Assembly: GCF_001418415.1 (NCBI RefSeq)
Contig: NZ_LIQT01000196.1
Location: forward strand, 1-47,534
Reading direction: 5' to 3'
Length of the DNA stretch: 47,534 nucleotides
Origin: Streptomyces hirsutus
Lineage (GTDB): Bacteria; Actinomycetota; Actinomycetes; Streptomycetales; Streptomycetaceae
Part shown: positions 1-47,534 of the stretch, piece by piece
Position numbering within the stretch: the first letter of the stretch is position 1
Layout of the letters: every line of letters starts with the position of its first letter
Made by a program: the position numbers and the translations under genes
The notes under the pieces: generated by a model
The model's database searches: none
The model's input: the letters and a program-made list of their open reading frames with translations, nothing else
Told to the model about the DNA's origin: nothing

Positions 1-1
1 A

Positions 2-325
2 CCAGTAGCGGGCTACCTGGTGGCCACCGCCGGGTCCCTGCTGCTCTCCGGCGACCGCGGCCTGCGGGCCCTCGGTGTTCTGGCCGGTGCGGGCGCGTTC
101 GTCTGCTGGGCCCTGTGGCGGCTGGAGTTCGTCTCGACCTGGTGCGCGTTCGCCGCCGTGTGCTCGCTGGTCCTGTTCGGGTGGGTGCGGGGGCGTGGGC
201 GGCGGGCGGGTGACGGCCCCGGCCGGCAGGAGGATGTGATGCGCATCATGTCACCTCGATTGAGTCGGGCACCAGGACAATGTCCGTACCCTCACGTGAC
301 GCTCGAGATCCGGATGCGAGGATGA
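2..325 (+). CDS. DUF6629 family membrane protein, C-terminal part
   Basis: The reading frame is open from the window edge and ends at a TGA at 323-325, so only the last 107 residues are present. The visible part has two hydrophobic helices separated by a basic turn. It contains the stretch LWRLEFVSTWCAF, which I recognise from the C-terminus of the DUF6629 family of small actinobacterial multi-helix membrane proteins of unknown function. After the last helix the frame continues for about 50 polar, basic residues, longer than the usual short tail; this may be read-through of a decayed end. Eight bases separate it from the next gene. Function unknown; it probably sits in the cytoplasmic membrane. 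Confidence 0.7.
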   Translation, partial: PVAGYLVATAGSLLLSGDRGLRALGVLAGAGAFVCWALWRLEFVSTWCAFAAVCSLVLFGWVRGRGRRAGDGPGRQEDVMRIMSPRLSRAPGQCPYPHVTLEIRMRG

Positions 326-332
326 GGCCACC

Positions 333-1061
333 ATGACCAGTGGGTGGTGTTCTCGCACGGTACGGGCCGCGGTGTTCGCGGCTGTCTGTGTGCTGCTCGC
401 CGCCCTCGGCCACGTCCTGATGTCGGAGACCGCGGTGCCCGGGTGGGCCCTGGCGGCAGGGGCGGCGACGACCGGCGTCACCGCCTGGCTCCTGGCCGGC
501 CGGGAGCGCGGGCCGTGGCTGGTCGGCTCCGTCGCGGTGGCCGCCCAGGCCGCCCTGCACACCTTGTTCGCCCTCGCCCAGGCACTCGTCCACCCGGACC
601 CCGCGGGTGGAGGTTCGTTGCTCGAGCGCGGGCTGGGCAACCTGCTGATGCGTCAGCACGCCGCGCCCCACCACTTCCCGGGTGACGGCACGGGGCACGG
701 CATGGGCGGCGGGACGGCGGACAGCCCGCATTCCGCGTACGCCGCCCATGCCGACCACGCCGTGCACTCCACGGCCGCGGACGGCATGTCGTCGACCGGG
801 ATGCTCGCCGCCCACCTGCTGGCCGCGCTGGTGTGCGCCCTCTGGCTCGCGCGGGGCGAACGTGCCGTGTTCCGCGTCCTGCGGGCCTTCGCCGGCGGGC
901 TGTTCGCGCCGCTGCGTGGACTGCTGCTGCGGTTGCCCGCACCGCCGGACCGCCCACGCGTCCGCGCGCGCCGCGCCGGCCGGGACCGGGTGCCGCGCCG
1001 GCTCCTCCTCACCCACACGATCACCACTCGGGGTCCGCCAGCCGGGGTCGCTGTCGTCTGA
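333..1061 (+). CDS. Histidine-rich multi-helix membrane protein
   Basis: A 242-residue protein with hydrophobic helices at about residues 10-30, 36-55, 60-87 and 155-173. Between the third and fourth helix, residues 109-145 hold about ten histidines (HAAPHHF, GHGM, HSAYAAHADHAVH), a composition that suggests an exposed metal-binding loop, possibly for copper. The C-terminus is basic. I know similar proteins from Streptomyces loci next to an ECF sigma factor and copper-handling genes, but only the sigma factor is inside this window. The metal role is inference; no catalytic motif is visible. The ATG start lies 8 bases after the upstream stop. The stop codon lies in the middle of a perfect hairpin (1051-1067). 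Confidence 0.7.
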   Translation: MTSGWCSRTVRAAVFAAVCVLLAALGHVLMSETAVPGWALAAGAATTGVTAWLLAGRERGPWLVGSVAVAAQAALHTLFALAQALVHPDPAGGGSLLERGLGNLLMRQHAAPHHFPGDGTGHGMGGGTADSPHSAYAAHADHAVHSTAADGMSSTGMLAAHLLAALVCALWLARGERAVFRVLRAFAGGLFAPLRGLLLRLPAPPDRPRVRARRAGRDRVPRRLLLTHTITTRGPPAGVAVV

Positions 1062-1093
1062 CGACAGCCGGTTCCCCGAGGCCTCCCGGAACC
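1051..1093 (+). terminator. Two adjacent small hairpins at the end of the His-rich membrane protein gene
   Basis: CTGTCGT (1051-1057) pairs with ACGACAG (1061-1067) around a 3-base loop that contains the start of the stop codon. GGTTCC (1070-1075) pairs with GGAACC (1088-1093). No T-tract follows, so termination is possible rather than certain; the stop-codon hairpin could also affect mRNA stability. Confidence 0.35.
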
Positions 1094-1368
1094 CGACGCG
1101 CCGACGGATCGACACCACGGTCGAGCCGTCGGCCGCCGGTGTTCCCGCCTCGGGCACCGGCCGCGCACTTCCGTGCCCGGCCGCCACCCAACCCCTCACC
1201 GGCACCGTCGTGCCGCACGCGTCGGGCCGTCGGGCCCGCCGAGCCGGTCGCGCCCGCGGTGTCCCACGGACACGGCCGCGCCGTACCGCTGCCCGCGTAC
1301 GCCGACGGCGCGACGCGCCGACGCGGATTCGGCCGCCGGTGCCGGAACTCCCGGAAGGACAGTCGCAG
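1062..1368 (+). other. Gap of 307 bases before the ECF sigma factor gene
   Basis: No convincing gene. It holds the second small hairpin, a GGAAC-N16-TC element at 1088-1110 that fits an ECF/sigmaE-type promoter, and the ribosome binding site GGAAGGAC (1353-1360) of the sigma factor. The frame of the downstream sigma factor is open through this gap, but the residues it would encode are arginine- and proline-rich filler with no sigma-factor similarity. Confidence 0.5.
1088..1110 (+). promoter_or_regulatory. Possible ECF-type promoter upstream of the sigma factor gene
   Basis: GGAAC at 1088-1092 and TC at 1109-1110 are separated by exactly 16 bases, the layout described for sigmaE-dependent promoters in Streptomyces. 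If used, the leader would be about 250 bases. The motif is short, so chance occurrence is a real possibility. Confidence 0.3.
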
Positions 1369-1953
1369 GTGAGCACTGTTGCCCTGCTCCCCCCACGGAA
1401 ACAGCCGAAAGAGGAGTCGATCACCGCCTGGGCGCTCGCCGCCCGCGGCGGAGACGCCGAGGCCGTGGAGCATTTCGTACGTGCTCTGCACCCGGACGTC
1501 CGCCGCTACGTGACGTTCCTCGGCGCCGACCCGCAGAGCGCCGACGACCTGGCTCAGGACACGTTCCTGCGGGCCCTGAGCAGCCTGCACCGGTTCGAGG
1601 GCCGCTCGTCGGCCCGTACCTGGCTGCTGACGATCGCCCGCCGAGCCGTGATCGACGGCATCCGTCACAGCTCCGTCCGTCCCCGCCTGTCGGACGCGGC
1701 GGACTGGGAGGCGGTCGTCGAACGCAACCAGCCGCGTGATCTGCCGGGCTTCGACGACGGCGTCGTCCTCGCGGAACTGCTGGACGCGCTCCCCGACGAC
1801 CGGCGGGAGGCGTTCGTCCTCACGCAAATGCTCGGTCTCCCTTACGCGGAGGCCGCCCTCGTCACCGGCTGCCCGATCGGCACGGTGCGCTCGCGGGTCG
1901 CCCGCGCCCGCGTCTCACTGGTGCAGTGGCTGGGTGAGGCCGACGACGGGTGA
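1369..1953 (+). CDS. ECF-family RNA polymerase sigma factor
   Basis: A 194-residue sigma factor containing only regions 2 and 4. Region 2 (about residues 30-100) includes the DDLAQDTFLRAL segment that contacts core polymerase and the -10 element and ends in TWLLTIARRAVIDGIR. Region 4 (about 130-185) has the helix-turn-helix LPYAEAALVTGCPIGTVRSRVARAR. The GTG at 1369 was chosen because GGAAGGAC lies 8 bases upstream and the family N-terminus begins just after it. No anti-sigma factor gene of standard type follows; the preceding His-rich membrane protein could act as sensor or anti-sigma factor, which is inference from adjacency. A strong terminator follows the stop codon. Confidence 0.85.
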   Translation: MSTVALLPPRKQPKEESITAWALAARGGDAEAVEHFVRALHPDVRRYVTFLGADPQSADDLAQDTFLRALSSLHRFEGRSSARTWLLTIARRAVIDGIRHSSVRPRLSDAADWEAVVERNQPRDLPGFDDGVVLAELLDALPDDRREAFVLTQMLGLPYAEAALVTGCPIGTVRSRVARARVSLVQWLGEADDG

Positions 1954-1973
1954 CGGCCGGAGCCGGGCACCGT

Positions 1974-2008
1974 ACCGCCGCCCGGCCGGGTGAAGGCCGG
2001 GCGGCGGT
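1974..2008 (+). terminator. Strong hairpin terminator of the sigma factor gene
   Basis: A 14-bp perfect stem: 1974-1987 pairs with 1995-2008 around the 7-base loop GGGTGAA. It begins 20 bases after the sigma factor stop codon and ends just before the next operator region. Streptomyces terminators often lack a long T-tract, as here. Confidence 0.75.
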
Positions 2009-2009
2009 C

Positions 2010-2041
2010 TGGACTGTTGGTCCAGCAGTTGGACGTATAAT
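2010..2041 (+). promoter_or_regulatory. TATAAT promoter with three phased half-sites, upstream of the PAS regulator gene
   Basis: A perfect TATAAT lies at 2036-2041. Directly upstream are TGGAC (2010-2014), GTCCA (2020-2024) and TGGAC (2030-2034), alternating in orientation and exactly 10 bp apart, so all face the same side of the helix. No good -35 hexamer exists 16-18 bases upstream of the -10; the half-sites occupy that place. This fits a regulator-dependent promoter, most simply autoregulation by the YheO-type protein encoded at 2077, although the binding protein is not known. The ribosome binding site is GAGGAGGAA (2062-2070). Confidence 0.6.
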
Positions 2042-2076
2042 CTAAGAGGGCTGAGTCGGCCGAGGAGGAACCACCC

Positions 2077-2832
2077 ATGCCCGCTGCCCGGATCACGCAC
2101 GGCGACCGTGCCCTGGAGGCCGAACGGGACGCGATCCTGGCGGCCTTGGCGCCCGTGACCGAAGGGATCGCGGCGACCTTCGGGCCCGTGTGCGAGGTGG
2201 TGCTGCACGACTACCGGCACCCGGAGGGGTCGGTGGCCGCCGTGGCCGGATCGGTGACCGGGCGGACGGTGGGCGGGGCGATGAGCGAGATCGGCATGCG
2301 GATGCTCGCCCGGGGCGACCGGGCGGCCGACGAGCTCAACTACCTCACCCGGACCGGCGACGGGACCATGGTGAAGTCCTCCACCATGGTCCTGCGGGAC
2401 TCCACGGGCGCGGTCTTCGGAGCCCTGTGCGTCAACGTCGACGTCACCGCGGTCGGTCAGGCGCACACCCTGCTCGGAGCGCTCGCCGGGATCGGCGCCG
2501 CCCCGGCCCAACCGCCGACGACCACCTTCGGCGACGACATCGATTCCGTGGTCGAGGCCATCGTCGACGCCCACCGGCTGCGGCAGCACCGCAGTTGGGT
2601 GGAGCTCGACCGGGCGGAGCGCGTACGGCTGTTTCGCGACCTCGATGCCCGCGGCGTCTTCGCCGTGCGCCGCGCGGTGGAACAGGTCGCTTCCCGGCTC
2701 GGCATCTCCCGGGCCTCCGCCTACCACTACCTCTCCCGGGCCAGAGCAACGGCCGACGCACCGGCCGACGCCCCCACCGATCCCACGGACGCAGCCGACA
2801 CGACCACGACTCCCCCCGGAGGCACCGCGTGA
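2077..2832 (+). CDS. YheO/DauR-type PAS-domain transcriptional regulator
   Basis: A 251-residue protein with an N-terminal YheO-like PAS domain (about residues 15-130; motifs FGPVCEVVLHDY, SSTMVLRDSTG and GALCVNVDVT) and a C-terminal DauR-like helix-turn-helix (about 165-230; GVFAVRRAVEQVASRLGISRASAYHYL). Family members control amino-acid catabolic genes; DauR of Pseudomonas acts on D-arginine catabolism. The C-terminal 20 residues are a proline/threonine/aspartate-rich tail. The stop codon overlaps the GTG start of the ammonia-lyase gene, so the two are translationally coupled and the regulator probably senses a substrate or product of that enzyme. The promoter carries phased half-sites that could be its own operator. 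Confidence 0.85.
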   Translation: MPAARITHGDRALEAERDAILAALAPVTEGIAATFGPVCEVVLHDYRHPEGSVAAVAGSVTGRTVGGAMSEIGMRMLARGDRAADELNYLTRTGDGTMVKSSTMVLRDSTGAVFGALCVNVDVTAVGQAHTLLGALAGIGAAPAQPPTTTFGDDIDSVVEAIVDAHRLRQHRSWVELDRAERVRLFRDLDARGVFAVRRAVEQVASRLGISRASAYHYLSRARATADAPADAPTDPTDAADTTTTPPGGTA

Positions 2833-3806
2833 CGACCACCACCCCGCCGGTCACCCTCGACGACGTCCGTGCCGCCGCCGAACGGCTCGCCGGCGTCGCC
2901 CATCGCACCCCCGTGCTGCGCTCCCGCACTCTGGACGCGCTGGTCGGCGCCGAGGTCCACCTGAAGTGCGAGAACTTCCAGCGCGTGGGCGCCTTCAAGT
3001 TCCGGGGCGCCTACAACGCGGCCTCCCGGCTCACCCCCGAGCAGTTGTCCCTGGGCATCGCCGCCTACTCCTCCGGCAACCACGCCCAGGCCGTCGCCCT
3101 GGCCGCGCGGGAACTCGGCACCACGGCCGTCATCGTCATGCCCGACGACGCCCCGCCGTCGAAGCGGGCGGCCACCGAGGCGTACGGCGCGGAGATCGTC
3201 ACGTACGACCGGTACACCGGCGACCGGGTCGCCGTCGCGGAAGCCCTGGCCGCAGAGCGCGGCCTGGCGCTCATCCCGCCCTACGAGCATCCGCACGTCA
3301 TCGCGGGACAGGGCACGGCGGCTCTCGAACTCATCGAAGAAGCCGGAGAGTTGGATGCGCTCATCGCACCGGTCGGCGGCGGCGGGCTGATCGCCGGAAG
3401 CGCCACCGCGGTCAAGGGCCTGCACCCCGGGACGCGGGTGACCGGGGTCGAGCCCGAGGCGGGCGACGACACCAAGCGGTCCCTGGAGGCGGGACACCGC
3501 GTGAGCGTCCCGGTCCCGCGCACCATCGCCGACGGCCAGGCACTGCCCACCCCGGGCGAACTGACGTTCTCCGTCAACCAGCGGCTCCTGGACGGGATCG
3601 TCCTGGTCGGCGACGACGAGATCAGGGACGCCATGCGGTTCGCCTTCGAGCGGCTGAAGATCGTCCTCGAGCCGAGCGGCGCCACTCCCTTGGCAGCGCT
3701 CCTCACCGGACGCGCCGGCCGTCTCCCGAACAAGGTCGGACTGATCCTCTCCGGCGGCAACATCGACGCGGCGCGCTTCGCCCTCCTCTGCGGCCCCCGT
3801 GCCTAG
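2829..3806 (+). CDS. PLP-dependent threonine/serine or hydroxyaspartate ammonia-lyase
   Basis: A 325-residue fold-type II PLP enzyme of the serine racemase/threonine dehydratase/threo-3-hydroxyaspartate ammonia-lyase family. The PLP Schiff-base lysine is K57 in AFKFRG, the SSGNHAQ motif that holds the carboxylate lies at about 81-87, and the glycine loop PVGGGGL that binds the phosphate lies near 180. There is no C-terminal ACT regulatory domain, so this is a catabolic (short) type rather than biosynthetic IlvA. The likely reaction is deamination of a beta-hydroxy amino acid to a 2-oxo acid plus ammonia; which substrate is not visible. It starts with GTG inside the regulator's stop codon (GTGA). 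Its TAG stop overlaps the stop of the convergent SRPBCC gene in a shared CTAG. Confidence 0.85.
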   Translation: MTTTTPPVTLDDVRAAAERLAGVAHRTPVLRSRTLDALVGAEVHLKCENFQRVGAFKFRGAYNAASRLTPEQLSLGIAAYSSGNHAQAVALAARELGTTAVIVMPDDAPPSKRAATEAYGAEIVTYDRYTGDRVAVAEALAAERGLALIPPYEHPHVIAGQGTAALELIEEAGELDALIAPVGGGGLIAGSATAVKGLHPGTRVTGVEPEAGDDTKRSLEAGHRVSVPVPRTIADGQALPTPGELTFSVNQRLLDGIVLVGDDEIRDAMRFAFERLKIVLEPSGATPLAALLTGRAGRLPNKVGLILSGGNIDAARFALLCGPRA

Positions 3807-4213
3807 GAGGACTCCATCAACTCCTTGAGCCGTGCCAGGTCGGCGGCGACCGTGCGGGCGTCACGCTCGAATGCGGCGTCGCTCGTCCCCGGCTGCCGGC
3901 GGAGGGTGAACACCACCTCGCTCCCCGAACCGTCGACGAGCACCCGGACCGGGTTGTGGACGGTCTCCCCCGAAGGCAGCGTGACGTCGTGGTCGAGTAC
4001 ACCCCATTCATTGCGTGGTGCGAAGGCGACCACCACCCGGCCCATGGGGGAGGACTTCGCGACCCATTGGTCATCGATTCTTTCGAGGGAGCCTCCCAGG
4101 CCATGGGCCCATGCGGGCAGGTTGGCCGGTTGTGAAGCATAGGCGTAGACATCGGCGACGGTGCGGTCGATGCGGATGCTGAGGTGGCGCGATTCCCTGC
4201 CGGTGCTCTTCAT
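3803..4213 (-). CDS. SRPBCC (START-like) family protein
   Basis: A 136-residue protein with the N-terminal pattern of the polyketide cyclase/START-like fold: a first beta strand (RHLSIRIDRTVADVYAYASQPANLPAWAHGL), a central sheet (GVLDHDVTLPSGETVHNPVRVLVDGSGSEVVFTLRR) and a C-terminal helix (ERDARTVAADLARLKELMESS). Such proteins bind hydrophobic ligands in a helix-grip pocket; the ligand is unknown. The ATG at 4213 was chosen because it precedes the first conserved strand. It is convergent with the ammonia-lyase gene and its stop codon shares the CTAG at 3803-3806. It diverges from the cupin gene, and the 226-bp space between them probably holds both promoters. Confidence 0.75.
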   Translation of the reverse strand: MKSTGRESRHLSIRIDRTVADVYAYASQPANLPAWAHGLGGSLERIDDQWVAKSSPMGRVVVAFAPRNEWGVLDHDVTLPSGETVHNPVRVLVDGSGSEVVFTLRRQPGTSDAAFERDARTVAADLARLKELMESS

Positions 4214-4261
4214 CGCAGCGACGGTAGCGGGACACCGTCCCTCTTCTCTTGAACGAATCGG

Positions 4262-4302
4262 ACACGTGTGACCCGCCGGGCGGCCCCGGGACGTACCGGT
4301 AC
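4262..4302. promoter_or_regulatory. Two perfect palindromes in the SRPBCC/cupin divergent region
   Basis: ACACGTGT (4262-4269) and GTACCGGTAC (4293-4302) are both perfect palindromes in the divergent intergenic region. They may be operator sites; no regulator is encoded next to them. Confidence 0.25.
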
Positions 4303-4439
4303 TGGCCCCGTCACTCGAATGGCGTACCCGTCTTGACGGACTGACGATGGAATGGTGGGCCGAGACCCCCGCCGGCGCCGCGCGGACGGACGGAGACCGG
4401 CCCCGGCCGCGCAGAGCGACGGCCGGAAGGAGCAGGGAC

Positions 4440-4817
4440 ATGCTGGAGATCAAGACACTGGACAAGCCGGACGAGCGGCGGGACTTTCCCGGGGGCCACC
4501 TCGAGGCCGTCCACATGACCGGGCTGGACTTCGCCGTGGCCGTCTTCGAGCCCGGATGGCGCTGGTCCGAGTCCGTCGGACCGATCGCCGGAACACCGAG
4601 CTGCCGGATCCACCACAACGGTTACGTCCTCCAGGGCCGCTTGCGCATCCGCATGGACGACGGCGCCGAGAGCGAGGTCGGCCCCGGCGACGTCTTCGTC
4701 TGCACACCCGGCCACGACGCCTGGGTCGTCGGCGAGCAACAGGTCGTGGTGTACGACTTCGCGGGCGCCATGGCGCAGAGCTACGCGAAGGCCGCCGACC
4801 GGCCCTCCGACGGCTAG
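4440..4817 (+). CDS. Small cupin-domain protein
   Basis: A 125-residue single-domain cupin. The beta-barrel runs from about residue 25 to 105. Motif 1 is recognisable in SCRIHHNGYVLQGRLRIRMDDG (metal-ligand histidines plus the conserved G) and motif 2 in VGPGDVFVCTPGHDAWVVG (PGD turn and a histidine). This small cupin type often has no known reaction; it may bind a metal and a small ligand. The ATG at 4440 follows GGAAGGAG by 6-8 bases and is preferred to an in-frame ATG at 4347 that would add a proline/arginine-rich non-cupin extension. It stands alone, divergent from the SRPBCC gene. Confidence 0.75.
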   Translation: MLEIKTLDKPDERRDFPGGHLEAVHMTGLDFAVAVFEPGWRWSESVGPIAGTPSCRIHHNGYVLQGRLRIRMDDGAESEVGPGDVFVCTPGHDAWVVGEQQVVVYDFAGAMAQSYAKAADRPSDG

Positions 4818-4862
4818 AGCGCGCCGGGCAGGGCATGCGGTGAGGAGGGCGGCACGGCGAAG

Positions 4863-5166
4863 GTGATCGAGGGGACCGAGGCCGATCGGGCGTTGAAGGC
4901 CAAGCACCGGGCGATGTGGGCCCGGGGTGCTTACCCCTCCGTGGCCGCCGAGCTCATCCCGGAGCTGGGCAGGGAACTGGTCGAGGCGGCCGGCGTGGGG
5001 TCCGGGAACCGGGTGCTCGATGTGGCGGCGGGAACCGGAAACGCGGCGATTCCGGCGGCACCGGCCTGGCCGGACTCGCCCGCCGTCACGACCGGGGGAT
5101 CGGGGAGGGCACCTGGTCATGGACTGGCAATACCTGTTGTACACCGCGCACCGCTCGCCCGCCTGA
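4863..5166 (+). pseudogene. Remnant of a class I SAM-dependent methyltransferase
   Basis: From the GTG at 4863 about 65 codons match the start of a UbiE-like methyltransferase: LKAKHRAMWARGAYPSVAAELIPELG followed by the SAM motif I RVLDVAAGTGNAAIPAA. After about 5065 the similarity stops. In another frame the bases 5116-5166 encode VMDWQYLLYTAHR plus a stop, which resembles the usual C-terminus of the same family (MEWEYLLxTARR). A normal member is about 260-280 residues, so roughly 600 bases have been lost with a frame change. The C-terminal assignment rests on my memory of the family end. The gene cannot make a working enzyme. Confidence 0.65.
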
Positions 5167-5190
5167 ACCCGAGGTGTGCGGCCGCGGACG

Positions 5191-6555
5191 TCATACCGGC
5201 AGCAGCCGTCCGATCAGGTCGCTCAACTGGCGTACGGTACGGCACTCGTGCATGCCGACCAGCCCGGCGTACTCGAGGGCCGCCGAGTCGCCGGTGCCCC
5301 AACGGGAGCGCGGCTCGGGGTTCAACCAGTGGACGCGGCGGGCACGCCGGCCCAGCTCGCCGAGGGCCGGGAGGTTCGGGTCGCCCATGTTGGTGCGGGC
5401 GTCGCCGAGGACGAACACGGTGGTCCGTGAGCCCACGGCCCCGGCATACCGTTCGGTGAACTCGCCCAGGGCGGCGCCGTAGTCGCTGCTGCCGTGCCAG
5501 CCGGTGACCGCGGCCTCCCCGCGGATGCGGGCGCCGAGGCCGTCCGGGTCGGCGGCGCCGTGCACCAGCAGCCCGGTCACCTCGTCGATCCGGTTGACGA
5601 AGGCGAACACCCGCACCTTGCCGAACTGGTCGTGCAGCGCCTGCACCAGCAGCATCGTGAAGTCGGAGAACCCGGAAACCGACCCCGACACATCGCACAG
5701 CAGCACCAGTTCGGGCCGCGCGGGCCGACGCCGACGCAGCACGGGACGCATCGGCACCCCGCCCGTCGACAGGGAACCGCGCAGGGTGCGCCGCAGGTCG
5801 ATGCTGCCGCGGGCGGCCCTGCGGCGGCGGGCGGCCAGCCGGGTCGCCAGCTTGCGGGCCAGTGGCTGCACCGTCCGGCGCAGCTCGGCCAGCCGGTCCT
5901 TCCCGGCGAACAGGAAGTCGACGCGGTCGGCCGTCGGGGCCACCGCACGCCGGGCGATCTCGTCCCGGTCCCGCCGTTCGGCGACCCGGCGCCGCGCCTC
6001 CGCGGCCACCATCCGGCGGAACTCCTCGATGCGGCGCCGGATCTCGTCCTCCAGCAGCCGGTCGCCGAACCCCGCCGCGCCGTCCCGGGCCCGTACCTCG
6101 TCCCGGACCCGCGCGAGCAGCGTCTGCGGGCGCAGCCGGTCCAATGTCTGGTACGACGACCAGCCGTCCGACGCCGGTGAACTCCCGTATCCGCCGAAGC
6201 CGTCGACCGCCTCCATCGCCAACCGGGCCATCAGCGCCGTGTCATCGGCGGCGAGCGCCGCCGCCAGCCGCTCGCGCAGAGCCGCACGGTCCGCGGGGTC
6301 CGTGCGGCCTTCGGGCGCGCCGACCCGGCGGGGGAAGTACAGGTCGAAGACCGCGTCGAACACCGGGCGTTGACCCGTGGTGTGCAGCAGGGTCGCGGCC
6401 AGGCCCTCACGGAGCGACTCCCGGTCCGCGAGCCCCAGTTCCCGGGTCGCCCGGGCCGCGTCCACGGTCTCACCGGTGCCGATGCGCACACCGTGCGCGC
6501 GGAGCGCGTCGACGAGGCCGGTCAGCCGGGCGGTGAGGTCCGCGGTGGCGTTCAC
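5191..6555 (-). CDS. VWA-domain protein, CoxE-like
   Basis: A 454-residue protein. Residues 1-250 are helical and arginine-rich, with FDAVFDLYF near 66-74, the pattern of CoxE-like proteins. Residues 283-454 form a von Willebrand A domain with an intact MIDAS: D288, S290 and S292 in LCDVSGSVS, and later aspartates in GSSDYGAALGEF and VLGDARTNMGDP. Such proteins work with a MoxR AAA ATPase to insert metal or remodel a partner enzyme. The GTG start overlaps the MoxR stop (GTGA), so both are made together. The client is unknown; lutABC just upstream on the same strand is a candidate only by position. Confidence 0.85.
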   Translation of the reverse strand: MNATADLTARLTGLVDALRAHGVRIGTGETVDAARATRELGLADRESLREGLAATLLHTTGQRPVFDAVFDLYFPRRVGAPEGRTDPADRAALRERLAAALAADDTALMARLAMEAVDGFGGYGSSPASDGWSSYQTLDRLRPQTLLARVRDEVRARDGAAGFGDRLLEDEIRRRIEEFRRMVAAEARRRVAERRDRDEIARRAVAPTADRVDFLFAGKDRLAELRRTVQPLARKLATRLAARRRRAARGSIDLRRTLRGSLSTGGVPMRPVLRRRRPARPELVLLCDVSGSVSGFSDFTMLLVQALHDQFGKVRVFAFVNRIDEVTGLLVHGAADPDGLGARIRGEAAVTGWHGSSDYGAALGEFTERYAGAVGSRTTVFVLGDARTNMGDPNLPALGELGRRARRVHWLNPEPRSRWGTGDSAALEYAGLVGMHECRTVRQLSDLIGRLLPV

Positions 6556-7409
6556 ACGGCGTCCAGGTCGAGTTTGGCCTCGGCCTTCAGGATGTCGTCC
6601 TGGTGCTTGAGGATCACGCCCAGGCTGTCCCGTACGACCGCCTCGTCCAGCGTGCCGGCGCCGAGCGCCAGCAAGGTGCGGGCCCAGTCGACGGTCTCGG
6701 CCACCGACGGCGCCTTGCGCAGGTCCATCGCGCGCAGCGCCCCGACCACCCGCACCACCGACTCGGCCAGCGCCGCGTCGATCCCCGGCACCTTCAGCCG
6801 GACGATCCGCCGTTCCAGCTCCGCGTCGGGGAAGCCGATGTGCAGGAACAGGCAGCGGCGGCGCAGCGCCTCGGACAGTTCACGCGTCGCGTTCGAGGTG
6901 AGGACGACGAAGGGGCGGCGGCTCGCGGTGACCGTGCCGAGTTCGGGAACGGTCACCTGGAAGTCGCTGAGCACCTCCAGCAGCAGCCCCTCGACCTCGA
7001 CGTCCGCCTTGTCGGTCTCGTCGATCAGCAGCACCTTGGGATCGTTCCCGCGGATGGCCGTCAGCAGCGGACGCGGCAGCAGGAACTCCTCGCTGAAAAT
7101 GTCCGTACGCGCCTCGTCCCACGTCTCGTCCCGGCCGGCGCTGATGCGCAGCAGCTGTTTGGCGTGGTTCCACTCGTACAGGGCCCGGGACTCGTCGACG
7201 CCCTCGTAGCACTGCAGACGCACCAGCCGGGCCCCGGCGACCTGGGCCACCGCCTTGGCCAGCTCCGTCTTGCCGACCCCGGCGGGGCCCTCCACCAGCA
7301 GCGGCTTCCCGAGCCGGTCGGCGAGGAAGACGGTCGTGGCCACCGCGGGCGACGCCAGATAGCCCGCCTCGGCGAGTCGCGCCAAGACGTCGTCGACGGA
7401 AGTGAACAC
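6552..7409 (-). CDS. MoxR-family AAA+ ATPase
   Basis: A 285-residue MoxR-type ATPase. Walker A is GPAGVGKT at 41-48, Walker B is VLLIDE at 126-131, sensor 1 is VLTSNATRELSEALRRRCLFLHIGFPD, which also holds the arginine finger, and a helical lid domain fills the C-terminus. MoxR proteins are chaperone-like and pair with a VWA partner, here encoded immediately downstream with a 4-base overlap. The GTG at 7409 has GGAGG 6 bases upstream. A palindrome AAGCGCTT (7474-7481) lies about 65 bases before the start and may be an operator. Confidence 0.88.
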   Translation of the reverse strand: MFTSVDDVLARLAEAGYLASPAVATTVFLADRLGKPLLVEGPAGVGKTELAKAVAQVAGARLVRLQCYEGVDESRALYEWNHAKQLLRISAGRDETWDEARTDIFSEEFLLPRPLLTAIRGNDPKVLLIDETDKADVEVEGLLLEVLSDFQVTVPELGTVTASRRPFVVLTSNATRELSEALRRRCLFLHIGFPDAELERRIVRLKVPGIDAALAESVVRVVGALRAMDLRKAPSVAETVDWARTLLALGAGTLDEAVVRDSLGVILKHQDDILKAEAKLDLDAV

Positions 7410-7468
7410 CTGGGCCTCCAGCTCGGGGCGGCATGGACCGAGTACGGACTGAGCACTGGCTGACGCAG

Positions 7469-7645
7469 CTATCTAAGCGCTTGTTCACCTCCCCTGTCAT
7501 CATCACGAGGAACCCCCACGGAGCCCGCGAACAGTGCCGCGCAGGCCAGAAACCGCCGTGCCCCGGGACGCCGCGTGCCGGCCCGGCCGACCCGCCGCAG
7601 GGCCAGGAACGCGGCGCCCGCCGACGAGAGCAGCGTGACGGCCAC
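7469..7645 (-). CDS. Possible small two-helix membrane protein
   Basis: A 58-codon frame starting with GTG just after lutC and stopping before MoxR. It encodes two hydrophobic stretches (VTLLSSAGAAFLALRRV and RRFLACAALFAGSVGV) joined by a basic turn, as expected for a small membrane hairpin with basic residues on the cytoplasmic side. The same frame is open further upstream towards lutC, so the start is uncertain and no good ribosome binding site is visible. It could be a real small protein, a decayed gene end, or chance. Function unknown. Confidence 0.3.
   Translation of the reverse strand: MAVTLLSSAGAAFLALRRVGRAGTRRPGARRFLACAALFAGSVGVPRDDDRGGEQALR
7474..7481. promoter_or_regulatory. Palindrome AAGCGCTT upstream of the MoxR gene
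   Basis: A perfect 8-bp palindrome within CTAAGCGCTTGTTCACC, about 65 bases upstream of the MoxR start. The shape resembles TetR-type operators. No -10/-35 pair could be assigned with confidence around it. Confidence 0.3.
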
Positions 7646-7695
7646 CCCGCCGAGGACGGCGCGACGCGTCCCGGAGGAACCGGAGAGGAGCGGAG

Positions 7696-8370
7696 TCAGT
7701 CGACCAGGACGACCTCCATGACGCGCGGGCCGTGGACGCCCTCCACCCGGTCGAGTTCGATGTCGCTCGTCGCCGAGGGACCGGAGATCCAGGTGAGGGG
7801 ACGCGCCGGGTCGAGGCGTTCGAGGGCGTACGGGACGGAGGGGACGACCTGCGCGGCGCGGACGACACAGATGTGGTGGTCCGGGACGAGGGTGATCCGG
7901 CGGCGGCCCTGGTCGGGGGAGCCGTCGAGGACGATCGTGCCGGTCTCGGCGACGGCGACCGCGCAGGCGGTGACCACGCTGTCGACCCGGTCCAGTTCGT
8001 GCGGGGTGTTCTCCGCCCGGTCCGCGATCCGTCTCACGTCGCTCCCCGCGAGCCAGCTCTCGTCCAGCCCCGGCGGGACGAGGACCGACGAGGAGCCGCG
8101 CGAGACCAGGAGCCCGGCGACGACCTCGACCAGGTGGCCGGCGTCGGTGCGGTGGACGACCGCCCGGTAGTCGGCGAGGTTCCCGGCGAGGAGGTCCAGC
8201 GTCTGCGCGGGGGTGCGGTCACCGTGCTCACGCAGGTAGTCGCGGGTGACCGCCCGCTCGTAGGGGGGGTACCTCCCGGGCCGTTCAGGCGCGGGGGGAG
8301 TCTCGTCGCCGCGCGGGACGTCGGCGAGGGCGCGCCGCACCCGGCCCAGGATCCGTTCCCTGCTGCTCAC
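7696..8370 (-). CDS. lutC: L-lactate utilization protein LutC
   Basis: A 224-residue LUD-domain protein (YkgG/LutC). It begins MSSRERILGRVRRAL and carries the family motifs VAVAETGTIVLDGSPDQGRRRITLVPDHHICVV and PLTWISGPSATSDIELDRVEGVHGPR. LutC is the third component of the LutABC L-lactate oxidising system described in Bacillus subtilis, which sends electrons from L-lactate through LutB iron-sulfur centres while forming pyruvate. Its GTG start overlaps the lutB stop (GTGA), so the three genes form one operon. Its place directly after rhamnose catabolic genes makes sense because rhamnose cleavage yields lactaldehyde and then L-lactate. Confidence 0.9.
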   Translation of the reverse strand: MSSRERILGRVRRALADVPRGDETPPAPERPGRYPPYERAVTRDYLREHGDRTPAQTLDLLAGNLADYRAVVHRTDAGHLVEVVAGLLVSRGSSSVLVPPGLDESWLAGSDVRRIADRAENTPHELDRVDSVVTACAVAVAETGTIVLDGSPDQGRRRITLVPDHHICVVRAAQVVPSVPYALERLDPARPLTWISGPSATSDIELDRVEGVHGPRVMEVVLVD

Positions 8371-9923
8371 CGGTCACCACCCTTGTCCTCGGCTTTGTCC
8401 GCGGCACTGTCCTTCGCCGGCGTCCCGGCACCGGGCGTCGTCCTCGGCAGGGCGGGGCCGCCCTTGCCGTGTGTGCGCTGCCACCAGTCGCGGAAGGGCT
8501 CCGCGGGCACCGCCGGAAGGTCCCGGGTGCCGCTCCACGCCCGGCCGGGGCCCGGCAGGGTGCGCGGATGGAGGCGCCGGGTGCGGGAGGCGAGGCGCTG
8601 GCCGGTGCGCAGCGCGCCCGGGTGGGAGAACGCCCAGCGGGCCGCGCGCATCGCGGCGCGCTCGGCGGCGTGCCCCTTCGCGGGCTGGAGCACGACCTTG
8701 TTGCCGCCCCGGACGACCTGGCCGCCCTCCACGATCCGTTCCCGCAGATGCACCAGCACCTCGGGGATGTCGATGGCCACCGGGCACACCTCGTAGCAGG
8801 CCCCGCACAGCGACGAGGCGTACGGCAGGGAGGCGTCGATCTCGCTTGCCGTACCCCGTAGTTGAGGGCTGAGGATGGCGCCGATCGGGCCCGGGTAGAC
8901 GGAGCCGTAGGCGTGGCCGCCGGCCCGCTCGTAGACCGGGCAGACGTTCAGGCACGCCGAGCAGCGGATGCAGCGCAGCGCCTGGCGGCCGACCTCGTCG
9001 GCGAGCGTGTCGGTGCGGCCGTTGTCCAGCAGGACGAGGTGGAAGGCGCGCGGGCCGTCCTCGTCGGCGGTGCCGGTCCAGGTGGACGTGTACGGGTTCA
9101 TGCGCTCGGCGGTCGAGGAACGCGGGAGGGTCTGCAGGAACACCTCCAGGTCCTGCCAGGTCGGGATGATCTTCTCGATGCCGACGACCGAGATCAGCGT
9201 CTCCGGCAGGGTCAGGCACATCCGCCCGTTGCCCTCGGACTCCACCACCACCAGCGTGCCGGTCTCGGCGACCATGAAGTTGGCCCCGGAGATGCCGACC
9301 TTGGCGCGCAGGAACTTCTCCCGCAGGTGCAACCGCGCGGCTTCGGCGAGTTCGGCGGGCGTGTCGGTGAGGCCCTCGGGCGCCGGGCGGCCCCAGCCGC
9401 TCATCTCACGGGCGAAGATGTCCCGGATCTCCCCGCGGTTGCGGTGGATCGCGGGGACGAGGATGTGCGAGGGCCGGTCCTTGCCCAACTGCACGATCAG
9501 CTCGGCCAGATCGGTCTCGTAGGCGCGGATGCCCGCCGCCTCGAGGGCCTCGTTGAGCTCGATCTCCTGCGTGGCCATCGACTTGACCTTGACGACCTCC
9601 GACTCGCCCGTCTCCTTGACGAGTCCGGTCACGATCCGGTTGGCCTCGGCGGCGTCGGCGGCCCAGTGGACCGTGCCGCCCGCGGCCGTCACCGACTCCT
9701 CCAACTGCACGAGGTAGTGGTCCAGGTGACGGAGCGTGTGGTCCTTGATCTGCTTGCCGGCCTCCCGCAGCTGTGCCCAGTCCGACACCTCGGCGACGGC
9801 CTTCGCCCGTTTGGCCCGGATGGTGTGCGTGGCGTGCCGGAGGTTGCCGCGCAGGGTGGCGTCGCGCACCGCCTCCCGCGCGGCCCGGGGAAAGGCCGGC
9901 ATTCCGACGAACGTTCCGCTCAT
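8367..9923 (-). CDS. lutB: L-lactate utilization iron-sulfur protein LutB
   Basis: A 518-residue protein with an N-terminal LUD domain (about 50-300; EVVKVKSMATQEIELNEAL and GISGANFMVAETGTLVVVESEGN), then a ferredoxin-like region with CIRCSACLNVCP and CGACYEVCP, eight cysteines for two 4Fe-4S clusters, and a C-terminal DUF3390-like helical region. It is the electron-transfer core of the LutABC complex on the cytoplasmic side. The last 30 residues are charged and low-complexity. The ATG at 9923 overlaps the lutA stop (ATGA). The longer open frame upstream encodes only shadow sequence of lutA. Confidence 0.92.
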   Translation of the reverse strand: MSGTFVGMPAFPRAAREAVRDATLRGNLRHATHTIRAKRAKAVAEVSDWAQLREAGKQIKDHTLRHLDHYLVQLEESVTAAGGTVHWAADAAEANRIVTGLVKETGESEVVKVKSMATQEIELNEALEAAGIRAYETDLAELIVQLGKDRPSHILVPAIHRNRGEIRDIFAREMSGWGRPAPEGLTDTPAELAEAARLHLREKFLRAKVGISGANFMVAETGTLVVVESEGNGRMCLTLPETLISVVGIEKIIPTWQDLEVFLQTLPRSSTAERMNPYTSTWTGTADEDGPRAFHLVLLDNGRTDTLADEVGRQALRCIRCSACLNVCPVYERAGGHAYGSVYPGPIGAILSPQLRGTASEIDASLPYASSLCGACYEVCPVAIDIPEVLVHLRERIVEGGQVVRGGNKVVLQPAKGHAAERAAMRAARWAFSHPGALRTGQRLASRTRRLHPRTLPGPGRAWSGTRDLPAVPAEPFRDWWQRTHGKGGPALPRTTPGAGTPAKDSAADKAEDKGGDR

Positions 9924-10678
9924 ACGGCCGCCGCCTCCTCTTCCGTGCGCGCCAGGATCTCCGCGAGGTGCACCGGCCGCATGCCGGTCCGCAGCCTGGT
10001 CATCGTCCCCCCGATGTGCATCAGGCACGAGTTGTCCGCCGCGCACAGCACCTCGGCGCCCGTCGACTCGGCGTTGCGCACCTTGTCGGCGCCCATCGCC
10101 GCGGAGACGTCGGGGTTCTTCAGTGCGAACGTGCCGCCGAAGCCGCAGCACTCGTCGGCCCCCGGCAGTTCGACCAGCTCCAGCCCCTTCACCGCCTCGA
10201 GGAGACGCCGGGGCCGGTCGCCGAGTCCCAGGGAACGCAGCCCGTGGCAGGTCGGGTGGTAGGTCACCGTGTGCGGGTAGTACGCGCCGACGTCCGTCAC
10301 CCCCAGGATGTCCACCAGGAACTCGGTGAGTTCGTACGTCTTCGGCACCACCGGCGCCAGCGTGGCCGCGAGGCCGCCCCCGCGTCCCTCCGCACGGGCC
10401 CGCTCGCCCATCCGCGGATACAGCTCCCGCACCATCGCCCCGCACGACCCGGAGGGCGTCACGATCGCCTCGTAGTCCCCGAAGACCTCGGAGAAACGCC
10501 GGGCCATCGGCTCGGCCTCGTGCCGGTACCCGGTGTTGTAGTGCGCCTGCCCGCAGCAGGTCTGCGCCATCGGGAAGTCGACCTCGACGCCGAGCCTGGT
10601 CAGCAGCTTCACCACCGCGCGCCCGGTGTCGGGATAGAGCGTGTCGTTGACGCAGGTCAGGAACAGGGCGACACGCAT
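9920..10678 (-). CDS. lutA: L-lactate utilization protein LutA
   Basis: A 252-residue protein of two cysteine-rich (CCG) domains: MAQTCCGQAHYNTG in the first half and GADECCGFGGTFALKNPD in the second, as in glycolate oxidase GlcF and heterodisulfide reductase HdrB subunits. These domains bind a [4Fe-4S]-type centre and form the catalytic or electron-accepting part of LutABC. The ATG at 10678 was chosen because AAGGAG lies 6 bases upstream; an ATG 8 codons earlier has no such site. The 124 bases separating it from rhaB may hold its own promoter, but no rhamnose-type operator is present there. Confidence 0.92.
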   Translation of the reverse strand: MRVALFLTCVNDTLYPDTGRAVVKLLTRLGVEVDFPMAQTCCGQAHYNTGYRHEAEPMARRFSEVFGDYEAIVTPSGSCGAMVRELYPRMGERARAEGRGGGLAATLAPVVPKTYELTEFLVDILGVTDVGAYYPHTVTYHPTCHGLRSLGLGDRPRRLLEAVKGLELVELPGADECCGFGGTFALKNPDVSAAMGADKVRNAESTGAEVLCAADNSCLMHIGGTMTRLRTGMRPVHLAEILARTEEEAAAV

Positions 10679-10802
10679 CGCGGCTCCTTGTGGATCGAAC
10701 ATCGGGTGAGTGCAGGGTAGTGCGCGGTCGCTCGCGCGGGGAGACCCCCGAGGGGGCCGTGGCCCGTCCGGCGGATCCGGGGGGGTCCGCTCGGGGCAGG
10801 CC

Positions 10803-12251
10803 CTACGTGAGCCGGGCCTGTGCGGCCTCCCACCGCCGCGTGCCGCCGCGCGGTTCGTACCGGGTCAGCGGCTGGGTACGGGTGAGCAGGCGCCGCATCC
10901 CGGCCAGGTCGCCGGCCGGCCCGTGCGCACGGGCCTGCACGAGGACGTTGCCCAGCGCGGCCGCCTCGGTCGGGCCGGCCACCACCGGCAGCCCGCAGGC
11001 GTCCGCGGTCAGCTGGCACAGCAGGGCGTTGCGGGTGCCGCCGCCCACGATGTGCACGACGTCGACCGCCCGCCCGGCGAGCCGCTGGGCGTCCCCGACG
11101 GCCCTGCGGTGCGCGAGCGCGAGCGAGTCGAGGATGCAGCGGGTGATCTCGGCGGGGGAACCGGGCACCGGCTGCCCCGAGGTCCGGCAGGCCTCGGCGA
11201 TCCGCTCCGGCATCCGCCCCGGCGCCAGGAACGCCGCGTCCCCGGCGTCCACCACCGACCGCAGCGCGGGCACCTTCGCCGCCTCCAGCAGCAGCGCCCC
11301 CAGGGCGTCCGGTCCGCCCCAGGCCCGTACGCACTCCTGGAGCAGCCACAGGCCCATGATGTTGCGCAGGTACCGGACCGTTCCGTCCAGCCCCAGCTCG
11401 TTGGTGAAGTTGGCGGCGCGGCTCTCCTCGGTCAGGACCGGAGCGTCCAGTTCGAGGCCGGCCAGGGACCAGGTGCCGGTGCAGATGTAGGCGAACCGCT
11501 CGCCGGTGGCGGGGACGGCGGCCACCGCGGACGCCGTGTCGTGCGAGCCGACCGCCGTCACCGCGACGGGCCCGGCCAGACCGGTCTCCTCCAGCACCTC
11601 GGGCCGCAGCTCCCCGGCCGGGTCCCCGGGGTGCCGCAGCGGTGCGAAGAGGGAGAGGTCGATGCCGAGGCGCTCGGCGACGCCGTGGGACCAGTCGCGG
11701 GTGCGCGGGTCGATCAACTGCGTGGTCGAGGCGTTGGTCAGCTCCGTGCCCTGCTCACCGGTGAGCCAGTACGTCAGCAGGTCCGGGATCAGCAGCAGCC
11801 GTCTGGCCTGCGCCAGTTGGGCTGTGCCACGGGCCGCCGTCAACTGGTACAGCGTGTTGAACGGCGCGTACTGCAGACCGGTCGCCGCGTACAGCTCCCC
11901 GGCGGGGACGCTCGCCCACACCTTCTCCGCGACCCCCTCCGTACGGCGGTCACGGTAGTGCACCGGGTTGCCCAGCAGTGCCCCGTCCGCGTCCAGCAGA
12001 CCGTAGTCCACGGCCCAGCCGTCGACACCGACGGACACGAGCCCGTCGCCCGCCTCCCGCAGCCCCTCCAGCACTCCGGCGTACAGTCCGAGCACGTCCC
12101 AGCGCAGCCCCTCGGGCACCCGCACCGGCCGGTTCGCGAAGCGGTGGACCTCGGTCAGCTCCAGACTGTCGGGGCCCACGCGGCCGACCATGACGCGCCC
12201 GCTGGACGCGCCGAGGTCGACCGCCGCGTACGGCCGCGCACCGGCGTTCAT
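10803..12251 (-). CDS. rhaB: Rhamnulokinase
   Basis: A 482-residue FGGY-family sugar kinase that phosphorylates L-rhamnulose to L-rhamnulose-1-phosphate. The N-terminal ATPase-fold motif is AAVDLGASSGRVMVG, the sugar-binding segment is VSVGVDGWAVDYGLLD, and the C-terminal nucleotide-binding motif is VVHIVGGGTRNALLCQLTAD followed by PTEAAALGN. The length matches RhaB. The ATG overlaps the stop of the aldolase gene (ATGA), giving the order rhaI, rhaD fusion, rhaB on the minus strand under the divergent LacI-operator promoter at 15600-15690. Confidence 0.93.
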   Translation of the reverse strand: MNAGARPYAAVDLGASSGRVMVGRVGPDSLELTEVHRFANRPVRVPEGLRWDVLGLYAGVLEGLREAGDGLVSVGVDGWAVDYGLLDADGALLGNPVHYRDRRTEGVAEKVWASVPAGELYAATGLQYAPFNTLYQLTAARGTAQLAQARRLLLIPDLLTYWLTGEQGTELTNASTTQLIDPRTRDWSHGVAERLGIDLSLFAPLRHPGDPAGELRPEVLEETGLAGPVAVTAVGSHDTASAVAAVPATGERFAYICTGTWSLAGLELDAPVLTEESRAANFTNELGLDGTVRYLRNIMGLWLLQECVRAWGGPDALGALLLEAAKVPALRSVVDAGDAAFLAPGRMPERIAEACRTSGQPVPGSPAEITRCILDSLALAHRRAVGDAQRLAGRAVDVVHIVGGGTRNALLCQLTADACGLPVVAGPTEAAALGNVLVQARAHGPAGDLAGMRRLLTRTQPLTRYEPRGGTRRWEAAQARLT

Positions 12252-14287
12252 CGTAGGAACGCGGCGGCGACGCCGGCGTCGACCGGGACGTGCAGGCCGG
12301 TGGTGTGGGTGAGGTCACCGCCGGTCAGCGCGAAGACGGCGGCCGCGACATGGTCGGGCAGCACCTCCCGCTTCAGCAGCGTGCGCTGCGCGTAGAACTC
12401 GCCCAGCTTCTCCTCCGGCACCCCGTACACCGCCGCCCGCTGCGCACCCCACCCGCCGGCGAAGATGCCCGAGCCGCGCACCACACCGTCCGGGTTGACG
12501 CCGTTGACCCGGATGCCGTGCTCACCCAACTCGGCTGCGAGAAGCCGTACCTGATGGGCCTGGTCGGCCTTGGCGGCCGAGTAGGCGATGTTGTTCGGAC
12601 CGGCGAACACCGCGTTCTTGGACGCGATGTAGACGAGGTCGCCGCCCAGTCGCTGCGCGATCATCACGCGGGCCGCCTCGCGGGAGACGAGGAAGGAACC
12701 GCGGGCCATGATGTCGTGCTGGAGGTCCCAGTCCTTCGCGGACGTCTCCAGGAGCGGCTTGGAGATCGAGATCCCGGCGTTGTTCACCACCAGGTCGACC
12801 CCGCCGAACGCGAGCACCGCCGCCCGGAACGCCTCCTCGATCTGCTCCTCCGACGTCACGTCCGCTCTCACCGCGACGGCCTTGTCCGGACCGCCCAGTT
12901 CCTCGGCGACCGCGGCCGCGTTGTCCCCGTTCAGGTCCGCCACGACGACACAGGCGCCCTCGGCCGCCAGCCGCCGCGCGATCGCCTTCCCGATCCCGCT
13001 TCCGGCCCCGGTGACCAGCGCCACCCGGGTGGCGAGCGGCTTCGGCTCCGGCATCCGCCGGAGCTTCGCCTCCTCCAGGGCCCAGTACTCGATGCGGAAC
13101 TTCTCCGACTCCTCGATCGGCGCGTACGTCGAGACCGCCTCGGCACCGCGCATCACGTTGATCGCGTTGACGTAGAACTCGCCGGCCACGCGCGCGGTCT
13201 GCTTGTCCTTGCCGAAGCTGAACATGCCCACGCCCGGCACCAGCACGATCGCCGGGTCGGCGCCGCGCATGGCGGGGGAGTCGGGCGTGGCGTGGGCCGC
13301 GTAGTAGGCGGCGTACTCCTCGCGGTAGGCGGCGTGCAGCTCCTCCAGCCGGGCCACGGCCTCGTCCGTCGGGACCGACGGCGGCAGGTCGAGGACGAGC
13401 GGCCGGACCTTGGTGCGCAGGAAGTGGTCCGGGCAGGAGGTGCCGAGCGCGGCCAGCCGGGGGTGCTCGGCGCGGGCCAGGAAGTCCAGTACGGCCTCGG
13501 AGTCGTCGAAGTGCCCGACCTGCGGCCGGTCCTGCGAGGCGACGGCCCGCACGTACGGTGCGAGAGCCGCCGCCCGCTCCCGGCGCTCGGCCTCGGGCAG
13601 CGGCTCGTACCCGTCGAGCACCGGCCCGAACGGCTCCGGCCGGCCCCGCTCGGCGAGGAACCGCTCGGCGGTGCGGATGATGTGCAGCGAGTTGCGCTCG
13701 CACTCCTCGGACGTGTCGCCCCACGCCGTGATCCCGTGCCCGCCCAGGACGCACCCGACGGCCCGCGGGTTGGCCTCCTTCACGGCGGCGATGTCCAGAC
13801 CGAGCTGGAAACCGGGCCGTCGCCACGGCACCCATACGACGGTGTCACCGAAACACTCGGCGGTCAGCTTCTCCCCGTCGGCCGCACAGGCGAGCGCGAT
13901 GCCGGAGTCGGGGTGCAGATGGTCCACGTGCGGGGCTTCGACCAGCCCGTGCATCGCCGTGTCGATCGAGGGCGCCGCACCGCCCTTGCCGTGCAGGCAG
14001 TAGTCGAACGCGGCGACCATCTCGTCCTCGCGGTCGACCCCGGGATAGACGTCGGTCAGCGCCCGCAGCCGGTCCAGCCGCAGCACGGCGAGCCCCGCCC
14101 CGGTCAGTGTCCCGAGATCCCCACCGGACCCCTTGACCCACATCAGCTCCACATCACCCCCGGTGACGGGGTCGGTCGCGGTGCCCTTGGCGGAGGTGTT
14201 CCCGCCGGCGTAGTTGGTGTTGCGGGGGTCGGCACCGAGGCGGTGGGAACGGGCGAGGAGGGCGTCGGCTGCGGGGTGGGTAGACAT
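12248..14287 (-). CDS. rhaD: Bifunctional rhamnulose-1-phosphate aldolase/short-chain dehydrogenase
   Basis: A 679-residue fusion. Residues 1 to about 400 are a class II (AraD-like) aldolase with YAGGNTSAKG, the zinc-ligand region HVDHLHPDSGIALAC and the later GGHGITAWGDT. Residues about 425-679 are a short-chain dehydrogenase with the NAD motif VALVTGAGSGIGKA, NNAGIS and catalytic YSAAK. The Bacillus enzyme of this architecture (RhaEW) splits L-rhamnulose-1-phosphate into DHAP and L-lactaldehyde and oxidises the aldehyde to L-lactate; I infer the same here. The presence of lutABC downstream supports this. The ATG at 14287 has no strong ribosome site within the visible 15 bases. Confidence 0.92.
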   Translation of the reverse strand: MSTHPAADALLARSHRLGADPRNTNYAGGNTSAKGTATDPVTGGDVELMWVKGSGGDLGTLTGAGLAVLRLDRLRALTDVYPGVDREDEMVAAFDYCLHGKGGAAPSIDTAMHGLVEAPHVDHLHPDSGIALACAADGEKLTAECFGDTVVWVPWRRPGFQLGLDIAAVKEANPRAVGCVLGGHGITAWGDTSEECERNSLHIIRTAERFLAERGRPEPFGPVLDGYEPLPEAERRERAAALAPYVRAVASQDRPQVGHFDDSEAVLDFLARAEHPRLAALGTSCPDHFLRTKVRPLVLDLPPSVPTDEAVARLEELHAAYREEYAAYYAAHATPDSPAMRGADPAIVLVPGVGMFSFGKDKQTARVAGEFYVNAINVMRGAEAVSTYAPIEESEKFRIEYWALEEAKLRRMPEPKPLATRVALVTGAGSGIGKAIARRLAAEGACVVVADLNGDNAAAVAEELGGPDKAVAVRADVTSEEQIEEAFRAAVLAFGGVDLVVNNAGISISKPLLETSAKDWDLQHDIMARGSFLVSREAARVMIAQRLGGDLVYIASKNAVFAGPNNIAYSAAKADQAHQVRLLAAELGEHGIRVNGVNPDGVVRGSGIFAGGWGAQRAAVYGVPEEKLGEFYAQRTLLKREVLPDHVAAAVFALTGGDLTHTTGLHVPVDAGVAAAFLR

Positions 14288-14320
14288 GAACCTCAGTCCT
14301 TATCCAAGAGACGTAGGGGA

Positions 14321-14400
14321 AAGCGCGCCCCTTCAGGGGCGCGGGGAAGTGCCCATGTGCGGCTACCGCCGCGTGGGCGCGGCCGGCCACATCCGGCCCG
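14321..14400. repeat. Dispersed-type palindromic intergenic element
   Basis: CGCGCCCC (14324-14331) pairs with GGGGCGCG (14336-14343) around TTCA, followed by GGGGAAGTGC and a GC-rich tail. I know a very similar palindrome (GGGGCGCGGGGAACTGCGCG) as an abundant intergenic sequence in Streptomyces genomes. It lies between rhaI and the aldolase gene on one transcript and could tune the relative expression of the two as an mRNA processing or attenuation element. Confidence 0.5.
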
Positions 14401-14432
14401 CGGTCCGCGACGAACAGAAAACGAGCAGCCGC

Positions 14433-15593
14433 CTACGCCCCCCATCCCGCCTGCTCCCCGCCCACCCGCTCCGCGACGATCCTCTCGGCCCACCCGGACC
14501 GCCGGTACGCCCCGACGGGGTCGGGGTCCAGCCCCATCTCCTCGCGGACCTCCCGCAGCAACGGCCGCACATCCGTGTTGTACGCGTCCATCAGCACGGC
14601 GTTGGCACCCAGCACATCGCCGGAGGCCTGCGCAGCGGCCAGCGCCTCCGCATCGACGAGCAGCGCCTTCGCCGTGGCCTCCTGCACGTTCATCACCGAC
14701 CGGATGATCGCCGGGATCTTCGCCTCGATGTTGTGACACTGGTCGAGCATGAACGCGGCCCCGGACGTGAACCCGCCCCCGCGCACCACCTCGTGCATGA
14801 TCCGGAACAGCTGGAACGGGTCGGCGGAACCCACCATCAGGTCGTCGTCGGCGTAGAAGCGCGAGTTGAAGTCGAACCCGCCGAGCCGTTCCTCGCGCAG
14901 CAGTGTCGCGACGATGAACTCGATGTTGGTGCCCGGCGCGTGGTGACCCGTGTCGACGACGACCCGGGCACGCGGCCCGAGCTTCAGGCAGTGCGCGTAC
15001 GCGGTGCCCCAGTCCGGGACGTCCGTCGTGTAGAACGCCGGCTCGAACAACTTGTACTCCAGCAGCATCCGCTGCCCCTCACCGAGCCGCTCGTACACCT
15101 CCGCGAGAGCTTCGGCGAGCCGGTCCTGCCGGGCACGGATGTCGTCCTGGCCGGGATAGTTCGTACCGTCGGCGAACCACAGCTTCAGGTCCGTCGAACC
15201 GGTCGTGTCCATGATGTCGACGCACTCCAGGAGATGGTCCACGGCCTTGCGGCGGACCGCCGCGTCCGGGTGGCAGACACTGCCGAGCCGGTAGGCGTCG
15301 TCCTGGAAGGTGTTGGAGTTGATCGTGCCGAGCCGCACACCGCGGTCCTCGGCGTGCTCGGCCAGCGCGGTGTAGTCGTCGACCTTGTCCCACGGAATGT
15401 GCAGCGCCACCGAGGGCGCCACTCCCGTGAACTCGTGCACCTTGGCCGCGTCGTCCAGCTTCTCCTGCGGGGTGCGGGGCACACCCTGCTGTGCGAACAC
15501 CTTGAAACGGGTCCCCGAATTGGCGTACGCCCACGACGGCGTCTCGACGGCCTGTGTCTTGAGAGCGGCCTTCGCCGCGGCGAGCTCGGTCAC
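14433..15593 (-). CDS. rhaI: L-rhamnose isomerase
   Basis: A 386-residue TIM-barrel isomerase converting L-rhamnose to L-rhamnulose; it resembles the Pseudomonas/Rhizobium RhaI type rather than E. coli RhaA. Metal-ligand and active-site segments are visible in LKLWFADGTNYPGQDD, LLEYKLFEPAFYTTDVPDWG, VVVDTGHHAPGTNIEF and GGFDFNSRFYADDDL. The GTG at 15593 was chosen because AGGAG lies about 8 bases upstream; an ATG 12 codons earlier reads through the promoter. It is the first gene of the minus-strand rhamnose operon and diverges from the transporter operon. Confidence 0.93.
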   Translation of the reverse strand: MTELAAAKAALKTQAVETPSWAYANSGTRFKVFAQQGVPRTPQEKLDDAAKVHEFTGVAPSVALHIPWDKVDDYTALAEHAEDRGVRLGTINSNTFQDDAYRLGSVCHPDAAVRRKAVDHLLECVDIMDTTGSTDLKLWFADGTNYPGQDDIRARQDRLAEALAEVYERLGEGQRMLLEYKLFEPAFYTTDVPDWGTAYAHCLKLGPRARVVVDTGHHAPGTNIEFIVATLLREERLGGFDFNSRFYADDDLMVGSADPFQLFRIMHEVVRGGGFTSGAAFMLDQCHNIEAKIPAIIRSVMNVQEATAKALLVDAEALAAAQASGDVLGANAVLMDAYNTDVRPLLREVREEMGLDPDPVGAYRRSGWAERIVAERVGGEQAGWGA

Positions 15594-15633
15594 GTCAGGG
15601 CTCCTGTGACATCGGGTCCTATCGACCACGGAG

Positions 15634-15681
15634 TGAAACGATTCAGGACGGGAAACTATGGTGCCCCCGAAGGGGTGTCAA
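15634..15681 (-). promoter_or_regulatory. rhaI promoter with LacI-type operator
   Basis: On the minus strand a TTGACA (plus 15676-15681) is followed after 17 bases by TAGTTT (plus 15653-15658). Just downstream, where transcription would start, lies TGAAACGATTCA (15634-15645), a near-palindrome of the LacI-family type. Binding there would block the promoter. The TTGACA sits in the 6-bp hairpin AGGGGT-GTCA-ACCCCT (15671-15686). Confidence 0.65.
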
Positions 15682-15729
15682 CCCCTCCGGCCAAGACCGC
15701 CCTTCGTGACCAGGGCGTGATCCGAAGCT

Positions 15730-15746
15730 GTCGAAACTTTTTCGAC
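15730..15746. promoter_or_regulatory. Perfect 17-bp palindrome between the divergent rhamnose promoters
   Basis: GTCGAAA (15730-15736) and TTTCGAC (15740-15746) are separated by CTT. It lies upstream of both promoters' -35 elements and has a different consensus from the two TGAAAC operators, so a second protein, perhaps an activator, may bind here. That is inference. Confidence 0.5.
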
Positions 15747-15755
15747 CGGGACCCA

Positions 15756-15811
15756 TTGACGTGACATGCGCCGCGCGCCTAACGTCCCGGCAACCCAGTT
15801 GAAACCTTTCA
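15756..15811 (+). promoter_or_regulatory. Rhamnose transporter promoter with LacI-type operator
   Basis: TTGACG (15756-15761) and TAACGT (15780-15785) are separated by 18 bases. TGAAACCTTTCA (15800-15811) follows near the expected start point; its arms TGAAA/TTTCA are perfect. The arrangement mirrors that of the rhaI promoter, so one LacI repressor could control both directions. Confidence 0.65.
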
Positions 15812-15856
15812 CGACGCCGCGAGGGCCGCCCCGCCGGACGTCGTCGAGGAGCCCTC

Positions 15857-17374
15857 ATGACCCACCCGTCCGACACGGGTCCGGCCGCCCCGGTTCTCGC
15901 ACTGAGGGACATCTCCAAGTCCTTCGGCGCGGTCCGCGCCCTGCGGGACGTCTCCCTGGACCTGTTCCCCGGCGAGGTGCACGCCCTCGCCGGCGAGAAC
16001 GGAGCCGGCAAGTCGACCCTCATCAAGACGCTCGCCGGAGTGCACCGGCCGGACGCCGGCCAGGTGCTGCTCGACGGCGCGCCCGTCCTCTTCCACGGGC
16101 CCGGCGACGCCCGCGACGCCGGCATCGCCGTGATCTACCAGGAGCCCACGCTCTTCCCCGACCTGTCGATCGCCGAGAACATCTACATGGGCCGGCAGCC
16201 CAGGCGTGCTCTCGGCCGGATCGACCACAAGGCCACCCGCACCGCGACCGCCGCCCTGATGCGGCGGCTCGGCGTCGCACTCGACCCCGACCGCCCGGCC
16301 CGCGGCCTGTCCATCGCCGACCAGCAGATCGTCGAGATCGCCAAGGCGCTCTCCTTCGACGCCCGCGTCCTGATCATGGACGAGCCGACCGCCGCCCTCA
16401 CCGGCAGCGAGGTCGCCCGCCTCTTCGGCGTCGTGCGCACCCTGCGCGAACAGGGCGCGGCGGTCCTGTTCATCTCCCACCGCCTGGAGGAGATCTTCGA
16501 GATCTGCGGGCGGGTCACCACCCTGCGCGACGGCGCCCGGATCGCCAGTGAACCGCTGGACGGCATGACCGAGGACGACCTGGTGCGCCGCATGGTCGGC
16601 CGCGACCTCGAGGAGCTCTACCCCAAGCAGGAGGTGCGCCCCGGCGAGATCGCCCTGAGCGTGCGCCGGCTGACCCGCGAGGGCGTCTTCACCGACGTCT
16701 CCTTCGACGTGCGCCGCGGCGAGATCGTCGGCCTCGCCGGGCTCGTGGGCGCCGGGCGCACCGAGGTGGCCCGCGCCGTGTTCGGCATCGACCGCTGGGA
16801 CGCCGGCGAGGTCGAGATCGACGGACGCGCGCTCACCAACGGCGCTCCCTCCACCGCCATGGCCGCCGGCCTCGCCCTGGTCCCCGAGGACCGGCGCGCC
16901 CAGGGGCTGGTGATGGACATGTCCATCGAGCGCAACATCGGCCTGACCGGACTGCGGACGACCGTCCGCGCCGGCCTGATGGACCGGGGCGCCGAACGCA
17001 GCCGCTCCCTGGACTGGGCGGTCAGACTGCACGTCAAGTACGCCCGGATCGCCGACACCGTCAACACGCTCTCGGGCGGCAACCAGCAGAAGGTCGTCCT
17101 CGCCAAGTGGCTCGCCACCGGACCCAAGGTGCTGATCGTGGACGAGCCGACCCGCGGCATCGACGTCGGCACCAAGGCCGAGGTGCACCGGCTGCTCTCC
17201 CAGCTCGCCGCCGACGGTGTCGCCGTGCTGATGATCTCCTCCGACCTGCCCGAGATCCTCGGCATGGCCGACCGCGTGCTGGTGATGCACGAGGGCCGTC
17301 TCACCGCCGAGATCCCCCGCACCGACGCCACCGAGGAAACCGTGATGGCCGCAGCCACGGGGAGGGCCGCATGA
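15857..17374 (+). CDS. rhaT: Rhamnose ABC transporter, ATP-binding protein
   Basis: A 505-residue sugar ABC ATPase with two nucleotide-binding domains. In domain 1 Walker A is GENGAGKST, the signature is the degenerate [15 protein letters not shown] and Walker B is [11 protein letters not shown]. In domain 2 the Walker A region is atypical ([11 protein letters not shown]), the signature is [15 protein letters not shown] and Walker B is [12 protein letters not shown]. This asymmetry is normal for the ribose/rhamnose transporter class. It powers import of L-rhamnose with the two permeases and the lipoprotein that follow. The symbol follows the Rhizobium rha naming. Its stop overlaps the next start (ATGA). 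Confidence 0.9.
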
Positions 17375-18411
17375 CGGTCGTCAGCCCCGACCCCACCCCC
17401 GTCGTCGAGGTGCCGAAGTCCAGCGGCACCCGGCTGGTCGACCGCGTGTTCAAGGTGCGCGAACTCGCCATCCTGCTGGTCTTCCTGGTGATGATCGCCG
17501 TCACCCAGGCCGGCAACAGCGAGTTCCTGTCCGAGCAGGGCATCAAGGACCTGCTGCTGAACGCGACCATCCTGGTCCTGGTCGCCACCGGCCAGGCCCT
17601 GGTGGTCATCACCCGCAACGTCGACCTGTCCGTCGGCTCCACGCTCGGCATCTCCGCCTTCGCCGCCGGCGTGTATCTCCAGGACGGCGGGAACCCGGTC
17701 GTCGCCGTCGCGCTGGCGGTACTGCTCGGCATCGGCTTCGGACTGCTCAACGGACTGCTCGTCAGCCTCGGCCAGGTGCCCGCGCTCGTCGTCACCCTCG
17801 GCACCCTCTACATCATCCGCGGCATCGACTCCATCTGGGTCGGCTCCCGCCAGATCACCGCCGCCGACCTCCCCGCCGGATTCGTCGACTTCGGCTCCGG
17901 CGGCATCTCGGCCGTGCCCTACCTGGCCCTGATCGCCCTCGCCGTCCTCGTGGCCACCGCCTACTACCTCAAGCACTTCGGCAGCGGACGCGAGCTGTAC
18001 GCACTCGGCTCCAACCCCGAGGCCGCCCGGCTCGCCGGTATCCCCGTCCGCAAGCGGATCCTCGCCGCCTACACCTTCTGCGGCGCCCTCGCGGGCCTCG
18101 CGGGCGCGCTGTACCTGGCCCGGTTCGGCAACGTCGACTCCGGCACCGGCACCGGCTACGAACTCACCGTCGTCAGCGCCGTCGTGGTCGGCGGCGTGGT
18201 CTTCACCGGCGGCTCCGGCAGCGTCTACGGCGCCGCTCTCGGCGCCCTGCTGCTGACCTCCGTCAACAGCGTCCTGCCCGCCCTCGGCGTCAGCTCCGTA
18301 TGGGTGCTCGCCATCAACGGCACCCTGCTCATCCTCGCCATCGCGGTCGACCGGATCGTCGCCCTGCGCGTGGCCGCCGCCCTGAAGAAGAGGAACGCCC
18401 GCCATGGCTGA
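17371..18411 (+). CDS. rhaP: Rhamnose ABC transporter permease 1
   Basis: A 346-residue membrane protein of the RbsC/AraH-type permease family, with about eight to ten hydrophobic helices from residue 30 to 335. The family loop [21 protein letters not shown] and the later [16 protein letters not shown], which contacts the ATPase, are visible. It starts at ATG inside the ATPase stop codon and overlaps the second permease start by 8 bases. It should pair with that second permease to form the rhamnose channel in the cytoplasmic membrane. Which of the two corresponds to RhaP or RhaQ is assigned only by order. Confidence 0.85.
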
Positions 18412-19456
18412 CTCCGCTCTCGCGCGCGCCGTCCGCCGGTCCCCCTCCGTGCGGTGGGACACGGTCGTGGGCGCCCTGCTCGTCGTGGTCCTGCTGCTGT
18501 CCTTCACCACCGTCGACGGCTTCGGCAACGCGCTCAACCTGTCCTTCCTGATCGGCAACACCCTGCCGATCGCGCTGATCGCCCTGCCCATGACGCTGCT
18601 CGTGGTCTCCGGCGAGATCGACCTCTCCGTGGCCTCCACCGCCGGCCTGTCCGGCGCGGTCATGGGCGCCCTGTGGAACCAGGGCATGACCATCGAGGCG
18701 ATCATTCCCGTCTGCCTGCTCATCGGCGTCGTCTGCGGTCTGGTCAACGGCCTGCTCGTCACCCGGCTGGGACTGCCCTCCCTCGCCGTCACCATCGGCA
18801 CCCTCGCCGCCTACCGGGGCATCGCGCAGATCGTGCTCGGCTCCGACGCGGTGACCGACTTCCCCGCGCAGTACCTGGACTTCGCCGCCGGACGCATCGG
18901 TGACACCTTCGTCCCGTACGCGCTCCTGCCGTTCCTGGCGCTGCTCGCGATCGCCGTCGTCGCGCTGCACGCCACCCCGTTCGGGCGGTCGCTGTTCGCC
19001 ATCGGCGCCAGCGAGGAGGCGGCCCGGTTCGCCGGCATCCGCGTCAAGCGGCAGAAGCTGATCCTGTTCACGCTGACCGGCCTGATGGCCTCCCTCACCG
19101 GAGTCTTCTGGGCCCTGCACTACGCCAGCGCCCGCTACGACAACGCCACCGGCCTCGAACTCTCCGTCGTCGCCGCCGTACTGCTCGGCGGCATCGACTT
19201 CGACGGCGGCAAGGGCACCCTCGGCGGCGCGATCGCGGGCGTCTTCCTGCTCGGCGCGCTGCAGAACGTCATGAGCCTCGTCAACGTCTCCGCCCAGTCG
19301 CAGATCGTCGTCACCGGCGTCCTGCTCGTCGTCTCCGTGCTCGGCCCGCGCGTCGCACGGCAGGTCTCCGCCGCACGTGCCGGACGCCGGGCCGCCTCGC
19401 CACCGGCGTCCGCCTCTCCACCACCGGTGTCCAAGGCGTCCACCCCGGCCCCGTGA
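18404..19456 (+). CDS. rhaQ: Rhamnose ABC transporter permease 2
   Basis: A 350-residue membrane protein, again of the RbsC-type permease family, with the loop VVSGEIDLSVASTAGLSGAV and the coupling segment GASEEAARFAGIRVKRQK. About eight to ten helices cover residues 20-320; the last 30 residues are a proline/serine/alanine-rich cytoplasmic tail. The ATG at 18404 overlaps the end of the first permease gene. The pair of non-identical permeases is typical of rhamnose and autoinducer-2 type importers. Confidence 0.85.
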   Translation: MADSALARAVRRSPSVRWDTVVGALLVVVLLLSFTTVDGFGNALNLSFLIGNTLPIALIALPMTLLVVSGEIDLSVASTAGLSGAVMGALWNQGMTIEAIIPVCLLIGVVCGLVNGLLVTRLGLPSLAVTIGTLAAYRGIAQIVLGSDAVTDFPAQYLDFAAGRIGDTFVPYALLPFLALLAIAVVALHATPFGRSLFAIGASEEAARFAGIRVKRQKLILFTLTGLMASLTGVFWALHYASARYDNATGLELSVVAAVLLGGIDFDGGKGTLGGAIAGVFLLGALQNVMSLVNVSAQSQIVVTGVLLVVSVLGPRVARQVSAARAGRRAASPPASASPPPVSKASTPAP

Positions 19457-19492
19457 ATCCTCCTCGCCCGTCTCACCCGTAAGGAATCCACC

Positions 19493-20578
19493 ATGCGCCA
19501 GTCCTCCCTCCGCCGGACCTGTGCGGCCCTCGCCGCCGTCACCTCCCTCGCCCTGGCCGCCACCGCCTGCGGCGGCACCACCAAGGACGACGTCAAGAAC
19601 GAGGGCGGCGGCTCGGCGGCCACGGCCGGCAAGGCCGACCCCGACGCGCCCACCAAGAAGGGCCTGACCGTCGGCTTCCTGCCCAAGCAGGTCAACAACC
19701 CTTACTTCACCAGCGCCGACAAGGGCGGCGAGAAGGCCCTGAAGGAGCTGGGCTCCAGCTACAAGGAGGTCGGCCCCTCCAGCGCCACCGACACCGCCGG
19801 CCAGGTCTCCTACGTCAACACGCTCACCCAGCAGCAGGTCGACGCCATGGCCGTCTCCGCGCAGGACCCCGGCGCGCTGTGCACCGCGCTCAAGCAGGCC
19901 ATGAAGAACGGCATCAAGGTCGTCACCTACGACTCCGACACCACCGCCGACTGCCGCAACGCCTTCGTCTCGCAGGCCAGCGGCGAGGACCTGGGCCGTA
20001 CCGAGGTCCAACTGCTCGCCGAACAGATCGACCACAAGGGCGAGATCGCGATCCTCTCCGCCGCGCAGACCGCGACGAACCAGAACGCCTGGATCGAGTT
20101 CATGAAGGACGAGCTCGAGGACCCCAAGTACAAGGACATCAAGCTGGTCAAGGTCGCCTACGGCAACGACGACGCCCAGCAGTCCTTCCAGCAGACCCAG
20201 GGCCTGCTCCAGGAGTACCCGAACCTGAAGGGGATCATCTCCCCGACCACCGTCGGCATCAAGGCCGCCGCCCAGTACCTGTCCGGCTCCAAGTACAAGG
20301 GCAAGGTCAAGCTGACCGGCCTCGGCACCCCCAACGACATGCGCAAGTACGTCAAGAACGGCACCGTCGAGGCGTTCGAGCTGTGGGACCCGGCGAAGCT
20401 CGGCGAACTCGCCGCGCGCACCGCCGTCGCCCTGTCCTCCGGTCAGATCACCGGCAAGGAGGGCGAGACCTTCGAGGCCGGCGCGATGGGCGAGTACACC
20501 ATCGGCAAGGACGGTGTGATCAACCTCGGCAAGCCCACCGTCTTCAACGCGAAGAACATCGACGACTTCGACTTCTGA
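19493..20578 (+). CDS. rhaS: Rhamnose ABC transporter, substrate-binding lipoprotein
   Basis: A 361-residue periplasmic-binding-protein-like (LacI/RbsB fold) lipoprotein. The signal peptide covers residues 1-25, with a lipobox ending in C26 (LAATAC). The mature protein starts with a short acidic/glycine linker, then LTVGFLPKQVNNPYFTSADKGGEKAL and later motifs VVTYDSDTTADCRNAFVSQA and GIISPTTVGIKAAAQYL, typical of rhamnose-binding RhaS. It captures L-rhamnose outside the membrane and hands it to the permeases. It is 36 bases downstream of the second permease with AAGGAA as ribosome site. Confidence 0.9.
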   Translation: MRQSSLRRTCAALAAVTSLALAATACGGTTKDDVKNEGGGSAATAGKADPDAPTKKGLTVGFLPKQVNNPYFTSADKGGEKALKELGSSYKEVGPSSATDTAGQVSYVNTLTQQQVDAMAVSAQDPGALCTALKQAMKNGIKVVTYDSDTTADCRNAFVSQASGEDLGRTEVQLLAEQIDHKGEIAILSAAQTATNQNAWIEFMKDELEDPKYKDIKLVKVAYGNDDAQQSFQQTQGLLQEYPNLKGIISPTTVGIKAAAQYLSGSKYKGKVKLTGLGTPNDMRKYVKNGTVEAFELWDPAKLGELAARTAVALSSGQITGKEGETFEAGAMGEYTIGKDGVINLGKPTVFNAKNIDDFDF

Positions 20579-20592
20579 GTCGGGCCCGTCGG

Positions 20593-20620
20593 TCCGACCG
20601 CCCCTGTCCGACCGCCCCCT
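20593..20620. repeat. Tandem 14-base repeat after rhaS
   Basis: TCCGACCGCCCCTG (20593-20606) is followed directly by a second copy differing only at the last base (20607-20620). It lies in the space between the binding-protein gene and the mutarotase gene. Probably a slippage product; it might also weakly pair with GTCGG at 20580. Confidence 0.4.
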
Positions 20621-20682
20621 GCACGACCGGATCCGAGCTTCCGTCAGCATTCACCGAAGAAACGCCGAAGGAGCGGTACTTC

Positions 20683-21003
20683 ATGCAGCGCGTCTGCTTC
20701 CTGCTCAAGGTCCGCCGGGACCGGATCGCCGAGTACCGCGAACGTCACGCCGCCGTGTGGCCCGAGATGCGCGAGGCGCTCTCGGCCACCGGCTGGCACA
20801 ACTACTCCCTCTTCCTGCGCGACGACGGCCTCCTCGTCGGCTACCTCGAGACCCCGGACTTCGAGGCCGCCCGCTCCGCAATGGAGGCCACCGACGTCAA
20901 CGCCCGCTGGCAGGCGGAGATGGCCCCCCTCTTCGAGACCCTCGACGGCGCCCGCCCGGACGAGGCGATGAAACCGCTCACCGAAGTCTTCCACCTCGCC
21001 TGA
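20683..21003 (+). CDS. rhaM: L-rhamnose mutarotase
   Basis: A 106-residue RhaM/RhaU-family protein (ferredoxin-like dimeric barrel). It begins RVCFLLKVRRDRIAEYRERHAAVWPEM, holding the conserved histidine of the active site, followed by GWHNYSLFLRDDGLLVGYLET and the C-terminal EVFHLA. The enzyme interconverts alpha- and beta-L-rhamnose so that imported sugar reaches the form used by the isomerase. GAAGGAG (20667-20673) precedes the ATG by 9 bases. It is the fifth gene of the plus-strand rhamnose operon. Confidence 0.92.
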   Translation: MQRVCFLLKVRRDRIAEYRERHAAVWPEMREALSATGWHNYSLFLRDDGLLVGYLETPDFEAARSAMEATDVNARWQAEMAPLFETLDGARPDEAMKPLTEVFHLA

Positions 21004-21031
21004 CCACGGACCCCACCCGAGGAGCCCCGAG

Positions 21032-22456
21032 ATGAGACGACGCACCCTGCTGGCCGGAGCCGTACTCGGCACCGTGGCCGGACCCGCCCTCGGCGGGTCC
21101 GCCGCCCGCGCCGCCGCCCCCGGCCCGTCGGTCACCCCGGCCGGCCGCACCACCCTCGACGACCGGGCCGTCTACTTCGTGTCCTACGACGGCCTGGTCA
21201 ACAACAACTCCTTCCAGAAGAACGGCCTGCTGACCCACAAGGGCCACCAGTACGCCGTCTGGTACACCGCCGACCGCAGCGCCGTCGTCGGCCGCCGCGC
21301 CCTCGGTGCAAGCACCTGGCAGACCGTCAGGGCCGGCCACACACTCCGCTACGACGACTCCCACAACGTCATCTCCATGGGCGTCTCCAGGACCGACGGC
21401 CGCCTGCACCTCCACATGGACTCCCACAGCGACGGCTTCACCTACGTCAAGTCCACCGCCGGACTCATGGACGACCCCTCCGGGCTCAGCTGGACCGCGA
21501 GCCGTTTCGGCGCCCCGCAGTCCACGCTCGACGGCCTCGCCCTCACCTCGCAGTTCACCTACCCCCAGTTCGTCTCCACCCCCGAGGGCCGGCTCCAGCT
21601 CAGCTACCGCGCCGGCGTCTCGGGCAACGGGCGCAACGCGCTGGCCGAGTACGACGGCACCCGCTGGACGGCGCTGGGGGAGTGGACCGCCTCCACCGGC
21701 ACCTATCGCAGCGAGCACGGCTCCTCCACCGCCCGCAACATGTACCTGCACGGCATCGACTACGACCGAAGAGGCCGCCTGCACGCCTTCTTCACCTGGC
21801 GGGAGCAGAACAGCGCCGTCATGTGCAGCCCCGGCGGCATCACCAACCACGACACCGGCTACGCCTACTCCGACGACCGCGGCCGCACCTGGCGCAACGA
21901 CGCGGGCACCGCCGTCGCCACCACCGGCACCGCCGACCGGGTCTCCGTCACCGACCCCGGCCTGGTCGTCGACCCGCTGAACCCGGACCACTCCCTGATG
22001 AACCAGGAGAGCCAGTCCACCGACTCCGCCGGCCGGCCGCACGCGATCATCAGCTACGTCCCCGGCCGCTTCGGCCAGTGCACCACCGACTACGTCGCCG
22101 ACCGCACCGCGAACGGCCGCGCCTTCCACGTCCGCCGCACCGCCTCCGGCACCTGGCGCAAGACCGAGATCCCCGTCCCCCTCCACTCCAGCCAGCGCAC
22201 CCGGCTGCTCCTCGACCGGTACGACAACGCCTACGCGATCCTCCCCTACGGCCGGATCGCCGGCGCCTCCGCGGCCTCGGACCACACCGACTGGACCCTG
22301 CTGTACGACGGCGCCGGTCTGAACGCCTTCGGCGAGGTCCTGATCGACGAGACCCGGCCGGCGCAGGACGGCGTGCTGTCGGTCATGTACCAGGAGCGGT
22401 CCACCGGCACCACCCCGTCGGCGCTGCACGTCGCCGACTTCCGGCTGCCCGCCTGA
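21032..22456 (+). CDS. Secreted BNR-type beta-propeller protein, probable rhamnoside-acting enzyme
   Basis: A 474-residue protein with a Tat-type signal peptide (RRRTLLAG, hydrophobic stretch, cleavage near ARAAA at about 25-30). The mature part has repeated Asp/Trp-containing beta-blades typical of BNR propellers, for example YSDDRGRTWRND, and histidines in RLHLHMDSHSDG and NMYLHGIDYDRRGRLHAFFTWRE that could be catalytic. The composition recalls the BNR_4 family, which includes lyases removing terminal rhamnose from glucuronate (family PL42) and ulvan lyases. Sitting between rhamnose mutarotase and the LacI regulator, it most likely frees L-rhamnose from plant or gum polysaccharide outside the cell. 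The exact reaction is inference. Confidence 0.75.
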   Translation: MRRRTLLAGAVLGTVAGPALGGSAARAAAPGPSVTPAGRTTLDDRAVYFVSYDGLVNNNSFQKNGLLTHKGHQYAVWYTADRSAVVGRRALGASTWQTVRAGHTLRYDDSHNVISMGVSRTDGRLHLHMDSHSDGFTYVKSTAGLMDDPSGLSWTASRFGAPQSTLDGLALTSQFTYPQFVSTPEGRLQLSYRAGVSGNGRNALAEYDGTRWTALGEWTASTGTYRSEHGSSTARNMYLHGIDYDRRGRLHAFFTWREQNSAVMCSPGGITNHDTGYAYSDDRGRTWRNDAGTAVATTGTADRVSVTDPGLVVDPLNPDHSLMNQESQSTDSAGRPHAIISYVPGRFGQCTTDYVADRTANGRAFHVRRTASGTWRKTEIPVPLHSSQRTRLLLDRYDNAYAILPYGRIAGASAASDHTDWTLLYDGAGLNAFGEVLIDETRPAQDGVLSVMYQERSTGTTPSALHVADFRLPA

Positions 22457-22614
22457 CCCCGCCCTCCCGATCTCCGCCCGGTTTCCGTCCGCACCGCCGA
22501 CCGGTCCCGCCCGACCCGACCACCGCCGATCGCGGGGCGGCCGGGCCGGTAATGTGAACGACCACCGGCCGCCCCTCGCCTTCCGCCCCTCGTCTCCTCG
22601 GAGGTCCCTGCCCG

Positions 22615-23634
22615 ATGGCCCAGTCGGTGGGTATCAAGGACGTCGCCCGCGTCGCCGGAGTCTCCGTCGGCACGGTCTCCAACGTGATCAACCGCCCGGA
22701 CACGGTCGCCGCCGAGACCCGGGCCCGAGTGCTGTCCGCCATCGACCGGCTCGGCTACGTCCGCAGCGAGTCCGCGCGGCAGCTGCGCGCGGGCCGCAGC
22801 CGGATCATGGGCCTGCTCGTCCTCGACATGGGCAACCCGTTCTTCGTCGACGTGGCGCGCGGTGCCGAACGCGCGGCGCGAGCGGCCGGCCTCGGCGTGA
22901 TGGTCTGCAACAGCGCACAGAACGCGAGCGAGGAGGCCGACTACCTCTCCCTCTTCGCCGAGCAGCGGGTACGGGGCGTGCTGCTCACCCCGGCCGACGC
23001 CACCGGACGCAACATCGAGGCCTTCCGCCGGCACGGCATCCCCTTCGTCCTGGTCGACCGGGTCGCGGAGGGCACCACCGAGTGCTCGGTCTCCGTGGAC
23101 GACGTCGCCGGCGGCGCGCTGGCCGTGCGGCACCTGGTCGACGCGGGGCACCGGTCCCTCGCCTACGTCAGCGGGCCGCCCGGTCTGAACCAGGTCAGGG
23201 ACCGGCGCACCGGCGCGCTGAACGCCCTCGCCGAAGCCGGACTCGGCCCACAAGCCCTGCGCGAACTGCCCACCGAGCGGCTCGACGTCGCCGCCGGACG
23301 GGACGCGGGCGCGCGGCTGCTCGGGCTCGCCGACCGCCCCACCGCCGTCTTCTGCGCCAACGACCTGCTCGCCCTCGGCGTGCTCCAGGCGATGTACGCG
23401 GCCGGGGTGGGCGTCCCGGACGACTTGGCGATCGTGGGCTACGACGACATCGAGTTCGCCGCCGCCGCGGCCGTCCCCCTCACCTCCGTACGCCAGCCCG
23501 CCGTCACGATGGGCGCACTGGCGGCGGAACTGCTGCTCGAGGAGACGGAGACCGGGACCGCGCCCCACGAACACCGCAGGGTCGTGCTGCGACCGGAACT
23601 CGTCGTCCGGCGCTCCAGCCTGTCGGCCCGCTGA
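22615..23634 (+). CDS. LacI-family transcriptional regulator of rhamnose genes
   Basis: A 339-residue LacI-type repressor. The N-terminal helix-turn-helix and hinge are IKDVARVAGVSVGTVSNVIN and LGYVRSESARQLRAGRS; residues 62-339 form the sugar-binding domain (GLLVLDMGNPFFVDVARGAE, AIVGYDDIEFAAAAAVPLTSVRQP). The recognition helix fits LacI proteins that bind TGAAAC-type palindromes, matching the two operators at 15634-15645 and 15800-15811. It probably represses both rhamnose operons and releases DNA on binding rhamnose or a metabolite. GGAGG lies 10 bases before the ATG. It is 158 bases after the propeller gene and has no obvious operator of its own. Confidence 0.88.
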   Translation: MAQSVGIKDVARVAGVSVGTVSNVINRPDTVAAETRARVLSAIDRLGYVRSESARQLRAGRSRIMGLLVLDMGNPFFVDVARGAERAARAAGLGVMVCNSAQNASEEADYLSLFAEQRVRGVLLTPADATGRNIEAFRRHGIPFVLVDRVAEGTTECSVSVDDVAGGALAVRHLVDAGHRSLAYVSGPPGLNQVRDRRTGALNALAEAGLGPQALRELPTERLDVAAGRDAGARLLGLADRPTAVFCANDLLALGVLQAMYAAGVGVPDDLAIVGYDDIEFAAAAAVPLTSVRQPAVTMGALAAELLLEETETGTAPHEHRRVVLRPELVVRRSSLSAR

Positions 23635-23737
23635 CCAGCGGGTCCCGTACGCACGTGGTGATCCCGGGTCCGAGGGCCGGACGGTCATGTGCTGAACTGG
23701 GCCGCGGTCCGACCGTCCGTTCGTCCCGGGAGCCCCG

Positions 23738-25039
23738 TTGACCGTCAGCTACCGCCAGCCCGGCGTCGTCCTCACCGACCGCCGCTTCACCGTCCCCCTC
23801 GACCACGACGTGCCCTCGGGGGAGACGATCGAGCTGTACGCACGGGAGGTCGTCGCCGGCGACCGGGCGGGCCAGGAGCTGCCGTGGCTGCTGTACCTCC
23901 AGGGCGGCCCCGGATTCGGGGCGAACCGATTCGTCGGGAAGCCGTCCTGGCTCGGCCGGGCCCTGAAGGAGTACCGCGTCCTGCTGCTCGACCAGCGCGG
24001 CACCGGCAGCTCCACCCCCGCCAACCGGCAGACGCTCCCGCTGCGCGGCGGCCCCGCCGAGCAGGCCGACTACCTCGCCCGCTTCCGCGCCGACTCGATC
24101 GTCCGCGACTGCGAGGCGATCCGCCCGCAGGTCACCGGCGGCGCCCCCTGGACCGTCCTCGGCCAGAGCTTCGGCGGATTCTGCACCGTCGCCTACCTCT
24201 CCACCGCGCCCGAGGGCCTCGACACCGCCGTGATCACGGGCGGCCTGCCCTCCCTGGACGCCCACGCCGACGACGTCTACCGGGCCGCCTACCCGCGCAT
24301 CGAGCGCAAGGTCGCCGCCCACTACGCCCGCTACCCGCAGGACGTCGAACGCGCCCGCCGCATCGCCGAGCACCTCCTCGAGCGCGAGGTCGTCCTCCCG
24401 AACGGCTACCGGCTCACCGTCGAGGCGTTCCAGTCCCTCGGCCTGATGCTCGGCAGCGGCGACGGCAGCCACCGGCTGCACCACCTCCTGGAGGACGCCT
24501 TCGTCCCCACCCCGGCGGGCCCGGCGCTCTCCGACGCGTTCCAGGAGCAGGCCCAGGGCCTGCTCTCGTACGCGGGCCATCCCCTGTACGCCCTCGTCCA
24601 CGAGCCGATCTACGGCCAGGACGCCCGGCCCACCGCCTGGTCGGCCGAACGGGTCCGGGCCGAGTTCCCGCGGTTCGACGCGGCGAAGGCCCTCGCGGGC
24701 GACGGGCCCCTGCTGTTCACCGGCGAGTCCGTGCACCCCTGGATGTTCGACTGCGACCCCGCGCTGCGCCCGCTGCGCGAGACCGCCGAACTGCTCGCCG
24801 CCCGCACCGACTGGACGCCCCTGTACGACCCGGCCCGCCTCGCCGCCAACGAGGTCCCGGCCGTGGCGGCCGTCTACCACGACGACATGTACGTCGACAC
24901 GGCCCACTCGCTGCGCACCGCGCGGGCGATCCGCGGCCTGCGCACCTGGGTCACCGACGAGTTCGAGCACGACGGCATCCGCGCGGGCGGCCCCCGCGTA
25001 CTGGACCGGCTGCTGGCGATGGCCCGCGACGAGGTGTGA
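23738..25039 (+). CDS. Alpha/beta hydrolase, proline iminopeptidase-like (S33)
   Basis: A 433-residue alpha/beta hydrolase of the S33 proline iminopeptidase type. The oxyanion-hole motif is LLYLQGGPGFGANR, the conserved arginine segment is LLLDQRGTGSSTP, and the nucleophile elbow is GQSFGG (serine near residue 143). The cap domain fills the middle, and the acid and base appear near AVAAVYHDDMYVDT and VTDEFEHDG. Family members cleave N-terminal proline from peptides; substrate range cannot be read here. The start codon is TTG at 23738 with GGGAG 5 bases upstream; no better ATG/GTG precedes the conserved N-terminus. It is a single cytoplasmic protein without signal peptide. Confidence 0.85.
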   Translation: MTVSYRQPGVVLTDRRFTVPLDHDVPSGETIELYAREVVAGDRAGQELPWLLYLQGGPGFGANRFVGKPSWLGRALKEYRVLLLDQRGTGSSTPANRQTLPLRGGPAEQADYLARFRADSIVRDCEAIRPQVTGGAPWTVLGQSFGGFCTVAYLSTAPEGLDTAVITGGLPSLDAHADDVYRAAYPRIERKVAAHYARYPQDVERARRIAEHLLEREVVLPNGYRLTVEAFQSLGLMLGSGDGSHRLHHLLEDAFVPTPAGPALSDAFQEQAQGLLSYAGHPLYALVHEPIYGQDARPTAWSAERVRAEFPRFDAAKALAGDGPLLFTGESVHPWMFDCDPALRPLRETAELLAARTDWTPLYDPARLAANEVPAVAAVYHDDMYVDTAHSLRTARAIRGLRTWVTDEFEHDGIRAGGPRVLDRLLAMARDEV

Positions 25040-25047
25040 GTCCTTGA

Positions 25048-25072
25048 GCGCCGCGGGTGCCGTGTGCGGCGC
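25048..25072 (+). terminator. Possible terminator after the S33 hydrolase gene
   Basis: GCGCCGC (25048-25054) pairs with GCGGCGC (25066-25072) around an 11-base loop, starting 9 bases after the stop codon. No T-tract. Confidence 0.35.
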
Positions 25073-25123
25073 GTGTGCCGTGCGTGCTGTATCGCGTCCC
25101 GGGGCGTTGTCGGTGGTGAAGGT

Positions 25124-25136
25124 TAGTCTGCGGGCA
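25124..25136 (+). promoter_or_regulatory. -10 element placing the PIG-L transcript start at its ATG
   Basis: TAGTCT (25124-25129) ends 6 bases before the ATG, so transcription would start at or next to the start codon, giving a leaderless mRNA. No Shine-Dalgarno sequence or clear -35 is present, in line with this. Confidence 0.4.
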
Positions 25137-25879
25137 TGACCGAGGTGACACCCACTCAACTCGCCCCCATGCCCGACGACTGGCAGCGCGCGCTGGCCGT
25201 GGTCGCCCATCCCGACGACCTGGAGTACGGCTGCTCGGCGGCGATCGCGTCCTGGACCGACGCGGGCCGCGAGGTCACCTATGTGCTGGCGACCCGCGGC
25301 GAGGCGGGCATCGACACCCTGGCCCCCGCCGAGTGCGGCCCGGTCCGGGAGCGGGAGCAACGGGCGAGCGCGGCCGTGGTCGGCGTGTCGACGGTGGAGT
25401 TCCTGGACCACCGGGACGGCGTCATCGAGTACGGCACCGCCCTGCGCCGGGACATCGCCGCCGCGGTCCGCCGCCACCGCCCCGAGCTGGTGATCACCCT
25501 GAACCACCGCGACACCTGGGACGGCACCTTCTGGAACACCCCGGACCACGTGGCCGTCGGACGCGCGGTGCTCGACGCGGCCGGTGACGCCGGCAACCGG
25601 TGGATCTTCCCGGAACTGACCGAGCAGGGCCTCGAACCCTGGAACGGGGTCCGCTGGGTCGCGGTGACGGGCTCCAGCACCCCCACCCACGCCGTGGACG
25701 CGACGGACGGCCTGGACAGGGCGGTGCGCTCGCTGCTGGAACACCGCGCCTACATCGAGGCACTGACCGACCAGGATCCCGAGGAGTACGTGCGCGGCTT
25801 CCTGACGGAAAGCGCCCGGGAGACGGGCAAGCGGTTCGGCGACCGGCCCGCGGTCTCCTTCGAGCTGTTCTCCCGGTGA
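25136..25879 (+). CDS. PIG-L/LmbE family deacetylase
   Basis: A 247-residue metal-dependent deacetylase. The zinc-binding AHPDD motif lies at about residues 24-28, followed by a glycine-rich turn, and the second metal histidine region is WNTPDHVAVGRAVLDAA at about 138-154. Members remove acetyl groups from N-acetylglucosamine-type substrates (MshB and others); the substrate is not visible here and no mycothiol or antibiotic genes are adjacent. The GTGA at its stop overlaps a potential start of the sigma factor gene, so the two may be translated together. Confidence 0.88.
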   Translation: MTEVTPTQLAPMPDDWQRALAVVAHPDDLEYGCSAAIASWTDAGREVTYVLATRGEAGIDTLAPAECGPVREREQRASAAVVGVSTVEFLDHRDGVIEYGTALRRDIAAAVRRHRPELVITLNHRDTWDGTFWNTPDHVAVGRAVLDAAGDAGNRWIFPELTEQGLEPWNGVRWVAVTGSSTPTHAVDATDGLDRAVRSLLEHRAYIEALTDQDPEEYVRGFLTESARETGKRFGDRPAVSFELFSR

Positions 25880-25917
25880 CGGGCGACGGCATGGACGGGA
25901 CAGGAGGGGACGGCGGA

Positions 25918-26838
25918 GTGGAAGCGGCGCAGGCGGACGCGGACGCGGGCGGCCGGGACGCGCTGGCCCGGCGCTTCGAGGCGCACCGCGGGCGCCTCAC
26001 GGCGGTCGCCTACCGCATGCTCGGCTCGCGGGCCGAGGCGGACGACGCCGTTCAGGAGGCCTGGCTGAAACTGGGCCGGACGGACCCCGGCACCATCGCC
26101 AACCTCGGCGGCTGGCTCACCACCGTGACCGGCCGGATCTGTCTGGACCTGCTGCGGTCGCGCACCGCGCGCCGGGAGCAGCCGATCGACGAGACCTTCG
26201 TCCCGGACCCGGTGATCGGACCCCTCGCACCGGCCGACCCGGAACAGGAGGCCCTCCGGACCGACTCGGTCGGCGTGGCCCTGCTGGTGGTCCTGGAGAA
26301 CCTGGAGCCGGACGAGCGCCTGGCGTTCGTGCTGCACGACATGTTCGCCGTGCCGTTCGACGACATCGCCCCGGTGGTGGAGCGCAGCCCGGCCGCCACC
26401 CGGCAGCTCGCCAGCCGCGCCCGTCGTCGGGTCCGGGACGCCACCCCGTCGTCCGATCCCGACCTCGGCCGGCAGAAGCAGGTGCTCGACGCCTTCATGG
26501 CCGCCGCCCGCGGCGGTGACTTCGACGCACTGCTCGCCGTCCTCCACCCGGACGTGACCCTCAGGGCGGACGCGGGCACTCTGGTCCGCGGCGCCGCCGT
26601 GTCCAAGGCGCTCCGGGGCGCGAGGGCGGTCGCCGAGTCGGCGCTCCTGTTCGCCCGGTATACCGCGGCCGCGCAGCAGGTCGTGGTCAACGACTCCCTG
26701 GGCCTCATCAGCGTGGTCGAGGGCCGGCTCAACTCGGTCATGGCCGTCACCGTCACCGACGGCCGTATCACCGGCATGTACATTCTCGCCGACCCCGAGC
26801 GGCTCGGCCGTCTGGAGGTGCCCGGCCTTACGGGATGA
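25918..26838 (+). CDS. SigJ-like ECF sigma factor with SnoaL-type C-terminal domain
   Basis: A roughly 306-residue sigma factor. Region 2 covers about residues 15-85 (AVAYRMLGSRAEADDAVQEAWLKL), region 4 about 120-175 (LAFVLHDMFAVPFDDIAPVVERSPAATRQLASRARRR), and the last 120 residues form a SnoaL-like domain (VLDAFMAAARGGDFDALLAVLHPDVTLRAD) ending in ADPERL, the counterpart of the NPDKL motif known in ECF41-type factors. This C-terminal domain replaces an anti-sigma factor in the family. The GTG at 25918 has AGGAGGGG 8 bases upstream; an ATG at 25891 and a GTG at 25876 overlapping the PIG-L stop are alternatives. The oxidoreductase/decarboxylase partner gene usual next to this sigma type is absent. 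Confidence 0.85.
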   Translation: MEAAQADADAGGRDALARRFEAHRGRLTAVAYRMLGSRAEADDAVQEAWLKLGRTDPGTIANLGGWLTTVTGRICLDLLRSRTARREQPIDETFVPDPVIGPLAPADPEQEALRTDSVGVALLVVLENLEPDERLAFVLHDMFAVPFDDIAPVVERSPAATRQLASRARRRVRDATPSSDPDLGRQKQVLDAFMAAARGGDFDALLAVLHPDVTLRADAGTLVRGAAVSKALRGARAVAESALLFARYTAAAQQVVVNDSLGLISVVEGRLNSVMAVTVTDGRITGMYILADPERLGRLEVPGLTG

Positions 26839-26882
26839 GCCCGGCCGACGGGGGCATGGTCCGGCACCCGTCCCTCGTTCCG

Positions 26883-26896
26883 TATGCTGAACGCCA
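26883..26896 (+). promoter_or_regulatory. -10 element for a probably leaderless transcript of the pentapeptide protein gene
   Basis: TATGCT (26883-26888) is followed by 7 bases and the ATG at 26896, with no ribosome binding site. This is the usual layout of leaderless Streptomyces mRNAs. The ATG at 26884 would lie inside the -10 and is rejected as start. Confidence 0.4.
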
Positions 26897-27726
26897 TGTC
26901 GGAACCGAAGACCGGCCGCCCCGGACTGCGCGGTGACTGCGCCCAGTGCTTCGGGCTGTGCTGCGTCGCCCTGCCGTTCACCGCCTCCGCCGCCTTCGCG
27001 GTGGACAAGGAGGCAGGCCGGCCCTGCCGGAACCTGCGCGAGGACCACCGCTGCGGTATCCACGCACGGCTGAGGCAGGAGGGATTCAGCGGCTGCACGG
27101 TGTACGACTGCTTCGGCGCCGGGCAGAAGGTCTCGCAGGTCACCTTCGGCGGAGAGGACTGGCGCACCCTGCCACCGGAGCGGGCCCGCCGCATGTTCGA
27201 CGTCTTCCCGGTCGTCCGGCAGCTGCACGAGCTGCTGTGGTACCTGACCGAGGCGCTCACCCTGCCCGCGGCCCGCCCCGTGCACACGGACCTGCGTCGT
27301 GCGCTGGAGACGACGGAGCGGCTCACCCGGGGGACCCCGCAGGACCTGGGGGAGCTGGACGTGGATGCGCACCGGCGGGACGTCAACGTGCTGCTGCTGA
27401 AGGCCAGCGAACTGGCCCGGTCCGGAGTGCGCGGGCGCCGGAAGGACCGCCGGGGCGCCGATCTCATGGGCGCCCGCCTCAAGGGGGCCGACCTGCGCGG
27501 AGTGAGTCTGCGCGGCGCCTACCTCATCGCGGCCGACCTCACCGGCGCCGACCTGCGGGGCGCGGACCTGATCGGCGCCGACCTGCGCGACACCGACCTC
27601 ACGGACGCCGATCTCACCGGGGCGTTCTTCCTCACCCAGCCCCAGCTGAACGCGACCCGGGGAAGCGCCGGCACCACCCTGCCGGGGACACTCACCCGTC
27701 CCGCCCACTGGACGGCGGGAGCCTGA
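26896..27726 (+). CDS. YkgJ-like cysteine-rich domain fused to pentapeptide repeats
   Basis: A 276-residue protein in two parts. Residues about 10-75 hold the cysteine pattern CAQCFGLCC, CRNLREDHRCGIH, GCTVYDCFGAGQ, which matches YkgJ-type putative zinc or iron-sulfur cluster binding domains. Residues about 75-180 are helical and without known motif. Residues about 185-245 are pentapeptide repeats (A(D/N)LxG pattern, for example ADLRGADLIGADLRDTDL), forming a right-handed beta-helix. Pentapeptide proteins can mimic DNA and protect gyrase, but many have other roles; with only about 12 repeats the helix is short. Function unknown. It is followed by a terminator at 27735-27764. Confidence 0.8.
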   Translation: MSEPKTGRPGLRGDCAQCFGLCCVALPFTASAAFAVDKEAGRPCRNLREDHRCGIHARLRQEGFSGCTVYDCFGAGQKVSQVTFGGEDWRTLPPERARRMFDVFPVVRQLHELLWYLTEALTLPAARPVHTDLRRALETTERLTRGTPQDLGELDVDAHRRDVNVLLLKASELARSGVRGRRKDRRGADLMGARLKGADLRGVSLRGAYLIAADLTGADLRGADLIGADLRDTDLTDADLTGAFFLTQPQLNATRGSAGTTLPGTLTRPAHWTAGA

Positions 27727-27734
27727 CACCGCGC

Positions 27735-27764
27735 CGACGGGCCCGGGTGAACCCGGGTGCGTCG
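27735..27764 (+). terminator. Terminator of the pentapeptide-repeat gene
   Basis: CCCGGGT (27742-27748) and ACCCGGG (27751-27757) form the core stem, extended by CGACG (27735-27739) with CGTCG (27760-27764). It starts 9 bases after the stop codon. Confidence 0.6.
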
Positions 27765-28006
27765 GCTGCCCCGGCCGGGCCGGGACACCGCGTCGCCGGG
27801 CCGGGGCCTCCCGTCCGTCCTGGGCGCCGCCGGGCAGAGCGCTTGTCGTCGCCGGACGGGCCACATCCCGCGGGCGGTGAAGGTGGCGGCACGGCCGCCG
27901 GCGGGGAGCCGGGACCGGACGAGAGCCCCTCGCACGTCGAGCGAGCCCGCTGACGACTGCCTCACCCCCAGGCCACGCCTGTGAGGGGCCGTCGGGCCCC
28001 CGGACG

Positions 28007-28025
28007 CCCCCGGGTTGACCGGGGG
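28007..28025 (-). terminator. Terminator of the P450 gene
   Basis: CCCCCGG (28007-28013) pairs with CCGGGGG (28019-28025) around GTTGA. It lies 36 bases beyond the P450 stop codon in the direction of its transcription. Confidence 0.5.
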
Positions 28026-28060
28026 ACACCAGCCCGCCCCCAGCCGACCGGCCCCAGGTT

Positions 28061-29533
28061 CTAGTCCGCCGAGGGCCCGGCCGGCGCCGGCGCCGTCCGC
28101 CGCTTCGGGCGGAGCCGCAGCCCTTCCGGCATCAGCGTCAGCCGCTCGGTCACGCGCAGCCGGTAGCCGGGCTCGGGCCGCAACTCGTAGCGGCGCAGCA
28201 GGAGCCCGAGCACCAGCGTCGCCTCGTGCAGCGCGAACTGCCGCCCGATGCAGGCCCGCGCCCCCGTGCCGAACGGCTTGAAGGTGTGCGGGGGGCGGGA
28301 CCGTACGGCCGGCGCGTCGAAGCGGTCCGGGTCGAACCGCTCGGGGTCCGGGCCCCACACCGCGGGGTCCCGGTGCAGCATCGGCGTCAGCACCATCGTC
28401 CACGCTCCCCGCCGCATCGGATGCTCCCCGGCCAGCACCGTGTCCGCACGGGCCTCCCGGGCGAAGGCGGGCGCGGTAGGCCACAGCCGCAGCGACTCGT
28501 CGAGCACCCGGCGCACGTACCGCAACTTGGCCACCTGCTCGTAGCCCGGCGCGGCCGAACCGCCCCAGACACGGTCCACTTCGGCGCGGGCGCGGTCCGC
28601 GACGTCAGGGTGCAGGGAGAGGAAGTGCAGGGCGAAGGAGAGCGCGCCCGAGGTGGTCTCGTGCCCCGCGATCAGGAAGGTGATGACCTGACGGCGGACG
28701 TTCTCGGACGACAGCCGCTCACCGGACTCGGGGTGCGCGGTGTCCAGCATCCGGTCGAGCAGGTCGCCCTCCCCGCCGCCGTCCGCGCGCCGGATCCGGA
28801 CCACCTCGTCGACGATCCGGTGGAGACGGTCGATGTCGGCGGCGTTGCGCCGGCTCGCGCTGCGCAGCAGGAGCGGGGCCAGCGGCGCGGGCACCGCGTT
28901 GAGCCGCTGCGCGTAACCGAGCGTGCCGACCATCGCGGTGACGAAGGGGTGCGGCCGGGACCGTTCGAACGACCCGAAGTCGTGCCCGAACCCGGTGCGC
29001 GCGATCGTCTCCAGCGTCAGCTTGGTCATGTCGCCGGGCACGTCCACCGTCCGGCCCGCCCCGGCCGCGCGGTCCCAGTGGTCGGTCAGCCGCTCCGCCA
29101 CGGCCAGCATCATCGTGTGATAGCCCGCCATGGCCTCACGGTTGAAGCCGGGGGCGAGCACGTCGTGGGCGAGCTGCCAGTTGGGCTCGTGGTTGTACGC
29201 GGTGAACAGGCCGTCGCCCGCGACCGGCCGCAGATTGGCCACGCCCAGCCCCACATGCTTGGCGAAGCGCGCCTCGTCGGCCAGATCGGCCGCCAGGTCC
29301 GCACCCGCCACCAGCACGAACTCCTTGCCGAAGGCGTTCCGCCGGAAGATCGGCCCCAGCCGTCGGGCGAGTCGCATCGAGTCCTGCACCGGGGTGTTTC
29401 TGCTCGAGCCGATGACGTCGCCGACGAGCGGGACCCGGTAGGGAGGATGCGGGATGCGGTGCAGTGCGGGCCAGCCCTGCTCCGCACCGCGAAACCCCCT
29501 CGGCAGCACGGTCGGTGTCGTCGTCTCCGCCAT
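28061..29533 (-). CDS. Cytochrome P450, stand-alone CYP102-like heme domain
   Basis: A 490-residue P450. The I-helix oxygen-activation motif is AGHETTSG, the K-helix EXXR is ESLR in VLDESLRLWPTAPAF, and the heme-cysteine loop is PFGTGARACIGRQFALHEA, the wording typical of the CYP102 (P450 BM3) group. The CYP102 fusion normally carries a C-terminal reductase; here the protein ends after the heme domain and no reductase or ferredoxin gene is adjacent, so electrons must come from elsewhere. A fatty acid or similar hydrophobic substrate is likely from the family, not proven. AAGGGG precedes the ATG. It diverges from a TetR gene that probably controls it. Confidence 0.9.
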   Translation of the reverse strand: MAETTTPTVLPRGFRGAEQGWPALHRIPHPPYRVPLVGDVIGSSRNTPVQDSMRLARRLGPIFRRNAFGKEFVLVAGADLAADLADEARFAKHVGLGVANLRPVAGDGLFTAYNHEPNWQLAHDVLAPGFNREAMAGYHTMMLAVAERLTDHWDRAAGAGRTVDVPGDMTKLTLETIARTGFGHDFGSFERSRPHPFVTAMVGTLGYAQRLNAVPAPLAPLLLRSASRRNAADIDRLHRIVDEVVRIRRADGGGEGDLLDRMLDTAHPESGERLSSENVRRQVITFLIAGHETTSGALSFALHFLSLHPDVADRARAEVDRVWGGSAAPGYEQVAKLRYVRRVLDESLRLWPTAPAFAREARADTVLAGEHPMRRGAWTMVLTPMLHRDPAVWGPDPERFDPDRFDAPAVRSRPPHTFKPFGTGARACIGRQFALHEATLVLGLLLRRYELRPEPGYRLRVTERLTLMPEGLRLRPKRRTAPAPAGPSAD

Positions 29534-29582
29534 GCGATCCCCTTCGGTCCGGCAAGCGACTGCGACGCGGTGGGCGCCCGCG

Positions 29583-29619
29583 GAACCCGTGTTGTACGCG
29601 GGTTCAATACGCCTTTCCA
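29583..29619 (-). promoter_or_regulatory. P450 promoter overlapped by an inverted repeat (probable TetR operator)
   Basis: GAACCCG (29583-29589) and CGGGTTC (29599-29605) are a perfect inverted repeat with 9 bases between. On the minus strand TGGAAA (plus 29614-29619) and TACAAC (plus 29591-29596) are 17 bases apart, so the -10 lies inside the repeat. A repressor bound here would shut the P450 gene. Confidence 0.5.
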
Positions 29620-29649
29620 GTCTGGTCCCGTTGCTGAACCGGCGTCAAG

Positions 29650-29662
29650 TAAGGTGCGGGAA
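29650..29662 (+). promoter_or_regulatory. -10 element of the TetR gene, leaderless layout
   Basis: TAAGGT (29650-29655) ends 6 bases before the ATG at 29662 and no ribosome site lies between, so the TetR mRNA is probably leaderless. Confidence 0.4.
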
Positions 29663-30270
29663 TGGCCGCGAACGAGGGCGGGCGCACACGGCGCCGGCTC
29701 AGCACCGAGGAGCGTCGCGAGCAGCTCCTGTCGGTCGGCGCGCGGCTGTTCTCGGAGAGTCCGTACGACGACGTGTGGATCGAGCAGGTGGCCGGGATCG
29801 CCGGGGTCTCGCGAGGCCTGCTGTACCACTACTTCCCCACCAAACGGGACTTCTTCGCGGCGGTGGTGCAGCGCGAGAGCGACCGGATGCTGCGGATGAC
29901 CGCGGCGGTTCCCGGAGCTCCCGTCCGGGAGCAGCTGGCGTCGGGGCTCGACGCGTACCTGGGGTACGTGGCGGCGCATGCGCACGGCTACCGTGCCTTC
30001 CACCGCGCCGAGGCGGCAGGGGACCTGACGGTGCGCCGGGTCTACCACCGGGCTCTGGCCGCGCAGGAGCGGCAGATCCTGGCGGCGCTGGCCGGGGACC
30101 CCGAGTTCGGCCCGGTGTTCGGGCGGCGGCCGGACGCGCGCCTCGCCGTGCGCGGCTGGCTGGCCTTCACCACCGCGGTGTGCCTGGAATGGCTGCGCGG
30201 TTCCGAGCTGAGCCGGGAACAGGTGCGGGACCTGTGCGCACGCGCCCTGCTCGGCGTCCTCGCGCCTTGA
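29662..30270 (+). CDS. TetR-family transcriptional regulator
   Basis: A 202-residue TetR protein. Residues 10-60 hold the DNA-binding domain (RRLSTEERREQLLSVGARLF, IEQVAGIAGVSRGLLYHYFPTKRDFF); the rest is the helical ligand-binding and dimer domain, ending GVLAP. It diverges from the CYP102-like P450 gene, a pairing in which the regulator usually represses the P450 until a fatty-acid-like ligand binds. The inverted repeat at 29583-29605 is the natural operator candidate. The stop codon overlaps the first of two AAAGGTCACG direct repeats. Confidence 0.88.
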   Translation: MAANEGGRTRRRLSTEERREQLLSVGARLFSESPYDDVWIEQVAGIAGVSRGLLYHYFPTKRDFFAAVVQRESDRMLRMTAAVPGAPVREQLASGLDAYLGYVAAHAHGYRAFHRAEAAGDLTVRRVYHRALAAQERQILAALAGDPEFGPVFGRRPDARLAVRGWLAFTTAVCLEWLRGSELSREQVRDLCARALLGVLAP

Positions 30271-30290
30271 AAGGTCACGCAAAGGTCACG
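30270..30290. repeat. Direct repeat AAAGGTCACG x2, 11-bp period
   Basis: AAAGGTCACG occurs at 30270-30279 and again at 30281-30290, one helical turn apart, just upstream of the -35 of the iron-regulated gene. It could be an activator site for that promoter. Confidence 0.4.
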
Positions 30291-30298
30291 TGATCCGC

Positions 30299-30344
30299 TT
30301 GGCGTACGCCTCGATCTTCGCTAGGTTAGGCAAGGCTTACCTAA
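30299..30344 (+). promoter_or_regulatory. Promoter overlapped by a DmdR/IdeR iron box
   Basis: TTGGCG (30299-30304) and TAGGTT (30322-30327) are 17 bases apart. TTAGGCAAGGCTTACCTAA (30326-30344) starts at the -10 and is a 19-bp palindrome matching the actinobacterial iron-box consensus (TTAGGTTAGGCTAACCTAA type). DmdR1/IdeR with iron bound should repress here, so the gene is expected to be on under iron limitation. Confidence 0.85.
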
Positions 30345-30358
30345 TAGGAGGTTCGAGG

Positions 30359-31087
30359 ATGGGTGACGACACGCACGGCTGGACGGCCGAACCCGGCGCG
30401 GCGGAGCGGGCCCGCTCCGTGCTCGCCACCGCATGGTCCTGCGCGGTGACCGCGGAGGGCTCGCGCGAGGAGTTCGTCGGCGCGCACGGCGTGGCCGACG
30501 ACGGCCGCGTCCTGCTGCACGTGCCCGAGGACAGCGCGCTGCTCACCGCCGCGATCTGCGCGCCCCGGGGCGAACCGTCCGCCGTACTGGAGTTCGCCGA
30601 CGTCGCACCCGTCCCGGTGCGGAAGAGGATCCGCGCCCGGCTGTGGCTCGCCGGCTGGTTCACCACCGAGGACGACCACCTCGCCTTCCGCCCCACGCGG
30701 GTGGTGCTGCGGCGGGAGTCCGGAGCCGTCGTCGTCGATCCGGACGAGTTCGCCGCGGCGCGGCCCGACCCGCTGGCCACCGCCGAGGCCCGGCTGCTGA
30801 CCCACCTCGCCGACTGCCACGGCGACGCGGTCGAGCGGCTGACCCGTCTGGTCGAACCGAACAGCCTGCACGGCGTGGTCCGCGTCCAGCCGCTCGCCGT
30901 CGACCGGCACGGACTCACCCTGCGCATCGAACGCGTCCGCGCGGGCGGTGACGTACGGCTGCCCTTCCACCGGCCCGCCGACGACCTCGGCCAGCTCACC
31001 GAACGCATGCACGTACTCCTCTCCCAGGCGAGCGCGGTCACCTGCCCCCGTCCGCTGCAACGGCAACGCGCCGACGGCGACGGCTGA
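30359..31087 (+). CDS. DUF2470 (HugZ-like) protein under iron control
   Basis: A 242-residue protein. The N-terminal part (about residues 15-120) looks like a split beta-barrel as in pyridoxamine-phosphate-oxidase/HugZ proteins (GVADDGRVLLHVPEDSALLTAA, RARLWLAGWF). The C-terminal part is DUF2470 (about 140-230): LLTHLADCHGDAVERL, then VQPLAVDRHGLTLRIE and VRLPFHRPADDLGQL. Related proteins bind or degrade heme. With the iron box in its promoter a role in heme iron recovery or iron-linked redox is likely, but no reaction can be read from the sequence. GGAGG lies 7 bases before the ATG at 30359; the ATG-like frame upstream runs through the promoter and is rejected. Confidence 0.85.
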   Translation: MGDDTHGWTAEPGAAERARSVLATAWSCAVTAEGSREEFVGAHGVADDGRVLLHVPEDSALLTAAICAPRGEPSAVLEFADVAPVPVRKRIRARLWLAGWFTTEDDHLAFRPTRVVLRRESGAVVVDPDEFAAARPDPLATAEARLLTHLADCHGDAVERLTRLVEPNSLHGVVRVQPLAVDRHGLTLRIERVRAGGDVRLPFHRPADDLGQLTERMHVLLSQASAVTCPRPLQRQRADGDG

Positions 31088-31138
31088 TCGGCGCCGCGTA
31101 CACGGCGGGCCCCCGTTCTCGGTCCCGACGTCCGGCGG

Positions 31139-32203
31139 CTACCAGTCACCGTCCTCCACCGGCTTGCCCGGTGCGTCCCCGAGCTGCTTCACCTGGTGCG
31201 GCGACGGCGGCTGCCAGGGCTCGTGGTCGTCCCCGAGCCAGTCGCCGACCGGCTTCACCGACTGGAGCGGGCCGGCCGGGCCGAGGTCCTGCGCGTCCTG
31301 GTCGTAGTAGTCGAACCAGGGCAGCCCCGCCCGGGTGTAGGCGGCCCGGTCCACCGGGGACGGAGGCGGCGCCTCGCCCGTGATGCGCCGCCACTCGGGA
31401 GGCGTCACCAGGTGGACGAACACCCGCCCCGACGGCTGCTCGGCCCAGTCCGTCAGCGGCCGGTCGTCCCGGTAGACCTCCTGCCGCATGGAACCGCCGA
31501 CACCGAGACCCATCGCGGCGGCGGGCTGCGGCGCGCCGCGGGGCCCCGTGGGGGCCGCGCTCGGCGCGGGCGGCACGGCCATGGCGGATGCGGCGCCGTA
31601 ACCCTCGGTGTGGGCCGGCGACCGGGCGGTCAGTTCCGCCCGCCGCCGCTCCAGCCGCTCCTGCTCCGCCCGGCGCCACCGGGCCAGCGCGCCCTCGCCG
31701 AGCGGGAACGACTGCAGTTGGACGCCGCCCCACACCTCCTCGCCGGTGACCTGGCCCTCCACCGTCGCGCCCAGGCCCAGCGGCACGGCCACGAACTGGC
31801 GGACCGTCCCCTTGCCGGAGTTGATGCCGTCCAGCCAGCGCTGCCGGGGCAGCACCACGTAGTTCTGCGGCGAACGGGCCGGCCGGTCGCTCCACGGGCG
31901 GCCCGAGACCGCGCACACCTTGCCGACCCCCACCTGCAGCGCGGCCGGCTCCTCCGTACCCGCGAAGCTCAGCCACAGGGCCTCCCGCAGATACACCGGA
32001 AGCATCACACCGCCGCGCGCCCGCCAGGCTTCGGGCACCGAGTCCGCGTAGTCCGCGACCCGCCGTACCGGGAACTCGCCCAGGCCCGGGGGCAGGGCGT
32101 GCATGCCCGTCTCCGGCAGCCGCAGCGTACGGATGAACCGCACCGCCGCCCCGCCCGGCAGCCGCAAGGTGTTCCCGTCGATCCGCACGTCGGTGTCGGT
32201 CAT
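31139..32203 (-). CDS. Conserved protein of unknown function with a beta-rich domain
   Basis: A 354-residue protein I cannot assign to a named family. Residues 1-185 look like one beta-rich domain with RFIRTLRLPETGMHALPPGLG, MLPVYLREALWLSFAG, KVCAVSGRPW, QNYVVLPRQRWLDGINSGKGTVRQFVAVPLGLGATVEGQVTGEE and GGVQLQSFPL; I remember this wording from uncharacterised bacterial and fungal proteins. Residues 185-235 are a charged then proline/alanine-rich linker, and the C-terminal 110 residues include VFVHLVTPPEWRRITGE. No signal peptide or membrane segment. The ATG at 32203 is preceded by GAAGGGGG. It follows the FUSC-type gene by 60 bases on the same strand and may share its transcript. Confidence 0.75.
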   Translation of the reverse strand: MTDTDVRIDGNTLRLPGGAAVRFIRTLRLPETGMHALPPGLGEFPVRRVADYADSVPEAWRARGGVMLPVYLREALWLSFAGTEEPAALQVGVGKVCAVSGRPWSDRPARSPQNYVVLPRQRWLDGINSGKGTVRQFVAVPLGLGATVEGQVTGEEVWGGVQLQSFPLGEGALARWRRAEQERLERRRAELTARSPAHTEGYGAASAMAVPPAPSAAPTGPRGAPQPAAAMGLGVGGSMRQEVYRDDRPLTDWAEQPSGRVFVHLVTPPEWRRITGEAPPPSPVDRAAYTRAGLPWFDYYDQDAQDLGPAGPLQSVKPVGDWLGDDHEPWQPPSPHQVKQLGDAPGKPVEDGDW

Positions 32204-32262
32204 CCGCGCGCCCCCTTCGTGTGCTCGTGGCCGGCGGTGTACCCGCCCGCCGCCGGCTTCCC

Positions 32263-33516
32263 TCACCGAGAACGCCCGGCGGTGCGCCGACGGTTCCGGC
32301 GCAGCCGGCCGGGAAGGCGCAGCCGGTCCCGCGTCCGGGTGATCCGGGGCATGCGCTCCCGCTGTTCACGGGTGTGCCGGTCCAGCTCCTCCATCAGCCG
32401 GTGCGTCCGGTGCTCGGTGTCCATCTCGTCCAGGATGCGGTCGACCTCGGCCAGCAGCGCGCCGTACAGCTGCCACTGCCGGGCGTCCTTGCGGATCTCC
32501 TCCAGCAACAGCCGGCCCAGCCGGTCGCGCGTGGCGGCGGCCTGCCGCAGTGCGGCGATGAGCCGGTCCTCGGCGGACTCCGCACTCTCACTGACACTCG
32601 AGGTGACCAGCACCGCGAAGCTGACCACCGCGTCGGAGATCTCGGACAGCAGCCGTTCGACGACGGCACCCGTTTCCCGAGAGAACAGGGGGTCCGGCTC
32701 GTGTTCCTTCGCGAGGTCGGTGAAGGTGCGGGCGAGCACCCGCAGGACGACCGTGCAGATCTCCAGGGTGTCCAGCCCGGTGCGCAGCACGACCCGGTGC
32801 AGCAGGCCCTCGCGCACGCGCGGGTTGAGCCGCAGGCTGTCCTCGGCCTGCCGCAGGTCCGCGTCCACCTCGGAGATGTCGTGATCGAGTCGGCGCGCCT
32901 CGTGCAGCCGGGCCGCCGCTTTGCGATGGGCCGTCTGCCCGGAGGCCTGCTCGCCCAGGCGCAGCATCAGCCGCCGCACCCGCCGCGCCAGCTCCTCGAT
33001 CGACTCACCGGCCTCCTCGACCCACACCGGCGGGGCCAGGAGCAGATTGAACGAGAGTCCGACGACGGCGCCGATCAGCGTCTCCAGGATGCGCTCCCAC
33101 GCCACGTCCCCGACCGACGTCACACCGAGCACCAGCATCGCGCTGATCGCCACCTCGGGCACGAATTCGTGCACGCGTACGAGGTGTCCGACGATCAGCG
33201 ACGCCAGGATCAGCAGACCCAGACTCCACCAGGTCAGGCCCACCAGAAGGCTGAAGAGGATGGCGACGATCACCCCGGCCACCACGGCGTTCACCCGGCG
33301 CACGCCGGTGGTGAGCGTGGAGTACAGGGTGACCTGGACGACGAGCAGCGCGGTCAGCGGCGCGGTGAGCGGGGCGGGCTCCGGGCTGAGCCGCAGCGCG
33401 ATGACGTATGCGATCGTCGCCGCGGCCGTCGAGCGGATCGTCTGCACGGACTCCGGATCACGGTGCCGCTTGACGAACTTCCTGACCGGCGCCGTCCACT
33501 CACGTACCTCTCGCAT
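32263..33516 (-). CDS. FUSC/aromatic acid exporter (ArAE)-type membrane protein
   Basis: A 417-residue protein. Five to six hydrophobic helices cover about residues 30-150 (SVQTIRSTAAATIAYVIAL, LTAPLTALLVVQVTLYSTLTTGVRRVNAVVAGVIVAILFSLL), with the TGxxR-type loop typical of FUSC/DUF939 proteins. The rest is a long, charged, alpha-helical cytoplasmic part (about 150-395) and a basic tail. Family members export aromatic acids or other small molecules; the substrate is unknown. The ATG at 33516 is chosen over a GTG at 33537 that sits in the loop of the large hairpin 33519-33550 and has no ribosome site. Confidence 0.85.
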   Translation of the reverse strand: MREVREWTAPVRKFVKRHRDPESVQTIRSTAAATIAYVIALRLSPEPAPLTAPLTALLVVQVTLYSTLTTGVRRVNAVVAGVIVAILFSLLVGLTWWSLGLLILASLIVGHLVRVHEFVPEVAISAMLVLGVTSVGDVAWERILETLIGAVVGLSFNLLLAPPVWVEEAGESIEELARRVRRLMLRLGEQASGQTAHRKAAARLHEARRLDHDISEVDADLRQAEDSLRLNPRVREGLLHRVVLRTGLDTLEICTVVLRVLARTFTDLAKEHEPDPLFSRETGAVVERLLSEISDAVVSFAVLVTSSVSESAESAEDRLIAALRQAAATRDRLGRLLLEEIRKDARQWQLYGALLAEVDRILDEMDTEHRTHRLMEELDRHTREQRERMPRITRTRDRLRLPGRLRRNRRRTAGRSR

Positions 33517-33518
33517 CC

Positions 33519-33550
33519 TTCGACGCTTCCCTCTCACCGGAAGCGTCGAA
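33519..33550. promoter_or_regulatory. Perfect 12-bp inverted repeat at the FUSC gene start
   Basis: 33519-33530 (TTCGACGCTTCC) pairs with 33539-33550 (GGAAGCGTCGAA) around an 8-base loop. It ends 2 bases before the ATG, so in the mRNA the hairpin would hide the GAAGG just upstream of the start. It may be an operator, a translational switch, or the terminator of the upstream FBP gene. Confidence 0.5.
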
Positions 33551-33648
33551 CGTCTTCGGGAGGTTCCGCAGTCGTGCGGGGGACACGGCGATGCTCAGGG
33601 ATCCCGGGGACGCTCGCGGACCGATGGCCCACCGGAGCCCCCGGGACG

Positions 33649-34143
33649 TCACACCTTGTCGAGGAAGGCGTACAGATTCCCCAGGGTGCGGGCGACCTGC
33701 TCGTCGAGCGTGAGGCTCTCCTCGATCCGCATGCCCGACTCCGGCACCTTCCGGCCCCGTAGGTAGAGGGAGCACGCGAGGTCGGCGCACATGTAGGCGC
33801 CCACCGAATTGCCCTCGCGCCCGGCCGCGCCCGCCCGGCGCGCGGTCATCAGGGAGACGCCTCCGCGCGGATGCGTCGTCAGGCACAGCGAGCACATGCT
33901 GCGCTGCAGAGAGCCGCGTCGAGCGGGCTGGAACCGCAGTGCCACCCCGACCGGACGGCCCTGGTCCGCCCGCTCGGTGACCAGGTAGGCGCGGTCGGGC
34001 GCACCCGGATCCCGCCAGCCCAGGAAGTCCAGATCCTCCCAGACCCGCTCCCCGAGGTCGCGGGGCACGAACAGACGCTTGGCCTCACCCTTCGAGCAAT
34101 TGACGAAGGAACCGCGTATGTCCTGGTCGGTGAGTGGTCTCAT
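33649..34143 (-). CDS. FBP-domain (EF-G-binding, FusB-like) protein
   Basis: A 164-residue protein with the FBP domain: N-terminal helices (PLTDQDIRGSFVNCSKGEAKRL, WEDLDFLGWRDP) and a C-terminal treble-clef zinc finger with CSLC in MCSLCLTTH and CADLAC in AYMCADLACSLYLRG, then a C-terminal helix (EESLTLDEQVARTLGNLYAFLDKV). The staphylococcal FusB/FusC relatives bind elongation factor G and relieve fusidic acid inhibition; streptomycete homologues may do the same or act in general translation. That role is known for the family and inferred here. The ATG at 34143 has GGAG about 8 bases upstream. It diverges from the ROK regulator gene. Confidence 0.85.
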   Translation of the reverse strand: MRPLTDQDIRGSFVNCSKGEAKRLFVPRDLGERVWEDLDFLGWRDPGAPDRAYLVTERADQGRPVGVALRFQPARRGSLQRSMCSLCLTTHPRGGVSLMTARRAGAAGREGNSVGAYMCADLACSLYLRGRKVPESGMRIEESLTLDEQVARTLGNLYAFLDKV

Positions 34144-34278
34144 GGTGGCTCTCCGGCGTTCTCCTGGTACGGCCTGCCGAAACCAGGAAGGCCCGGGTTT
34201 CCGTCCCACGGTAAAGATCCCGAAGGGCCCCGATCCAACGGTTTTTCGGGGTGGCTCGGGACGGTGCGGGCGGACGGC

Positions 34279-34297
34279 TTTAGTTCACCACATTAAA
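34279..34297 (+). promoter_or_regulatory. AT-rich inverted repeat upstream of the ROK regulator gene
   Basis: TTTAGT (34279-34284) and ATTAAA (34292-34297) are 7 bases apart and nearly palindromic (one mismatch). The region TTAAATAA is strikingly AT-rich for this genome. It probably includes the -10 and is a candidate operator for autoregulation. Confidence 0.4.
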
Positions 34298-34377
34298 TAA
34301 GGGTGCGAGAAAGTCGCGCCGAGGTGGTTCCCGGCGGTATGTTGCAGGTCGGGCAGGGGTTCGGGAGGAGCAGCCAC

Positions 34378-35667
34378 ATGGCGGGGCGGAACGGGCGCAC
34401 GGTACGCGACCTCAGGCGGGCCAACCGCAGGGCCGTGCTGCAGCGGCTCTACTTCGACGGACCGCTCAGCCGCTTCGCACTCGGCCCGGCGACCGGGCTC
34501 AGCTCCGGCTCGGTGAGCAACGTCGTCGCGGACCTGATCGGTGACGGACTGGTCGAGGAGGCCGGCAGCGTCGACTCCGACGGCGGCCGTCCGCGCACCC
34601 TGCTCCGGGTGACACCGGACAGCGGCCACATGATCGGCGTGGACGTCGGCGAGACCCGGGTCCGGGTCGAACTGTTCGACCTGACGCTCACCGAACTCGC
34701 CCGCGCCGAGCGCCCGCTGGAGCAGCAGCGCTACGAGGTCGACGTCATCGTCGACCACATCCACGCCGGCATCACCGAGGTGCTCGCCGCCGCCGGCCTC
34801 GCCCCCGAGCGGCTGCTCGGCGTCGGCATCGGCGTCCCCGGCATCGTCGAGCACACTCCCGACCGGGGCGCCGTCGTCCACGGGCAGACCATCGGGTGGG
34901 ACGCCATCGAGCTGGAGTCCCTGCTGCGCAGCGGCTCGCCCCTGCCCGAGGGCGTGCCCTGCTTCATCGACAACGGGGCCAGGACCCTCGGCCAGGCCGA
35001 GATGTGGTTCGGGGCGGGACGCGGCGCGCGCAACGCCCTCGTCGTGCTCTTCGGCTCCGGCGTCGGCGCCTGCCTCGTCACCCCGGAGGCGGAGCACGGC
35101 CGCGCGGTCGAGTGGGGGCACCTGACCGTACGGGTCCGTGGACGGCGCTGCCGCTGCGGCGCGCTCGGCTGCCTGGAGGCCTACGCGGGCGCCGAGTCGC
35201 TGCTCGCCCGGTGGCGGGAGGAGGGCGGCCGGGTCCCCCGAGGAGCCGACGAGGAGACGGCGCTGACCGCGATGCTCGCCGCCGCCTACCCTCCCGACGG
35301 CACCGCCGCCGACCCGGTCGCGCTCGCCGTGCTGGAGGAGACCGCCGAGTACCTGGGCGCCGGCCTGTCCGACCTGATCAACCTCTTCCAGCCGGAACGC
35401 ATCCTCATGGGCGGCTGGGCCGGACTCCAGCTCGGCGCCCGTTTCCTGCCCGCCGTCCGCACGCACGCCCTGTCGTACGCGCTGCGTCATCCCGCTGAGA
35501 ACGTGACGATCGAGCTCGGCAGCCTCGGTCCCGACGCCGTCACGGTCGGCGCCGCGATCCTGCCGCTCGCCGACTTCTTCGCCCGCGGCGGACGGCGCCC
35601 CGACCCGGACCCGGAATCCCCGCCGCCCGCATGGCACAGAGCTCTGCGGGAACGGACGCCGCACTGA
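34378..35667 (+). CDS. ROK-family transcriptional regulator
   Basis: A 429-residue ROK protein with an N-terminal winged helix (about residues 10-75; DLRRANRRAVLQRLYFDGPLSRFALGPATGLSSGSVSNVVADLI) and a C-terminal ROK/sugar-kinase-like domain. The DVGETRVRVELFD phosphate motif, GIGVPGIVEHTP and the zinc site EWGHLTVRVRGRRCRCGALGCLEAYAG (CxCGxxGC pattern) are intact. Such proteins are sugar-responsive repressors or activators such as XylR or Rok7B7; the sugar is unknown and no sugar operon is adjacent. The ATG at 34378 is chosen because GGGAGGAG lies about 8 bases before it. Confidence 0.88.
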   Translation: MAGRNGRTVRDLRRANRRAVLQRLYFDGPLSRFALGPATGLSSGSVSNVVADLIGDGLVEEAGSVDSDGGRPRTLLRVTPDSGHMIGVDVGETRVRVELFDLTLTELARAERPLEQQRYEVDVIVDHIHAGITEVLAAAGLAPERLLGVGIGVPGIVEHTPDRGAVVHGQTIGWDAIELESLLRSGSPLPEGVPCFIDNGARTLGQAEMWFGAGRGARNALVVLFGSGVGACLVTPEAEHGRAVEWGHLTVRVRGRRCRCGALGCLEAYAGAESLLARWREEGGRVPRGADEETALTAMLAAAYPPDGTAADPVALAVLEETAEYLGAGLSDLINLFQPERILMGGWAGLQLGARFLPAVRTHALSYALRHPAENVTIELGSLGPDAVTVGAAILPLADFFARGGRRPDPDPESPPPAWHRALRERTPH

Positions 35668-35749
35668 GCGTTTCGCCGGGTGCCGCAGCGGTACCCGCGG
35701 GGCACGCGTACGGAAGAGCGGAACCGCTTACGGAGGAAGGGAGCGTGCC

Positions 35750-36022
35750 GTGACCGACCACCGCCACGAAGGACCGGGTGAGAACGGCCGGGGCATCCCC
35801 CGGGATCTGCCCGACCAGCAGGCGGGCGAGGGCGAGGACCCCTGGGAGGTCGCCCAGGGCGTCGACGAGGGTGTGGCCGCCGAGGAGTCCGACGCGGATG
35901 CGGCCGCGGAGCGGCAGCCCGACGTCCCCGACACGGACGAGGCCGGGACCGGGCGGCGGGGCGCACCGCACTCGGCCTCCGCCGACCCGGAGCAGCCGGT
36001 ACCGGACGAGCCCACCGGGTAG
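35750..36022 (+). CDS. Small acidic low-complexity protein
   Basis: A 90-residue protein, strongly acidic, with no hydrophobic segment. It begins MTDHRHEGPGENGRGIPRDLPDQQAGEGEDPWEVAQGVDEG and ends in a proline-rich tail. The first 40 residues have the look of a conserved streptomycete small protein; the rest is low-complexity and probably unfolded. CGGAGGAAGGGAG gives a strong ribosome site 6-12 bases upstream of the GTG at 35750, which supports real translation. Function unknown. Confidence 0.65.
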   Translation: MTDHRHEGPGENGRGIPRDLPDQQAGEGEDPWEVAQGVDEGVAAEESDADAAAERQPDVPDTDEAGTGRRGAPHSASADPEQPVPDEPTG

Positions 36023-36097
36023 CGCGCATCGCGGACCCGCACGACGGGCCGTGCCCGCGCAACGGGAGGTTCCCGCTCGCCCCCGCCCGTGGACGGA

Positions 36098-36267
36098 AAA
36101 GAGGAAGCCCCGACCGCGACGGGGGAATCGCGGTCGGGGCGGCTCGGTGGTGGGTACGGAAGGCGGTCGCCTCTCGGCGAAGGCTCCACAGGGCTTCAGC
36201 CGAACGATCGTCCCTGTGGGCGGAAGGGGTGAGGCCCGGGGACACTGTTCCCGCCGTACCCACGTTC
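36098..36267 (-). ncRNA. Candidate free-standing structured RNA with its own promoter and terminator
   Basis: On the minus strand, GTGGGTACGG (plus 36254-36263) pairs with CCGTACCCAC (plus 36150-36159) to close a domain. Inside are a perfect 8-bp stem (plus 36186-36193 with 36212-36219, 18-base loop), a 4-bp stem with GAGA loop (plus 36168-36179) and a short GGGA/TCCC hairpin. Nine bases after the closing stem comes a perfect 13-bp terminator stem (36107-36119 with 36128-36140) and, on the minus strand only, a T-rich tail TTCCTCTTTTCC. Upstream lies GGAAC-N18-GTT (36298 to 36273), a sigmaR-like promoter that would start the RNA at about 36267. No reading frame in it looks like a protein. I do not recognise it as 6S, SRP, tmRNA, RNase P or a known riboswitch. 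Confidence 0.6.
36107..36140 (-). terminator. Terminator hairpin of the candidate ncRNA
   Basis: 13-bp perfect stem with an 8-base loop; on the minus strand it is followed by TTCCTCTTTTCC, so it points to a minus-strand transcript. It may also stop plus-strand transcripts from the small acidic protein gene 85 bases away. Confidence 0.75.
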
Positions 36268-36272
36268 TCTTC

Positions 36273-36298
36273 AACGGAGGACGGTCCCGGTGTGTTCC
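36273..36298 (-). promoter_or_regulatory. GGAAC-N18-GTT (ECF sigmaR-like) promoter of the ncRNA
   Basis: Reading the minus strand, GGAAC (plus 36294-36298) and GTT (plus 36273-36275) are separated by exactly 18 bases, the spacing of sigmaR promoters (GGAAT-N18-GTT). A second GGAAC lies at 36304-36308. Confidence 0.45.
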
Positions 36299-36877
36299 AG
36301 GTGTTCCGGCCGAATGCTCCGACTTTGTGGTGATGCACGTCACCCCGGCCCGGGAACCCTGCGCGAGCGGTACGAACGCGGGCCCACCGGCCTGCCCACC
36401 GGTTCGCAGAGAGCCCCGGGCCGCGGTCGGCCCCGGCGAGCGGTCGGTGAGGGCCGCCCACGCCGGCCGAGCGCAGTCGCCGAGCAGCGACACCCGCAGC
36501 TCCGGCCCGCCCCGTACCGCCGCCGTGCCGACGGCCTCCTCCCCGAGGGTGCACGGGCAGCCGGGCGCCTCACCGGCCACCGCCCTCGGCGCACCTCGCC
36601 CCCGCCCGGCCGGTCAGCACCCGTGCGGGGGTACGGAAGGCCCGGACGAGGCACCCCGGTGGCAGGGACCGCTCCTGCGGAAAGGTGATCCGCTCCAGCG
36701 CCTCGACGGGAGCCATGGGGGCGCCCCGCGCTCCAGGGGCGCCCAGGGCACACGGCCGGACGACGGACGGAACCAGGACAGCGGCCGAAGGCCCCAAAGA
36801 GCCCCGGCGCTCGCTCCAGCCCTCCCCCACCGACACGCAACCCGCGCTCGTCCGGTTTGCGCTCTACGCTCGTATGC
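36299..36877. other. Gap of about 580 bases without a supported gene
   Basis: Several frames are open but all are arginine/proline/glycine-rich, lack ribosome sites and resemble no family I know. The visible structure is a 9-bp perfect hairpin at 36719-36744 (GGGCGCCCC/GGGGCGCCC, 8-base loop) and the -10 of the next gene near 36865. Confidence 0.5.
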
Positions 36878-36878
36878 A
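36865..36878 (+). promoter_or_regulatory. -10 element, leaderless layout, of the 79-residue protein gene
   Basis: TACGCT (36865-36870) is followed by 7 bases and the ATG at 36878, without a ribosome binding site. No clear -35. Confidence 0.35.
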
Positions 36879-37117
36879 TGACCGAAAGCGCGAGCCTCTA
36901 CATGACCCATCCACGGATCATGGTGCTCGGCGTACAGCCCGGTACGCCGCCGTTCCGGATCGTGGAGATCGACGGAGAAGTGATCGGCGAGGCCAAGACC
37001 ATCACCGACGTGCTGCTGGCCGCCGCCGCGTTCGGGATCACCGTCCATGACCTCGACGATCCGGACGTGGTCCGCTGGGTCGGCGGGGACAAGTACACCT
37101 GGACCCCGCGCCGGTAG
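36878..37117 (+). CDS. Small conserved actinobacterial protein
   Basis: A 79-residue soluble protein: MTESASLYMTHPRIMVLGVQPG, then PPFRIVEIDGEVIGEAKTITDVLLAAAAFGITVHDLDDPDVVRWVGGDKYTW. The pattern of short strands around a helix suggests one small alpha/beta domain. I know near-identical small proteins from streptomycetes, without a function. The ATG at 36878 matches the usual N-terminus; an upstream in-frame start would lie in the promoter. It is followed by a strong hairpin shared with the convergent VanZ gene. Confidence 0.75.
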   Translation: MTESASLYMTHPRIMVLGVQPGTPPFRIVEIDGEVIGEAKTITDVLLAAAAFGITVHDLDDPDVVRWVGGDKYTWTPRR

Positions 37118-37124
37118 GCGCCGC

Positions 37125-37156
37125 GGCGGCACGCCGGTCCTGCCCGGCGTGCCGCC
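37125..37156. terminator. Bidirectional terminator between convergent genes
   Basis: A perfect 13-bp stem: 37125-37137 with 37144-37156, 6-base loop TCCTGC. It lies 8 bases after the plus-strand stop and 5 bases beyond the VanZ stop, so it can serve both genes. Confidence 0.75.
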
Positions 37157-37160
37157 CCGG

Positions 37161-37859
37161 TCATGCCTCGGCCCTGGTCTCCGCCCTGGACTTCGCCCCG
37201 GTCCGGTCCCTGCCCTTCGCCTTGCCCCGCAGCCTGCTCAGTGCCGTGCCCTTCGGCGCGCTCTTCGGCTTGGTGACCGGCCTGGCCCCGGCCCTGGTTT
37301 TCGGCGCGGCCCCGGCCTTCGGCTTGCGTGCGTGCACGGCCCGGCTGAGCCGACGCCCCAGCAGGAGGTATCCGATCAGCGCCCCGCTGGTGTTCAGGAT
37401 GACGTCGTCGATGTCGAAGGCGCGACCGGTGATCAGCGCGCCCTGCGCGAACTCCACCATCAGCATCACGATCCCGGTCAGCAGCAGCACCTGCAGGAAT
37501 CCGCGGGTGCGCGGCGCCAGCACCGGAGCGAGGACGCCGAAGGGCACGCCCAGCAGGAGGTTGCCGCCGACCTGGCGGACGGCGTCGCGCAGCGCGGGCT
37601 GGTCCAGATAGGTCCGCAGGGAACGGCCGGGGTGCAGATTGGTGTGGATCAGCGACTCGGAGGCGGGCGAGGGCTGCAGCGTGAGCCGGGCCAGCGCCAC
37701 CGCGAAAACGACCATGAACGCGAAGGCGCAGAGCATCACGAGCAGCCGGACCGGCAGGGGGAGCGGACGCCGCTCGTTCCCGCCGCCCCCGCGTCCGGGC
37801 GGCACGCTGTCCGGTTTCCGGCGCCGCGTGAAGCGTGGGCGTGGGGCTGTACGGGTCAT
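37161..37859 (-). CDS. VanZ-family membrane protein
   Basis: A 232-residue protein. Residues 1-30 are basic and proline-rich; hydrophobic helices lie at about 35-60, 95-115, 120-145 and 150-175. The VanZ signature is visible in NLLLGVPFGVLAPVL, MLMVEFAQGALITGRAFDIDDVILNTSGALIGYLL. The last 55 residues form a very basic Lys/Arg/Ala tail with repeated KPK and RAGA-like units, which may touch nucleic acid or acidic lipids. VanZ proteins are linked to teicoplanin resistance in some enterococci, but most members have no known role; no other glycopeptide resistance gene is here. Confidence 0.85.
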   Translation of the reverse strand: MTRTAPRPRFTRRRKPDSVPPGRGGGGNERRPLPLPVRLLVMLCAFAFMVVFAVALARLTLQPSPASESLIHTNLHPGRSLRTYLDQPALRDAVRQVGGNLLLGVPFGVLAPVLAPRTRGFLQVLLLTGIVMLMVEFAQGALITGRAFDIDDVILNTSGALIGYLLLGRRLSRAVHARKPKAGAAPKTRAGARPVTKPKSAPKGTALSRLRGKAKGRDRTGAKSRAETRAEA

Positions 37860-37953
37860 TCCGTCCTCCGACCGTCAACTGCTGTCATGAATGGGATGGG
37901 CCGGCCGCCCGGGGCGCCGTAGTTACGCCGGGGCGGCGCGGACACCGCTGCCG

Positions 37954-38616
37954 TCAGTCGCCGTAGGAGACGTCCACCTTCGTGAACCCCAGGGAGCGCA
38001 GCAGGCCTTCGAGCATCCCCGTGGTGTTGCTCTCGGCACGGGTGGTCAGTTCGCTCTCCTTCGCCGCGGCGCCGATGTGCCGCACCGCGAGCTTCTGCAC
38101 GGCCTGCTCGCTGTTGGGGTTGTCCGAGAAGAGGTCACCGAGACGGTCGAGCAGCCCGCGCTCCTTGGAGACGGCGTAGGAACGCTCGGGGTCGAGCGCC
38201 GGAGTGCCGAGGCGGGCGTGCGGCAGCCGCAGGGTCGCGGACGTACGGTCCTCGTCGACCTGCACGTCGTCCTTGCCCAGCTTTCCGAGGTCGACATAGG
38301 CGTCGACGGTGCCCGCGCCCACGTACAGGGTGCGGCTGCCGCGGATCGCGTCGGGCAGGAACTTGGTGTCCTTCTCCAGGTCCACCACGACCTGGAAGTT
38401 GCCGGTCGCCGCGTCGTACCGGCTGATGTCCTGGATGGATTCCAGCAGCGCGGGACCGGAGCGGTCATGGGTCTCCGTGCCGAACAGGTCCTTCAGGCCC
38501 GGCAGGACGCTCAGCCGGATCCCGGCGAAGAGCACGGCGAGCACCACCACCACCGCGGTGAGTACCTTCGCCCAGCCCGGCACGCGCCCGGGGAGGCGCC
38601 TGATGGGAGTCGTCAT
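37954..38616 (-). CDS. DUF4230 domain protein, membrane-anchored
   Basis: A 220-residue protein with one N-terminal membrane helix (about residues 15-37: WAKVLTAVVVVLAVLFAGIRL) and an extracellular DUF4230 domain: LLESIQDISRYDAATGNFQVVVDLEKD, LYVGAGTVDAYVDLGKLGKDDVQV, ATLRLPHARLGTPALDPERSYAVSKERGLLDRLGDLF. The domain is found in many bacteria and has no assigned function. AAGGAGG lies 9 bases before the ATG at 38616. It stands alone, divergent from the PRPP-synthetase-like gene; the 251-base space between holds no clear promoter hexamers beyond TAGCAT at 38823. Confidence 0.85.
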   Translation of the reverse strand: MTTPIRRLPGRVPGWAKVLTAVVVVLAVLFAGIRLSVLPGLKDLFGTETHDRSGPALLESIQDISRYDAATGNFQVVVDLEKDTKFLPDAIRGSRTLYVGAGTVDAYVDLGKLGKDDVQVDEDRTSATLRLPHARLGTPALDPERSYAVSKERGLLDRLGDLFSDNPNSEQAVQKLAVRHIGAAAKESELTTRAESNTTGMLEGLLRSLGFTKVDVSYGD

Positions 38617-38867
38617 GGTGACGGCCCTCCTTCCTAGTGACCGAATGCCCCCCACTTCCCGGAACAGACACGGGAGTTGAGGCCTGAAAGGCGCCGCTGG
38701 GAGCATGCGGGGGCGCACGGGGCGCCGGGAGTTGCGGAGGAGTCGTCGAAACGATGGTCGAAGGGGTCACCGGATGGTGCCCGCGGTGGCCGGACGGCGG
38801 CGGCCCGGGGGTCAGGGGCCACTAGCATGAGCTTTCCGGTCGACATGATCATTCGAGGAGCCGACCC

Positions 38868-39821
38868 GTGCGAGACATCGCCGTGTTCAGCGGCAGTGCC
38901 CATCCGGAACTGGCGGCGGAGGTCTGCACGCATCTGGGCGTGCCGCTCAGCCCCATCCGGGCCAGCAGGTTCGCCAACGACTGTCTGGAGGTGCAGCTGC
39001 TGGCCAACTGCCGCGAGCGCGACGTGTTTCTGGTGCAGCCACTGGTCAGACCGGTGCAGGAACACCTCGTGGAACTGCTCCTGATGTGCGACGCGGCCCG
39101 TGGGGCGTCCGCCTCCCGGATCACCGTCGTGATGCCGCACTATTCCTACGCCCGCTCCGACAAGAAGGACGCCCCGCGCATCTCCATGGGCGGACGACTG
39201 GTCGCGGACCTCCTGGTGGCGGCCGGAGCGAGCCGCGTCCTGGCGATGACCCTGCACGCACCGCAGGTGCACGGATTCTTCTCGGTGCCCGTCGACCATC
39301 TGCACGCACTGCGCGAACTCGCTTCGCACTTCAGGCAGTACGACCTCAGCCGCACCACCGTCGTCTCGCCCGACCTGGGCAACGCGAAGGAGGCGGCGGC
39401 GTTCGCCCGTCTCATCGGAGCGCAGGTCGCGGCCGGGGCGAAGCAGCGGTTCGCCGACGACCGGGTGCGGATCAGTTCCGTCATCGGCGAGGTCGCCGGG
39501 CGGGACGTCATCGTCCTGGACGACGAGATCGCCAAGGGCAGCACGGTGCTCGAACTGCTCGACCGGCTGAGGGAACTGGGCCCCCGCTCGATCCGGGTGG
39601 CGTGCACCCACGGCCTGTTCGCGGCCGGGGCGCTCAAGCGGCTGGGCGAGCAGCCCGACGTGCTGGAGATCGTGTGCACCAACACCGTCCCGGTGCCCGC
39701 CGAGGAGCACACGGACAAGCTGCGGGTCCTGTCCATCGCCCCGGCGCTCGCCGAGGCGGTACGGCGCATTCACAACGGTGAGTCCGTGAGCGCCCTGTTC
39801 GACGCGCCGCCGACCGAATAG
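38868..39821 (+). CDS. prs: Ribose-phosphate pyrophosphokinase-like protein
   Basis: A 317-residue PRPP synthetase. N-terminal domain: IAVFSGSAHPELAAEVCTHLG; flexible loop YSYARSDKKDAPRISMGGRLVADLL (canonical RQDRK replaced by RSDKK); TLHAPQVHGFF holds the metal-binding histidine. The PRPP-binding loop near residues 213-225 reads VIVLDDEIAKGST instead of the usual DDMIDTGGT. The enzyme would make PRPP from ribose-5-phosphate and ATP. The altered loops, seen also in a secondary actinobacterial type as far as I remember, suggest a specialised copy rather than the housekeeping one. The GTG at 38868 has GAGGAG 7 bases upstream. It is convergent with the STAS gene, 10 bases apart. Confidence 0.85.
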   Translation: MRDIAVFSGSAHPELAAEVCTHLGVPLSPIRASRFANDCLEVQLLANCRERDVFLVQPLVRPVQEHLVELLLMCDAARGASASRITVVMPHYSYARSDKKDAPRISMGGRLVADLLVAAGASRVLAMTLHAPQVHGFFSVPVDHLHALRELASHFRQYDLSRTTVVSPDLGNAKEAAAFARLIGAQVAAGAKQRFADDRVRISSVIGEVAGRDVIVLDDEIAKGSTVLELLDRLRELGPRSIRVACTHGLFAAGALKRLGEQPDVLEIVCTNTVPVPAEEHTDKLRVLSIAPALAEAVRRIHNGESVSALFDAPPTE

Positions 39822-39831
39822 CACTCGCTCG

Positions 39832-40215
39832 TCACACCGGGCCCGGCGTGGCCTCCGGCTGGTCCAGGGCCGCGTCCAGGGTCGGCCGCGGAGGCAGCAG
39901 CCGGGCCAGGCCGGTGATCCGCAGCACCCGCAGGGTCAGTGCGTCGGTGCACACCAGGTGCAGACTGCCGTGCTGCTCCAGGACCCGCTTCCGGGCGCGG
40001 TACAGCAGGCGCAGACCGGAGGCGTCCAGGAACTCGACCCGGGTCAGATCGATCACGACGCGGCACTTCGGGTCCGAGGTCGCCGCGTCCAGGTGCGGGA
40101 CGACCTCCACCTCCGCGACGATGTCGATCTCGCCGCGGAAATCCAGCACCGTGTGCCCCCGGTCCTGACGGACGCGGAGAAACCGGGTCGGCGGTGCAGG
40201 TTGGTGCCGCACCAC
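39832..40215 (-). CDS. STAS-domain protein, anti-sigma factor antagonist type
   Basis: A 127-residue STAS protein. Strand/helix pattern: FLRVRQDRGHTVLDFRGEIDIVAEVEVVPHLDAATS, then CRVVIDLTRVEFLDASGLRLLYRARKRV. The phosphorylatable serine is in FLDASGLRLL, as in SpoIIAA/BldG-type proteins. It would release a sigma factor by binding its anti-sigma factor, and be switched off by phosphorylation; no anti-sigma kinase gene is adjacent. The GTG at 40215 is chosen because GGAGG lies 7 bases upstream; an earlier in-frame GTG at 40272 is possible. Confidence 0.85.
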   Translation of the reverse strand: MVRHQPAPPTRFLRVRQDRGHTVLDFRGEIDIVAEVEVVPHLDAATSDPKCRVVIDLTRVEFLDASGLRLLYRARKRVLEQHGSLHLVCTDALTLRVLRITGLARLLPPRPTLDAALDQPEATPGPV

Positions 40216-40644
40216 GCCATCGCCTCCAGCCTGCTTCGTGCACGGACCGGTCCCCAACGCCGGTCCCCGCACTGAAAGTTACCCCCGAGCGCATGGATGT
40301 GGGCATGTTTGATCGTCATATGTCTTCGAATTGCGATCGAGTTTTTGCGGATCTGGCCAGTCCGGTGTCGCGCGATGCGGTCACAGGCGGCCCGAGACCC
40401 GACTGGATGCTCAACTGCCCATACAGATCAAGCCACTTGTTCTTGCCATCTCTCCTCACGGGCGTGACGGAACCCTCACTTCCACCGCCTCACGAACTTG
40501 ATCCTTTTGTGGTCGGAACCGATAAGCTCCTTGTCGGCGCTGCGAGTTGAAGTGATCGCACTGCGCCGGTTCGCGATACGTACCCATGAGTGCGGTCCCC
40601 TTGCACGCCCCCCGTGTCTGATCGTGTTGCTTCGAAGGATGCAG
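40216..40644. other. AT-enriched divergent intergenic region of 429 bases
   Basis: No supported gene. The stretch 40290-40530 is visibly poorer in G/C than its surroundings (for example TTTGATCGTCATATG and GAGTTTTTGCGG). It contains a promoter for the conservon operon (40498-40526) and presumably that of the STAS gene. The first-codon candidates here lack ribosome sites. Confidence 0.5.
40498..40526 (+). promoter_or_regulatory. Sigma70-like promoter for the cvn operon
   Basis: TTGATC (40498-40503) and GATAAG (40521-40526) are 17 bases apart, each matching the consensus at four of six positions. The leader to the cvnA start would be about 110 bases. Confidence 0.4.
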
Positions 40645-42489
40645 ATGGAACTCGCCACTTTGCCACCGGCGGCGCGGCCCCCTGCCGCCTGGTACAGCTG
40701 GTGGCTGATGCCGCTGGGCCTGGGCGGCGGGACGATCGCCGCCACGTTCATGAGCTCGGAGCGCATAACGGCCGCCGTCGCCGGCGCCGCCGCCACCATG
40801 GCCGGCGCGTGGTGCGTACGACTGCTGCTCCGTACCCGTACCCGGCTGTTCCGGGCCGAGGAAGCCCTCCGCGCCGCACAGGTCGAGCAGGCGCGGAAGG
40901 CACTGCAATGGCGGGAGCAGGCGGCGGGCCTGGAGCGGGACTTCGCCGCCGAGCGCACCGCCCAGGAGGAGCGGTTCGCCGAGCGGAACGCCGCGCACGA
41001 ACGGCTCCTCACCGAGCGGAGCACCACACACGAGAGTCAACTCGCCGAACAAACCGAGGACTTCGAAGCGCGACTGGCCGGACTGGCCGAGCGCCATGAG
41101 GCCCGGATCGCCGAGCAGGCCGAAGCCCTGGAGGAGCGGCTGGCGCTTCAGCTCGCCGCGGTGGCCCGGCTCGCCGACGAGCAGCTGCCCGAGGCGATCG
41201 AGCGCCTGCGTGCCGGTGACGCCATCGACGACCTGCTGCCGAGCGTCCACCGGTGCGCCGGGGCCGGCGCCGAACTCCAGGCGGAACTGCGCAAGATACT
41301 GCGGATCTCCCTGATGGCGCTCGAGGAGGAGTTCGACCGCTCCACCTCCGCCGAACAGGCCGTCATCAGCATCGGCAACCGCATCCACGTGCTGACCAGC
41401 AAACTCCGCGGCCGGCTGCACGAGATGCAGGGGGAGCACGGCCGCCTCCCGGCCGTCGCCCGGGGCCTGATGGAACTCGACCAGGAGATCGGCCCCGCCG
41501 ACTGTCTCGCCGCCAGCGTCGGCGTCCTCGGCGGCTCGGACCGGCCGGGCAGGCAGTGGCAGGAGCCGCAGCGGCTGCTGAGTGTGATGCGCGGCGGCAT
41601 CGGCCGGATCAAGGACTTCCACCGCGTCCAGCTGCGCCGGCTGCCCGAACTCGGCGTCGACGGCGGGCTGGTGGACCACCTCACGCTGATCTTCGCTCAC
41701 CTGCTGGACAACGCGGCGCGCTACTCACCGCCCACCGAGCCCGTGGTGGTCTCCGGCAAGGAGGTCCCGAACGGCGTCGGCATCGAGATCCAGGACTCCG
41801 GCAAGGGCCTGAGCGAGGAGAAGAAGCGCGAGGCCGAGCACGCCCTCGCGGGCACCGCGCCCGGCGCGGGCATCGGCGGCATCACCGAGGACGCGAACAT
41901 CGGCCTGCGGGTCGTCGGCGTCCTCGCCCGCCGCTACGGCATCCGCGTCACCTTCGCCGACTCGCCCTGGCTCGGTACCTCGGTGGTGGTCGTCGTGCCG
42001 CACAAGTACTTCAGCCCGCTGCCCACGGCCACCGAGGCCGCGGCCGCCCCCGCTGCGGGGGCTCCTGCCGCGACGCCCGTCCTGCCGTGGACCGCGGTCA
42101 CCGACGACGGGGAGGCCGACCTGTGGCCGGCCGACTCCGCCGAGGCACCCGGCTCCGACACGTTCCCCGGGTCCGCCGGGGCGTTGGACACCACGCCCGG
42201 CGGGCTGCCCCGGCGCCGCAGCAGCAGGCGGGCCGAGGCGGAGCCGCGGCAGACCGGACGGCCCGAGCGCGGCGGGCGGAGCACCGTCACCGCCGTACCA
42301 CCGGACGCGTCCTTCACCGGACTCGCCGCCTTCGCCACCGCCGGCCGCGACATCGCGGGGCGTGACGTGGGCGAACGCGAATCCGCAGAACGCGACACCG
42401 GCGCGGCGCCCGGGGCGGCCGCCGGTGACACCCCCGCAGGACGTGAGTACACGAAGCACCGCACCGAGGAGAGCGACCACACCCCATGA
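40645..42489 (+). CDS. cvnA: Conservon sensor histidine-kinase-like protein CvnA
   Basis: A 614-residue membrane protein. Two short hydrophobic segments lie at about residues 13-53. A long coiled coil follows (about 65-195) rich in Glu/Ala/Arg with repeated AER/AEQ units. A central helical region (200-350) comes before an HATPase_c domain (about 350-455) with HLLDNAARYSPP (N box), IQDSGKGLSEE (G1), GIGGITEDANIGLRVV and LGTSVVVVVPH. No phosphoacceptor histidine box is obvious, as is usual in CvnA. The C-terminal 160 residues are disordered, Pro/Ala/Arg-rich. The ATG at 40645 follows GAAGGA by 5-6 bases; an ATG two codons earlier is too close to it. Confidence 0.85.
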   Translation: MELATLPPAARPPAAWYSWWLMPLGLGGGTIAATFMSSERITAAVAGAAATMAGAWCVRLLLRTRTRLFRAEEALRAAQVEQARKALQWREQAAGLERDFAAERTAQEERFAERNAAHERLLTERSTTHESQLAEQTEDFEARLAGLAERHEARIAEQAEALEERLALQLAAVARLADEQLPEAIERLRAGDAIDDLLPSVHRCAGAGAELQAELRKILRISLMALEEEFDRSTSAEQAVISIGNRIHVLTSKLRGRLHEMQGEHGRLPAVARGLMELDQEIGPADCLAASVGVLGGSDRPGRQWQEPQRLLSVMRGGIGRIKDFHRVQLRRLPELGVDGGLVDHLTLIFAHLLDNAARYSPPTEPVVVSGKEVPNGVGIEIQDSGKGLSEEKKREAEHALAGTAPGAGIGGITEDANIGLRVVGVLARRYGIRVTFADSPWLGTSVVVVVPHKYFSPLPTATEAAAAPAAGAPAATPVLPWTAVTDDGEADLWPADSAEAPGSDTFPGSAGALDTTPGGLPRRRSSRRAEAEPRQTGRPERGGRSTVTAVPPDASFTGLAAFATAGRDIAGRDVGERESAERDTGAAPGAAAGDTPAGREYTKHRTEESDHTP

Positions 42490-42896
42490 CACACCAGGGA
42501 AACGACGTGAGCTGGGCGCTCCGCGATCTCGTCGAGAGCATCCAGGAGATCCGCTTCGCCCTTGTGGCCTCCAGCGACGGCAAGGCCATCACCTCCTTCG
42601 GGGCGGAGGACCCCGACGACGTGGACCGCTTCGCGGCCGTGGTCGCCGGGCTGCAGGCACTGGCCCAGCCGGTCGCCGAGCAGTTCCCCGCCTACGCGGG
42701 GCAACTTCGGCTGGCGATGATCGAGGTCGACGGCGGCCACCTCTTCGTGGTCAGGGCGGGCGTGGAGACCTACCTCGGCGTCCTCGCCCGCGAGGGCCTG
42801 GACCAGGGCCTGCTCGGGCACCAGATGAGGGACCTCGCCCGCAGAATGGGTGAGCTGCTCGGCACCACTGTGCGCCAGGAGGAGCACTCTGGATGA
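42486..42896 (+). CDS. cvnB: Conservon roadblock/LC7 protein CvnB
   Basis: A 136-residue roadblock/LC7-domain protein: WALRDLVESIQEIRFALVASSDGKAITSFGA, then GQLRLAMIEVDGGHLFVVRAGVETYLGVLAREGLDQGLLGHQM. In conservons it is thought to act as a GTPase-activating partner for CvnD and to sit with CvnA at the membrane. ATGA overlaps link it to cvnA upstream and cvnC downstream. Confidence 0.92.
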   Translation: MTHQGNDVSWALRDLVESIQEIRFALVASSDGKAITSFGAEDPDDVDRFAAVVAGLQALAQPVAEQFPAYAGQLRLAMIEVDGGHLFVVRAGVETYLGVLAREGLDQGLLGHQMRDLARRMGELLGTTVRQEEHSG

Positions 42897-43264
42897 GTGC
42901 TCCCCGCCGGCCGTCGGACCCGTCCGGTCTCGAGCGCTACTACGTCCTCACCGGAGGGCGCAGCGGACCGGGCGGTTCGGCGTCGAGTCTCGACGTGGCG
43001 ACCCTCGTCGTCTCCCGCTCGGACCCCGTCCCGGGGATGCAGCACGAACACGAGGAGATCATCCGCCGCTGCCGTGAACCGCTCTCGGTGGCCGAACTCG
43101 GCGCCCACCTCGGGCTGCCGTTCAACATTCTCGCCGTACTGCTGTCGGACCTGCTGGACGGAGGCCGTGTCGAAGCCCGTGACCCCATTCCGGCCCACGA
43201 CGCCGACCGCGGGCCCGACCTCGCGCTCCTTGAGGAGGTACTCAGTGGACTTGAAAGGCTTTGA
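42893..43264 (+). CDS. cvnC: Conservon DUF742 protein CvnC
   Basis: A 123-residue DUF742 protein with the winged-helix-like core HEEIIRRCREPLSVAELGAHLGLPFNILAVLLSDLLDGGRVEARDP at about 48-95. CvnC has no proven activity; it belongs to the membrane-associated heterocomplex of the conservon. Its end overlaps the cvnD start by 20 bases, which is unusual for this otherwise 4-base-overlap operon. Confidence 0.9.
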   Translation: MSAPRRPSDPSGLERYYVLTGGRSGPGGSASSLDVATLVVSRSDPVPGMQHEHEEIIRRCREPLSVAELGAHLGLPFNILAVLLSDLLDGGRVEARDPIPAHDADRGPDLALLEEVLSGLERL

Positions 43265-43850
43265 CCAAGCCGGTCGGCATACGGCCGGGGACACCCGCTC
43301 GGTGAAGGTGATGATCGCCGGCGGCTTCGGTACCGGAAAGACCACGATGGTCCGGTCGGTCAGCGACATCAAGCCGCTCACCACCGAGGAGACCCTCACC
43401 CAGGCCAGCGCCGACGTCGACCGGCTCATCGGCGTCGCCGACAAGACGGAGACCACCGTCAGCCTGGACTTCGGCAAGATCGGCATCAACGACAGTCTGG
43501 TGCTGTACCTGTTCGGCACACCCGGCCAGGAGCGGTTCTGGTTCCTGTGGAACGGGCTGTTCAAGGGGGCGCTCGGCGCGGTCGTCCTGGTCGACACCCG
43601 GCGACTGGCCTCCAGTTTCCGGGCGATCGAGGAGATGGAACGGCAGAACGTGCCCTTCGTCATCGCCCTCAACGTCTTCCCCGACTCCAAGGACTATCCG
43701 GTGGACGAGATCCGGGACGCTCTGGACATCCCCGGGCACATCCCGGTCGTCGCCTTCGACGCCCGCGACCGGTCCGCCAGCCGCGACGTGCTCGTCACCC
43801 TCATCCACCACCTGCGGGACCGCTCGGCCGCGGCCGTGGAGTCCCGATGA
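43245..43850 (+). CDS. cvnD: Conservon Ras-like GTPase CvnD
   Basis: A 201-residue small GTPase of the MglA/CvnD type. G1 (P loop) is GGFGTGKTTMV at about 26-36, G3 is FGTPGQERFWFLW, and the guanine-specificity segment is ALNVFPDS (in place of NKxD). It would act as the GTP switch of the conservon complex with CvnB as regulator. The GTG at 43245 has GGAGG 6 bases upstream and lies inside the cvnC reading frame end. Confidence 0.9.
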   Translation: MDLKGFDQAGRHTAGDTRSVKVMIAGGFGTGKTTMVRSVSDIKPLTTEETLTQASADVDRLIGVADKTETTVSLDFGKIGINDSLVLYLFGTPGQERFWFLWNGLFKGALGAVVLVDTRRLASSFRAIEEMERQNVPFVIALNVFPDSKDYPVDEIRDALDIPGHIPVVAFDARDRSASRDVLVTLIHHLRDRSAAAVESR

Positions 43851-45097
43851 ACGACCCGGCCGGGACCGCTCCCGGCGCCGCCCGCGGCTGCCCCGTCGCC
43901 CACCACGGCGCGGACCTGGCCCGGTTGTACGGGCCGGACCTGGCCACCGACCCGGCCGGCGTCCAGGAGCGGCTGCGCAAGGGACACGGGCCGGTGGCGC
44001 CGGTGCTCCTGGAGGGCGACGTACCCGCCTGGCTGGTGCTGGGCTACCGGGACATCCGGCGGGTGCTCGACAACCCCCGCCAGTTCACCCGGGACGCCCG
44101 GATCTGGCGCGACCAGCGCGACGGGCGGGTCGCGGACACCTCACCACTGGTCCCGATGCTCGGCTGGCGCCCCGACTGCGTCTCCCAGGACGGCGAACCG
44201 CACCGGAGGCTGCGCGGAGCCGTCACCGACGGACTCCAGGCCGCGGCCGGCCGTGGCATCCGCCGGCACGCCACGCACTTCGCGAACAAGGAGATCGACG
44301 CTTTCGCGGACACCGGCCGCGCCGACCTGGTGAGCGACTACGCCGAGTACCTGCCGATGCTGGTGATCGCCCGCGTCCTGGGGCTGCCCGAGGCCGAGGG
44401 ACGCGACCTGGTCGAGTCGTGCGCCCAGGTCCTCAAGGGCGGTGAGGACGCGGTCACGCACGACAGCCGCATCCAGGAGATCCTCGGCGCGCTCGTCGTG
44501 CGCAAGCGGTCCGAACCCGGCAGCGACCTCACCACAGCCCTGCTGACGCACCCCGCCCGGCTCGACGAGGAGGAGGTGGTCAGCCATCTGCGCCTGGTGC
44601 TGATCGCCGGCCACACCACCACCAGCAACCTGCTCGCCCGGGTGCTCCAACTGGTCCTCACCGACACCGCGCGGCTGTCCGGGCTGATCAGCGGCCGGCT
44701 GAACATCTCCGCGGTCGTCGAGGAGGTCATGTGGAACAGCCCGCCGCTCGCGGTGCTGCCCGGCCGGTTCGCCACCAGCGACCTGGAGATCGGCGGCCAC
44801 CGGGTCCAGGAGGGCGATCTGCTGGTCCTGGGTCTCGCGGCGGGCAACCGGGACCCGGAGATCCGCCCGGACTCCGGGGTGTCCGTACAGGGCAACCAGT
44901 CGCATCTGGCGTTCAGCGGGGGACCGCACGAATGCCCCGGCCAGAACATCGGCCAGGCCGTCATCGAGATCGCCGTGGACGTCCTGCTGCACCGGCTGCG
45001 GGACCTGCGCCTGGCGGTGCCGCCGGACGAACTGTCCTCGACCGCCTCCACCTGGGAGACCAGACTGGACCGTCTGCCGGTCGAGTTCAGCGCCTGA
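43847..45097 (+). CDS. cvnE: Conservon cytochrome P450 CvnE
   Basis: A 416-residue actinobacterial class P450. Oxygen-activation motif in the I helix: AGHTTTSN. The heme loop is FSGGPHECPGQNIGQA with the proximal cysteine. The K-helix EXXR is expected near VVEEVMWNSPPLAVLPGRF, where the usual arginine is replaced (EEVMW), a departure worth checking. The ATG overlaps the cvnD stop (ATGA). Some conservons end in such a P450, which may modify a signal or secondary metabolite. It is convergent with a terpene synthase gene, whose product could be its substrate (inference). Confidence 0.88.
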   Translation: MNDPAGTAPGAARGCPVAHHGADLARLYGPDLATDPAGVQERLRKGHGPVAPVLLEGDVPAWLVLGYRDIRRVLDNPRQFTRDARIWRDQRDGRVADTSPLVPMLGWRPDCVSQDGEPHRRLRGAVTDGLQAAAGRGIRRHATHFANKEIDAFADTGRADLVSDYAEYLPMLVIARVLGLPEAEGRDLVESCAQVLKGGEDAVTHDSRIQEILGALVVRKRSEPGSDLTTALLTHPARLDEEEVVSHLRLVLIAGHTTTSNLLARVLQLVLTDTARLSGLISGRLNISAVVEEVMWNSPPLAVLPGRFATSDLEIGGHRVQEGDLLVLGLAAGNRDPEIRPDSGVSVQGNQSHLAFSGGPHECPGQNIGQAVIEIAVDVLLHRLRDLRLAVPPDELSSTASTWETRLDRLPVEFSA

Positions 45098-45154
45098 CCA
45101 CCGGGCGGCGCCGCCACAGCCGCTGCGACCGGCTGCCGCGCCGGCCTCCGTGAC

Positions 45155-45199
45155 CGTCCGTGTTGCCCCGCCCCGCCACGGGGCGGGGCAGCACGGACG
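45155..45199. terminator. Large bidirectional terminator between cvnE and the terpene synthase gene
   Basis: A 21-bp stem: 45155-45175 pairs with 45179-45199 around a 3-base loop CCA, with one G-U wobble in the middle. It lies 57 bases after the cvnE stop and 2 bases beyond the terpene synthase stop. Confidence 0.85.
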
Positions 45200-45201
45200 T
45201 C

Positions 45202-46233
45202 TCACACGGTCAGCAGATCGTCGACCGAGCCGCGGCCCGCCTGCTCGGCCGTGGCCACCTCGCCCTCCTTCGACGCCGAGTACCGGCCGCTGGTCAGGGC
45301 CCACTCGTAGTTGCCCTCGATCCAGTGCTGGATGGCCTGCACACCCTTGTCCACCCGCTTGCGCTCGTCCGCGTCGAGCGTGAGCTCGTCGCACATGCGG
45401 GGCACCCGCGCCTCGAGCTCCAGGTACTCCTCCAGGCAGGCGGTCGTCATGCGGTACGCCTCGGCCGCGGCCTCCTCCCACGAGCAGCCGCGCTCCCGGT
45501 GCAGTACGGCGATCAGGTTGTGGCCGTCGCCGCGGCGCCGCTCCCGCTCGAAGGAGTGGATGTCGTTCATGAATCCGATGGTGTCCGCGGCCAGATCACG
45601 CATCCGCTCCATCAGGGGATGGGCCATCGCCCGCGCCGGCACCTCGAAGCCGCGGCTGCGCTCACCGGCGTCGATACTGTGGTGGATACCGACGGTACGG
45701 CGCCGGAACACGGCGTACTCGTCGAGGCCGAGCGTTCCGGTCAGCCCGCGGGCCGCCAGGTCGACCTCCTCGCAGTGGGCCACCAGGAACCGGCCCCAGG
45801 AGGCGGCGAACCGGGTCTGCCAGGTCAGGGACATGCCATCCGAGAGGCGTTCCCAGACCTGCGCCCAGGCCAGCGTGATCGGGCAGATCACCCGGGGCGT
45901 GCTCCCCGCCGGCCGCAGCGGGGTGACGATGAGTTCCCGCGCCACGTCGGCTATCACGTCCGCCCGGTCCGGCCGGCCGGCGTCGAACTGGTCGTCGAAC
46001 AGGAACGCCAGCGAGAACCAGTTCATCAGCACGACCATGTCCTCGGCCGAGGCGTACGGGTAGGTGCGGGCAGCGGCCTGGGGCAGGTCCCAGGAGCGGT
46101 ACTCGTCGAACCCGGCCCGGCTGCGTACCAGTCCCATGTCCCACACCCAGCGCAGATGACGCGCCCGCGCGTACTCCAGATGCTCGCTGACCGGGGTGTT
46201 GAAGGGAAGGTCGAACCGGACATCCTGAGACAT
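45202..46233 (-). CDS. Class I terpene synthase (sesquiterpene-type)
   Basis: A 343-residue terpene synthase. The first metal-binding motif is DDQFD at residues 80-84 and the second is NDIHSFERE with ligands N223, S227 and E231; the C-terminal RY pair is in SGRYSAS. The size and the N-terminal FDLPFNTPVSEH are those of bacterial sesquiterpene cyclases such as pentalenene or eudesmol synthases. It should turn farnesyl diphosphate into a cyclic hydrocarbon or alcohol; the product cannot be read. AAAGGAAG precedes the ATG at 46233. No prenyl transferase gene is adjacent; the only nearby tailoring candidate is the convergent P450 CvnE. Confidence 0.9.
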   Translation of the reverse strand: MSQDVRFDLPFNTPVSEHLEYARARHLRWVWDMGLVRSRAGFDEYRSWDLPQAAARTYPYASAEDMVVLMNWFSLAFLFDDQFDAGRPDRADVIADVARELIVTPLRPAGSTPRVICPITLAWAQVWERLSDGMSLTWQTRFAASWGRFLVAHCEEVDLAARGLTGTLGLDEYAVFRRRTVGIHHSIDAGERSRGFEVPARAMAHPLMERMRDLAADTIGFMNDIHSFERERRRGDGHNLIAVLHRERGCSWEEAAAEAYRMTTACLEEYLELEARVPRMCDELTLDADERKRVDKGVQAIQHWIEGNYEWALTSGRYSASKEGEVATAEQAGRGSVDDLLTV

Positions 46234-46561
46234 GTGCTTCCTTTCGGGAGACGAAACGCAGAGTCCCCCCGCCCTGCGGGCGGGCCGTCGCGGAGGCGAC
46301 CCGCACACTCGAACTCGGCTTTAACGCACGAAAGTTGAACCAGTAAGCGGAACGAGGCTGCCCAGGTCCTAGATGATCTACACCGGGTGGCCGTCGTGAT
46401 ATCCGTTACTGCACACGTCACTTGAGGTGTATGTGCTCCCAAATGCCCCAGGAGTCATTGGACTTGGTGCTGATTGAATCCGCGGAACCGGGACAGGTGC
46501 CCCGTACGGGCAGGGGAGCAGCCCCGGCCCGTGGACGGACCCCGGACCCTGTGGAGGAGAC
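46234..46561. other. Divergent promoter region of 328 bases, terpene synthase/VOC
   Basis: No supported gene. The part 46310-46490 has low G/C for this genome (CTTTAACGCACGAAAG, GATGATCTACACC, CCAAATGCC). On the minus strand TTACTG and TTAAAG are 16 bases apart at about 46320-46347 and may be the terpene synthase promoter. GGAGGAGAC (46551-46560) is the ribosome site of the VOC gene. Confidence 0.4.
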
Positions 46562-46954
46562 ATGCCGACCGTGCCTGCGGGAGTGGTGGTGCTCGACTGC
46601 GCCGAACCCGAGAAACTCGCCGAGTTCTACCGCGAGCTGCTGGCGGCGGAGGTGGTGGACGCCCAGGCCAACCGGGTGGAGATCCGGGCCGCCGACGGCT
46701 TCCGGCTGGCGCTGCGCCGTGACACCAACGCCACCGCGCCGAGCTGGCCGCGTCCAGAGAACTCGCTCCAGGCGCACCTGGAGTTCGTGGTCGACGACCT
46801 GGACGCCGTGGAACGTCTGATCGTGGGTCTCGGCGGCCGCCCGGTGGAGACCAAGGACGCCACGGGCCCCCTGGAGGAACGCGGCTACGCCGACCCGGCC
46901 GGGCACTCCTTCACCGTGCGCTGCGATGTCCCGGTGGCGCCGAAGCTGGGCTGA
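46562..46954 (+). CDS. VOC (glyoxalase/bleomycin resistance-like) family protein
   Basis: A 130-residue VOC protein with two beta-alpha-beta-beta-beta modules: VVLDCAEPEKLAEFYRELLAAEVV and LEFVVDDLDAVERLIVGLGGRP. It ends ERGYADPAGHSFTVRCDV. The DCAEPEKLAEFYRELLG-type opening is common in small actinobacterial VOC proteins that bind or modify small compounds. Few of the usual metal ligands are clear, so it may be a binding protein rather than an enzyme. GGAGGAG lies 5 bases before the ATG. Confidence 0.85.
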   Translation: MPTVPAGVVVLDCAEPEKLAEFYRELLAAEVVDAQANRVEIRAADGFRLALRRDTNATAPSWPRPENSLQAHLEFVVDDLDAVERLIVGLGGRPVETKDATGPLEERGYADPAGHSFTVRCDVPVAPKLG

Positions 46955-47009
46955 CGCCCGCCGAGCGGCCGGGCCCGGCGAGGGCCGGCCGGGACTCCTG
47001 AGGGCCGCG

Positions 47010-47033
47010 CCCCGGCGCGCAGAGGCGCCGGGG
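47010..47033. terminator. Terminator between the VOC and DUF4235 genes
   Basis: CCCCGGCGC (47010-47018) pairs with GCGCCGGGG (47025-47033) around GCAGAG. The two genes converge here, so it can serve both. Confidence 0.7.
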
Positions 47034-47062
47034 GCTTCGTGCGGTGGGGGAGAGGGGCCTGG

Positions 47063-47362
47063 TCAGGCGCTTCCCTTCTCGTGGGCGGGCCAGGAGCCCG
47101 TCGAGCGTTCGATGGCCTTGGCGCCCGCGCGGTTCACTGCACTGCGCACCACCGCGAAGATGGCGCCCTGGATCGCCGCGGCCAGCAGGATCTCGCCCCA
47201 CCGGCGGTCCCGGTCCAGTGCGTCGGGGGCGTCGTCCTCGTGCCGGATCAGCTTCCAGGTCTTCCGGAACGCGAGCCCCGCCACGGTGCCGCTCGTCCAG
47301 CCCAACACGAACCCCACGGGCTTGTACGCCAGGGGCAGCTTCTTGCTCTTCTTCTTCGCCAC
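47063..47362 (-). CDS. DUF4235 small membrane protein
   Basis: A 99-residue protein starting with a lysine-rich end (AKKKSKKLPLAYKP), then a hydrophobic segment (VGFVLGWTSGTVAGLAF), a charged loop with HEDDAPDALDRDRRWGE and a second hydrophobic helix (ILLAAAIQGAIFAVVRSAV), ending in a short polar tail. This is the layout of DUF4235, a common actinobacterial small membrane family of unknown role. The GTG at 47362 follows GGGAGAT by 5 bases; the longer frame upstream would start in non-conserved sequence. Confidence 0.85.
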   Translation of the reverse strand: MAKKKSKKLPLAYKPVGFVLGWTSGTVAGLAFRKTWKLIRHEDDAPDALDRDRRWGEILLAAAIQGAIFAVVRSAVNRAGAKAIERSTGSWPAHEKGSA

Positions 47363-47482
47363 GTGGATCTCCCAGGTCGGTGCAGACGTTCGGAAAGCTC
47401 CTGTGCCCCACGTTCCCCGTTTTCCGCCCTCCGCACGGCCCGACCGGGCCCGACCGGGGTAATCCCCGCCCATGGCGTGACG

Positions 47483-47534
47483 GCAGGGGTGAGCCCCGCC
47501 GCGTACCCCCGAACGCGGCGGGGCTCACCCCTGC
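47483..47534. terminator. Perfect 22-bp-stem terminator at the window end
   Basis: 47483-47504 pairs without mismatch with 47513-47534 around the 8-base loop ACCCCCGA, and the window ends exactly at the last paired base, so the stem may continue. It lies upstream of the DUF4235 gene and most likely ends a minus-strand gene beyond the window. Confidence 0.8.

Follow-up and report, generated by a model that had tools for sequence, protein, structure and literature searches.

The gap between genes examined here, in the window (the whole 47,534-nucleotide stretch of Streptomyces hirsutus DNA that was analysed), holds, as far as comparison of sequences can establish it, a real small RNA gene that is common to many bacteria of the class of Streptomyces. 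Our results support the reading proposed in an earlier note on this DNA, namely a free-standing structured non-coding RNA gene with an ECF-type promoter and its own terminator: its stems carry compensatory changes, its promoter is conserved and no Rfam family matches it. By the same comparisons, this RNA belongs to a family that spans the class, occurs in multiple copies and is also plasmid-borne, and the main Streptomyces locus of the family very probably corresponds, by gene order, to that of scr0792, a small RNA that has been found on RNA polymerase.

The RNA gene is predicted to cover about 160 nt of the minus strand (36107-36267), on which all its features lie, from a start at about 36267-36263 to the end of the terminator stem. 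It is preceded by the promoter motif GGAAC-N18-GTT (36273-36298), made of GGAAC at 36298-36294, an 18-base spacer and GTT at 36275-36273, and further upstream by a palindrome, GTGA-N6-TCAC (36330-36343), a possible activator site ending 31 nt from the -35 element. The body is closed by a stem, P1, with its 5' strand within 36250-36263 and its 3' strand within 36150-36163, which counts 10 bp in the window copy (36263-36254 with 36159-36150) and up to 14 in the family. The 5' strand of P1 is followed, on its 3' side, by a conserved unpaired block, ACAGUGUCCCCGGGCCUCACC (36228-36248), by the hairpin P2, GCCCACAGGG...CCCUGUGGAGC (36183-36221), which has a conserved inner loop and an inner stem of 8 bp (36219-36212 with 36193-36186), and by the hairpin P3 (36167-36181), CGCC-GAGA-GGCG at 36179-36168, with a GNRA-type loop. 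The intrinsic terminator (36107-36140) is a perfect 13-bp stem followed by the T-rich run CTTCCTCTTTT. The promoter motif, the 10-bp closing stem, the perfect 8-bp inner stem, the hairpin with a GAGA loop and the perfect 13-bp terminator with its T-rich tail, as listed in the earlier note, are therefore all present on the minus strand, and our covariance model R1 matches positions 36142-36267. The same note had placed the RNA in a gene-poor gap, which is correct in part: the minus strand directly upstream of the RNA contains the remnant of a decayed PHP-domain gene (36413-36716; tblastn E 5e-11, default statistics), a gene that is an open frame in relatives, for instance at locus L027. On the plus strand, small ORFs are found on either side of the RNA (35750-36022 and 36857-37117), both with relatives at other loci.

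When the window sequence is folded on its own, its fold beats 200 of 200 dinucleotide shuffles (z -4.89). The minimum-energy structure obtained in this way pairs the middle of the RNA otherwise, but a fold holding P1, P2 and P3 lies only 0.1 kcal/mol above it for this sequence. The single-sequence fold was dropped for the covariation structure, since covariation favours P1, P2 and P3.

Covariation was assessed in an alignment of 136 non-redundant copies (A1), obtained from 159 copies with enough flank (151 distinct) after removal of near-identical rows (fewer than 5 mismatches) and of chance matches in coding sequence (L149, Aeromicrobium, and L165, Deltaproteobacteria). For the structure made of P1, P2, P3 and the terminator, 24 of 38 pairs show changes on both sides and 95.0% of cells are paired, with a covariation score of 0.268 as compared to 0.141 +/- 0.003 after shuffling and at most 0.105 when the partners are slid. 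RNAalifold, run on the same alignment, gives 38 pairs, 22 of them with compensatory changes. The signal is also found in an alignment of 25 model-found copies (A3, made of 24 matches from 20 loci of other genera and of the third copy of the window's genome), in which the score reaches 0.535, versus 0.146 +/- 0.015 after shuffling and no more than 0.125 with slid partners, and each of the 14 P1 pairs shows changes in both strands; as these 20 loci were chosen because the model matched there, and as A3 and a further alignment, A4, were fitted to the model, their pair counts lean towards it, and the slid controls are given for that reason. The two stems for which the earlier note had called for a covariation check, 36150-36159/36254-36263 and 36186-36193/36212-36219, both show compensatory changes; in P2, double changes affect 6 of 10 pairs in A1, with 99.6% of cells paired. 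Taken together, we consider the covariation seen in these alignments to be decisive for the P1-P3 fold, with the reservation that the pairs of P3 are nearly invariant in A1, so that covariation says little on the pairing of this hairpin. The P3 loop is GAGA in 96 copies, GCGA in 15, GCAA in 1, GCGTA in 16, GCGCA in 3, GCGAA in 1 and something else in 4, which points to a GNRA-like habit in 132 of the 136 copies. In some other taxa, P2 bears a UUCG cap, and in others it is greatly lengthened.

Conservation is not confined to the stems. In A4, at least 95% of the rows retain the CCCCGGG of the unpaired block, a level also reached by the 24 rows from other genera, and P3, the base of P2 and parts of the junction are conserved there as strongly as the unpaired strand. 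In A1, part of this conservation follows from sampling: copies L051-L168 were retrieved with an exact pattern that includes GTGTCCCCGGGCCTCA and GATCG, and the corresponding columns, which form part of the unpaired block, are thus invariant by construction. The terminator stem also covaries in A1 (helices 5 and 6), and a perfect stem of at least 7 bp follows the RNA in 25 of 44 model-found copies under a strict script test, so that a terminator is established for part of the copies only.

Stable folds and open frames are both common at high G+C, and the element might on that account be taken for a chance fold or for a conserved small protein gene. Indeed, the three frames stay open over 165 nt in 105, 77 and 9 of the 136 rows, respectively, as expected at such a G+C content. 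However, the linker between the two conserved blocks differs in length by 1-2 bases in 5 of 136 rows, including the window, and varies more in other genera, so that no single reading frame is kept across copies, in agreement with the early impression that the interval holds no believable protein. With these linker changes, the exact spacing of the promoter and the compensatory changes all against it, and covariation contradicting it outright, this explanation can hardly be credited.

The promoter accompanies the RNA from copy to copy. GGAA[CT]-N18-GTT has a single match in both strands of the window and is present in 130 of the 136 non-redundant copies, the fifth base being C in 115 and T in 15; all other spacers of 14-22 bases together account for three cases in these 136 copies, N16 being never found and N17 once. 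Among the 44 model-found copies, the spacer is N18 in 35 and N21 in one, and among the 29 of them that lie outside Streptomyces, it is N18 in 22 and N21 in one, with no other spacer of 14-22 (two of the copies from other genera, L216 and L220, are near-identical). Elsewhere, the motif has a background of about 1 per 93,000 strand-bases (21 further matches over 1.95 million). In all 35 promoter-bearing model-found copies, GTT ends 5-11 nt before the first position of the model, which places the expected start of the RNA at the base of P1.

The spacing attributed to sigma-R in the earlier note fits the published sigma-R consensus, GGAAT-N18-19-GTT (PMC9205884). The -35 element of the window, GGAAC, shares four of five bases with this consensus, and C is also found at this place in 115 of the 130 family promoters, a departure from the consensus T that weighs against sigma-R. 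A sigma-R-type factor would thus be the one that drives the RNA promoter, as we infer from the consensus spacing. Sigma-E or its relatives are further candidates, as models of sigma-E use a spacer of 16-17 bp and related ECF factors share promoters (PMC6767563); our N16 and N17 counts are expressed in terms of GGAA[CT]-N-GTT and are not directly comparable with that sigma-E spacer, which may be counted from other element boundaries.

The upstream palindrome is found in its exact form, GTGA-N6-TCAC, in 66 of the 130 promoter-bearing copies, at 20 or 21 nt (56 copies), at 10 or 11 nt (9 copies) or at 31 nt (1 copy, that of the window). A looser form, GTG-N8-CAC, is present upstream in 101 of these 130 copies, mostly at 20-21 nt from GGAA and otherwise mainly at 10-11 or 31 nt, and in 3 of 22 promoter-bearing copies outside Streptomyces. 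These positions step by about one helical turn, which suggests an activator bound on one face of the DNA. The palindrome may be a CRP-like site, going by the CRP consensus, and a CRP-like protein could then be the one that binds there.

None of the known RNA families with which we compared the element accounts for it. Rfam release 15, searched at gathering score, gives 0 matches over the window RNA, and the search of this database advised in the earlier note therefore ends without a family; at a relaxed threshold, seven weak matches appear, all far below gathering scores, which we take as chance. A tRNA/tmRNA search finds nothing at the RNA. The 6S RNA model has no match in the window at gathering score and, even with E up to 10, none in the region of the RNA. 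6S RNA is a long rod with a central bubble, unlike the consensus obtained here, in which P1 closes a junction with two hairpins. The Streptomyces small RNAs of Rfam (scr5239, scr1601, scr4115, scr6106 and others) are intergenic, like our RNA, but Rfam release 15 gives no match of any of them to the window; one of them, scr5239, is a 159-nt RNA reported in nearly two-thirds of Streptomyces genomes and folded as five consecutive stem-loops (PMC4365011), as opposed to the P1/P2/P3 junction fold. At the 20 loci of other genera, 5 Rfam matches are found, none of which overlaps the RNA. At locus L205, an Ms_IGR-5 RNA (Rfam RF02471; 1887-2077, minus strand) is encoded on the strand opposite to the RNA, at a distance of about 250 bases.

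A DNA search finds a match in 186 of 295 genomes of the window's genus (E up to 0.001; the weakest matches are uncertain and may be partial). A pattern scan of named genomes returns at least 118 stretches, all from Streptomyces except one from Actinacidiphila, one from an 'Actinobacteria bacterium' and two chance matches. Within the class, the covariance model, built from 42 cores, finds the RNA in 85 of 394 genomes and in 36 of 137 genera, the weakest of these matches being uncertain as the E-values of our home-made models are rough, and in 22 of 40 genomes of the same genus among those listed; a restriction of the RNA to Streptomyces is ruled out by this class-wide search. A broader covariance model gives at least 50 of 200 genomes and 6 of 17 genera of the window's taxonomic family, with up to 7 copies in one genome, and 12 of 396 genomes in a sample of the phylum. 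All 12 belong to the class, and the RNA was not found outside it in this one sample, in which 0 of 9 genomes of one family (f4), among those listed, contain it. All searches of more than 40 genomes were run with strict filters. So patchy a distribution makes a housekeeping function less likely and favours an accessory regulator.

Several genomes carry more than one copy. The window's own genome has three model matches: the second copy (L031, G000:C213) is preceded by GGAAT-N18-GTG and has a different terminator, and the third (L176, G000:C625) has diverged further and lacks a match to the promoter motif. At the 20 loci of other genera, the first model finds 24 matches, and tandem arrays are observed among them, with three copies within 1.4 kb at L196 and two each at L197 and L202, all 7 with their own N18 promoter. 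In G129 (contig C1), two equal copies at 149027 and 8383415 are equidistant from both ends of the 8.53-Mb contig, as expected for the terminal inverted repeats of a linear chromosome.

The RNA is also found on plasmids. A plasmid collection contains 52 matching records (E up to 1e-5), of which 41 are from Streptomyces, 9 from Rhodococcus and one each from Kitasatospora and Nonomuraea, the last being chromosome-sized; at a laxer threshold, E up to 0.01, 59 records match, Prescottella among them, a few of the extra rows spanning little beyond the terminator and not being counted as copies. The model confirms the RNA in 17 of 17 loci fetched from this collection, including one from Prescottella. 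Among the rows listed, one GTPase gene is the only annotated gene under these matches, and two records have no annotation. No phage record matches at E up to 1e-5 and no viral contig matches one exact pattern, and a phage origin of the RNA was rejected on these grounds. Genes for Ku, DNA ligase, HNH proteins and sigma factors recur, irregularly, near some plasmid copies: a Ku or ATP-dependent DNA ligase gene is within about 3.1 kb of the RNA at four linear-plasmid loci (L211, L212, L213 and L221), which may simply reflect the gene content of these plasmids, and a sigma factor gene is within about 1.6 kb on two plasmids (L209 and L225). On the Prescottella equi plasmid p2-WH99 (L218), the RNA lies about 2 kb from erm(46), which adjoins an IS481 transposase gene.

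This carriage raises the possibility that the RNA is an accessory of plasmids and genomes that serves a mobile element, for instance by tuning host transcription for the plasmid, and is not a stress regulator of the host. The model-confirmed plasmid copies, the multiplication within genomes, the patchy distribution and the pair of copies near the ends of the linear G129 chromosome all go in this direction. The same promoter motif, however, accompanies 35 of the 44 model-found copies, whatever their location, and the main Streptomyces locus is syntenic: in the first 30 loci, an SDR gene is found downstream of the RNA in 23, a FUSC-type gene upstream in 19 and both in 17, on the same strand as the RNA, so that this copy looks vertically kept. 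We therefore regard service to a mobile element as improbable, while noting that it is compatible with an action of the RNA on RNA polymerase. A neighbour gene shared by all copies was likewise considered and rejected, as FUSC-RNA-SDR is the arrangement of one Streptomyces locus and the neighbours of the other copies differ.

The SDR gene that follows the RNA on the same strand at this common locus could also suggest a cis-acting leader, i.e., a riboswitch or attenuator of the downstream gene. Such a role is very unlikely: a strong terminator closes the RNA, the downstream genes differ between loci, and the next listed downstream gene is on the opposite strand in the window and at 11 of the 14 annotated plasmid loci (among 17 fetched, with incomplete plasmid gene tables), which argues for a free-standing gene.

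The main locus is what connects the family to a known transcript. In S. coelicoflavus, the order of genes is prsA, EF-G/TetM-type, DUF4230, VanZ, GH16-ricin, orf86, PHP, HAD, FUSC, the RNA, epimerase/SDR, orf90-like and ROK, one further small ORF being doubtful. As prsA is SCO0782 (PMC6344877, PMC8981147) and tetM is SCO0783 (PMC7157823) in the S. coelicolor numbering, FUSC falls at SCO0791 and SDR at SCO0792, so that, by the gene order of this relative, the main locus of the family occupies the SCO0791-SCO0792 slot. The gap between FUSC and SDR in S. coelicoflavus measures 232-298 bases, depending on the start codon, of which the RNA match covers 154; a transcript from a gap so short and so largely filled would almost surely overlap the RNA. 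In stationary S. coelicolor, the SCO0791/SCO0792 gap gives rise to scr0792, which is enriched 712-fold on RNA polymerase and was described, for this one species, as a single RNA of low abundance (PMC11077062); according to the same source, no RNA was strongly bound to HrdB.

The main locus of the RNA family thus very probably corresponds to scr0792, with which it shares this slot by gene order. The window locus lacks FUSC and SDR genes, which in many Streptomyces are the neighbours of the RNA, and the window copy is therefore tied to the main locus only by homology. The sizes fit poorly, scr0792 being about 85 nt long on northern blots (PMC11077062), i.e., about half of the approximately 160 nt predicted here; processing of a longer RNA is one possible reason. 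The available text of PMC11077062 describes no family, promoter or covariation for scr0792, in contrast with the class-wide and multi-copy family presented here, and among the open-licence papers searched, no other names this RNA.

On the basis of these results, the account towards which we lean, with confidence only slightly better than even, is that of an RNA which acts in trans, is transcribed with a sigma-R-type factor and works on RNA polymerase. Under thiol or stationary-phase stress, the RNA would be transcribed from the sigma-R-type promoter, which in Streptomyces often has the palindrome upstream of it, at a distance of one to three helical turns. It would then fold, with the P1 helix closing around the conserved unpaired strand, P2 and the GNRA-looped P3, and would be ended by its own terminator. 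RNA polymerase could finally hold the RNA, alone or with a partner protein, and transcription would be redirected as a result. The action on polymerase is the best-supported step of this trans action, because of scr0792; polymerase binding by the window copy itself, and any regulatory effect, are extrapolated from it. The patchy spread of the RNA (at least 50 of 200 genomes in the family, 22 of the 40 listed genomes in the genus and none of the nine listed for family f4) weighs against this account, as it is unlike that of a housekeeping polymerase regulator.

Another way of acting in trans would be base pairing, the C-rich strand CCCCGGGCCUCACC pairing with the G-rich ribosome-binding regions of mRNAs and blocking their translation under stress. 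The covariation structure leaves this strand unpaired, at least 95% of the A4 copies from other genera preserve its CCCCGGG core, and other small RNAs make use of C-rich loops (PMC3765725). The RNA is also present in multiple and tandem copies. Such copies are a habit of some base-pairing small RNAs. On the other hand, conservation extends beyond a seed, as P3, the base of P2 and parts of the junction share it; this suggests a protein partner or a tertiary fold. In addition, scr0792 was found on polymerase. We thus consider base pairing with mRNAs to be rather unlikely, albeit the most serious competitor of an action on polymerase.

If the link to scr0792 holds, the RNA would join other RNAs that, like it, are structured and free-standing and are associated with polymerase, namely 6S RNA and Ms1/scr3559. 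scr3559 is a separate RNA in S. coelicolor, and the CoRP RNA of Corynebacterium glutamicum, which is lineage-specific, bound to polymerase and was discovered by the same method as scr0792, is set apart by its description, being a 516-nt RNA cleaved into fragments of 318 and 198 nt and encoded between tRNA genes (PMC11077062). It is conceivable, although we would propose it tentatively and with more doubt than confidence, that our family represents a further kind of polymerase-binding RNA beside 6S, Ms1 and CoRP: a class-wide actinomycete family that would be a dedicated output of sigma-R-type ECF factors, multiplied in genomes and borne on plasmids, through which thiol stress, and perhaps plasmids, would reprogramme transcription. 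One of its members would then already have been seen experimentally as scr0792; what appears to be new is the family as such, together with its fold, its promoter, its spread and its presence on plasmids, none of which was found in Rfam release 15 or in the open-licence papers searched.

Our results indicate that the scr0792 locus, as placed by gene order, is home to a strongly conserved RNA family which has a defined fold, includes paralogues and keeps its sigma-R-type promoter motif from genus to genus and on plasmids. The family provides a testable inducing condition, exact stems to mutate and homologues for structural work. If the RNA does act on polymerase, the thiol-stress response of actinomycetes would have an RNA arm, which we did not find described in the open-licence papers searched.
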